A stretch of 36,235 nt of DNA from NCBI GenBank assembly GCA_017470505.1, contig JAFUYO010000043.1, positions 1 to 36,235 on the forward strand, read 5' to 3'. The notes under the pieces were generated by a model. The model was not told the origin of the DNA. It saw nothing but the letters and a program-made list of their open reading frames with translations, and did not search any database. The position numbers and the translations under genes were made by a program. Of the stretch, positions 1-36,235 are shown one piece after another; the stretch's first letter is position 1, and each line of letters opens with the position of its first letter. Source of the DNA: Butyrivibrio sp. GTDB lineage: Bacteria; Bacillota; Clostridia; Lachnospirales; Lachnospiraceae.

Positions 1-37
1 ATCCATAATTATACAATATAATACGCCTATATGCTTT

Positions 38-66
38 ATTATCACTAAAGCCACAGGCGTTAACAA
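38..66 (-). promoter_or_regulatory. Putative sigma-A promoter firing leftward out of the window
   Basis: On the minus strand a -35-like TTGTTA (61-66) and a -10-like GATAAT (38-43) are separated by exactly 17 bases. A 6-bp inverted repeat, ACGCCT (23-28) and AGGCGT (55-60), brackets the -10 and spacer and could be an operator. The gene it would serve lies beyond position 1. The rest of 1-262 is AT-rich and holds no convincing gene. AT-rich DNA gives chance matches, so the call is tentative. Confidence 0.4.
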
Positions 67-184
67 TTTGTTTACAATTAATTAAAAGAATGGTTACTTC
101 AAATCATCTTTTAGACATATAGACTTGTTAATATAATATTGTCAGATGAGTTAAGACAATACCAAATAAAACTTTTTCATAATA

Positions 185-210
185 TGCCAGGTAAGGAAGC
201 TTACCTGGCA
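185..210 (-). terminator. Terminator hairpin after the crh-like gene
   Basis: A perfect 11-bp inverted repeat (TGCCAGGTAAG at 185-195, CTTACCTGGCA at 200-210) closes a 4-base loop. It lies about 50 bases downstream of the last gene of the minus-strand operon. On the minus strand it is followed by a T/A-rich tract that includes a TTTTATTT run, consistent with Rho-independent termination. A smaller hairpin (AGGGCT/AGCCCT, about 224-240) precedes it. Confidence 0.65.
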
Positions 211-262
211 TCCTCCCTTTTATAGGGCTTTTACAGCCCTTCCCGCGGATGCCGCATCGCTC

Positions 263-523
263 TTAATCCGCCTTTCCCTGAAGGAAATTCTCAAGGTCAG
301 CTATCGCTGAGTCCTCATCACTCCCATCTGCAATAACAGTTACTTCCTCTCCCGAAGTAAGGCTCAGAGTCATCATGCCCATTATGCTCTTGCAGTTTAC
401 CTTTTTGGACTGTGCCTCAATGTGAACCGTGCTCTCATACTTGCTCGCGAGCTGCACCAGTTCAGCGACGGGTCTCGCCTCAAGCCCTCTGGGCAGTTTG
501 ATTTCGATAGATTTTGTGATCAT
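263..523 (-). CDS. crh: Crh-like HPr paralogue (Glu15, Ser46)
   Basis: Small 86-residue protein with the whole HPr fold. The usual Enzyme I phosphorylation motif G-[IL]-H-A-R-P reads G-L-E-A-R-P, so residue 15 is Glu instead of the catalytic His. The HPr kinase site is intact at Ser46 (KSIMGMM). In Bacillus subtilis the equivalent protein Crh carries Gln15, cannot transfer phosphate in the PTS, and acts only as a CcpA co-effector once HPrK phosphorylates Ser46. Crh is also encoded next to whiA and the rapZ homologue, as here. I therefore infer a regulatory, non-transport role, with HPrK encoded in the same operon. The start has a strong AGAGGAGG ribosome site. It is the last gene of the operon, 17 bp after whiA, and is followed by a terminator. 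A constitutive negative charge from Glu15 mimicking phospho-His is possible but unproven. Confidence 0.85.
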   Translation of the reverse strand: MITKSIEIKLPRGLEARPVAELVQLASKYESTVHIEAQSKKVNCKSIMGMMTLSLTSGEEVTVIADGSDEDSAIADLENFLQGKAD

Positions 524-540
524 ATATCCTCCTCTGATAA

Positions 541-1479
541 TTATGTGCGCAGTCTCTCTGCGAGTTCTGAGAGCTTGCGCAGCCTGTGATTAACTCCTGA
601 CTTGCCAACAGGCGGGTCGAGATATGTCCCGAGTTCCTGAAGTGTTGCGTCCGGATGCTCGAGCCGTACCTGTGCCATCTCCTTCAGCGGGCGCGGCAGG
701 TCCTTAAAGCCGTAGTTGTCCCTTATATAGGTTATATCGTCTATCTGTTTGGTCGCAGCGTTCACGGTCTTGGTGATGTTCGCCACCTCGCAGTTAACCC
801 TTCTGTTTATGGAATTGCGCATGTCCCTCAGTATCCGGAGATTCTCCAGATTCATCAGTGAAACCGGCGCTTCCATGATGTTCAGAAGGTCCACGATGTC
901 GGCGCCCTCCTTGACATAGAGCACATAGTACTTCTTGCGCACAACTATACGCGACTCTATATCAAAGCTGCCTATCATCTCTTTGAGCTGCAGGGCCTGT
1001 TCCCTGCTGCCACAGACAAACTCCAGATGATACCCCTTGTTCGGATCGCTGATTGACCCAATACATAAAAAGGCATCTCTGAGGAAAGCTCTTTTGCAGC
1101 ACGAAGCTCGGGTGACAACCATGTTAATGCCTCTCTCAAAATCCCTTAAAGCGCCCTGCTCCAAAATCCTGGTCGCCTTGAGGAGAGTTTCCAGGTCCTC
1201 CTGCGGGATGTCGACAAGCCGCAGTATGCGGCCGTTTCTGTGAACACCTTCGGTTTCCTCTAAAATGCTACCACTTATATTAAATGCTTTTTTTAATAAT
1301 GTAAAGAACTTTCTAAGTACCAGGGCGTTGTCAGTTGGCATATACAGTGACATTCTGCCATCCTCCATGACCACCGTGCCCATAAACACTATGATCGCGG
1401 ACAGCTCCGCAATCCGGCAGTGCCTGGAAGAGCCGATGTGCCTCGAAAGCTCCTCTTTTACCTCCGATGAAAAAGACAT
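541..1479 (-). CDS. whiA: WhiA, DNA-binding regulator
   Basis: 312 residues, the usual WhiA length, opening MSFSSEVKEELSRH as in clostridial and bacillar WhiA. The family combines an N-terminal LAGLIDADG homing-endonuclease-like fold that has lost nuclease residues (roughly residues 1-200) with a C-terminal helix-turn-helix. The segment around residues 225-310 (NREV-type helices, then GKSGVNHRLRKL) is the DNA-binding end. In Streptomyces it controls sporulation genes; in Firmicutes it influences chromosome segregation and cell division. It starts 3 bases after the rapZ stop, suggesting translational coupling, and is followed by the Crh-like gene, the same neighbours as in B. subtilis. Confidence 0.93.
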   Translation of the reverse strand: MSFSSEVKEELSRHIGSSRHCRIAELSAIIVFMGTVVMEDGRMSLYMPTDNALVLRKFFTLLKKAFNISGSILEETEGVHRNGRILRLVDIPQEDLETLLKATRILEQGALRDFERGINMVVTRASCCKRAFLRDAFLCIGSISDPNKGYHLEFVCGSREQALQLKEMIGSFDIESRIVVRKKYYVLYVKEGADIVDLLNIMEAPVSLMNLENLRILRDMRNSINRRVNCEVANITKTVNAATKQIDDITYIRDNYGFKDLPRPLKEMAQVRLEHPDATLQELGTYLDPPVGKSGVNHRLRKLSELAERLRT

Positions 1480-1482
1480 CTC

Positions 1483-2352
1483 TCACCTTGCCTTTATAAC
1501 ATCCCTGTGAAAAATCTTGAGCCCGTACTTGCCGCCTGCATCGCGGAGCCTCTTATAGACCTCGTTTGCAATGGTGACGCTCCTGTGCTGTCCGCCCGTG
1601 CAGCCGATCGCCACAACAAGCTGGTACTTGCCCTCCTGCACGTACCCCGGGATCAGGAACGTGAGCATGTCTGTCAGCTTGTCCACGAACTCGGCGCAGG
1701 CAGGAAAACTCTTAACGTAGTCCTGTACGGCTGCATCGTTACCTGTCTGGTGCTTTAAGTTCTCGATGTAGTAGGGATTTGGAAGGAACCTGACGTCAAA
1801 CACAAGGTCTGCGTCATGCGGTATCCCGTACTTAAAGCCAAAGGAGAGAACCTGCACCATGAGGGAGTTGTAGCCCTCGTTCCTGACAAAGATCTTATCC
1901 AGCTCCTCCTTGAGTTCACGGGTCAGGAGATTAGAGGTGTCGATGACGTAGTCAGCCTTCTTCTTGACGTCAGAGAGGACTTCTCTCTCCCTCTCGATGC
2001 CGTCCTCGAGCCTGTCTCCCGCGTTGTTCATCGGGTGGATACGCCTCGTCTCCTTGTATCTCTTTATCAGCACCTCGTCGCTGGCGTCCATGAAAAGAAC
2101 TTCTACCGGGATCCCCCTCTCCCTGAGTGAGTCAATGATGCTGGCGACCTCCTCAAAGCGCTGGCCCGCCCTCGCGTCAACCCCGAGGACGACCTTGGTT
2201 ATCTCCGAGTCAGGCATTGTGATAAGCTCCGTGAACTTGCCGATAAGCGACACCGGAAGATTGTCGACGCAGTAAAAGCCCGCGTCCTCAAGCATATTGA
2301 TGGCAGTGGCCTTTCCTCCGCCGCTCATGCCCGTTACTATTATAAATCGCAT
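1483..2352 (-). CDS. rapZ: RapZ/YvcJ-family nucleotide-binding protein
   Basis: 289 residues starting MRFIIVTGMSGGGKA with the family signature FYCVDNLPVSL at about residues 27-37 and the C-terminal IGCTGGQHRSV motif. Members bind and hydrolyse GTP/ATP. In E. coli RapZ is an adaptor that delivers the small RNA GlmZ to RNase E; in B. subtilis YvcJ affects competence. Its role in clostridia is not established. The P-loop is unusual: the residue after the lysine (K14) is Ala15 rather than Ser/Thr, with Thr16 following. The start codon overlaps the murB stop (TGATG), so translation is probably coupled. Confidence 0.92.
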   Translation of the reverse strand: MRFIIVTGMSGGGKATAINMLEDAGFYCVDNLPVSLIGKFTELITMPDSEITKVVLGVDARAGQRFEEVASIIDSLRERGIPVEVLFMDASDEVLIKRYKETRRIHPMNNAGDRLEDGIEREREVLSDVKKKADYVIDTSNLLTRELKEELDKIFVRNEGYNSLMVQVLSFGFKYGIPHDADLVFDVRFLPNPYYIENLKHQTGNDAAVQDYVKSFPACAEFVDKLTDMLTFLIPGYVQEGKYQLVVAIGCTGGQHRSVTIANEVYKRLRDAGGKYGLKIFHRDVIKAR

Positions 2353-3263
2353 CAGAATTCTCCAATCATTATGACCTCGGGTTCGAGTTCAACTCCCCGG
2401 GAAGAATAAACCTTCTCTCTGACTGTCTGTATCAGCCCATAAATCTCAGCTGATGTGGCAGAGCCCTTATTGATGACAAAGCCGCAGTGCTTTTCCGAGA
2501 CTGCAGCTCCTCCTATTGAAAAGCCCTTGAGCCCTGCCTCCTCGATGAGCTTGCCGGCAAAGTAACCCTCAGGTCTCTTAAAGGTTGAGCCCGCGCTTGG
2601 GTAGTCAAGCGGCTGTTTCTCGCGCCGCTTTTCTGAAAGCTCCTTTATGCGGGCGGTTATCTCTTCGCTCTCTCCCTTTTCTAGCCTGAAAAGAGCCGAC
2701 AGAACAAGATAGCCGTTTTCTTTAAGTGCGCTCGTCCTGTACCTGAAGCTGCACTCATCGCATGAGAGGGTAATAACTTCCCCTCCAGGGGTGAGGGCCT
2801 CAACGCTCTCTGTGATCATCTTCATCTCGCCGCCGTAGGCGCCTGCGTTCATTATCATGGCGCCCCCGACTGTCCCGGGGATACCCGCGGCAAATTCAAA
2901 GCCTGTGAGGGCGCTGCGGGTCGCAAGGTTTGCAACCTGACTGTTCAAAACTCCTGCTCCCGCTCTTATCCCGGTTTCATTCACAACAAAGAGATCACTT
3001 AATCCTTCAGTCGAGACCGCAACTCCCTGATAGCCCCTGTCGGAGACCAGGATATTGCTGCCGTTTCCGAGGAAAAAGTGCTCTGTCCTGCTGTCGCGAA
3101 GAGCGGTGGCAGCGCTAAGTAGCTGCTCTTTAGTCTTTGGCCGTATAAATAAGCTTGCAGGCCCACCGGTTTTAAACGTGGTGTGCCTGCTCATAGGTTC
3201 ATCTGCGACCACGGCCCCATCGCCGACGATCGCCTTTAATCTTTCTGTTATTTCGCTGTTCAA
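2352..3263 (-). CDS. murB: UDP-N-acetylenolpyruvoylglucosamine reductase
   Basis: 303 residues. The FAD-dependent, NADPH-using enzyme reduces UDP-GlcNAc-enolpyruvate to UDP-MurNAc in the cytoplasmic part of peptidoglycan synthesis. Visible features are the N-terminal MSRHTTFKTGGPA motif, the FAD-binding stretch LGNGSNILVSD, GIPGTVGGA, the FRYR segment, the catalytic serine in YPSAGSTFKRP, and a C-terminal ELEPEV glutamate. Length and motifs fit the short B. subtilis-like MurB class. It sits 12 bp after the ROK kinase gene and overlaps rapZ by the stop/start codons, so it is part of the same transcript. Confidence 0.96.
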   Translation of the reverse strand: MNSEITERLKAIVGDGAVVADEPMSRHTTFKTGGPASLFIRPKTKEQLLSAATALRDSRTEHFFLGNGSNILVSDRGYQGVAVSTEGLSDLFVVNETGIRAGAGVLNSQVANLATRSALTGFEFAAGIPGTVGGAMIMNAGAYGGEMKMITESVEALTPGGEVITLSCDECSFRYRTSALKENGYLVLSALFRLEKGESEEITARIKELSEKRREKQPLDYPSAGSTFKRPEGYFAGKLIEEAGLKGFSIGGAAVSEKHCGFVINKGSATSAEIYGLIQTVREKVYSSRGVELEPEVIMIGEF

Positions 3264-3275
3264 AGTAGTAATCCT

Positions 3276-4211
3276 TTATCCGATAAGAAGCTTGGCTGCC
3301 CCGTATACTCCCGCGTCATTTCCGAGCTTTGCCAGGGCAAACTTTGCTTCGGCGCATCCTGAGAATGCGTATTTTTTGAAGCTGGGCATCAGAAGGTCAA
3401 AGAGCATATCTCCTGCCTTGGATACTCCGCCGCCCAAAACGATTATCTCGGGGTTTGTGACTGTGGCAACAGCTGCAATTCCCTTTCCGAGGTAGTATCC
3501 GTACTGCTCCGCAGCCATCCTGGCCATGTTGTCACCGTTCTTGGCAGCGTCAAAGATATCTCTGCACTCGTACTCTTTCTCTCGAAGGACGCTCGGCTCA
3601 TCGTACATTGCAAGGACTCTTCTCGCGAGCCTTACTGCGCCGGTTGCGCTTGCGTACATCTCAAAGCAGCCGTGCTTGCCGCAGCCGCACTTCTCGGGCT
3701 CGTCGTCGACAAGGTGGATGTGTCCGATCTCTCCGCCTGAACCCTTGGAGCCGCTAAGTATCTTGCCGTCAATGATGATGCCGCCGCCAACTCCGGTTCC
3801 GAGTGTGACAAGAAGGAGGTTATTGTAGCCCTGTCCGCCGCCCTTCCAGGCTTCGCCGAGTGCTGCAACGTTGGCGTCGTTTCCAGCCTTTACGGGGAGC
3901 TTAAGTGCAGAGTGGAGCTCGTTAACAACGCTTATCTTCTCCCAGCCCAGGTTAACCGCCTGATAGCACATTCCGTCAGAGTTTACAGCGCCCGGAACTC
4001 CCACTCCTGCGCCGACAACCTCTGTGTCCTCAATTTTTCTCTCCTTCATCTTAGCTCTGATGGATGCCGCGATGTCGGGGATGATCCTGCTGCCGTGATC
4101 CTCAGTGACAGTGGGTATCTCCCAGAACTCCACCTTCTCACCGGTCTCAGTCAGAAGCCCTATCTTGACGGTCGTTCCGCCGACGTCCGCACCGAAAACG
4201 TATCTTGCCAT
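3276..4211 (-). CDS. glk: ROK-family glucokinase
   Basis: 311 residues, ROK family. The N-terminal phosphate loop is FGADVGGTTVKIGL (residues 6-19), the catalytic Asp is in GNDAN (D112), and the zinc site is H164 with the cysteines of CGCGKHGC (C175, C177, C182). There is no N-terminal helix-turn-helix, so this is a sugar kinase rather than a ROK repressor. Most likely it phosphorylates intracellular glucose to glucose 6-phosphate. Substrate choice within ROK kinases (glucose, N-acetylmannosamine, allose, fructose) cannot be settled from motifs alone. Location between hprK and murB ties it to carbon control and cell-wall precursor supply. A GGGAGC ribosome site precedes the ATG. Confidence 0.88.
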   Translation of the reverse strand: MARYVFGADVGGTTVKIGLLTETGEKVEFWEIPTVTEDHGSRIIPDIAASIRAKMKERKIEDTEVVGAGVGVPGAVNSDGMCYQAVNLGWEKISVVNELHSALKLPVKAGNDANVAALGEAWKGGGQGYNNLLLVTLGTGVGGGIIIDGKILSGSKGSGGEIGHIHLVDDEPEKCGCGKHGCFEMYASATGAVRLARRVLAMYDEPSVLREKEYECRDIFDAAKNGDNMARMAAEQYGYYLGKGIAAVATVTNPEIIVLGGGVSKAGDMLFDLLMPSFKKYAFSGCAEAKFALAKLGNDAGVYGAAKLLIG

Positions 4212-4258
4212 AACTTTGCTCCCTTCTTTTTTACCTTGTTATATTTACTCCGTGATAC

Positions 4259-4382
4259 GGATTGCTCCGCTTCGCTCCCGCAATCCTACAGACATGCGGA
4301 ATCCGCGCTGTTCGCGCTACTTCCTTATGTCTGTTCGCATCCCAAATTTCTGCAGCTTGCCGTGCAAGCACGCAGCTGCAGA
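4259..4382. repeat. Run of three hairpins between hprK and the ROK kinase gene
   Basis: Three inverted repeats follow one another in the 187-bp gap: GGATTGC/GCAATCC (4259-4265, 4280-4286), ACAGACAT/ATGTCTGT (4288-4295, 4327-4334) enclosing the small palindrome GCGGAATCCGC (4296-4306), and an imperfect TTCTGCAGCT...AGCTGCAGAA stem (4348-4382). None is followed by a clear T-run, so they look more like RNA-processing or repeat-type structures than terminators. Confidence 0.5.
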
Positions 4383-4398
4383 AGCTTGGTCTGCTTTA

Positions 4399-5343
4399 TC
4401 ACTCATCATCCTCTTCATTTCGTCTTCTCGCGAGCGAATTCTGAACCCTGTTGTAGAGCTCCTGCGCTGCGTTGTAGCCCATCGCCTTCTGTCTGTGGTT
4501 GACTGCTGCCGATTCGCAGATTACGGCGAGGTTCCTTCCGGGACGGATGGGGATCCTGTGGCAGACAACCTTGTTGCCCAGGTACTCCGTGTACTCCTCC
4601 TCAAGTCCCAGCCTGTCGTATTCCTTATCCTTGTCCCAGTCCTCGAGCTTGATGACAAGGTCTATGTTCTGTGTCTCCCTTACGCTGGAAACACCGTAGA
4701 GGGTCTTGACATCTATGATGCCGACGCCCCTCATCTCTATGAAGTGCTTGGTTATGTCGGGCGCAGAGCCAATTAGCGTCTCCTCGCTGACCCTTCTGAT
4801 CTCGACTACGTCGTCGGAAACGAGACGATGTCCTCTCTTTATCAGCTCTATGGCGGTCTCTGACTTGCCGATGCCGCTCTCACCTGTTATGAGAACGCCG
4901 ACACCGTATACGTCAACAAGTACGCCGTGGATCGAGATGCAGGGCGCAAGCTTGACATTGAGCCATCTGATCACCTCCGCCATGAAAGCTGAGGTCGATT
5001 TCTTGGTGATAAAGACCGGGACCCTCTCCTCGACCGCGATCTTTACAAAGAGCGGATCCGGTGTGAGCTCCCTGCAGAAGACGACCGCAGGTATGTCAAA
5101 GGAGAGAAACTCCCTGAACATCTGCTCTTTTTTCTTGGCAGGAGTCGACTCCATGTAGGTGTATTCTACAAAGCCGATGACCTGGAGCCTGGTCGCCTCA
5201 AAGTGCTCAAAATATCCCGCGAGTTGAAGCGCAGGCCTGTTTATATCCGGCTGGCTTATCCTGATCTTCTTGATGTCCAGCTCGGGTGTAAGGTCCTCAA
5301 GCTTCTGCCTCTCAACTATTTCCTTTAAACTGACACTCGACAT
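4399..5343 (-). CDS. hprK: HPr kinase/phosphorylase
   Basis: 314 residues. The bifunctional enzyme phosphorylates Ser46 of HPr and Crh when glycolytic intermediates are high and removes the phosphate otherwise, setting CcpA-dependent catabolite repression. Visible features are the N-terminal MurF-like domain (about 1-130), His139 in ISIHGVLVDVYG, the P-loop GESGIGKS (154-161), Asp residues in VSDDVV, and the family signature near 202-211 (IEMRGVGIID). It sits in the same operon as the Crh-like gene (263-523), one of its expected substrates. A second HPr-like protein at 7510 lacks the serine target. Start ATG has an AGAGG site 5 bases upstream. Confidence 0.96.
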   Translation of the reverse strand: MSSVSLKEIVERQKLEDLTPELDIKKIRISQPDINRPALQLAGYFEHFEATRLQVIGFVEYTYMESTPAKKKEQMFREFLSFDIPAVVFCRELTPDPLFVKIAVEERVPVFITKKSTSAFMAEVIRWLNVKLAPCISIHGVLVDVYGVGVLITGESGIGKSETAIELIKRGHRLVSDDVVEIRRVSEETLIGSAPDITKHFIEMRGVGIIDVKTLYGVSSVRETQNIDLVIKLEDWDKDKEYDRLGLEEEYTEYLGNKVVCHRIPIRPGRNLAVICESAAVNHRQKAMGYNAAQELYNRVQNSLARRRNEEDDE

Positions 5344-5476
5344 ATGTACCTCTTCTGTCTCTCACACAGCCGGCAGCTTATGAACTGTTACATAATATAT
5401 TTATGCCGGCCGCTGACTGAACAATAACATAATCTTCTTTACAACGCCTAAATGATAACATAGATAGGCTCTATCT

Positions 5477-7348
5477 TCAAACGTTTTGGTGGAAAAAAGC
5501 GTATATTTGCTCTGCCACATTTTCGGGGATTTCGGGCACATTGGACAGCTCCCTGGCAGATGCGTTTCTGATGTCCTCAATCGACTTAAAGGCGCGCATC
5601 AGGGCCTTCCTCCTTGCGGGGCCGATCCCCGGGATGTCGTCGAGCGAGCTCTTTACCTGAGCCTTGCTGCGAAGCGAGCGGTGGTACTCAATCGCAAACC
5701 GGTGGGCCTCGTCCTGGATCCTCGTGATCAGCTTGAAGGCCTCTGACCTCGTGTCTATCGGCAGCTCTACATTATTATAGTAGAGTCCCCTCGTCCTGTG
5801 GTTGTCGTCCTTGACCATGCCGCAGACAGGGATCGATATCCCGAGCTCATCAAGGACCTGCAGGCAGATGTTGACCTGTCCTCTTCCGCCGTCCATCAGT
5901 ATCAGATCCGGGAACTTCGTAAAACTCCCGTACTTGGCATCGATGTCCCTGACCTCCAGCTCGTGCCTCTCCTCGATGCCGTGGAGAAGGCGCCTGGTGA
6001 GAACCTCGTGCATACAGGCGTAGTCATCGGGCCCCGTAACGGTCTTTATCCGAAACTTTCTGTAGTCGCTCCTCTTGGGCTTTCCCTTCTCGTAGACCAC
6101 CATCGAACCCACGTTTGCAAAGCCGCTTATGTTTGAAATATCGTAGGCCTCCATCCTCGTGAGCCCTTTTATACCAAGGAGCTGCTCTATCTCCTTGACG
6201 GCTCCGATGGTGCGGCCCTCCTCTCGCTTTATCCTCTCCTTGTCCTTGGACAGAACGAGGGAGGCGTTCTCCGCGGCAAGCTCCATGAGTTTCTCCTTCT
6301 GCCCCCTCTCGGGAACGGAGATGTAAACCCTCGAGCCCTTTCTCTGAGTCAGCCACTTCTCGATTATCTCCATGTCCTCAATGGGCTCGGGGAGCAGAAT
6401 CTGCCTCGGGATAAAAGGTGTCCCCGCATAGAACTGCTTGACGAAGTTCATCAGTATTTCGCCTGAAGGGTTCTCGGAGACATGGGTCATGTAGAAGTGC
6501 TCCCTTCCGATGAGCCGCCCGTCCCTGACAAAAAAGACCTGAACCACCGCGTCCTTGTCGTCCGATGCGATCGCAATGATGTCCTTGTCCTCCATCGAGG
6601 AGTCAGTCATCTTCTGCTTCTGCGCAACCTGCCTCACGGAAGACAGCAGATCCCTGTATTTGGCTGCGTTCTCAAAATCAAGTGTCTCCGACGCATCCGC
6701 CATCTTCTGCTCAAGCTCTTTGGTTATGACGGAGTAGTTGCCGTTCAGAAAGTCCAGAGCCTTGTCGATCCTCTCCCTGTACTCCTGCCTCGTAACATTC
6801 CCCGTGCAGGGCGCGCAGCACTGCTTCATGTGGTAGTTGAGGCACGGCCTCTCAAGTCCTATGTCCCTCGGAAGGACCCTGTTGCAGGTGCGCAGCCCGT
6901 AGAGCTTGTTGATGAGCTCAATCGTGTCCTTCACCGCCGCAGCGCTCGTGAAGGGCCCGAAGTACCTGGACTTGTCCTTCTTCATGAGCCTTGAGAACAG
7001 AACCCTGGGATACTCCTCAGATACCGTCACCTTGATGTAGGGATAGGTCTTATCATCCTTTAAAAGAGTGTTATACCTCGGGCAGTGCTCCTTGATGAGG
7101 TTGTTCTCAAGAACCAGAGCCTCGAGCTCTGAGTCCGTGACGATGTACTCAAAGCGCTCTATCTGCCTGACCATCTGGTCAATCTGCGGACCCCTCCCGA
7201 TGTTCGCGCGAAAATAGCTCCTAACCCTGTTGTGAAGATTTATCGCCTTCCCGACATACATGATGGTGTCATTCTTGTCGTGCATTATATACACTCCCGG
7301 TTTGTTCGGGAGCTTTTTTAACTCTTCCTTAATATCAAAATTACTCAT
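5477..7348 (-). CDS. uvrC: Excinuclease ABC subunit C
   Basis: 623 residues, normal length. It makes the dual incisions of nucleotide excision repair with UvrAB. Domains in order: GIY-YIG nuclease (about 13-95, PGVYIM and MYVGKA), cysteine cluster ([20 protein letters not shown], about 155-180), UVR UvrB-binding motif (about 200-235), RNase H-like nuclease (about 385-540), and C-terminal helix-hairpin-helix pair (about 570-620). It is the first gene of the operon leading to hprK. Its ATG lies directly behind a long hairpin whose right arm contains the only obvious Shine-Dalgarno-like GGTGG, so initiation may be modulated by RNA folding. Confidence 0.96.
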
Positions 7349-7357
7349 ATAAAAATA

Positions 7358-7411
7358 TTAAACCACCAAAGCTCCGACTTTGAAAGAGGATGTCGAAGAA
7401 TGGTGGTTTAA
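7358..7411 (-). terminator. Hairpin just upstream of uvrC: terminator or attenuator
   Basis: A perfect 11-bp inverted repeat (TTAAACCACCA at 7358-7368, TGGTGGTTTAA at 7401-7411) encloses 32 bases. On the minus strand the distal arm is followed by a TATTTTTAT tract and then the uvrC ATG. It can end the PTS transcript. For any read-through transcript it would also hide the GGTGG ribosome-site candidate of uvrC. Confidence 0.55.
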
Positions 7412-7448
7412 TAAGAGGAAAAAAGGATACCAGGATAGGGTCTGAAAG

Positions 7449-7475
7449 CTTATAGATAGTCTATGACAGGGTCAA
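7449..7475 (-). promoter_or_regulatory. uvrC: Weak candidate promoter for uvrC
   Basis: Minus-strand TTGACC (7470-7475) and TATAAG (7449-7454) are spaced 15 bases apart, shorter than the ideal 17. They lie between the HPr-like gene and the hairpin before uvrC. Transcription starting here would include that hairpin in the leader. Confidence 0.3.
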
Positions 7476-7509
7476 AAGTCCGACTCGTACGTCTTTTATA
7501 TATAGCGCT

Positions 7510-7767
7510 TCAGAAATTGTCACGGGCGTACTTTAGAAGTGCCTTAGCCGCCTCTTCTTCGTCTTCGCCCTCGCAGATTATTGTGATAAGTCCGCCGTTT
7601 TTGACGCCCAGACTCATGATTCCGAAAACGTGCCTGGCATCTGCCGTCTGCCCGTTTCCCTCTGCGGTTATGACCGAGGAATATTTTCTTGCAAGCGCTG
7701 CCATGCCTCCTGCCGGTAATGCGTGTACACCCTCAGGGTCTTTTACTGTATAGCAAAACTTTTTCAT
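7510..7767 (-). CDS. HPr-like phosphocarrier of the mannitol-type operon (His15, no Ser46)
   Basis: 85 residues of HPr fold. The phosphorylatable His15 is present in GVHALPAG, although the usual Arg17 is Leu. The position equivalent to Ser46 is His (RHVFGIMSL), so the HPr kinase site is missing. By family logic it can accept phosphate from Enzyme I and pass it to the EIIA encoded at 9107 but should escape Ser46 control. It is therefore the mirror image of the Crh-like protein at 263. The start codon overlaps the stop of the upstream dehydrogenase gene (ATGA), so the two are translationally coupled. Loss of Arg17, which normally stabilises phospho-His, may reduce transfer activity. A purely regulatory role is the alternative. 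Confidence 0.82.
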   Translation of the reverse strand: MKKFCYTVKDPEGVHALPAGGMAALARKYSSVITAEGNGQTADARHVFGIMSLGVKNGGLITIICEGEDEEEAAKALLKYARDNF

Positions 7768-9026
7768 ATCTCTACCTTAAAGTGCTCGAAGAGGATCTTT
7801 TCTGCCTCAGGATTCCAGAGTCCTGAGTGTGCCTTGCAGCTATCGTCAAGCTTTTTGAAGAACGGGTCTGTTTCGCCAAGCTTTCCAAAGTCGTCGATCG
7901 CTGTGAGAGGCATATCTATCTGAGTGTAGCACAGCTTCTTGCCGCCGGGGATATTGGGAAGGTTGCAGGTAGTCTCAGCTACTGCGTCAAGGCCTCCAAT
8001 GTGTGTTACCATGACGGAAGGATTTATCTCTCCCCTGGCGGCAAGCGTCAGGGCCTCAAGAAGGTCATCGTTGTTGCCGCCCGTGGTTCCAAGAATATGT
8101 GTGCTTGTGTAATGTGCGTTGTAAAGATTTATGTCAGCCTTGAACTGGTTGTCTGTGGGTCCTGCAAAGAAGTTCATGCAGCCGTCAAATGCAAGGAGTC
8201 TGTCTCCCATCTCAGCCACGCTCCTGACAGGGATGTATACGAATACGTCGTCATACCCGTGGCCCTCTGTGATCTCCATGAGCTTTTCTTCGGCATCATC
8301 TCCAGAGGTGTTAAAGTATATGAGCTCAACGCCGTTTTCTTTTGCAAACTCAGGGCTCAGAACCTGCGCCGCCCTCTTAAGCCTGGCGTCATCGACATCT
8401 GTTACGACGATCCTCTTAGGCTTATTCTCAAAGCGGATTCCATAGTTTACAGCTGAGAGTCCCATCGGACCGCACCCTCCCATGATGAGGATGTTTCCGC
8501 CCTCCTTGGTTCCCATTGTGTGGTTGTAGTTCTGCTTGTTGGTGTGGTAGTTGGCATGATATCCGCCGATTACGCAGCTGACGGGCTCTCCGAGGGATGC
8601 CATGTAGAAGCTGTCACCGTTATAAGGAAGCAGTGCATCCAGCTCCATAACCTCGTGAGGCATGATGCAGTAGGTTGCATCTCCGCCGCAGAAGCGGTAT
8701 GAGTATCCGGGTGAGTCGAGCTTGCCCTGGTAGTTGAGGGCGGGCTGAAGCGCCCACTTATCGCCGACCTTGTACTTGTCCTTCCACTTTTCACCGACTT
8801 CCACGATAACGCCTGAGCATTCGTGCCCTGTGATGATAGGATTAACGTCTATGTCCTGGGGCGCTCTCTTGTGCTTCTTGCCCTGCCTGGCAAGCTTGTA
8901 GGTCGACATGCAGATGCTGTCTGTCATGACCTTTACCAGAATCTCATCGTCCTTTATCTCGGGAAGCTCGAACTCCTCAAGTCGAAGGTCCATCTCTCCG
9001 TACATTCTTACTGCTCTTGTCTTCAT
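7764..9026 (-). CDS. SorE-like zinc-binding medium-chain dehydrogenase
   Basis: 420 residues of the zinc-dependent medium-chain dehydrogenase superfamily. Catalytic zinc ligands are visible as C39 (DSICMS), H68-E69 (GHE) and E147 (LGEPVS). The nucleotide fold has MGGCGPMG at about 192-199. The structural-zinc cysteine loop is absent. Opening MKTRAVRMYGEMDLRL and the ALNYQGKLDSPGYSYRFCGG stretch resemble L-sorbose-1-phosphate reductase (SorE) as I remember it, so the substrate is probably a hexitol or ketose phosphate made by the PTS. In a mannitol-type operon the expected enzyme would be the unrelated mannitol-1-phosphate dehydrogenase MtlD, which is not in the window. This protein may replace it, or the transporter may carry another polyol or sorbose. 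AGGAG ribosome site precedes the ATG. Confidence 0.78.
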   Translation of the reverse strand: MKTRAVRMYGEMDLRLEEFELPEIKDDEILVKVMTDSICMSTYKLARQGKKHKRAPQDIDVNPIITGHECSGVIVEVGEKWKDKYKVGDKWALQPALNYQGKLDSPGYSYRFCGGDATYCIMPHEVMELDALLPYNGDSFYMASLGEPVSCVIGGYHANYHTNKQNYNHTMGTKEGGNILIMGGCGPMGLSAVNYGIRFENKPKRIVVTDVDDARLKRAAQVLSPEFAKENGVELIYFNTSGDDAEEKLMEITEGHGYDDVFVYIPVRSVAEMGDRLLAFDGCMNFFAGPTDNQFKADINLYNAHYTSTHILGTTGGNNDDLLEALTLAARGEINPSVMVTHIGGLDAVAETTCNLPNIPGGKKLCYTQIDMPLTAIDDFGKLGETDPFFKKLDDSCKAHSGLWNPEAEKILFEHFKVEI

Positions 9027-9046
9027 AATTGCTCCTCTCCTGTATG

Positions 9047-9083
9047 GTCCCGGGACTTACCGCTTGCAGGAGTCCTTGGGACG
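9047..9083 (-). other. Intra-operon hairpin between EIIA and dehydrogenase genes
   Basis: An imperfect inverted repeat built from GGTCCCGGGAC and GTCCTTGGGACGG lies in the 80-bp gap. No T-run follows on the minus strand, so it is more likely an mRNA-stabilising or processing structure than a terminator. Confidence 0.35.
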
Positions 9084-9106
9084 GGTCAAAGTGTTCATTA
9101 TTTGTT

Positions 9107-9529
9107 TTACTCAGCTTCAAAAAAGCTGCTGATCTCTTCTTCGTTCATCTTGAGCAGTTTCTCGACACCGTCTTTCTCCGAAAACGTCATTGCTATCTTC
9201 GAGAGGACCTTTAGGTGCTCATCGCCGACCGCTGCTATTCCTATTACCACTTTTGCTTTTTCGCTTGCTCCCCACTCCTGTCCCTTGGGAAAGGTCATGA
9301 GCACAAGCCCTGTCTTTTTGATGTCTTTTTTGGCCTCCTCGATACCGTGAGGAATTGCCACCTCGTTCCCGATATATGTGTTAAAAACCTTCTCTTTATC
9401 GAGCATCGCCTGTGTGTAATGCTCGTTTGTGTACCCCTGTGAAGTGAATATTTCGCCGATCTTTCTGATCACATCTTCTTTGGCCATCGGCTCCTGGTTG
9501 ATAAAGATATTTTTTGCTTCTAGAATCAT
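9107..9529 (-). CDS. mtlF: PTS mannitol/fructose-type EIIA
   Basis: 140 residues, a single EIIA domain of the mannitol/fructose class. The phosphorylated His61 lies in the family motif GNEVAIPHG. It takes phosphate from HPr and passes it to the EIIB domain fused to MtlA. The upstream gene is the broken mtlR (14-bp gap) and a GGAGGG ribosome site precedes the ATG. A free-standing EIIA matches an MtlA lacking its own A domain, as found at 10719. Specificity (mannitol against a related hexitol) depends on the EIIC and is not set by this subunit. Confidence 0.9.
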   Translation of the reverse strand: MILEAKNIFINQEPMAKEDVIRKIGEIFTSQGYTNEHYTQAMLDKEKVFNTYIGNEVAIPHGIEEAKKDIKKTGLVLMTFPKGQEWGASEKAKVVIGIAAVGDEHLKVLSKIAMTFSEKDGVEKLLKMNEEEISSFFEAE

Positions 9530-9543
9530 TTTGCCCTCCGTTT

Positions 9544-10663
9544 CTACAGACCGTTAAGCTGCTCAGTAAAGTAGGTCTTAAGTATCTTTTGTAATTTATC
9601 CCGAATGCCGTCCTCGTCGCCCTGCTTGAGGGTACTTAGGAACGCCTCATCTTCTATTATCGCGCTCGACACTCTTCCGAGCATCTCCGCGTTTTGTCCT
9701 CTGTTCTCATCTATTGGCATTGTCATGCACAGCACTGCCCTTATCCCGTTCAGCTTTTCATTTTGAAAAAGGCTGCCTCCCTGGGACGTGGCCGTCACTA
9801 TCTGACAATCTCTGACTGCTTTACTTCTACAATGGAACAGTGCTATCCCTATCTCGGGAAAGAGCTGAGTCATTACCTGCTCTCTCGCGATAATGTCTGC
9901 AGAAAGTACTGCTGCCGCCTTTTGTGTATCCGTCAGATCTGCCGCAAGAAGCCGGATCAGCGCCTCAAGCTGAATATCCTGTGGCACCTTCAGATGATGA
10001 TATCTTCTGATAACCCCCTTTACCCTGGTGATTATCCCGTTTATCTCATCGAGCTGTCTTGTGAAGTCGTTGTTCTCCTGTCTTGCCGGCATTGATGAAT
10101 ATTCGTCGATCTTGACACCGATCTGCAGAACATCCTTCTGCGTGATCAGTGGATTTACCAGACAGTAATCAACTCCCAGGTTGTCCACTTCAATACTTGA
10201 GATAAAAAAATCTGTCCTGGATATCACGTGCGGACTGATCTCGTCAATTCCGTACGCCTTAAAAGATATATCCCATCCCTCGAATCTGCTCTTTAGCTTG
10301 GCCATCATGAGCCTCGCGACTCCGAAGCCGCTCGCGCAGATAACTCCGATAGTGACAGATCTCTTTTTTCTCCTGCGGGATTCTATCTTCTCCTTTGCTG
10401 CGCCGAAGTGCATTGCAAGGTACCCGATCTCCGCTTCGCTTACCTGTAGTCCTGTCTTCTGTGTTATAACCCCTGCCGCCCTCTCCCTTTCTGCGCACAA
10501 GGGTAAGATCGTACTTTGCAAGTATCCCTGAAATGTATTCAGCTTCCCTTAAAATTGTGCGTTTGCTTACACCCAGAGCGTCAGCGACTTCTTTGTCAGT
10601 CGCCGGCTGCTCTGCGCGGAGTAAATATAATAATATTTCTCTGATGCGTGGTGTAAGTTCCAT
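9544..10663 (-). pseudogene. mtlR: Disrupted mtlR-type PRD activator (internal deletion plus frame change)
   Basis: Two pieces of one MtlR/BglG-like regulator lie in different frames. The 5' piece starts at ATG 10663 (GGAG ribosome site) and encodes a helix-turn-helix of about 60 residues (KEVADALGVSKRTILRE). The 3' piece, open from about 10521 to 9544, begins within the end of PRD2 (EIGYLAMHFGAA) and continues with an EIIB-like domain (VICASGFGVARL) and an EIIA-like domain (ALFHCRSKAV). Intact family members are near 650-700 residues. Here the second HTH, PRD1 and most of PRD2, some 300 residues, are absent. The junction falls near 10465-10485 in a G-rich stretch and needs a +1 (or -2) shift. 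An internal deletion is the simplest reading. A sequencing error cannot restore the missing domains. The downstream EIIA gene is intact. Confidence 0.8.
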
Positions 10664-10718
10664 GTCTGCTCCATTTTTCCGGAACAATCAGCTAACCGGT
10701 ATGTCTTTCTGTTGTTCC

Positions 10719-12122
10719 TTAGAATTTGAGCTCCTCTGCCAGCCGGTCATATTCAGGTGCTGACATGAAGTTGCTTATTGTGATTATCCTGGCCTTCGGT
10801 GCGCTCTTTTTGGCCCTTCCTGCCAGATCCTTGTGTGTTACAACTATCTGTGTGCCATCAGGTATCTCTGAAACAGATGCGTGATTTACCTCGATATCCG
10901 TTCTTCCAACCTCAGCGAGCTTCTTCCTCAATACGGTTGCTCCCATTGCTGAAGAGCCCATTCCTGCGTCGCAGGCAAATACAATCTTTTTGATATCTGA
11001 AGAATCAGTCTTTACAAGGTCATCTGCAATAGTCTTAACTTCTGAAACTGCTACGCCCTTTGACTGAGCCTTCATCTGCTTCATCTCTTTCTCAGAGTCT
11101 GCGAGAGACTGCTTTGAGTTTGAAAGCCTGATGATGGGAGCTGCGATCACGAATGAAACAGCTGCTGCAACTACTACTGAGAGAAGAACCATGAAGGTTG
11201 ATCCCTTAGGAGCCATTCCAAGGTAAGCGATGACAGAGCCGGGTGCAGGAGGTCCTGCAAGACCAAGCCCCGCTGCTGTGTTGAAGATCATGGCTGCCAC
11301 TGAACCGCCGATTGTTGCAAGTAAAAGGAGCGGGTTCATCAGTACATAAGGGAAGTAGATCTCGTGGATTCCGCCAAGCAGGTGAATGATGAGTGCTCCG
11401 GGTGCTGAATCCCTGGTTGTCTTGTCTTTGGAGAAGAGCCAGTAAGCAACAAGTACGCCTGTACCTGCGCCGGGGTTAGTCTCGATCATGTAGAAGATTG
11501 ACTTGCCGGCTGAAGCAACCTGCTCAGCTCCGAGAGGAGTGAAGATACCGTGGTTGATCGCGTTATTAAGGAAAAGAACCTTGGCAGGCTCAACGAATAC
11601 AGAAACAAGAGGCAGGATGTTGTTGTCAACAAGAACTGCTACGCCTGCGTTGAGGACTGCAAGTACACCACCCATGAAAGGTCCGATGATGTAGTAACCG
11701 ATGATTGCAAGGAGTAGACCTAAGATACCAACCGAGAAGTTGTTCACCAGCATCTCGAATCCGGCAGGGATCTTGCCCTCAACTGCCTTGTCGAACTGCC
11801 TGATAACCCATCCTGCAAGAGGTCCTGCAACCATTGCGCCCATGAACATTGTGTACTCTGTTCCGCAGATAACACCGATCGTCATGATCGCGCCCATAAC
11901 TGCTCCACGGGCTCCGCCTACCATTTTACCACCCTGGTAAGCGATGAGTACGGGAAGAACGTATGTAAGCATCGGGCCTACGATAGAACTAAGAGCTGCA
12001 TTTGGAAGCCAGCCGCTGTCAATGAATAATGCAGTGAGGAGCCCCCACGCGATAAATGCTCCGATATTCGGCATGACCATTCCGCTCAGGAACCGACCAA
12101 AGCTTTGTACTTTTTCTTTCAT
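10719..12122 (-). CDS. mtlA: PTS mannitol-type EIICB transporter
   Basis: 467 residues. The N-terminal EIIC membrane domain (about 1-335, several hydrophobic segments) carries the mannitol-class signature GGIHEIYFPYV with E254. A linker rich in K/E/S follows, then an EIIB domain whose phosphocysteine is C384 in ACDAGMGSSAMG. There is no fused EIIA; that function is encoded separately at 9107. It imports and phosphorylates mannitol or a close hexitol, giving the 1-phosphate in the cytoplasm. It is the first gene of the operon, with an AAGGGG ribosome site, a leader of about 145 bases, a good promoter at 12276-12304 and an MtlR-like operator upstream. Specificity for mannitol is by family, not proof. 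Confidence 0.93.
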   Translation of the reverse strand: MKEKVQSFGRFLSGMVMPNIGAFIAWGLLTALFIDSGWLPNAALSSIVGPMLTYVLPVLIAYQGGKMVGGARGAVMGAIMTIGVICGTEYTMFMGAMVAGPLAGWVIRQFDKAVEGKIPAGFEMLVNNFSVGILGLLLAIIGYYIIGPFMGGVLAVLNAGVAVLVDNNILPLVSVFVEPAKVLFLNNAINHGIFTPLGAEQVASAGKSIFYMIETNPGAGTGVLVAYWLFSKDKTTRDSAPGALIIHLLGGIHEIYFPYVLMNPLLLLATIGGSVAAMIFNTAAGLGLAGPPAPGSVIAYLGMAPKGSTFMVLLSVVVAAAVSFVIAAPIIRLSNSKQSLADSEKEMKQMKAQSKGVAVSEVKTIADDLVKTDSSDIKKIVFACDAGMGSSAMGATVLRKKLAEVGRTDIEVNHASVSEIPDGTQIVVTHKDLAGRAKKSAPKARIITISNFMSAPEYDRLAEELKF

Positions 12123-12275
12123 TTCATATCCCCTTCCAACCTATAAAGGTAATGAGCTGCCACAGAATTAAGTTCGCGCAAAACTATTTGTTTTCTCTGA
12201 ACAGTTCTATTTATCCCGCACGTCTGCAGGAAGTTTACTTGTAATCTCGAAGGCGCCTTAAGTTGTTGTAAGTTC

Positions 12276-12304
12276 ATTGTATTTTGACGCCAAACAAATT
12301 GCAA
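12276..12304 (-). promoter_or_regulatory. mtlA: Promoter of the mannitol-type PTS operon
   Basis: Minus-strand TTGCAA (12299-12304) and TACAAT (12276-12281) are separated by exactly 17 bases. The spacer itself contains a near-palindrome, TTTGACGCCAAA (12283-12294, 10 of 12 positions symmetric), placed where a repressor could block polymerase. The predicted transcript starts near 12269, leaving a leader of about 145 bases before mtlA. Confidence 0.6.
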
Positions 12305-12321
12305 TCAATACATCTTCAACT

Positions 12322-12344
12322 TTGTCACCTTCAGAAAGTGACAA
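12322..12344. promoter_or_regulatory. MtlR-operator-like inverted repeat
   Basis: Perfect 7-bp arms TTGTCAC (12322-12328) and GTGACAA (12338-12344) are 9 bases apart, centred about 64 bases upstream of the predicted start. The Bacillus MtlR activator site, from memory TTGNCACA-N4-TGTGNCAA, has half-sites of the same sequence but a spacing of 6 between these cores. Position fits an activator site upstream of -35. The spacing difference is the weak point. Confidence 0.5.
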
Positions 12345-12374
12345 GTGCTTAAGAACGCGTGGCTGTGCGGTTTT

Positions 12375-12407
12375 AAAAAAAGGGGGGGCGCGCCCCGGGA
12401 GCCGGGG
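12375..12407 (-). terminator. GC-rich intrinsic terminator upstream of the mtl promoter
   Basis: On the minus strand two overlapping GC-rich palindromes (CCCCGG-CTC-CCGGGG at 12393-12407 and GGGGCGCGCCCC at 12385-12396) are followed by CCC and seven T residues (12375-12381). This would stop minus-strand transcripts coming from ftsH about 600 bases upstream before they reach the mtl promoter. Confidence 0.6.
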
Positions 12408-12447
12408 TGTTGGTAAATGGACGCAGGGGTGTTGGTGGGCGGACGCG
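12404..12447. repeat. 22-bp GC-rich tandem repeat, two copies
   Basis: GGGGTGTTGGT-AAAT-GGACGCA (12404-12425) is followed directly by GGGGTGTTGGT-GGGC-GGACGCG (12426-12447), then a further GACGCA. Base composition differs sharply from the AT-rich flanks. No coding function is evident. Confidence 0.7.
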
Positions 12448-12494
12448 GACGCAGGGAGCATCAGAGGGCTCCTCATCAAGAGAGGCAACTCATT

Positions 12495-12729
12495 TTTTCA
12501 CTATATCGGGTTGCCGTTAGAAATTTGACCCTTTTACCCCTTAGAACACCCTTTTTTTGAGAGCTGCTTTTCACTATTTGAAGTTTCAAAAAAAATTTGA
12601 CCCCTAAAACTGCATTTTAGGGGTCAAATTTTTATTCATGTACCTAAATAGTGAAAATCAGTAAAAAAAACAAGTCAAAAACATGGGTAAAAGGGTCAAA
12701 AAAACAACAAACCTCCTATATAGTGAAAA
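12495..12729. repeat. Nested palindromic element, copy A (235 bp)
   Basis: Four perfect inverted repeats are nested around one centre. From outside in they are TTTTCACTATAT/ATATAGTGAAAA (12495-12506, 12718-12729), TTTGACCCTTTTACCC and its complement (12524-12539, 12685-12700), TTTTCACTATTT/AAATAGTGAAAA (12568-12579, 12646-12657), and a 17-bp central stem beginning AAATTTGACCCC (12593-12609, 12615-12631) with a 5-base loop CTGCA. The outer pair of motifs repeats the inner pair. A shorter relative lies at 19868-20032. It encodes no plausible protein. It could be a non-autonomous mobile element, a structured RNA or a bidirectional terminator. Confidence 0.75.
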
Positions 12730-12761
12730 TTACTGCCTGATCGCACAATTGATACTGGTCA

Positions 12762-12853
12762 GGAACTGTAGCGAAATAACTTGAACATTTTACTTGCCTG
12801 ATTTCCCAAATGCTGCGTCAGAAATCCTCGACAATGTTAGCGACCGAAAGTAA
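12762..12853. repeat. GGAACTGT repeat, truncated copy a
   Basis: About 92 bp matching the left part of the adjacent copy b. Shared landmarks in order are GGAACTGTAGCGAA, a TTACTTG segment, TTTCCC and GCTGCGTCAGAAA. The right half and right terminal repeat are missing. It runs directly into copy b, so the pair looks like a partial tandem duplication or an insertion of one copy next to another. Confidence 0.6.
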
Positions 12854-13007
12854 GGAACTGTAGCGAATTTACTTAGTCATTTGACTTGTCTGCTTTCCCG
12901 ACAGCTGCGTCAGAAAGCCTCGCCGTAGCCCGCTACGGCTACGTTTTCTTCCTTGCTCTCGGAAAAGCATCCTGCGCCAAATAACTAAGTAATTCTGCTA
13001 CAGTTCC
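12854..13007. repeat. GGAACTGT MITE-like element, full copy b
   Basis: A 154-bp element bounded by GGAACTGTAGC (12854-12864) and its exact complement (12997-13007). Similarity of the ends continues imperfectly for about 30 bases through an ACTTAGT-ATTTG segment. The interior is itself palindromic around CCGTAGC/GCTACGG. The right end begins about 10 bases past the ftsH stop codon. Terminal inverted repeats, no coding capacity and several dispersed relatives (17440, 18999, 32557) are the marks of a MITE-type or REP-type repeat. Confidence 0.7.
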
Positions 13008-13017
13008 TAACGCGCAA

Positions 13018-15300
13018 TCATTTGTCGAAGTCGTCGGGGACGTGAGAGAAGAGACCTCGTTTTGTGGATTCGCCAGACGCGCTGCCCTCAGCAGCGCTCC
13101 TTTCTGCCTCTCCGAGTGTCACATCAAAGGCATTTCCGCGGATTCCGTCATCGCTGCCGGGTGTTGCACTTCCATCATTTGCGGCCTCTCCGCTGACCTC
13201 ACCGGCTACACCTGCCGAAGCACCTCCGCCGATCGCATCAGCTCCACCCGCTTCTGCACTTCCGCCGGCTTCATCGCCTGCTACCACGGCAGCGCCGCCT
13301 TCGTTCTTGACGGGAACATCCTCGCCGACGAGGGCCGACTCTGCTCTTGTCGCGTAGATCCTCAGGCGCTTGGCTTCCTTGGCCTCTTCCTCGGTGGGCT
13401 CGGGGATGTTCTCAACCTCGCGGTAGATCTTCATGAACTCCTTGCCTGTGATGGTCTCCTTCTCAATGAGGAACTGGGCTATCCTGTCCATTGCATCGAG
13501 GTGATCCCTTATTATCTGCTTTGCCTTCTCGTAGCAGTCTGAGAGGAGCTTCTGGACCTCCGCGTCAACCTCTGCCGCTGTTGCGTCTGAGCAGTTCAGC
13601 ACCCTGTTTCCGTCGAGGTATCTGTTCTGGATCGACTCAAGCTGCATGAGTCCGAACCTGTCGCTCATACCGAACATCGTGATCATGCTGCGTGCCATGT
13701 TGGTCGCCTTCTCTATGTCGTTCTCGGCACCTGTCGTCACGGTGTTGAAGATGACCTCCTCAGCAGCGCGTCCGCCGAGTGAAACGATGATGTCGTCGAT
13801 TATCTCGTCCTTGGTCTGAAGATACTTCTCATCCTCGGGAACCTGCATAACATAGCCGAGAGCTCCCATGGTCCTGGGAACGATCGTGATCTTCTGAACG
13901 GGCTCCGTGTTCTTCTGAACAGCGCTGATAAGCGCATGTCCGACCTCGTGATAGGAGACAATCTTTCTCTCCTCCTTGCTGAGGATCCTGTCCTTTTTCT
14001 CTTTGCCGACGAGCACCTGCTCAACCGCCTCCATGAGATCGTGCTGGCAGACGTACTCCCTGTGCGCCTTAACTGCGTTGATCGCAGCCTCGTTTATCAT
14101 GTTGGCAAGGTCGGACCCGACAGCTCCGCTGGTTGCGAGGGCAATCCCCTTGAGGTCGACGGTCTCGTCCATCTTGACGTCCTTGGAGTGGACCTTTAAT
14201 ATCTCTTCTCTTCCCTTGAGATCGGGCTTGTCTACGATAATTCTCCTGTCGAAACGCCCCGGGCGAAGCAGCGCCTTGTCGAGGATCTCGGGTCTGTTGG
14301 TCGCGCCGAGTATCAGCACGCCCTTCGATGAGTCAAATCCGTCCATCTCAGACAACAGCTGGTTGAGCGTCTGCTCTCTCTCCTCGTTTCCGCCGCCGTA
14401 CTTGCTGTCACGGCTCCTGCCGATCGCGTCTATCTCGTCTATGAAAATGATGCAGGGCGCATTTTTGCTCGCCTCGGAAAAGAGATCACGGACACGGCTA
14501 GCGCCGACACCGACATACAGCTCTATGAAGTCAGAGCCTGCAAGTGAGTAAAAAGGAACGTGCGCCTCGCCCGCTACTGCCTTTGCAAGGAGCGTCTTAC
14601 CTGTTCCGGGAGGTCCCACGAGGAGCGCGCCCTTGGGGAGCTTGGCTCCGATCTTGGCATATTTTGACGGGTTGTGCAAAAAGTCTACGACTTCAACAAG
14701 CGACTCTTTTGCCTCGTCCTCGCCTGCAACATCCTTAAACGTAACGCCGGTCTCCTTCTGCACATAGACCTTGGCATTGCTCTTCCCGACGCTCAAGGGT
14801 CCGCCGCTCTTCCCCATTCTCCTGAATATCAGTGAGAGCAACAGCCACATCAGAAGGATAGGTGCAATATAATAGAGGATAAAAGACAGGATCGCCCCGG
14901 ATGAATCCGGAACCTCGCTCGAAACCTCAACTCCGGCATCGAGCATCCTCTGAGTCAGGACGCTGTCCTCCTCGGCTTTTCCGGTGTAATAGGTTATGGT
15001 CGAATATCCTGTCAGGGAGTAGCCGAATCCCAGCTGGTCCTCAGCTTTTTTCTCCTTGGGATAGATGTTGACGCGGTCATCCTCGATGACGATCTTCTCG
15101 ATCTTGCCCTCTTCTACCATCTGTATAAACTCTGTGTAGCTGACCTCAGAGTTGGTGTTCTCCGAAAAAGCCCGGAGGAAATATGTCATACACACCATTG
15201 TCACAAGAGCTGCCACCAGAAGGAGTATCAGATTCTGCCCCCTTGGCGACTTGTTGTCTCCCCCTCCGAGGGGATTATTATTTCTTTGATTATTATCCAT
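13018..15300 (-). CDS. ftsH: FtsH-family membrane AAA+ zinc metalloprotease
   Basis: 760 residues, longer than typical FtsH (about 610-650) because of a C-terminal tail. Order of features: cytoplasmic N-terminus, TM1 (about 22-43), extracytoplasmic region, TM2 (about 137-159), AAA+ ATPase with P-loop GPPGTGKT (229-236), Walker B IIFIDE (284-289) and arginine-finger region LLRPGRFDRR, then the M41 protease with HEVGH (451-455) and a later Asp in AENDIEK. It extracts and degrades membrane and short-lived cytosolic proteins. The pore loop reads ELYVGVG where most FtsH proteins have Phe-Val-Gly, so Tyr262 replaces the aromatic Phe. The last 90 or so residues are Gly/Ala/Ser/Glu-rich and probably disordered. 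Its place next to pyrG suggests a paralogue. Confidence 0.95.
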   Translation of the reverse strand: MDNNQRNNNPLGGGDNKSPRGQNLILLLVAALVTMVCMTYFLRAFSENTNSEVSYTEFIQMVEEGKIEKIVIEDDRVNIYPKEKKAEDQLGFGYSLTGYSTITYYTGKAEEDSVLTQRMLDAGVEVSSEVPDSSGAILSFILYYIAPILLMWLLLSLIFRRMGKSGGPLSVGKSNAKVYVQKETGVTFKDVAGEDEAKESLVEVVDFLHNPSKYAKIGAKLPKGALLVGPPGTGKTLLAKAVAGEAHVPFYSLAGSDFIELYVGVGASRVRDLFSEASKNAPCIIFIDEIDAIGRSRDSKYGGGNEEREQTLNQLLSEMDGFDSSKGVLILGATNRPEILDKALLRPGRFDRRIIVDKPDLKGREEILKVHSKDVKMDETVDLKGIALATSGAVGSDLANMINEAAINAVKAHREYVCQHDLMEAVEQVLVGKEKKDRILSKEERKIVSYHEVGHALISAVQKNTEPVQKITIVPRTMGALGYVMQVPEDEKYLQTKDEIIDDIIVSLGGRAAEEVIFNTVTTGAENDIEKATNMARSMITMFGMSDRFGLMQLESIQNRYLDGNRVLNCSDATAAEVDAEVQKLLSDCYEKAKQIIRDHLDAMDRIAQFLIEKETITGKEFMKIYREVENIPEPTEEEAKEAKRLRIYATRAESALVGEDVPVKNEGGAAVVAGDEAGGSAEAGGADAIGGGASAGVAGEVSGEAANDGSATPGSDDGIRGNAFDVTLGEAERSAAEGSASGESTKRGLFSHVPDDFDK

Positions 15301-15345
15301 TGATTTTCCTACTTCCTTAAATGCTCGTTCATGCTATAATATGAT

Positions 15346-15376
15346 GATGACAGTATCCATGAATATCTCTGTCATC
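15346..15376. promoter_or_regulatory. Inverted repeat in the ftsH/pyrG divergent region
   Basis: GATGACAG (15346-15353) and CTGTCATC (15369-15376) form a perfect 8-bp inverted repeat 15 bases apart between two divergent genes. TATAAT boxes occur on the plus strand at 15335-15340 and 15389-15394, but neither has a convincing -35 at 17 bases. The site could be an operator serving either gene or a leader hairpin. Confidence 0.35.
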
Positions 15377-15476
15377 TATATCATCTTATATAATATATCG
15401 CGCACAACCGATTTTTTCAACGATTAATATTAATGAACACAAAACTTTCACATATTTAAGAGGAGGCTTTAGGAAA

Positions 15477-17084
15477 ATGGCTGTCAAATACATCTTTGTG
15501 ACCGGCGGAGTCGTATCAGGTCTTGGAAAAGGGATTACCGCTGCATCTTTGGGAAGGCTTTTAAAGGCCAGAGGGTACAAGGTTACGATGCAGAAATTCG
15601 ATCCCTACATCAATATCGACCCCGGGACCATGAACCCCGTTCAGCACGGAGAGGTATTCGTCACTGAGGACGGAACCGAGACCGATCTTGACCTTGGCCA
15701 CTACGAGAGATTCATAGACGAGAACCTCGACAAGAATTCAAACGTCACCACCGGCAAGATCTACTGGTCGGTCCTTCAGAAGGAGAGGCGCGGAGATTAC
15801 GGCGGGCGCACCGTCCAGGTTATCCCGCACATCACCAACGAGATAAAGAGCAAGTTCTACCGCAACTTTACCGACGATGAGACGAGGATCGCCATCATTG
15901 AGGTGGGCGGGACCGTCGGAGATATCGAGTCGCAGCCCTTCCTCGAGGCGATCAGGCAGTTCCAGCACGAGGTCGGTCACGAGAACGCGATGCTGATCCT
16001 GGTTTCACTTATCCCGTATCTTCGCTGCTCACAGGAGATCAAGACCAAGCCGACCCAGTCCGCTGTCAAGACCATGCAGGGAATGGGACTTCAGCCCGAT
16101 GTCATCGTCTGCAGGAGCGAGCTGGAGCTCAACCAGGAGACCAGGGACAAGATAGCTCTTTTCTGCAATGTTCCCTCGAGCCACGTTCTGAACAACCTGG
16201 ATCTCGAGTACCTCTACGAGGCTCCTCTTGCCATGGAAAAAGAGCACCTGGCCCAGGTTGCATGCGAGTGCCTGAATCTGGAGTGTCCAGATCCCGACCT
16301 TGCCGACTGGAAGGCCATGGTCGACACCCTCTACTCCCTGAAACAGGAGGTAAGGGTTGCACTTGTAGGTAAGTACACACAGCTCCACGACGCCTACATC
16401 AGCGTTGTTGAAGCTCTCAAGCACGGCGGAATCTCCAACCGCACCGCCGTTGGTATCAAATGGGTTGACTCCGAGGAGGTCACCCCCGATAATGTCGCAG
16501 ATTTCCTCTCTGACGTGGACGGACTCATCGTTCCCGGTGGCTTTGGCGACCGCGGTATCGAGGGCATGATAACTTCCATCAGATATGCCCGCGAGAATAA
16601 CCTCCCCTTCCTGGGCCTCTGCCTCGGAATGCAGCTTGCGATCGTCGAGTTTGCCAGAAACGTCGTCGGGTACGCAGATGCGCACTCCATCGAGTTTGAC
16701 CCGAACACCCAGCACCCGATGATAGCTCTTTTGCCGGATCAGAACGGGGTTGAGGATATCGGAGGAACGTTGCGTCTTGGCTCATACCCCTGCGTTCTCG
16801 ACAAGGAATCCAAGGCCTTTGAGCTCTTTGGAAATGAGAACATCACGGAGCGCCACCGCCACAGATATGAGGTCAACAACGACTACCGAAATGTCCTCGT
16901 GCAGAACGGCATGCGCCTCTGCGGAATGTCACCTGACGGCAGGATTGTGGAGATGATAGAGCTTCCCGCCAATTCGTTCCACATGGCGACCCAGGCTCAC
17001 CCCGAGCTCAAGAGCCGCCCCAACCGTCCGCACCCTCTTTTCTCAGGCTTTATAAAGGCTTCGCTTGAGCACAAAGGCAACTGA
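15477..17084 (+). CDS. pyrG: CTP synthase
   Basis: 535 residues, the normal size. It converts UTP to CTP with ATP and glutamine. The N-terminal synthetase domain opens [20 protein letters not shown]. The C-terminal class I glutamine amidotransferase domain has the oxyanion strand VPGGFGDRG, the nucleophile Cys in GLCLGMQLA, and the His/Glu pair in [11 protein letters not shown] strong AGAGGAGG ribosome site precedes the ATG. The gene is divergent from ftsH and is followed one base later by the ATG of a receiver protein, so the regulator genes downstream may share its transcript. Confidence 0.97.
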
Positions 17085-17085
17085 T

Positions 17086-17457
17086 ATGAGCAGAATTTTA
17101 GTTGTAGACGACGATGAAGTTATGCTGAATTTCACAAAGATGTGGCTACAGAAGGAGAAGTACTTTGTCATCTGTGCGTCCTCCGGAAAAGAGGCGCTCT
17201 CCTTCCTTCAGAGCAGCAGGCCCGACCTTATCCTACTGGACTACCGCATGCCCGAGATGGACGGCCCTGCAGTTCTCTCTGCCATCCGCGCGGATGAGCA
17301 CCTGAGGGACATCCCCGTCTACTACAGGACCGGGATGGACGACCTTGTTGCAAGGGCAGATGATGGACCGGCTCCCGACGGCATCATCCCGAAATCCGAG
17401 GGGAAACCTCTTCTGATAAAAACAGTTGCAGCAGCTTTAGGAACTGTCACGAAATAA
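17086..17457 (+). CDS. Stand-alone receiver (CheY-like) domain protein
   Basis: 123 residues from the ATG at 17086, chosen because MSRILVVDDD is a standard receiver opening and an AAAGG lies upstream; a longer reading from 17065 would only overlap pyrG. Acidic pocket D8-D10, phospho-acceptor D52 (LILLDYRMPEMDG), a conserved Thr in YYRTG and a Lys near the end (IPKSEGKP) are present. There is no output domain. It could be a phosphate shuttle for the HPt domain of the next protein. The last five residues (GTVTK) and the stop codon are encoded inside the repeat at 17440-17498, so the original C-terminus has probably been replaced. Confidence 0.85.
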   Translation: MSRILVVDDDEVMLNFTKMWLQKEKYFVICASSGKEALSFLQSSRPDLILLDYRMPEMDGPAVLSAIRADEHLRDIPVYYRTGMDDLVARADDGPAPDGIIPKSEGKPLLIKTVAAALGTVTK

Positions 17458-17498
17458 CTTGAGCAGATTGCTTGTCCGGAGCATTTCGTGACAGTTCC
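17440..17498. repeat. GGAACTGT repeat, short hairpin copy c
   Basis: Perfect 16-bp inverted repeat GGAACTGTCACGAAAT (17440-17455) and its complement (17483-17498) around 27 bases. Flanked by TTA and TTAC, like other copies. It begins inside the receiver gene, contributing its last codons and TAA stop, and ends 20 bases before the next start codon. It could fold in the mRNA between the two regulator genes. Confidence 0.75.
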
Positions 17499-17518
17499 TT
17501 ACGAAAAAAGGATACAGA

Positions 17519-18955
17519 ATGGACTGGATAATTATTGTCGACGACGACAGCGAGATCCGGGCATTGGCCGCCTCAATACTCACAAGAGAGGGAGTTCGCG
17601 TAACCGGGCTGTCCTCCGGACTTGAGCTCCTGGGCTATATCGAAGGAATGTCTCTGTTTCCGGATCTGATCCTCCTTGACATCGAGATGCCGGGGATCGA
17701 CGGCTTTGAGACCCTTGTGCGCTTCAAGGACAAGTGCGACCCTGACGGCGAGATACCTGTCATATTTTTTACCGGCATCAATGACAAAGAGATGGAAATA
17801 CGGGGCCTGCAGCTCGGCGCCGTGGACTTTATCAGAAAACCTTTTTACCCGGAGATCCTGACCCTCAGGATAAAGAGGGCCATAGAGCTGTCACACCTTC
17901 AAAAGAGCCTCTCGAGGGAGGTCGCCAAAAAGTCCAGGGAGAACAGCCGCCTGACGCTCCACGTCGTCCAGACACTTGCTGAGACGATCGACGCCAAGGA
18001 CACTTACACCAACGGCCATTCCAGCCGCGTTGCGATCTACTCGCGCCTCATTGCAGGCAGGATGGGCTACAGCGAGGAGGATCAGGACAATATCTACATG
18101 ATGGGGCTTCTCCACGATGTAGGCAAGATCGGCGTCCCCGACTGGATCATCAACAAGACCTCACACCTTACAGACGAGGAATTTCTCGAAATAAAAAAAC
18201 ACCCTGTTGTGGGTGACAAGATCCTCAAAAAGATAACCGAGATGCCGCTTCTAGCCTGCGGTGCGAGGTGGCACCACGAGAGGATCGACGGAAACGGCTA
18301 TCCCGACGGCCTTAAAGGTGATGAGATTCCCGAGCAGGCCCGCATTATCGCTGTCGCAGACGCCTATGACGCTATGACCAGCAACCGAAGCTACAGAAAC
18401 CAGCTCCCTCAGGACATGGTCAGGGATGAGATAGAAAAGGGTAAGGGCACACAGTTTGACCCGCGGATCGCCGATATCATGATAGAGCTCATCAAAGAGG
18501 ACGTCAGATATGAGATGCGCGAGGGCGCAGCCGAAGGGTCAGCGCTTCATCAGCGCTCCGAGGAGGAGACCATCCGTCACATGGACGATATGACCGCTCT
18601 TCCGGAAGCGCTCCTTGTGCTCACTGAGCTTGACACCTCTCTCGGCCTTGAATACTGCGGCGAAATTGAGGACTACCTACTTGCTCTGCAGATCTTCGCG
18701 GACTCAATACCGTCGAAAGCCGCCAAGATAAAGGAAGCCCTCGATGCGGGAGATATACAGAACTACACGACGCTCGTCCACTCTCTTAAGAGCTCAGCGC
18801 GCGCCATCGGTGCCATCGACATATCAGATCTTGCCAAAGAACTCGAGGCAGCCGGAAACGCAGAGGACATCGCCGGGATAAAAGAGAGAACCCCGCAGCT
18901 CCTTGAAAAGTACAGCGCATTGGAAGCACCGCTCAAGGCACTGTCTAAGGACTGA
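17519..18955 (+). CDS. REC / HD-GYP / HPt regulator (cyclic-di-GMP phosphodiesterase)
   Basis: 478 residues with three domains. REC (about 1-120) has phospho-acceptor D54 and K107. HD-GYP (about 145-330) has H199-D200, the downstream HHE (252-254) and an intact GYP motif at 260-262, so it is expected to hydrolyse cyclic-di-GMP. A C-terminal HPt-like four-helix segment (about 375-478) has His421 in HSLKSSARAIGA. The architecture suggests a phosphorelay input and output combined in one chain, with the receiver encoded just upstream as a possible partner. No histidine kinase is encoded beside it. AAAAGGA ribosome site upstream. Confidence 0.9.
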   Translation: MDWIIIVDDDSEIRALAASILTREGVRVTGLSSGLELLGYIEGMSLFPDLILLDIEMPGIDGFETLVRFKDKCDPDGEIPVIFFTGINDKEMEIRGLQLGAVDFIRKPFYPEILTLRIKRAIELSHLQKSLSREVAKKSRENSRLTLHVVQTLAETIDAKDTYTNGHSSRVAIYSRLIAGRMGYSEEDQDNIYMMGLLHDVGKIGVPDWIINKTSHLTDEEFLEIKKHPVVGDKILKKITEMPLLACGARWHHERIDGNGYPDGLKGDEIPEQARIIAVADAYDAMTSNRSYRNQLPQDMVRDEIEKGKGTQFDPRIADIMIELIKEDVRYEMREGAAEGSALHQRSEEETIRHMDDMTALPEALLVLTELDTSLGLEYCGEIEDYLLALQIFADSIPSKAAKIKEALDAGDIQNYTTLVHSLKSSARAIGAIDISDLAKELEAAGNAEDIAGIKERTPQLLEKYSALEAPLKALSKD

Positions 18956-18973
18956 ACAGGACAAACCCTGTTC
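18954..18973 (+). terminator. Hairpin at the stop codon of the HD-GYP gene
   Basis: GAACAGG (18954-18960) pairs with CCTGTTC (18967-18973) across a 6-base loop, overlapping the TGA at 18953-18955. No strong T-run follows, so termination activity is uncertain. Confidence 0.35.
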
Positions 18974-18998
18974 GCTGCCGCTGCAACTTGACAGCTGT

Positions 18999-19033
18999 GG
19001 AACTGCAACGAATTTACGCAGAGCTGTAGTTCC
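18999..19033. repeat. GGAACTGT repeat, degenerate copy d
   Basis: GGAACTGCAACGAATTTACGC at the left and a TGTAGTTCC end at the right keep the family's ends in 35 bp. It lies between the convergent HD-GYP and F5/8C-like genes, where it could serve as a structured 3' end for both. Confidence 0.5.
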
Positions 19034-19048
19034 TTGAACAGTGCTTTA

Positions 19049-19846
19049 TCAGTCTCTTCCTGTTTCCCTGCCGTACACTTCAATCTGAGTAAGTGCAGGG
19101 AAGGGGCTAGGGTCGTCAGACTTTATAAGATTTCCAAGCTTTAACTTATCTATCCCCGGGCGCCTTATGTCAAAGACATGGGGCTCCTGTATTTTTTTGT
19201 CCATTTTTACGACTTCGCTAGTCCCGTCTGAGAAAGTAAAGGTTCCCTCCACCCAGTAGTTGTCGTGTGGGAAATCCGCTCTGGTGTAGAGAACAATCTT
19301 CTCTATATCAACCTTTCTTCCAAAGTCAATCGTTATCTCCGCGTCATCCTGCCTGTTTATCCCCCACGACTCATAGGGCCACTCCCCGTGCGACAGAGTC
19401 GCGATGCAGCCATCGATAGCGTTCCTCGCGGCAAAGACAGCTTCTCCCCTCGTCTCGACATTTGCGCTTGCGTGCGGATAGACACCTGATACCTCATGCT
19501 GGTCAAAGGGGTTTAATGCGAGATTTTTGTAGCTGTTTATTTTGTAGTCCCTCGCCCGCCTTATCGTGACAATGTGCCTGTTTCCAAAGAAAGCAAGCGG
19601 ATTGTAGCTAGTCTTTTTCTCATAAAAGGGCACGGTGAATAAAACCGTCTCCTCCTTTATCAGAACGAGCGCAGGGTCAATGCAGGCATCAGCCTTCACA
19701 ACGTAGAATTCCCCGGGCGTAATCCCCGAAAACTCGATTATGTCGCCTTTTCTGTATTCTCCGTCCCAGGCAAGGACAACTTCCTCTTCTCCTTCGCTCT
19801 CCGCCTTCGGCAGATGGTCCCAGTCGTTGTACACAGTAATCTTCAT
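19049..19846 (-). CDS. F5/8 type C (discoidin-like) domain protein, cytoplasmic
   Basis: 265 residues from the ATG at 19846, chosen for its AAGGAGG ribosome site and lack of signal in the longer reading. An N-terminal region of about 120 residues is rich in beta-strand character and not recognised. From about 125 on it resembles a galactose-binding, F5/8 type C-like domain (ASANVETRGE...ARNAIDGCIAT...WPYESWGINRQDDAEITIDFGRKVDIEKIVLYTRADFPHDNYW), a fold that usually binds carbohydrate. There is no signal peptide. Last gene of the uronate-glycan operon, downstream of the DUF2264 gene, with a nested palindromic repeat in the gap. Likely an intracellular carbohydrate-binding or accessory protein; no catalytic residues can be named. 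Confidence 0.7.
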   Translation of the reverse strand: MKITVYNDWDHLPKAESEGEEEVVLAWDGEYRKGDIIEFSGITPGEFYVVKADACIDPALVLIKEETVLFTVPFYEKKTSYNPLAFFGNRHIVTIRRARDYKINSYKNLALNPFDQHEVSGVYPHASANVETRGEAVFAARNAIDGCIATLSHGEWPYESWGINRQDDAEITIDFGRKVDIEKIVLYTRADFPHDNYWVEGTFTFSDGTSEVVKMDKKIQEPHVFDIRRPGIDKLKLGNLIKSDDPSPFPALTQIEVYGRETGRD

Positions 19847-19867
19847 ACTATCCTCCTTGTTATGACA

Positions 19868-20032
19868 TTTTTCACTATCACGTCCCGCCATTATTATTTT
19901 GACCCTTAAAAACACGTTTTAGTAGTCAAATTTTTTTCCAAACCTGAAATAATGAAAAACAGCCACTGAAAATTCCTATTTTTACCGGCAAAAGGGTCAA
20001 ATTTTCAACGAACACATAAAATAGTGACAAAA
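19868..20032. repeat. Nested palindromic element, copy B (165 bp)
   Basis: Corresponds to the inner and right part of copy A. TTTTTCACTAT at 19868-19878, then a central stem TTTTGACCCTTAAAA (19897-19911) against TTTTAGTAGTCAAA (19917-19930, two mismatches), AAATAATGAAAA (19947-19958), AAAAGGGTCAAA near 19990-20001, and AAAATAGTGACAAAA at the end. Order and spacing match copy A. It fills most of the gap between the DUF2264 and F5/8C-like genes, so it would be transcribed within the operon. Confidence 0.7.
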
Positions 20033-20058
20033 TCATAAATTCAGGCCGCCAAATTATG

Positions 20059-22101
20059 TTACAGCGTGAGTCCGGCTTCGATGCCGTAGAAATCGATCGT
20101 GCGAACTTCGCCACTCTTTAAGCAGATTTTCACGGGACCGTACCCTCCGCAGCGCTGCGGGTCGGTGTAATCGATGTGGTCTATCGGGAAAATCTCATCG
20201 TCCGAAAAGTCCTCTAAGAACTCCTTTGTGATCACCTGCGATATCAGGAAATATGGCTCATAGCCGTACTGCTTCTTCCTCTCAGTTACTCCGTAGACAA
20301 CAATTGACTTTTCGCTGTCAGGGTTTGTCCCTGTGCTCTCTGTCCTTTCGATGCCGCTCCAGCCGTCCATGACGGTGAATGCCAGCTGCTTCTCTTTTCC
20401 GGTGTGGTCGTGCCCCTTTAAGATGACTGCGTGACAGCCGTCCTTTTCTTTTGTGATGATATCGGTTCCGTTGTCGGGGAAACCGAATGCCCCCAGCGTC
20501 AGCCTCAGGGGGCGCCTGTACATGCGGATCTTGTCCGCCCTTATGATTCCGCAGGGAACCACAAAGTCCGCAAGGTCAATCGCTGTTCTCCAGTGGCACT
20601 CCGTCTCAAGCTCGTAGTCAAAAAACTGTCTCCTGTAGAGAACGCTACCCTTCTCGCCCGCCCAGAATGTCACGTTTGCGCGGAGGATCTGGCCATCGTC
20701 CGTGTACTTTAAGACGTACTGCTGCGACTCCACATCTTCTCGCACCGTCGCTTCCCACGGGAACTTCGAGTTGAACACGAGCTTGGAGTAGTTGTTCATG
20801 CCGCGGATGTCCGATTTATCCTTTACGACCTTGCCGGTCCTGAGCTCCGTGGTTCCGTTCCTTTCGTGATTTGCGACACAGAGCCCGGGACCGTTTAAGG
20901 TCGTCACTTTTGTCTCGCCTTCTGAAAGCTCATCCCAGAGGCCGCCATTTTCTTTTGCCGTCCAGAATGGGTGATCGGCAGGAAGATGCAGGCACAAAAG
21001 GGCCTTGGCAAGCCAAAACGGCGACTCGGCGCAGGAGTAGCTCTGAACAAGAGGAACGAAGGGTCCGTAGAAGCCGAGGGTCGGAACGCCCTCCCACAAA
21101 AAGTCATCGCGCGTAAAAAACTGAAGGAGTGAGCCAGAGCATATCCTTCGCGCAAGTCCCGGATCTGCCGCAGGGTTTTTCAGCATAAAGTTTGCGTCAA
21201 ACGGACTTGTTGCGGCATTCCTGTAAATCCCGCTCCTCCCCCACATATTGGTAAAGCCGTCGCGGTCAAAAAACGCGGGATAGGTCTTCATGAGTTCATT
21301 TGAGTTCTCCTCGAAACGCTCCGCGATGTAGGGCTCATTTTCATAGCCGTACCAATTGTTCCAGATGGAGGTGTACATATTGAAGGCCCAGCACGAGTAG
21401 TAGTCAAAAGAGTGCCCGTCCCTGTACCAGCCATCCCCAACGTAATAATGGAGTATGTTCTGGGCATGGTCGCGCATTATGTCCCTGTCGATATCGTAGC
21501 CGTTCATGTATAGGAAGGAGAGGTCTAACATATTAAAGAGCCGCCAGTTCTGCGGAACAGTGTTTGAGTGCCCAAAGTCAGAGAGAAACGCTGCTATTCT
21601 GTCCTTTTCCTCTTTGGTATAGGTATCCCAGATCTCGTCTTTGGAGAGCCACAGACAGATAACAAGGGCAGCGGTCTCAACGGTCTGCTGATATGTGGCA
21701 AAGGGGTTGCCGCTTGTATCTGCCTCTTTCATGTCCCTGTAGGAGAGCACATAGTTCTTTTCCCCGGGGGTAACGGCGCAAAGGACCTGCTTCCTGTAGT
21801 AGTCGCGGATATTAATTCCGTTCAGGACAAGGTCAGGCTCGATATGCACCAGCGGCGCCGCAATGAAAAAAGACCTCGCAAGCCCCTCAAAGATTTCAGC
21901 CTTGTAGCGCCACTCTGGATCGCCCTTTTTGGGATATGTCACCTCAGTCTCATAGCGCGGCATCACGACAGGGTCCTCGATACTCTTAATATGACGAAAG
22001 GCCCCCTCGATAAGGTACTTTGCGGCTTCTATCCAGCTCTCTCTCGTAAGTTCCGTATATGGACTAAGCTTATAATCAAGGTGTTTTGGTTCAAATTTCA
22101 T
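20059..22101 (-). CDS. DUF2264 protein, probable alpha/alpha-barrel carbohydrate enzyme
   Basis: 680 residues without a signal peptide. The first 400 or so residues match the DUF2264 family as I know it: SPYTGLTR-like opening, RYKAEIFEGLARSFF, NWRLFNML, YYVGDGWYRDGHSFDYYS, WGRSGIYRNAATSPF, FLWEGVPTLGFYG. The richness in Trp/Tyr/Asp and the helical repeats suggest an (alpha/alpha) barrel. The remaining 280 residues look beta-rich. The biochemical role of the family is not securely known to me. Its neighbours are a heparinase II/III-like lyase and GH88, so activity on a uronic-acid-containing oligosaccharide is the best inference. AAGGAG ribosome site before the ATG. Confidence 0.8.
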   Translation of the reverse strand: MKFEPKHLDYKLSPYTELTRESWIEAAKYLIEGAFRHIKSIEDPVVMPRYETEVTYPKKGDPEWRYKAEIFEGLARSFFIAAPLVHIEPDLVLNGINIRDYYRKQVLCAVTPGEKNYVLSYRDMKEADTSGNPFATYQQTVETAALVICLWLSKDEIWDTYTKEEKDRIAAFLSDFGHSNTVPQNWRLFNMLDLSFLYMNGYDIDRDIMRDHAQNILHYYVGDGWYRDGHSFDYYSCWAFNMYTSIWNNWYGYENEPYIAERFEENSNELMKTYPAFFDRDGFTNMWGRSGIYRNAATSPFDANFMLKNPAADPGLARRICSGSLLQFFTRDDFLWEGVPTLGFYGPFVPLVQSYSCAESPFWLAKALLCLHLPADHPFWTAKENGGLWDELSEGETKVTTLNGPGLCVANHERNGTTELRTGKVVKDKSDIRGMNNYSKLVFNSKFPWEATVREDVESQQYVLKYTDDGQILRANVTFWAGEKGSVLYRRQFFDYELETECHWRTAIDLADFVVPCGIIRADKIRMYRRPLRLTLGAFGFPDNGTDIITKEKDGCHAVILKGHDHTGKEKQLAFTVMDGWSGIERTESTGTNPDSEKSIVVYGVTERKKQYGYEPYFLISQVITKEFLEDFSDDEIFPIDHIDYTDPQRCGGYGPVKICLKSGEVRTIDFYGIEAGLTL

Positions 22102-22115
22102 AGAAATCTCCTTGT

Positions 22116-22185
22116 ATCCGCATTTCCCGCGGATTTCTGCGCATATCGCGGAGCGCCTGCGAAAATGCTGTCCTATTCAGCATTT
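22116..22185 (-). other. Two hairpins between GH88 and DUF2264 genes
   Basis: AAATGCTG/CAGCATTT (22163-22170, 22178-22185) is a perfect 8-bp stem with a 7-base loop starting 2 bases after the GH88 stop. ATCCGC/GCGGAT (22116-22121, 22129-22134) lies closer to the next ribosome site. They may protect or process the mRNA between the two cistrons; there is no long T-run for efficient termination. Confidence 0.45.
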
Positions 22186-22187
22186 CT

Positions 22188-23438
22188 TTAGAATATTCTG
22201 AGAGCGTCGCCCGACAACTTCATCATAGCCTCGATAAAGTAGTAGTCGCCGTAGATAATTGACATATTGTGGCCGTCGCCGTGGTAGTCCACAGCGCAGT
22301 TATTTAAGATATTGTCGGTATCAGTTCCCCAGCTGCAGCGCTTTTCATCGAGGGTCTTTAAGAGCTTTATTGCTGCATCGAGGTATTTGTCGCCCTCATC
22401 GGAGGATACGCCCTTTCCTGCAGCACATCTTCCGGAAGCCCACAGCACCTCTTTTGCAGTGCTGTCATGGCCATGATTTTCATCGGTTAATTTGTTTCCG
22501 AGCCCGGCGGCGGTGCTGCCAAGAAGGGCTGCGAGCTCAATGAGGCCCGATGCCGTGATGGCTGCCGCTGTTGAATCCTCAAGGTCCACGTCCTTTGGCT
22601 GGCGGTAGTCTATCGGGACAAGGTAGCTTTCCGGCATATCTGATAACACGTAGTCAGCAATCTTTCTGGCTGTGTCAAGATATTTCCTGTCCCCGGTGTA
22701 GTAGTAGCTGAGCGCAAAGCCGTAGATACCCCAGCTCTGTCCCCTCGTCCATGAGGAGCCGACGCCGTACCCCTGCCCGCCGAGACTCTCCTTCATCTCT
22801 CCCGTAAAGGGGTCGAAGACCACGATATGGTTGACCGAGCCATCCTCTCTCACAAAGGTCTTCATGGCCGTGTCCGCGTGAGAGACTGCTATCATCTTAA
22901 ACCTGGGGTCAGTTGTCTCCTCGCTCGCCCGGTACAGAAGAGGCAGATTCATCATGCAGTCGATTATCGCATAGCCCCTCCTGTCAACGTTGTCCCAGTT
23001 ATTCCAGGCGCGGATGAAGTTACCCGCCATATTGAAGCGCCCCGCCATATTTCCTGCCGCGAGCATCGCGCGGTTAAGGGATTTCTCGTTTTTGTCCTGC
23101 CTGTACCTTATGACCGATGTCGGCAGCCACTTAAAGCCGTTGTCATGGTCAAGTTTCTCGCTCACCATGAGATTTTCATCGAGGAGTTCTTCCACATTTA
23201 TGGCTTCCTCCCGGAACAGCTCTTTTCCCGTCAGCTTGTAGAGCTGCCACATCTCACCGCCCCAGAAACCGTTGGTCCACCAGGTAACTTCGGTTTCTGC
23301 CTTGTTGTCGAAGCGCCCGTTTTCAGTTGTGTATGGAATGATGTCCCTGTTCCTCTCGGTGACAGGAACCATCTTGTCCTCAATTTTTTTAAGGGTGGCT
23401 CTCACCCAGTCTCTTTCAGCATTAGTCAATTCTCTCAT
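22188..23438 (-). CDS. GH88 unsaturated glucuronyl hydrolase
   Basis: 416 residues, no signal peptide, so cytoplasmic. GH88 enzymes hydrate the 4,5-unsaturated uronic acid left by polysaccharide lyases and release it from the oligosaccharide. D99 (in LDHDNGF) and D160 (in AIIDCMMNLPLL) are 61 residues apart, the same spacing as the essential Asp88 and Asp149 of the Bacillus enzyme. The WTRGQSWGIYGF motif is also present. About 35-40 residues around 307-348 (Gly/Ala/Ser/His-rich) look like an insertion, which explains the excess over the usual 375-380. It follows the lyase gene by 13 bp with a GGAGGAG ribosome site, consistent with sequential action on lyase products. Confidence 0.92.
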   Translation of the reverse strand: MRELTNAERDWVRATLKKIEDKMVPVTERNRDIIPYTTENGRFDNKAETEVTWWTNGFWGGEMWQLYKLTGKELFREEAINVEELLDENLMVSEKLDHDNGFKWLPTSVIRYRQDKNEKSLNRAMLAAGNMAGRFNMAGNFIRAWNNWDNVDRRGYAIIDCMMNLPLLYRASEETTDPRFKMIAVSHADTAMKTFVREDGSVNHIVVFDPFTGEMKESLGGQGYGVGSSWTRGQSWGIYGFALSYYYTGDRKYLDTARKIADYVLSDMPESYLVPIDYRQPKDVDLEDSTAAAITASGLIELAALLGSTAAGLGNKLTDENHGHDSTAKEVLWASGRCAAGKGVSSDEGDKYLDAAIKLLKTLDEKRCSWGTDTDNILNNCAVDYHGDGHNMSIIYGDYYFIEAMMKLSGDALRIF

Positions 23439-23451
23439 GACTTCTCCTCCT

Positions 23452-25761
23452 TTATAAGCGCATCAGCGCGCGGTGCCCGGCCCCCATCTTCAAAAGAATC
23501 CTGTAAATCTCATGCTTCCAGGCAAGGGCAAGCCGCTCATCTGTTATTGGATACGCCTGCACAAGCGCATCAGATACACCGCTCACGGTGAGCATTCCGA
23601 GGTCCCCTATCCTGATCCTAATGTCTTCAGTATTTCCATTTTCGGCTGCTCCCGTGTTATTTGTTCCATTTATCACTTCCGGTTTCTCGCTTGTTAAAAC
23701 GCTAAGAACCGGCAAAAGATCTCCGTCGTACTTATCCTCTACTTCGATGTGACTGCCCTTTACAAGCGAAACCCTTCGTCTGTAGCTGCGGATCCTCTCA
23801 TCTCCGTATGCGGGAGCTATATCCATCTCAAGAAAGCTCACCACACTTCCCGGAGTGCACCTGACACCTCTTGCACAAAAGGACGCTCCGTCCCTCTGCA
23901 TCACAATACTCTCATTGTAAAAGTCCGCCCTTGCGTCAGCCCCAAGTCCTTGCAGAAAGGCACTGCTGCCCTGCTCATCCACAAAGGTCGGCAGGTTGTG
24001 GAACTGTGACTGCATGGTCCATATCTCGTACCTCTTGTCAGAGAAAGTCTCCCGCGTATAGGTTCCGACGCCAAGGTCTATCACCATTGGCTTCCCGCCC
24101 TTATAAATGGTAAAAGAGCCGACATCGTTGTGATTGTGTGAATCCGCATTGCACCCTGCCTTTACTGCCAGGGTAAAGAGCTCATCCCTTGCAACCATCA
24201 GCCCCGTGCTCTCAAAATAAAAATCACCGGCACCGTCGTAGGCGGATACGCCTGTCACGGAAACTCTTCCTTCATCCACCGCGGATGCGCCCGTTCCGAC
24301 AGCATCACCACTATCCACCGAAACAGCTGTGGATCCGGAATCACTCTTTGCCCCGGCTCCACTCCCAAATGAAATGATCTCTTCATAGCTGAATACCTGC
24401 AGCATATGGTAAAAGAGATTTATCTCTTCCGGCAGGATTATCTCGCTTAAACTGCTCCTCTTAAAGTCCTGCGCGGCAAGCGCCATTAAAGGCCTGCTGC
24501 CCACTGCCTTTCCGAATAGATACTCTCTTGCCGTGCGCTTTCCGCAGATTCTGCTGCAGTCGGCAAAATTTATGTACGTATCACCAGTAACGTGCATCCT
24601 GACGATGTACTCAGCGACGTTCCTGACAAGGCTCTCTGAGTAAACGCCTGCAAATTTGCTCCTGCCGGTAGCATTACAATCCGGCACATCGGCGCAAGGC
24701 TTCCGTCCACCTTCAGGTTCAGACTCACACTCTCTGGTGCAACCCTTCTGCCTGCCTTCGCTATCAGACGCACACTCTCCGCTGCACACCTTCCGACCAC
24801 CTTCATTTTCAGATGCGCCGCTTTCAGATAGCGCCCCCTCCATAAGTTCAAGGCACCCGAAGAGGCAGAGCCCCGCGTGGGAGTAGTAGTAGGCGCCCTC
24901 GTTGCAGCACCCGTCATCGCCGTAGTCATCCAGGAAGTAGTCGCAGGAGAGCGCCGCTTTCCTCAGAATTTCAGAAAGCACTAATCCTCTGTCTTCAGCC
25001 TCCCTGCCGTTAACTTTTTGCAGGCCACAGGCTTCGTCCTGCTCCGACACTCTCTTCTCCAGAATCAACGGCCCATACTTCTCCCAGAACTCATCCTCTC
25101 TTGTAAGCGCGCAGATCAGCACATTCTGGGTGCACCAAACGGTCCAGTTGCACATGGGCTCTTTCCCGTTTCCCATCCACCAGAAGTGACAGGAAAAATA
25201 TGGCTCAAATATCCTCTCCTCAAGCCTCCTGTTCACATAGTCTGAAATGTAGGGGCTTATCTTTTTTAAGACAGGGCGAAGCACATACTCACCCATTGCC
25301 ATGAGAGCCCCTGTCTCTGCGTCGAACAGATCGATGATGGGGCGCGACATGTCGGGAAGGTACTCCTGCGGCGTATCCCTTATGTAGGAATTGTGCGCGG
25401 GAAGGCACCAGCTGCTCTCCTCCAGGATCAGGTAGAATCCGTTCAGTATCTCATCGACAAACCTTCCCCTGTTCTCGACACACTCCGCCATTATAAGGGC
25501 GTTCAGTTTCCTTCGCCTTGGCATATACTTATCTTCGAATTTAAGCCTGTTGCCGCTCTTACTAAACTCCGTAAAATCGGATATAAGAAGCTGGGGCCAG
25601 GGCTCTGTAAGAGCCCTCTCCCCAGCTTTGATTATTTCAGCTCCAAGTGCGGGATCTATTCTGTCCCATTTATCCCTCTCAGAGATATCAGGGATCCTCG
25701 CATAACTCCTGACCCTTAAATCCCCCTGAAGGTACTTTTCAACTGTTGTTCTGTGAGCCAT
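23452..25761 (-). CDS. Heparinase II/III-like polysaccharide lyase, cytoplasmic
   Basis: 769 residues. An N-terminal alpha-helical toroid (about 1-450, including WPQLLISDF, CNWTVWCTQNV and DDYGDDGCCNEGAYYYSH) is followed by a beta-sandwich domain opening FYFESTGLMVARDE and SHNHNDVGSFTIYKGGKPMVIDLG (H542, N543, H544, N545, D546), the hallmark of the heparinase II/III fold. Such lyases cleave next to uronic acids by beta-elimination. No signal peptide is present, so it should act on imported oligosaccharides. Two low-complexity insertions stand out: a Cys-rich 15-residue tandem repeat at about 320-359 and a Ser/Gly/Ala/Val-rich stretch at about 465-510. Glycan specificity cannot be read from the sequence. 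The gene follows the permease by 4 bp. Confidence 0.88.
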   Translation of the reverse strand: MAHRTTVEKYLQGDLRVRSYARIPDISERDKWDRIDPALGAEIIKAGERALTEPWPQLLISDFTEFSKSGNRLKFEDKYMPRRRKLNALIMAECVENRGRFVDEILNGFYLILEESSWCLPAHNSYIRDTPQEYLPDMSRPIIDLFDAETGALMAMGEYVLRPVLKKISPYISDYVNRRLEERIFEPYFSCHFWWMGNGKEPMCNWTVWCTQNVLICALTREDEFWEKYGPLILEKRVSEQDEACGLQKVNGREAEDRGLVLSEILRKAALSCDYFLDDYGDDGCCNEGAYYYSHAGLCLFGCLELMEGALSESGASENEGGRKVCSGECASDSEGRQKGCTRECESEPEGGRKPCADVPDCNATGRSKFAGVYSESLVRNVAEYIVRMHVTGDTYINFADCSRICGKRTAREYLFGKAVGSRPLMALAAQDFKRSSLSEIILPEEINLFYHMLQVFSYEEIISFGSGAGAKSDSGSTAVSVDSGDAVGTGASAVDEGRVSVTGVSAYDGAGDFYFESTGLMVARDELFTLAVKAGCNADSHNHNDVGSFTIYKGGKPMVIDLGVGTYTRETFSDKRYEIWTMQSQFHNLPTFVDEQGSSAFLQGLGADARADFYNESIVMQRDGASFCARGVRCTPGSVVSFLEMDIAPAYGDERIRSYRRRVSLVKGSHIEVEDKYDGDLLPVLSVLTSEKPEVINGTNNTGAAENGNTEDIRIRIGDLGMLTVSGVSDALVQAYPITDERLALAWKHEIYRILLKMGAGHRALMRL
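24685..24804 (-). repeat. 45-bp tandem repeat inside the lyase gene
   Basis: In-frame degenerate repeat encoding two full and one partial 15-residue units: E-G-G-R-K-x-C-x-x-E-C-x-S-x-x (residues 320-334, 335-349, 350-359). It lies in the helical domain of the heparinase-like protein between conserved blocks and adds five cysteines. Confidence 0.75.
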
Positions 25762-25765
25762 TTTA

Positions 25766-26602
25766 TTATCCCTTCACCGCTCCGGTCGTGATTCCTGCAA
25801 CGAAGTACTTCTGCAGCGAGATGAACACTATAAATACCGGGATCAGCGACAGCACCGATGCTGCCATGATAAGTCCATACTCAGCTGAGTACTGTGATAT
25901 GAACATCTTAAGTCCTATCTGAAGTGTCTTCTTGGACTCTGTTGTCAGATAGATGAGGGGTCCAAGGAAGTCATTCCAGGTGTTTACAAAGGTAAAGATT
26001 ATAAGTGTTGACAGTGCCGGTTTTGACAAAGGGAGCATGATCTTACTGTAAATACCGTACTCCGTCATTCCGTCAATCCTGGCAGCCTCGCAGAGCGAAT
26101 CAGGTATTCCCTCGTAGAACTGCCTCATGAGGAACACACCGAATGCCGAGAAAGCCTGGAGAATTATGATCGCAAGGTGCGTGTCTGCAAGCCCCAGGCT
26201 CCTCATGAACATGAACTGGGGAACCATGTAAACCTGCCAGGGAACCGCGATCGTTGCCACATACGCGAGGAAAAGAACATTTCTCCCCTTGAAGTCAAGT
26301 TTTGCAAAGGCGTAGGCTGCAAAGCTCGACGTAAACAGCTGCAGCAGCGTTACAATTATTGTAAGCTTCGCGGTATTGAGTGTAAACTTTGCAAGAGGGA
26401 TCTTTGTCCAGATATCGATGTAGTTCTGCCATCTGGGCTCCTTCGGGATCCACTCGAAGGGAATAACAAAAACGTCCTTATTAAACTTCAGTGATGCTGA
26501 GATCATCCAGAGGAAAGGCACCAGCATTAAAATTGCCAGGCAGATCAGCAGCACATATATTATTACCTGTCCGATAATCCGGTTTGTCTTTTTGCTCTTC
26601 AC
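25766..26602 (-). CDS. Carbohydrate ABC transporter permease (MalG/LacG type)
   Basis: 278 residues with six predicted membrane segments and the ATPase-contact EAA loop CEAARIDGMTEYGIYSKIMLPLSKPALSTL-like region at about 165-195 (E-A-A-R-I-D-G). It pairs with the permease encoded just upstream. The start is a GTG at 26602, preceded by GGGAGGG. Like many CUT1 systems in Firmicutes, no ATPase is encoded nearby; a shared MsmK/UgpC-type ATPase elsewhere would be needed. Context indicates import of a uronate-containing oligosaccharide. Confidence 0.93.
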   Translation of the reverse strand: MKSKKTNRIIGQVIIYVLLICLAILMLVPFLWMISASLKFNKDVFVIPFEWIPKEPRWQNYIDIWTKIPLAKFTLNTAKLTIIVTLLQLFTSSFAAYAFAKLDFKGRNVLFLAYVATIAVPWQVYMVPQFMFMRSLGLADTHLAIIILQAFSAFGVFLMRQFYEGIPDSLCEAARIDGMTEYGIYSKIMLPLSKPALSTLIIFTFVNTWNDFLGPLIYLTTESKKTLQIGLKMFISQYSAEYGLIMAASVLSLIPVFIVFISLQKYFVAGITTGAVKG

Positions 26603-26616
26603 TTCTTTTCCCTCCC

Positions 26617-27540
26617 TTAGTCGTTGGCGTAATTCTTCTCACCGCGGAACTGGATGAGAGTGACAACAAGCACTATTGCAAAGAGTACAAGGGCTGAAGC
26701 AGAAGCCTGACCGAGCTTCCAGTTTCTGAAGGCCTCCTCGTAGATGTAGTAGACAAGTACGATCGCGCTCTTATTTACAACGCCGTTTGAGCCGCCTGCC
26801 AGCATGTACACAATGTCGTATACCTTGAAGCAGTTGATAGTCAGCATGATCGTTACAAAGAAGGTCGTGGGCTTAAGCTGCGGAACAGTGATGTTGATGA
26901 ACTTCTGCCACGCATTGGCGCCGTCCAGGGATGCCGCCTCATAGAGGTCCTCGCTGATCCCCTGAAGTCCCGCGAGGTAGATGACCATGTAGTAGCCCAT
27001 GTTTTTCCATACCGAGAACATGATGATCGTCAGCATTACCGTGCTCGATGATGCCGCCCACTTAAGGGGCTCGGTGTGAAAAACGTTCATCAGTATCTGG
27101 TTGACGATGCCGCCCTTTGCAGGGGTAAAGAGCATGTTCCAGACCGCTGCAACCGCAACCAGTGATGCCACGTAAGGGAAGAAGGTAACCGTCCTGAAAA
27201 AGCTCTTTCCCTTGATGTTCTGATTGAGCAGTATCGCAAGTCCAAGTGCCATCACAAGTGTCACAGGCACTGTAAATACACTGTATATGATCGTGTTCTT
27301 TAAAGCTGACACGAATCTTTCATCCTTAAAAATGTTGATGAAGTTATTTAGACCAACAAACTTCATCGCGTTGCTTCCGTCCCACTCAGCAAAAGACATG
27401 AGAAGGGCCAGAATGATGGGACCCAGCGTAAAGATCGCAAATCCCAGAAAGTTTGGTGCTATAAAAGAGTAGGCTACAAGGTTTCTGTTCCTCTGCCTTC
27501 TCCTCATATTTTTTTCCATAGCGGTTAATTCTGCTGCCAT
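26617..27540 (-). CDS. Carbohydrate ABC transporter permease (MalF/LacF type)
   Basis: 307 residues from the ATG at 27540, preferred over an upstream start because of an AGAGGAAA ribosome site at good distance. It has six membrane segments, a cytoplasmic Arg-rich N-terminus and the EAA loop with LYEAASLDGANAWQKFINITVPQL (about 190-213). It forms the membrane pore with the 25766-26602 product and receives substrate from the lipoprotein encoded upstream. The gap to the binding-protein gene is 122 bp and contains a hairpin. Confidence 0.92.
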   Translation of the reverse strand: MAAELTAMEKNMRRRQRNRNLVAYSFIAPNFLGFAIFTLGPIILALLMSFAEWDGSNAMKFVGLNNFINIFKDERFVSALKNTIIYSVFTVPVTLVMALGLAILLNQNIKGKSFFRTVTFFPYVASLVAVAAVWNMLFTPAKGGIVNQILMNVFHTEPLKWAASSSTVMLTIIMFSVWKNMGYYMVIYLAGLQGISEDLYEAASLDGANAWQKFINITVPQLKPTTFFVTIMLTINCFKVYDIVYMLAGGSNGVVNKSAIVLVYYIYEEAFRNWKLGQASASALVLFAIVLVVTLIQFRGEKNYAND

Positions 27541-27596
27541 GAGTATTTCCTCTTTTTCTCCATCCATCTACATCAATCTGCATTTTTCGAAAGTCA

Positions 27597-27638
27597 GGGC
27601 ACTTGCACCGAAAACATACCATTTTCTCACAAGTGCCC
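27597..27638 (-). other. Hairpin between binding-protein and permease genes
   Basis: Perfect 9-bp inverted repeat GGGCACTTG (27597-27605) and CAAGTGCCC (27630-27638), 24 bases apart. On the minus strand it follows the binding-protein stop by 24 bases. Such structures commonly stabilise the upstream mRNA and make the binding protein more abundant than the permeases. The weak T content afterwards argues against full termination. Confidence 0.5.
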
Positions 27639-27662
27639 CATCTTTTTGGTAAATATTTTTTA

Positions 27663-29045
27663 TTACTGAGCAAGTATTGCTGATACACCCTCGTTCATAG
27701 CTGCGATACCGTCGTCTACAGAAACTTCCTCGTTCATGATAAGGTCGTGCTGTTCGTTCAGAACTGTCTCGATCTCAGATGACTTGTCGTTTGCAGGCAT
27801 CTCGAGGTATGTGTGGCTTGTTACAAGAGCTTCCTTTGAAGCCTCGTCTGTAGGGAAGCCGTCCATTGAAGCGATGAGGTCAACGATCTTGTCGTTTGTC
27901 ATAGCGGGGATGTTACCTGTTGAAGCCATAACCTCTGCGCCCTGCTCACCTGATACGAACTTTACGAAATCCCATGCTGCATCCTTGTTGGGAGCTGATG
28001 TGGGAACTGCAAGAGCTGTGATCGTTGAAAGAGTTGAGCCTGCTTCTACGCCTTCTGCGTGAGGATACTTAACCATTCCCCAGTTTGTGCAGTCTGTGTA
28101 CTCGCCGTCCTTGATCTTCTGAATGAGTGTTGCGATGAACCATGATCCCATGTTCATTGTAGCTACATTGCCCTGTGCGAATGCTGCTGAGTAGTGGAGA
28201 CCCTGTGTCTTAAGTGTTGCATAATCCATGCAGACACCGTCCTTCTGCTGATTAAGAACCATCTCGTAGTAGGGCTTTGTGAACTCGTATGCGCCGTCAA
28301 CGATCGTGTTCTTGCCATCGAGGATACCGTCGAGCTGGATTGTTGATCTCCAGGTGTGGTAGTGCGCGCCGTAAATTTCTGAACCTGCTGTTGTATCTGT
28401 AACACTTCTTGCGAGCTTGTCGTACTCATCCCATGTCATGTCGTTTGTGGGATAGTCAACTCCTGCTGCATCAAAGATGTCCTTGTTGTAGTAAAGAACC
28501 CAGATATCTGATCTGAAAGGAAGCTCGTACAGGTTTCCGTCGATTGTTACCTGATCCGTAACTCCGTTGTATGCTGAAAGATCTACTCCGTCAGCAGCGA
28601 TGCGGTCGTTGAGGGGCTCGAGAACTCCTTTGTTTACAAGTGATACATAGCCGGGAACATCCTTGACTGTTACAACGTCGAAGTCTGAGCCTGCTCCTGA
28701 GAGCTGTGTTCCGAGAACCGTGCTGTAGTCTGTTGATCCGAGGTCAACCATCTCTACTGTTACATTGGGGTGCTCTGCTGTATAAGCATCGATGAGCGGC
28801 TGATAATATACTGTGCTCGATACATCCCAGAGTGCCCACTTAAGATTTACAGGCTCTTCTGATGATGCTGCATCTGCGCTCTCGGCAGGAGCTTCGGCAG
28901 GTGCCTCAGCGGCAGGTGCTGCTTCCTGGGTCTGTGCTGCACTGTCTGTAGATGCAGGTGCTGTCTCTGCAGCGCCTCCACAGGCTGTGATGCTGAGTGC
29001 TGCCATTGTCATTGCGAGCAGTGAACTTAAGATTCTCTTCTTCAT
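27663..29045 (-). CDS. Extracellular sugar-binding lipoprotein of ABC transporter
   Basis: 460 residues from the ATG at 29045 (GGGAGG ribosome site). Lipoprotein signal peptide MKKRILSSLLAMTMAALSIT ends at a lipobox with Cys22 (ITAC-GG). A Thr/Ala/Ser/Glu-rich linker of about 40 residues follows, then a family 1 solute-binding protein fold (LKWALWDVSSTVYYQPLIDAY, YELPFRSDIWVLYYNKD, TLSTITALAVPTSAPNKDAAWDFVKF). It is anchored outside the membrane and delivers an oligosaccharide to the two permeases. First gene of the operon and divergent from a sensor kinase gene, the usual layout for a YesMN-controlled system. Confidence 0.94.
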   Translation of the reverse strand: MKKRILSSLLAMTMAALSITACGGAAETAPASTDSAAQTQEAAPAAEAPAEAPAESADAASSEEPVNLKWALWDVSSTVYYQPLIDAYTAEHPNVTVEMVDLGSTDYSTVLGTQLSGAGSDFDVVTVKDVPGYVSLVNKGVLEPLNDRIAADGVDLSAYNGVTDQVTIDGNLYELPFRSDIWVLYYNKDIFDAAGVDYPTNDMTWDEYDKLARSVTDTTAGSEIYGAHYHTWRSTIQLDGILDGKNTIVDGAYEFTKPYYEMVLNQQKDGVCMDYATLKTQGLHYSAAFAQGNVATMNMGSWFIATLIQKIKDGEYTDCTNWGMVKYPHAEGVEAGSTLSTITALAVPTSAPNKDAAWDFVKFVSGEQGAEVMASTGNIPAMTNDKIVDLIASMDGFPTDEASKEALVTSHTYLEMPANDKSSEIETVLNEQHDLIMNEEVSVDDGIAAMNEGVSAILAQ

Positions 29046-29119
29046 TCTAAAAAACCTCCCTTTTGCTGTTGCTCTGTCTGCAACTTGTTTTGATATCATC
29101 AGTTTATATTTTTTTTAGA

Positions 29120-29134
29120 TTCCAAAGAATGGAA
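29120..29134. promoter_or_regulatory. Small palindrome in the divergent regulatory region
   Basis: TTCCA-AAGAA-TGGAA in the 176-bp gap between the binding-protein gene and the sensor kinase gene. A TATAAA box lies on the minus strand beside it. It is a candidate site for the AraC-type regulator encoded at 31255, but only one copy is seen. Confidence 0.3.
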
Positions 29135-29149
29135 AATTTTTCACACTTC

Positions 29150-29178
29150 TTGTCGAAAAAATGCAATTTTTTTATTAA
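29150..29178 (+). promoter_or_regulatory. Candidate promoter of the sensor kinase gene
   Basis: TTGTCG (29150-29155) and TATTAA (29173-29178) are 17 bases apart, giving a predicted start near 29185 and a 37-base leader. The leader lacks a Shine-Dalgarno sequence. Confidence 0.4.
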
Positions 29179-29221
29179 AAAATGTATTTTCTTTAGCTGC
29201 CCTCTCCACTAAACTATAGCT

Positions 29222-30952
29222 ATGATTTCAAAAAGACACTCGATCAGAAACCGAATAATACTTATGGCAGTGGGATTTGCGCTTGTCCTGGCGCTCTTAG
29301 TCGCATCCGTGAGCTTCATCCTCTCATCGAGGTACCTAAAGGAGAGCCAGCAGCAGGCGGCCCTCACCAACATACACGTCCTCGGCGATGCCCTCGACTC
29401 GGACATAAACACGGTACAGATCTTTGCAAACTGGATATGCCTCGACTCAACCCTAGGTAATTACCTCCGCACCATCGACAGGGTGGAAAGCTCCGATGTG
29501 CAGGCAGGGCGAAAGCTCTCACTCTCTGCCTGGAATCACCTAAACAATGAGTTCAACATCGTCGGTGTCAGGAACTTCGTGAACAGAGTCCTGGTGTCGA
29601 CATCCGACGGAACGAGCTTTTTGCAGGCGATATCAAGCGGCGATGCTCAGTACGCGGGAAACGCCCCCGTCACAATAATGGATTCAGCCTTCTATGGCGA
29701 TCTTATAGGGGAGAGCTCTTTTAAATGGACAGGTCCTGCTGACGACCCCTTGAGCCGCAGCGCCGCATCGAAGGTCATCCCCGTCATAAGGCCGATCTAC
29801 TCATCCTCATCTAAGGCTCTCCTCGGCTTTGTCTACCTCGATATTCCGGAGAGAATCGTGACAAACTCTTTAAAGAGCTTTGTCCTCGCAGAGGATGACG
29901 CCCTGTATATCACCTTCTCCGAGGGCTTCTCCTTTCGCTATGCGCCGGATGGCCTTCAAAAGGAAGCTGTGCCCGACGACGTTATTTCCTATAAGATGCC
30001 CGACACGGGCTGGATGATATCTTATCTTCCCTCTGCGAGCGCCCTCAAAAAGAGGCTGAACACCTACATGATGGTTATCATCCTGATTTTCGCAGTGATC
30101 CTCTTTGTCGGCATCGCAATGAGTGTTTTGCTGCAGCGCATCATCACAAGGCCTGTCGATGTTCTGATAAAAAGGCTATCCCGCATCTCCCGGGGCGACT
30201 TCTCACGCGATGAGAGCATTGAGTGGGAGAACGAGCTCGGCGAGATCGGCCGCGGCATCAACTCTCTCTCTGAGAGCGTCTCCGACCTCATGGAAAAGAG
30301 GCTTCAGGATGAAAAGATGCGGCACGACCTGGAGTACCAGATCCTACAGTCCCAGATAAATCCGCATTTTCTGTACAACACCTTAAACACGATCAAGTGG
30401 ATGGCGACAATCCAGGGGTCGGAGGGCATATCAGATATGTCGACAGCCCTCTCCCGCCTTATGAAAAACATCTCGAAGGGCACGGAGAACCTCATCCCGA
30501 TTCGCGATGAGTTCTCTTTGGTGGATGACTATTTTACTATCATGAAATACCGCTACGGCGGTACAATTGAACTGGAATACAAAACCGAGGACGAGGCGCT
30601 CCTTGCCCAAAAGATAAACCGCTTCTCTCTCCAGCCCATCGTCGAGAACGCAATCTTCCACGGCATCGAGCCAAAGGGGAGCGCTGGGAAGATACTGATA
30701 TGCACCTACCGCGAGGGAGACAATGTCCATATAGATGTCACCGATAACGGCGTGGGCATGAGCAGCGCAGCAATCGACGACGTCCTTAACGGGAGGACGC
30801 AGACATCCACGGAGTTCTTCAGGCAGATCGGGGTGGTGAACGTAAATGAGCGCATAAAGTACACCTTCGGGGAGGACTACGGAATACAGATTGAGAGCAA
30901 AGAGGGCGAGTACACAACGATGAGGTTTGTACTGCCGTATGTGAGTATCTGA
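29222..30952 (+). CDS. YesM-type sensor histidine kinase
   Basis: 576 residues. TM1 (about 11-34), an extracytoplasmic sensor region of about 250 residues, TM2 (about 287-307), a HAMP linker (TRPVDVLIKRLSRISRGDF), then the His_kinase domain of the LytS/YesM class with H382 in INPHFLYNTLNTIKW and an ATPase domain (QPIVENAIFHGI, VTDNGVGM). Such kinases usually sense the presence of a glycan or occupied binding protein and phosphorylate a neighbouring AraC-type regulator, here at 31255. The ATG follows CTATAGCT with no visible ribosome site. Confidence 0.92.
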   Translation: MISKRHSIRNRIILMAVGFALVLALLVASVSFILSSRYLKESQQQAALTNIHVLGDALDSDINTVQIFANWICLDSTLGNYLRTIDRVESSDVQAGRKLSLSAWNHLNNEFNIVGVRNFVNRVLVSTSDGTSFLQAISSGDAQYAGNAPVTIMDSAFYGDLIGESSFKWTGPADDPLSRSAASKVIPVIRPIYSSSSKALLGFVYLDIPERIVTNSLKSFVLAEDDALYITFSEGFSFRYAPDGLQKEAVPDDVISYKMPDTGWMISYLPSASALKKRLNTYMMVIILIFAVILFVGIAMSVLLQRIITRPVDVLIKRLSRISRGDFSRDESIEWENELGEIGRGINSLSESVSDLMEKRLQDEKMRHDLEYQILQSQINPHFLYNTLNTIKWMATIQGSEGISDMSTALSRLMKNISKGTENLIPIRDEFSLVDDYFTIMKYRYGGTIELEYKTEDEALLAQKINRFSLQPIVENAIFHGIEPKGSAGKILICTYREGDNVHIDVTDNGVGMSSAAIDDVLNGRTQTSTEFFRQIGVVNVNERIKYTFGEDYGIQIESKEGEYTTMRFVLPYVSI

Positions 30953-31254
30953 CCGAGGGACGGGTGGGCGCAACGATATATCTGCCCGGTATGGCGCTCC
31001 CGCTCAGCTGTGAACACTTGCTGAGGTTCTTTCGAAGCTAGTGTTCGCGTGTTCCGGCGAGCAACGCGAGAGCGGAACCACCTTATCGTTTTTCTATGCA
31101 TACCGGTTCAGATCCCTGTGTACTAGCTAAAAAGCACTCATCACGTAACGTGCAATACAGGAGTTTCTTAGAAATATCATTCATAGTCAAATAGTAGTTA
31201 TAGAATGAGCAGAGAGCTCTTAGATTTCACAAAAAAAACAGAAAGAAGTATATT
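30953..31254. other. Gap between sensor kinase and response regulator genes
   Basis: 302 bases without a gene. An imperfect inverted repeat GAACACTTGCT/AGCTAGTGTTC (31012-31022, 31036-31046, 10 of 11 pairs) is followed by a second one, GTTCCG/CGGAAC (about 31049-31076). Further on, CATTC (31178-31182) and GAATG (31203-31207) bracket an AT-rich stretch just upstream of the regulator gene. Separate transcription of the regulator is therefore plausible, but I see no clear -35/-10 pair. Confidence 0.4.
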
Positions 31255-32556
31255 ATGTACAGACTTTTAATAGTTGATGACGAACCATTGGTTCAGATTG
31301 GGCTTAGGACCATGCTTTCTAAGGGTTATGGGGAGGTGGTTGAGGTAGTTGGGACCGCGTCCAACGGGAAAGAGGCGTGGGAGATGATCTCCATGGATCC
31401 GCCCGATATTGTTATTGCGGATATCCGGATGCCGGTCATGACAGGGCTTGAGCTCCTGAATAAGTCACACGCCAAATACGGTACGGTCCCCGCATTTATC
31501 ATGCTGACCGCCTACGAGGAATTCGAGATGGCACGCCAGGCGCTCCTCGGGGAGGCGGTTGACTACCTTGTCAAGATTGAGCTTAACCCGGAGACGCTCC
31601 GCGCTGCGATTGACAAGGCTATTCAGCGGATTGAGGAGATGCACCCGGATAAGAGCGCCTCTTCAAACGGCTCATCAGCGGCCCAGAGCTCTTTGGAGGA
31701 CCTCAGAGGGAAGTTCATGATAAAGCTCTTCTCGCACAACATTTCGGGGGAGGAGGCGCTTCTCTCCGAGGCCGCAGACCTTGGCATCAGCTTTGACTAC
31801 AACCGCTACATTGCGGTGTACGGCGAGATCACATCCGACAAGTCACCTGCTTTTGACGGCTCTTTTACCAGGGAGGCGATCGACGTCTACTCCTCCAGCA
31901 TCAGCATGGCCAAAGAGATAATATCGCGCCACGCGCCCTGCCAGATAATTTCGATTGACCTGCGGCACTTTGCGGTCCTCTTCTTTTTTACTGAGGATAA
32001 GCCGGTCGCAGGGACGATGGACCTCATCGCCGAGGCGCTTGAGAACGCCATGACCATGATAACGAGCTACTTCAAGGCGTCGATCACCTTCGGCATCGGC
32101 TCTGCTGTCTCGTCTCCGCTCGATATCGCCATATCCTTCGACGAGGCAAAGACTGCGCAGCAGCACTCCGACTCCTCGCAGCCCATAAGGCTCTTTTCCC
32201 ATATCGTCGGGTCCAACCGCCGCTCAGGAAAAGACAAACTCATCCAGACCATTCAGGAGTACATCGACGAAAACCTCGGAGGAAAACTTCAGCTTGCCGA
32301 AGTCGCGGAGGTCTTTGGGCTGTCTCCCGCGTACCTCTCCGTCCTCTTTAAGAAGAGCACCGAAACCGGCTTTTCCGAATACGTCTACACCAAAAAAATT
32401 GACAGGGCAAAAGAGATGCTCCTGTCAGGTGATATGAAAATATATGAAGTTGCCGACGCCCTGGGCTTTGAGTCCGCCTACTACTTCTCGAAGGTCTTCA
32501 AGAAGGTCGACGGGCACAGCCCGAGGGAGTATATCCAGAGCAAGAGCCAGAGTTAG
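31255..32556 (+). CDS. YesN-type response regulator with AraC DNA-binding domain
   Basis: 433 residues. The receiver (about 1-125) has acidic pocket D8-D9 and phospho-acceptor D56 (IVIADIRMP). A middle region of about 190 residues is typical of YesN proteins. The C-terminal AraC-type double helix-turn-helix (about 330-430) has AEVFGLSPAYLSVLFKK and VADALGFESAYYFSKVFKK. It likely activates the divergent ABC-transporter/lyase operon when phosphorylated by the kinase upstream. The TAG stop is directly abutted by the repeat at 32557. The ribosome site (AGAAAGAAG) is weak. Confidence 0.93.
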   Translation: MYRLLIVDDEPLVQIGLRTMLSKGYGEVVEVVGTASNGKEAWEMISMDPPDIVIADIRMPVMTGLELLNKSHAKYGTVPAFIMLTAYEEFEMARQALLGEAVDYLVKIELNPETLRAAIDKAIQRIEEMHPDKSASSNGSSAAQSSLEDLRGKFMIKLFSHNISGEEALLSEAADLGISFDYNRYIAVYGEITSDKSPAFDGSFTREAIDVYSSSISMAKEIISRHAPCQIISIDLRHFAVLFFFTEDKPVAGTMDLIAEALENAMTMITSYFKASITFGIGSAVSSPLDIAISFDEAKTAQQHSDSSQPIRLFSHIVGSNRRSGKDKLIQTIQEYIDENLGGKLQLAEVAEVFGLSPAYLSVLFKKSTETGFSEYVYTKKIDRAKEMLLSGDMKIYEVADALGFESAYYFSKVFKKVDGHSPREYIQSKSQS

Positions 32557-32700
32557 GAACTGTTATAGATTCTTAGTGTCGCCAAATAAGTCGACTTTCT
32601 GCGTTGTCTTCAATCGTCGTACCGCCTGGTACGACTCATTCCCCCGCCTTGCAGAATGACAATTTATCCTGCGTAAAAAAGTCGAGGTATTTGATGACTG
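32557..32700. repeat. GGAACTGT repeat, diverged copy e
   Basis: Begins GGAACTGT immediately after the TAG stop of the response regulator gene. Its body keeps the plan of copy b: an AAATAAGTCGACTTT arm (about 32584-32599), CTGCG, a central palindrome GTCGTACC/GGTACGAC (about 32617-32635), CCTTGC, a CCTGCG block, and an AAAGTCGAGGTATTTGATGA right arm. It ends just before the stop of the convergent PLP-enzyme gene, so it occupies the whole convergent gap. Confidence 0.6.
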
Positions 32701-32705
32701 CAGCA

Positions 32706-33860
32706 CTAGCGTGCTGCTCTCTCAAATGCCTGCTCGAAGTCTGCGATGAGGTCGTCGATGCCCTCGATACCGACAGACACGCGCAGCACCCTGTCGTTTA
32801 TCCCGTTTAATTCCAGTATGTCCTTGGGCACGTCCGCGTGGGTCTGGGTTATGGGGTAGGTTATCAGTGTCTCAGTTCCGCCCAGGCTCTCCGCGAAGTA
32901 GATGAGCTCAACCTCGCCGAGAAGCTTTTGAGCGATCTCAGTGCTTTTTACCTCAAAGGTCAGCATCGCGCCGTATCCTCTTGCCTGCCTGTTTGAGATC
33001 TCATATCCCGGGTGGTCCTTGAGTCCCGGGTAGAGAACCTTCGTCACATACTTATTACTGCGCAGATATTCAGAAAGCGCGATGGCATTCTGCTGCGCCC
33101 TCTCCATCCTGACTGAGAGCGTCCTGATGCCGCGCAGGATCAGCCAGCTGTCAAAGGGCGAGAGCCCCGCTCCCGTCGTCTTGTAGATGAATCTCAGTTT
33201 CTCTGAGAGCTCCTTGTCCTTCACAACAAGAAAGCCGCCGACAGTGTCGTGGTGACCCCCGAGGAACTTTGTCCCTGAGTGGATTACAATGTCCGCTCCC
33301 AGAGGAATCGGATTCTGGAAATATGGCGATAAAAAGGTGTTGTCCACGATGAGAAGCGCCCCCCTCTTATGCACCTCGCCAGCGAGCTTTTCGATATCCG
33401 TGACATTCATCATCGGGTTTGTGGGCGTCTCAAGGTAGACCGCCTTTGTGTTTTCCTTAAAGAGCGCTTCATATCCGCCCTTGTAGAGCTCTGCCGTCGT
33501 AAACTCAAGTCCGTTCTTCTTGTTTATGACGTCAAAGAGCCTGACGCTCCCGCCGTAGAGGTCGGAATCAACTATAATGTGGTCCCCCGGTGAAAAGAGC
33601 TCCATCAGCGTCGTAATCGCCGACATCCCGCTTGAAAAAGCTATGGCGTCCGTGCCGTGCTCCAATGACGCCACAACGAACTCCAGCTGCTGCCTTGTCG
33701 GGTTCTGCACCCTCGTGTAGTCAAAGCCCGTGCTCCCTCCGAGTCCCCTGTGCGCAAAGGTCGCGGACTGATATATTGGAAAGCTCAGCGCCCCCCACTG
33801 GTCCGCAATCTCTTTATCCGAAATCTGACATATAGTATCGATACTGTAATTGCTGCTCAC
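32706..33860 (-). CDS. Cys/Met-metabolism PLP enzyme (cystathionine gamma-synthase/lyase family)
   Basis: 384 residues of the trans-sulfuration PLP family. Pyridoxal lysine K198 lies in HSGTKFLGGH, preceded by LIVDNTF. The YxRxxNPT block (YTRVQNPTR) and SSGMSAI phosphate-binding segment are present. Members include cystathionine gamma-synthase, cystathionine lyases, methionine gamma-lyase and O-acetylhomoserine sulfhydrylase, which motifs alone do not separate. Its partner gene upstream encodes a MalY/PatB-type C-S lyase, so a role in making or breaking cystathionine for methionine or cysteine supply is the best inference. The gene follows that partner by 22 bp. Confidence 0.88.
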   Translation of the reverse strand: MSSNYSIDTICQISDKEIADQWGALSFPIYQSATFAHRGLGGSTGFDYTRVQNPTRQQLEFVVASLEHGTDAIAFSSGMSAITTLMELFSPGDHIIVDSDLYGGSVRLFDVINKKNGLEFTTAELYKGGYEALFKENTKAVYLETPTNPMMNVTDIEKLAGEVHKRGALLIVDNTFLSPYFQNPIPLGADIVIHSGTKFLGGHHDTVGGFLVVKDKELSEKLRFIYKTTGAGLSPFDSWLILRGIRTLSVRMERAQQNAIALSEYLRSNKYVTKVLYPGLKDHPGYEISNRQARGYGAMLTFEVKSTEIAQKLLGEVELIYFAESLGGTETLITYPITQTHADVPKDILELNGINDRVLRVSVGIEGIDDLIADFEQAFERAAR

Positions 33861-33882
33861 TCTGTTTACCCCCTGTTTTCTC

Positions 33883-35067
33883 TCATCCTTCCTGCTTTTT
33901 TACCGCATCAAAGAGCTGCTCCATCGCCTTAACTATCACGCTCCTCGGCGCCGCAATATTTATCCTCTCAAAAAGAGCTGTCTCTCTCCCAAATATTATC
34001 CCGGGGTCGAGCCATAACTTTGCTTCGTCCACGATGAGCTTTTCAAGATCCTTGTAGTCCGCAGTGTACTCGGAAAAATCAAGCCATACAAGATATGTCC
34101 CCTCCGGCTCAACGAGATGAACCTTTGGAAGGTTTTCTTTCAGAAAATCCCTTACGTAGGAAAGATTTCCCTCCAGATACACAAGAAGCTCGTCCAGCCA
34201 CTTTTCGGCCTTTCTGTAAACCGACTCCGTCGCGACAAGGCCGAGTGTGTTCGCCTGGCTGTAGCCTGCTGCATCGTTCTCGCGCCTGAAGGCGTCCCTC
34301 GTTTCTTTGTCCGGGATGATTATATTTGCGACCTGGAGCCCCGCGAGGTTAAATGTCTTACTCGGTGACGTCCCTAAGATGAACCTCTTTGTGTACTCAT
34401 CTCCCAGCGTGATAAAAGAGGTGTGGCTGTGTCCGCTGTACACAAAATCAGAGTGTATCTCGTCCGCAAAAATAAACACATCGTGAGCAAGGCAGATATC
34501 TCCAAGCCTTTTGAGCTCATCTCTTGTCCACACTCTTCCAACGGGGTTATGTGGGCTGCAGAGGATGAACATCTTTACATCGTTTTCTGTGATCTTCCTC
34601 TCAAAATCTTCAAAATCTATGCTGTACTTCCCGTCTCTGTATACGAGCTGGTTATTCACTATCTTTCTTTTGTTTAATTTAATGGTCTCCATAAAAGGGT
34701 AGTAGACGGGCTGCTGTATGAGAACGCCATCGCCCTCCCCGGTGAACGCCCTGATTGCAGCTGCAATTGCATATACAATCCCCGGAACCACCGTGTTCCA
34801 TGAGTCCTCTATCTCAAAGCCGTGCCTTCTCCTGTACCAGCCCCTTAGCGCCTCAAAATATGATGCACCCGGATCAGTGTACCCGAATATCCCGTGCTCT
34901 GCCCTCTTTGTGATGTCTTTTATCACTTCATCAGGGAGCTGAAAATCCATATCCGCAACCCACAGGGGAAGAAGATCCTCTCTCCCCATCCTCTCCCTGC
35001 CAAAATCGTACTTAAGGGATGAAGTATTCTTCCTGTCCACTATCCTGTCAAAGTTATACTCACCCAT
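33883..35067 (-). CDS. patB: MalY/PatB-type cystathionine beta-lyase (class I/II aminotransferase fold)
   Basis: 394 residues. The opening FDRIVDRKNTSSLKYD and LPLWVADMDF are typical of MalY/PatB. Further marks are CSPHNPVGRVW, the ADEIHSDFVY aspartate, and the pyridoxal lysine K237 in SPSKTFNLAGLQ. These enzymes cleave C-S bonds, giving homocysteine, pyruvate and ammonia from cystathionine. Some also act as regulators, as MalY does in E. coli. It is first in a two-gene operon with the trans-sulfuration enzyme at 32706. A promoter is visible at 35139-35168. No SAM or T-box riboswitch could be recognised in the roughly 65-base leader. Confidence 0.9.
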   Translation of the reverse strand: MGEYNFDRIVDRKNTSSLKYDFGRERMGREDLLPLWVADMDFQLPDEVIKDITKRAEHGIFGYTDPGASYFEALRGWYRRRHGFEIEDSWNTVVPGIVYAIAAAIRAFTGEGDGVLIQQPVYYPFMETIKLNKRKIVNNQLVYRDGKYSIDFEDFERKITENDVKMFILCSPHNPVGRVWTRDELKRLGDICLAHDVFIFADEIHSDFVYSGHSHTSFITLGDEYTKRFILGTSPSKTFNLAGLQVANIIIPDKETRDAFRRENDAAGYSQANTLGLVATESVYRKAEKWLDELLVYLEGNLSYVRDFLKENLPKVHLVEPEGTYLVWLDFSEYTADYKDLEKLIVDEAKLWLDPGIIFGRETALFERINIAAPRSVIVKAMEQLFDAVKKQEG

Positions 35068-35138
35068 GCTGCACCTCCGGCGTTCCCTGCGGCTTCCCGC
35101 TAAGGAACCAATAGTCTGTAAATTATTCTCTGATTATA

Positions 35139-35168
35139 ATTATGCAACAATCTGCCTGCGCTGTACAA
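35139..35168 (-). promoter_or_regulatory. patB: Promoter of the patB operon
   Basis: Minus-strand TTGTAC (35163-35168) and CATAAT (35139-35144) with an 18-base spacer. A perfect TATAAT box (35133-35138) follows at once, though no good -35 lies 17 bases from it. Confidence 0.5.
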
Positions 35169-35240
35169 TTCAAATTTCTTATAGCAGGATATAAACTGAA
35201 TCACTATCCATTATCTTAGTGACATCTACATCAAACTATA

Positions 35241-35358
35241 CATTCTTGAATCAGAGATTCAAGAATGCAGCAAACAGGCCATTTAAGTCGGCTTCGCCGA
35301 AGGGCCTGTTTGCCTGTTGTATCATGTTCTCACGAAATCCGCAGTACATGCGGATTTC
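35241..35358. repeat. Three hairpins ahead of the Rpn-family gene
   Basis: CATTCTTGAATC/GATTCAAGAATG (35241-35252, 35256-35267, loop AGA), CAAACAGGCC/GGCCTGTTTG (35271-35280, 35303-35312) with an inner TCGGC-TTC-GCCGA, and GAAATCCGC/GCGGATTTC (35334-35342, 35350-35358) are all perfect. The remainder of 35068-35561 shows only the patB promoter and no gene. The second hairpin may end transcripts, but its T-run is interrupted. Confidence 0.55.
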
Positions 35359-35561
35359 TGAAATATAATTCAAAAAGTCATGCTATGATAACTCTTGCAC
35401 GGATAATCAGGCGCTCATCACAGCGCACTTATCCGACACAAATCTTTGAATTCCGTGGCATTTCGCCGACGATTCAAGCATTTAAGAACCTACCAAAATG
35501 TGATAGTATTAATGTAGATGAGAATCTCGCGTCCATTCTGCATTAATGCGGAAAGGACAAA

Positions 35562-36235
35562 ATGGCAAAGAAAAAAGCAACCGTATACCTTTACAAAGCT
35601 GCCAGAGGAAAGCTTAAGTTCTGCATGACAAACGACTACCTGTTCAGAATGGTCCTTCAGCGGGATAAAGAGACCCTGATAAGGCTCATCTGCTCAGTAC
35701 TGCATCTAAAACGTGAAGACGTGATCAGCGCCATAATTGACAATCCCATCGCGCCAGGTGCTACCATTGAGAACAAGGAGTATCAGCTTGATATCGTCGT
35801 TATATTGAACAATAACACAACAGTCACCATTGAAATGCAGATTGTGGACTACCACAATTGGCCGATTCGCTCACTTGCATACATCTGCAGGAAGTTCGAC
35901 AACGTGGCCAGAGGCGAAGATTACAACAAGACAGAGGCTGTGTATCAGATTGGTTTTCTCGACTTCACACTCTTTGACGATCATCCTGAATTCTTCGCCA
36001 AATATCAGGTCAGAAACGCCAAAGACGGGTATCTCTATACAGACAAATTCAACATGTTTGTGGTAGACTTAAAACAAACAAAAATGGCAACGGACGAAGA
36101 CAGACTCTACGGTATTGACCGATGGGCAAGACTCTTCAAAGCAAAAACCTGGGAGGAAATCAAGATGATAGTAAAAGAAGATACATCAATGAATTCCACT
36201 GCCGAAGCTATTTACAAATCTGTTTCAGATCAGAG
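35562..36235 (+). CDS. Rpn/PD-(D/E)XK nuclease 'transposase-family' protein, 3' end outside window
   Basis: The first 224 codons are open and run off the window edge. GGAAAGGA lies 5 bases before the ATG. The segment MTNDYLFRMVLQRD at residues 22-35 and the nuclease core YQLDIVV (D77) followed by IEMQ (E91, Q93) fit the PD-(D/E)XK family found in Rpn recombination-promoting nucleases and annotated 'PD-(D/E)XK nuclease family transposase'. The next motif, WPIRSLAYICRKF, is the family's helix after the core. These proteins are multi-copy in many gut Firmicutes and behave like selfish or defence-linked genes; function is not settled. No terminal inverted repeats can be assigned with only one end visible. 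Confidence 0.85.
   Translation, partial: MAKKKATVYLYKAARGKLKFCMTNDYLFRMVLQRDKETLIRLICSVLHLKREDVISAIIDNPIAPGATIENKEYQLDIVVILNNNTTVTIEMQIVDYHNWPIRSLAYICRKFDNVARGEDYNKTEAVYQIGFLDFTLFDDHPEFFAKYQVRNAKDGYLYTDKFNMFVVDLKQTKMATDEDRLYGIDRWARLFKAKTWEEIKMIVKEDTSMNSTAEAIYKSVSDQ

Follow-up and report, generated by a model that had tools for sequence, protein, structure and literature searches.

The window analysed here, a 36,235-nucleotide stretch of a Butyrivibrio sp. genome, contains two HPr-family genes (Table 1). The first-pass annotation had described complementary losses in the two proteins, with Glu15 and Ser46 in the 263-523 protein and His15, Leu17 and His46 in the 7510-7767 protein, and the codons confirmed all of these residues. 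Its placement of hprK between the two genes also held, with a TIGR00679 match over the cut-off. This hprK was the sole copy found, and PF07475 gave a single match in the genome. The names rapZ (yvcJ), murB, ROK-family sugar kinase, uvrC and mtlR are our presumed assignments for ORFs of the window. The start of the 7510-7767 gene overlaps the stop of the dehydrogenase gene by 4 bases, and for the dehydrogenase no NCBIfam model scored above its cut-off. The mtlR-like gene is one uninterrupted ORF of ~2 kb in seven relatives.

Table 1. The two HPr genes, their codons for residues 15, 17 and 46, and the neighbouring genes, in positions of the window.
Feature	Position	Strand	Remarks
Crh-like HPr	263..523	-	86 aa; E15, R17, S46; directly downstream of whiA
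Ser46 codon of 263-523 gene	386..388	-	AGC
Glu15 codon (His15 position) of 263-523 gene	479..481	-	GAG
whiA	541..1479	-	TIGR00647, 286.6 bits
rapZ (yvcJ)-like gene	1483..2352	-	ORF; position conserved in six further genus genomes
murB-like gene	2352..3263	-	ORF; syntenic in genus
ROK-family sugar kinase-like gene	3276..4211	-	ORF; syntenic in genus
hprK, HPr(Ser) kinase/phosphorylase	4399..5343	-	TIGR00679, 375.2 bits (cut-off 240)
uvrC-like gene, between hprK and 7510 HPr	5477..7348	-	ORF; syntenic in genus
Carrier-type HPr	7510..7767	-	85 aa; H15, L17, H46; final gene of mannitol-type PTS operon
His46 codon (replacing Ser46) of 7510-7767 gene	7630..7632	-	CAC
Leu17 codon of 7510-7767 gene	7717..7719	-	
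His15 codon of 7510-7767 gene	7723..7725	-	CAC
Zinc-type dehydrogenase, mtl operon	7764..9026	-	best NCBIfam model NF041097, 79 bits
mtlF-like PTS EIIA (mannitol/fructose class)	9107..9529	-	NCBIfam mannitol/fructose EIIA matches, all below cut-off
mtlR-like regulator	9544..10687	-	only as ORFs 9544-10521 and 10259-10687, which overlap but differ in frame
mtlA, mannitol PTS EIICB	10719..12122	-	NF011663, 629.6 bits (cut-off 589)

An HPr fold is clearly predicted for both proteins from their sequences. The residue numbering is safe because both were aligned without gaps to HPr or Crh chains in the PDB, the 263-523 protein to Crh (2ak7, E=1.8e-19) and the 7510-7767 protein to 3le1 (E=9.8e-15). 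The top five PDB matches of the 263-523 protein were all Crh sequences. This protein reads GLEARPV at positions 13-19 and NCKSIMGMM around Ser46 (KSIMGMMTL), and its best-scoring NCBIfam model was NF010354, which we take to be the Crh model, at 94.1 bits (under the cut-off of 123). The 7510-7767 protein reads GVHALPA around His15 and Leu17 and ARHVFGIM around His46, and it matched the HPr family model TIGR01003 at 69.3 bits, over the curated 47.9. It shares the fold, His15 and the GVHALPA loop with HPr/PtsH of Firmicutes, but it lacks Ser46 and Arg17 and is encoded in a mannitol-type operon rather than beside ptsI. FPr and the HPr domain of DhaM are presumably comparable, as extra HPrs encoded together with one sugar system. 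Unlike them, the 7510-7767 HPr is free-standing, and it scored far below the levels of the FPr and DhaM models.

Residues 15 and 46 were compared across 80 Lachnospiraceae genomes, one per genus, and the counts were not adjusted for common ancestry. An HPr gene adjacent to whiA was found in 61 of the 73 family genomes with whiA. None of these 61 proteins has His15 (48 Glu, 7 Asp, 3 Gln, 1 Ala, 1 Asn and 1 Val), and all of them keep Ser46. The 50 HPrs adjacent to the Enzyme I (EI) gene, from 44 genomes, all have His15 and Arg17, and residue 46 is Ser in only 7 of them (18 Lys, 17 Arg, 3 Ala, 3 Gln, 1 Thr and 1 Gly in the others). Outside the family, Ser46 was present in 21 of 23 readable EI-adjacent HPrs. 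In a plasmid search, the EI-linked HPr of Lachnospira eligens ATCC 27750 was read as H15 and K46; the HPr matches of that search were all below 60% identity. The window pair is thus no local oddity, since the same pattern recurs in the matching contexts of the family, and many bacteria of the family seem to have divided a two-job HPr into signal-only and carrier-only copies. The complete split was seen in 7 of the 80 genomes. A protein with both His15 and Ser46 occurs in the window genome and in at least 50 other family genomes, and in 22 of 73 genomes with EI the HPrs read, in part incompletely, included no carrier-clade member. In the literature searched, no description of a signal/carrier HPr split was found; most subscription journals lay outside that scope, and the result is weak evidence of novelty.

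Three lineages, namely Crh-like, carrier and a third type, were recovered in the tree when columns 15 and 46 were masked. They were also recovered when both functional segments were removed, with 72 members and a support of 0.947 for the Crh-like clade, 64 members and 0.774 for the carrier clade, and 53 members and 0.871 for the third type. The support of the carrier clade was modest in both trees (0.60 and 0.77), and the trees predate the final 20 genome stretches that entered the residue tallies. Within these clades, the constraint is complementary. In entropies unadjusted for common ancestry, the Crh-like clade had 0.09 bit in its Ser46 helix (rank 1 of 71 windows) and 1.29 bit in its His loop (mean 1.45), and the His loop of the carrier clade had 0.21 bit (rank 3 of 72 windows) and its Ser46 helix 1.50 bit (mean 1.50). 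In the third type the His loop had 0.31 bit and the Ser46 helix 0.28 bit.

The 263-523 protein resembles Crh of B. subtilis in its HPr fold, its lack of His15, its Ser46 in KSIMG and its gene position directly downstream of whiA. The order of crh relative to whiA in B. subtilis is given in PMC10714963. Several features set the family's Crh-like proteins apart from B. subtilis Crh. They mostly have Glu or Asp at position 15, where B. subtilis Crh has Gln; they form a clade of their own (support 0.98 with the columns masked and 0.947 with the segments removed); the 263-523 protein stays under the NF010354 cut-off; and no CcpA equivalog was found in the 80 family genomes. With columns 15 and 46 masked, B. 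subtilis Crh grouped with whiA-adjacent HPrs that bear His15 (support 0.80), so His15 was probably lost twice. The 263 gene thus lies at the crh position, but its loss of His15 was probably separate from that of B. subtilis Crh. The whiA-adjacent proteins from inside and outside the family formed one clade at 0.716 with the functional segments removed, with a same-class member (G105) outside it, and at only 0.41 with the two columns masked, in which case 12 EI-linked outside HPrs were included.

The first-pass annotation had further proposed that the coupling of transport and repression is split between the two window proteins, and had called for a genome-wide search for a canonical HPr and ptsI. 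For this genome the split as proposed is not supported by the result of that search. Three further HPr-family genes lie outside the window, which rules out a genome with only two HPrs, and two of them encode both His15 and Ser46, one on contig 8 adjoining a ybbR-like gene and one on contig 41 adjoining the only ptsI found. The contig 41 protein also rules out a Ser46-less EI-linked HPr in this genome. A strict split likewise fails in the genus Butyrivibrio, where all 12 genomes read have both His15 and Ser46 in the EI-linked HPr. The whiA-adjacent HPr was present in 13 of 13 genus members. The mtl-operon HPr was found in 7 other members besides the window genome, with His15 and Leu17 in all 8 proteins and His46 in 7 (Lys46 in 1), and it was not found in 5 of the 13. 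Both sites are retained in the HPrs of contigs 8 and 41, which probably still link the two functions, so the coupling appears to be divided in the family, yet not abolished in the window genome.

Seven family genomes lacked EI. Four of them kept the Crh-like protein, always with Glu or Asp at position 15, with Ser46 and with HPrK. Two of these four also have a third-type HPr without His15 (Gln, Asp) that retained AKS(V/I)LSVLGA. No carrier-clade HPr was seen in the six EI-less genomes read, and the seventh (G023) has two unread HPr matches. Together with the residue tallies by genomic context and the complementary constraint, these genomes support at the sequence level what had been claimed for the two proteins themselves, namely a pure HPrK-type signal in 263-523 and, in 7510-7767, a carrier closed to HPrK phosphorylation at residue 46. 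It is likely that the two genes belong to two specialised HPr lineages, one signal-only and one carrier-only, with two-site HPrs alongside.

In the mechanism that we propose, the 263-523 protein would be the Crh-like protein of the family, whose residue 15 could not be phosphorylated by EI. HPrK would target it at Ser46, and the HPrK signal would thereby be reported independently of PTS flux. EI would phosphorylate the carrier HPr, and the 7510-7767 protein would pass phosphate via His15, probably to the mannitol-type EII of its own operon, while being immune to switch-off by Ser46 phosphorylation. Because Arg17 is lost as well, the predicted carrier role is less secure for this protein than for its relatives.

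Glu15 would be functional in this mechanism, possibly as a mimic of phospho-His. It could instead be a neutral replacement that was tolerated once the carrier function was lost, and we give this reading somewhat less than an even chance. It would fit the Gln, Ala, Asn or Val found at this position in 6 of 61 whiA-adjacent HPrs, the Gln15 of B. subtilis Crh, and the entropy of 1.03 bit at site 15 in the Crh-like clade, where the conservation of the His loop is average. However, 55 of the 61 proteins have an acid here, a change from His to Glu needs two base changes, and Glu15 is encoded by both codons in the family (26 GAG, 20 GAA). The acid was also present in 4 of 4 EI-less genomes where the Crh-like protein was found. 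This persistence weakens avoidance of EI as the reason for Glu15.

A further alternative, which we consider possible but rather doubtful, is that the Crh-like protein works through targets that are not a CcpA, for example metabolic enzymes, or together with WhiA/RapZ. None of the 80 family genomes passed the CcpA model, but this model is strict and was passed by just 2 of 14 control genomes. Two genomes (G050 and G072) had no CcpA-model match at E<=0.001 despite having HPrK and the Crh-like protein. A precedent comes from B. subtilis, where Crh regulates MgsA according to PMC10714963. On the other side, 78 of the 80 genomes contain LacI-family matches to the CcpA model, one of which may serve as CcpA. 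The best match in the window genome was about equally close to the LacI-family regulator 3dbi (157 bits) and to CcpA (152 bits). To see whether Glu15 goes with a change at the CcpA residue facing His15, which we take to be Asp296, the corresponding segment was located by a poor pattern in 15 of 30 loci (3 of 30 with the first pattern), and no shared CcpA-like motif was found in these segments.

It is unlikely that all the real work is done by the two-site HPrs of contigs 8 and 41, with the 263 and 7510 proteins as minor paralogues or paralogues in decay: the presence of both two-site proteins, Ser46 in the EI-linked HPr throughout the genus and the patchy occurrence of the mtl HPr would agree with it, but the Crh-like clade is nearly invariant in its Ser46 helix and the whiA-adjacent copy is retained across family and genus, which is not decay, and the mtl HPr keeps His15 and Leu17 wherever it occurs in the genus.

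HPr couples sugar uptake to catabolite repression via two mutually opposing sites. A family-wide version of the two specialised lineages can be put forward only tentatively: in these bacteria of gut and rumen, the EI-linked HPr of many genera would no longer respond to HPrK, and the HPrK signal would be carried by a Crh-like protein alone, equipped with an acidic mimic of phospho-His15, to a partner other than a canonical CcpA. If this is true, PTS phosphate flux would no longer be coupled to catabolite signalling, and in some genera the separation would be complete. An EI-linked carrier that mostly lacks Ser46, beside a Crh-like protein that keeps it, is a natural test of the purpose of the coupling, which the EI-less genomes with the signal protein and the genomes with carrier plus signal-only protein make directly testable. 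The same genomes caution against presuming Bacillus-type repression in this family.

Direct reading of the sequence confirmed, as the first-pass annotation had stated, that hprK lies between two HPr genes with different sites. The Crh-like protein (263 protein) has Glu15, Arg17 and Ser46, and the carrier-type protein (7510 protein) has His15, Leu17 and His46. In canonical HPr, His15 is the phosphate acceptor from Enzyme I (EI, ptsI), and Ser46 is the target of HPr kinase (HPrK). The start of the carrier-type gene and the stop of the dehydrogenase gene share four bases. Six other genus members share the order mtlA-mtlR-EIIA-dehydrogenase-HPr-uvrC-hprK-ROK-murB-rapZ-whiA-Crh, and a seventh had the same order over the part covered by its contig. 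The names rapZ, murB, ROK, uvrC, mtlR, mtaB, thiI and ybbR are putative family assignments. Named loci place the genus as Butyrivibrio, the closest named Crh-like protein being 92% identical to the 263 protein; judging from the same names, the family would be Lachnospiraceae. In seven relatives the mtlR-like gene is a single ORF of about 2 kb; its short two-frame form in the window would stem either from a deletion that shifted the frame or from faulty assembly.

Coordinates of the HPr-family genes and the mtlR-like gene
Feature	Source	Position (strand)	Length	Context
263 protein, Crh-like HPr	window	263-523 (-)	86 aa	after whiA, rapZ, murB, ROK kinase gene, hprK
7510 protein, carrier-type HPr	window	7510-7767 (-)	85 aa	final gene of mannitol-type PTS operon: mtlA, broken mtlR-like gene, EIIA gene, dehydrogenase gene, HPr
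mtlR-like regulator	window	9544-10687	about 1.1 kb	two overlapping ORFs in different frames
Short HPr-like protein (L005)	window genome, contig 15	1456-1686		neighbours mtaB- and thiI-like genes
Extra HPr-like protein (L438)	genus member G205	3085-3309		

The family sample contained 80 genomes, one per genus and including the window genome; whiA was matched in 73, each of which was examined. An HPr gene was found beside whiA in 61; in the other 12 none was found there, some of these loci being at contig ends. All 61 proteins have Ser46 and none has His15, residue 15 being Glu in 48, Asp in 7, Gln in 3, and Ala, Asn and Val in one each. In contrast, outside the family, where whiA was matched in 113 genomes and 70 of these were examined, all 11 whiA-adjacent HPrs (one a weak match of 21 bits) have both His15 and Ser46. 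The Fisher test for His15 gave 2.2e-12, with the weak match excluded and shared ancestry uncorrected. Among named Crh-like loci, 80 were kept of at least 542; Ser46 is present in all 80 and His15 in none, a count that is not independent since the scan patterns required Glu/Asp at 15 or KSIMGMM.

Beside EI, the family differed from the outside genomes at residue 46. The part of the family EI loci that was read gave 50 adjoining HPr genes, spread over 44 genomes; of the nine loci read last, eight had none. His15 is present in all 50, and residue 46 is Lys in 18, Arg in 17, Ser in 7, Ala in 3, Gln in 3, and Thr and Gly in one each. Two of the seven with Ser46 are of a third type (the third clade described below), and one is the contig 41 protein of the window genome. 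In contrast, 29 EI loci read outside the family gave 24 adjoining HPrs, all with His15, and Ser46 was found in 21 of the 23 readable; the other two have Lys and Arg, and one of them comes from a same-class genome. The Fisher test for Ser46 gave 2.1e-10, again uncorrected for shared ancestry. A named carrier-type case is Lachnospira eligens ATCC 27750, in which the HPr gene (H15, K46) directly follows consecutive phosphofructokinase and EII genes and is itself followed by the EI gene. No account of Ser46-less EI-linked HPr across the family was found in the openly available literature, subscription journals being mostly outside that search.

A tree of 263 proteins was built with columns 15 and 46 masked and with nine gap-rich rows and the weak match excluded; like the second tree, it predates the final recount and lacks the last-added proteins. 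The whiA-adjacent family proteins formed one clade (72 members, support 0.98). The carrier clade (71 members, support 0.60) has His15 throughout, and residue 46 is Lys in 30, Arg in 25, His in 7, Ala in 3, Gln in 2, Ser in 2, and Thr and Gly in one each. A third clade, centred on proteins encoded beside ybbR (61 members, support 0.59), has His15 in 59 and Ser46 in 60. The 8 HPrs of mtl operons also formed a clade (support 0.997). These clades persisted in the second tree, from which columns 13-18 and 45-53 were removed (Crh-like 0.947, carrier 0.774, third 0.871, mtl-operon 0.982). In the third lineage, L001 and its ybbR-adjacent relatives have His15 and a near-invariant KSVLSVLGA. L438, with Thr15 and KSIMGVMSL, falls in the Crh-like clade.

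Entropy was calculated with own-genus extras and outside-family members excluded. The carrier clade gave 0.21 bit for the His loop and 1.50 for the Ser46 helix, which equals the protein average. The Crh-like clade gave 1.29 for the His loop and 0.09 for the Ser46 helix, the most conserved of 71 windows. Both regions are conserved in the third clade (0.31 and 0.28). Each specialised lineage has thus lost constraint over a region, beyond one residue.

In the second tree, B. subtilis Crh and the whiA-adjacent proteins from outside grouped with the family Crh-like clade (support 0.716). This group takes in 83 of 84 plus one other protein, and leaves out one whiA-adjacent protein, from the same-class genome G105. 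With two columns masked, 12 EI-linked HPrs from outside the family also fall within the smallest equivalent group (support 0.41), and B. subtilis Crh was placed among His15 proteins (support 0.80). The simplest reading of these 80 unrooted columns is that the ancestor would be a whiA-adjacent two-site HPr, with one loss of His15 in the Bacillus line and another in the family. The 263 protein would work like Crh and its gene occupies the crh position; however, it is below the curated score, and the tree leans to a loss parallel to that in B. subtilis Crh.

The first-pass annotation had proposed that the coupling of transport and repression is split between the 263 and 7510 proteins. The two specialised proteins are present, but the HPr model found five family members in the window genome, two of them in the window, and more may be missing because the genome is 84% complete. 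Both sites are kept by the contig 8 protein, whose gene adjoins a ybbR-like gene, and by the contig 41 protein, encoded between ptsI and a PTS EII gene presumably of the fructose type. The EI-linked HPr of the genus has His15 and Ser46 in all 12 genomes where it was read. Therefore, a split between two proteins is an incomplete account here. Carrier-type HPr was not found in 5 of 13 genus genomes, with short weak matches below 33 bits left unread. The fifth member (L005) lacks the His loop and carries AKSIMGIFSL; it is a second His-less Ser46-type protein. L005 relatives were present in all six family genomes searched for them, and G044 has one though it has no match to EI, HPrK or whiA.

A complete split, with every 7510-protein match up to E=0.001 read and none carrying both sites, was observed in 7 of the 80 genomes (G009, G014, G017, G040, G064, G070 and G072); G064 is 61% complete, and a check of G072 with the HPr model added short His-less proteins. 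A protein with both sites is present in 51 genomes, and 22 are undecided or different.

EI matches were absent from 7 of the 80 genomes, two of which are 60-67% complete. The proteins read in these seven included no carrier-clade HPr (two HPr matches of G023 were unread), and neither did those read in 22 of the 73 EI-bearing genomes. Four of the seven have a Crh-like protein, in each case with Glu/Asp at 15, Ser46 and HPrK; that of G004 is divergent and away from whiA. Third-type proteins in two EI-less genomes (L312, L315) lost His15 and Arg17 and kept AKS(V/I)LSVLGA. This pattern matches the prediction from putative carrier-only, signal-only and two-site roles. A Crh-like protein occurs in 60 of the 75 family genomes with HPrK (two more in a later recount) and in none of the five without, a co-occurrence that missing contigs can produce because the genes often adjoin.

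Crh is reported also to regulate MgsA in B. subtilis (PMC10714963), and in vivo phosphorylation of the serine equivalent to Ser46 is reported for HPr of C. difficile, which belongs to another family (PMC8730811). No CcpA equivalog was over the cut-off in the 80 family genomes, under a strict model that passed in 2 of 14 control genomes. HPrK is present in 75 of the 80 though no protein passes this curated model, which in G050 and G072 gave no match at E<=0.001. With an acid at 15 and no protein over the CcpA cut-off, the Crh-like proteins may have a partner other than canonical CcpA. Glu15 may imitate phospho-His. Leu17, found in all eight genus members that have the 7510 protein, casts doubt on its rate and partner. 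Judging from its operon, the 7510 protein would have a dedicated role in serving the mannitol EII encoded beside it. The most likely division of labour, which we hold with good confidence, is that the 263 protein would be phosphorylated by HPrK but not by EI, and the 7510 protein by EI but not by HPrK.
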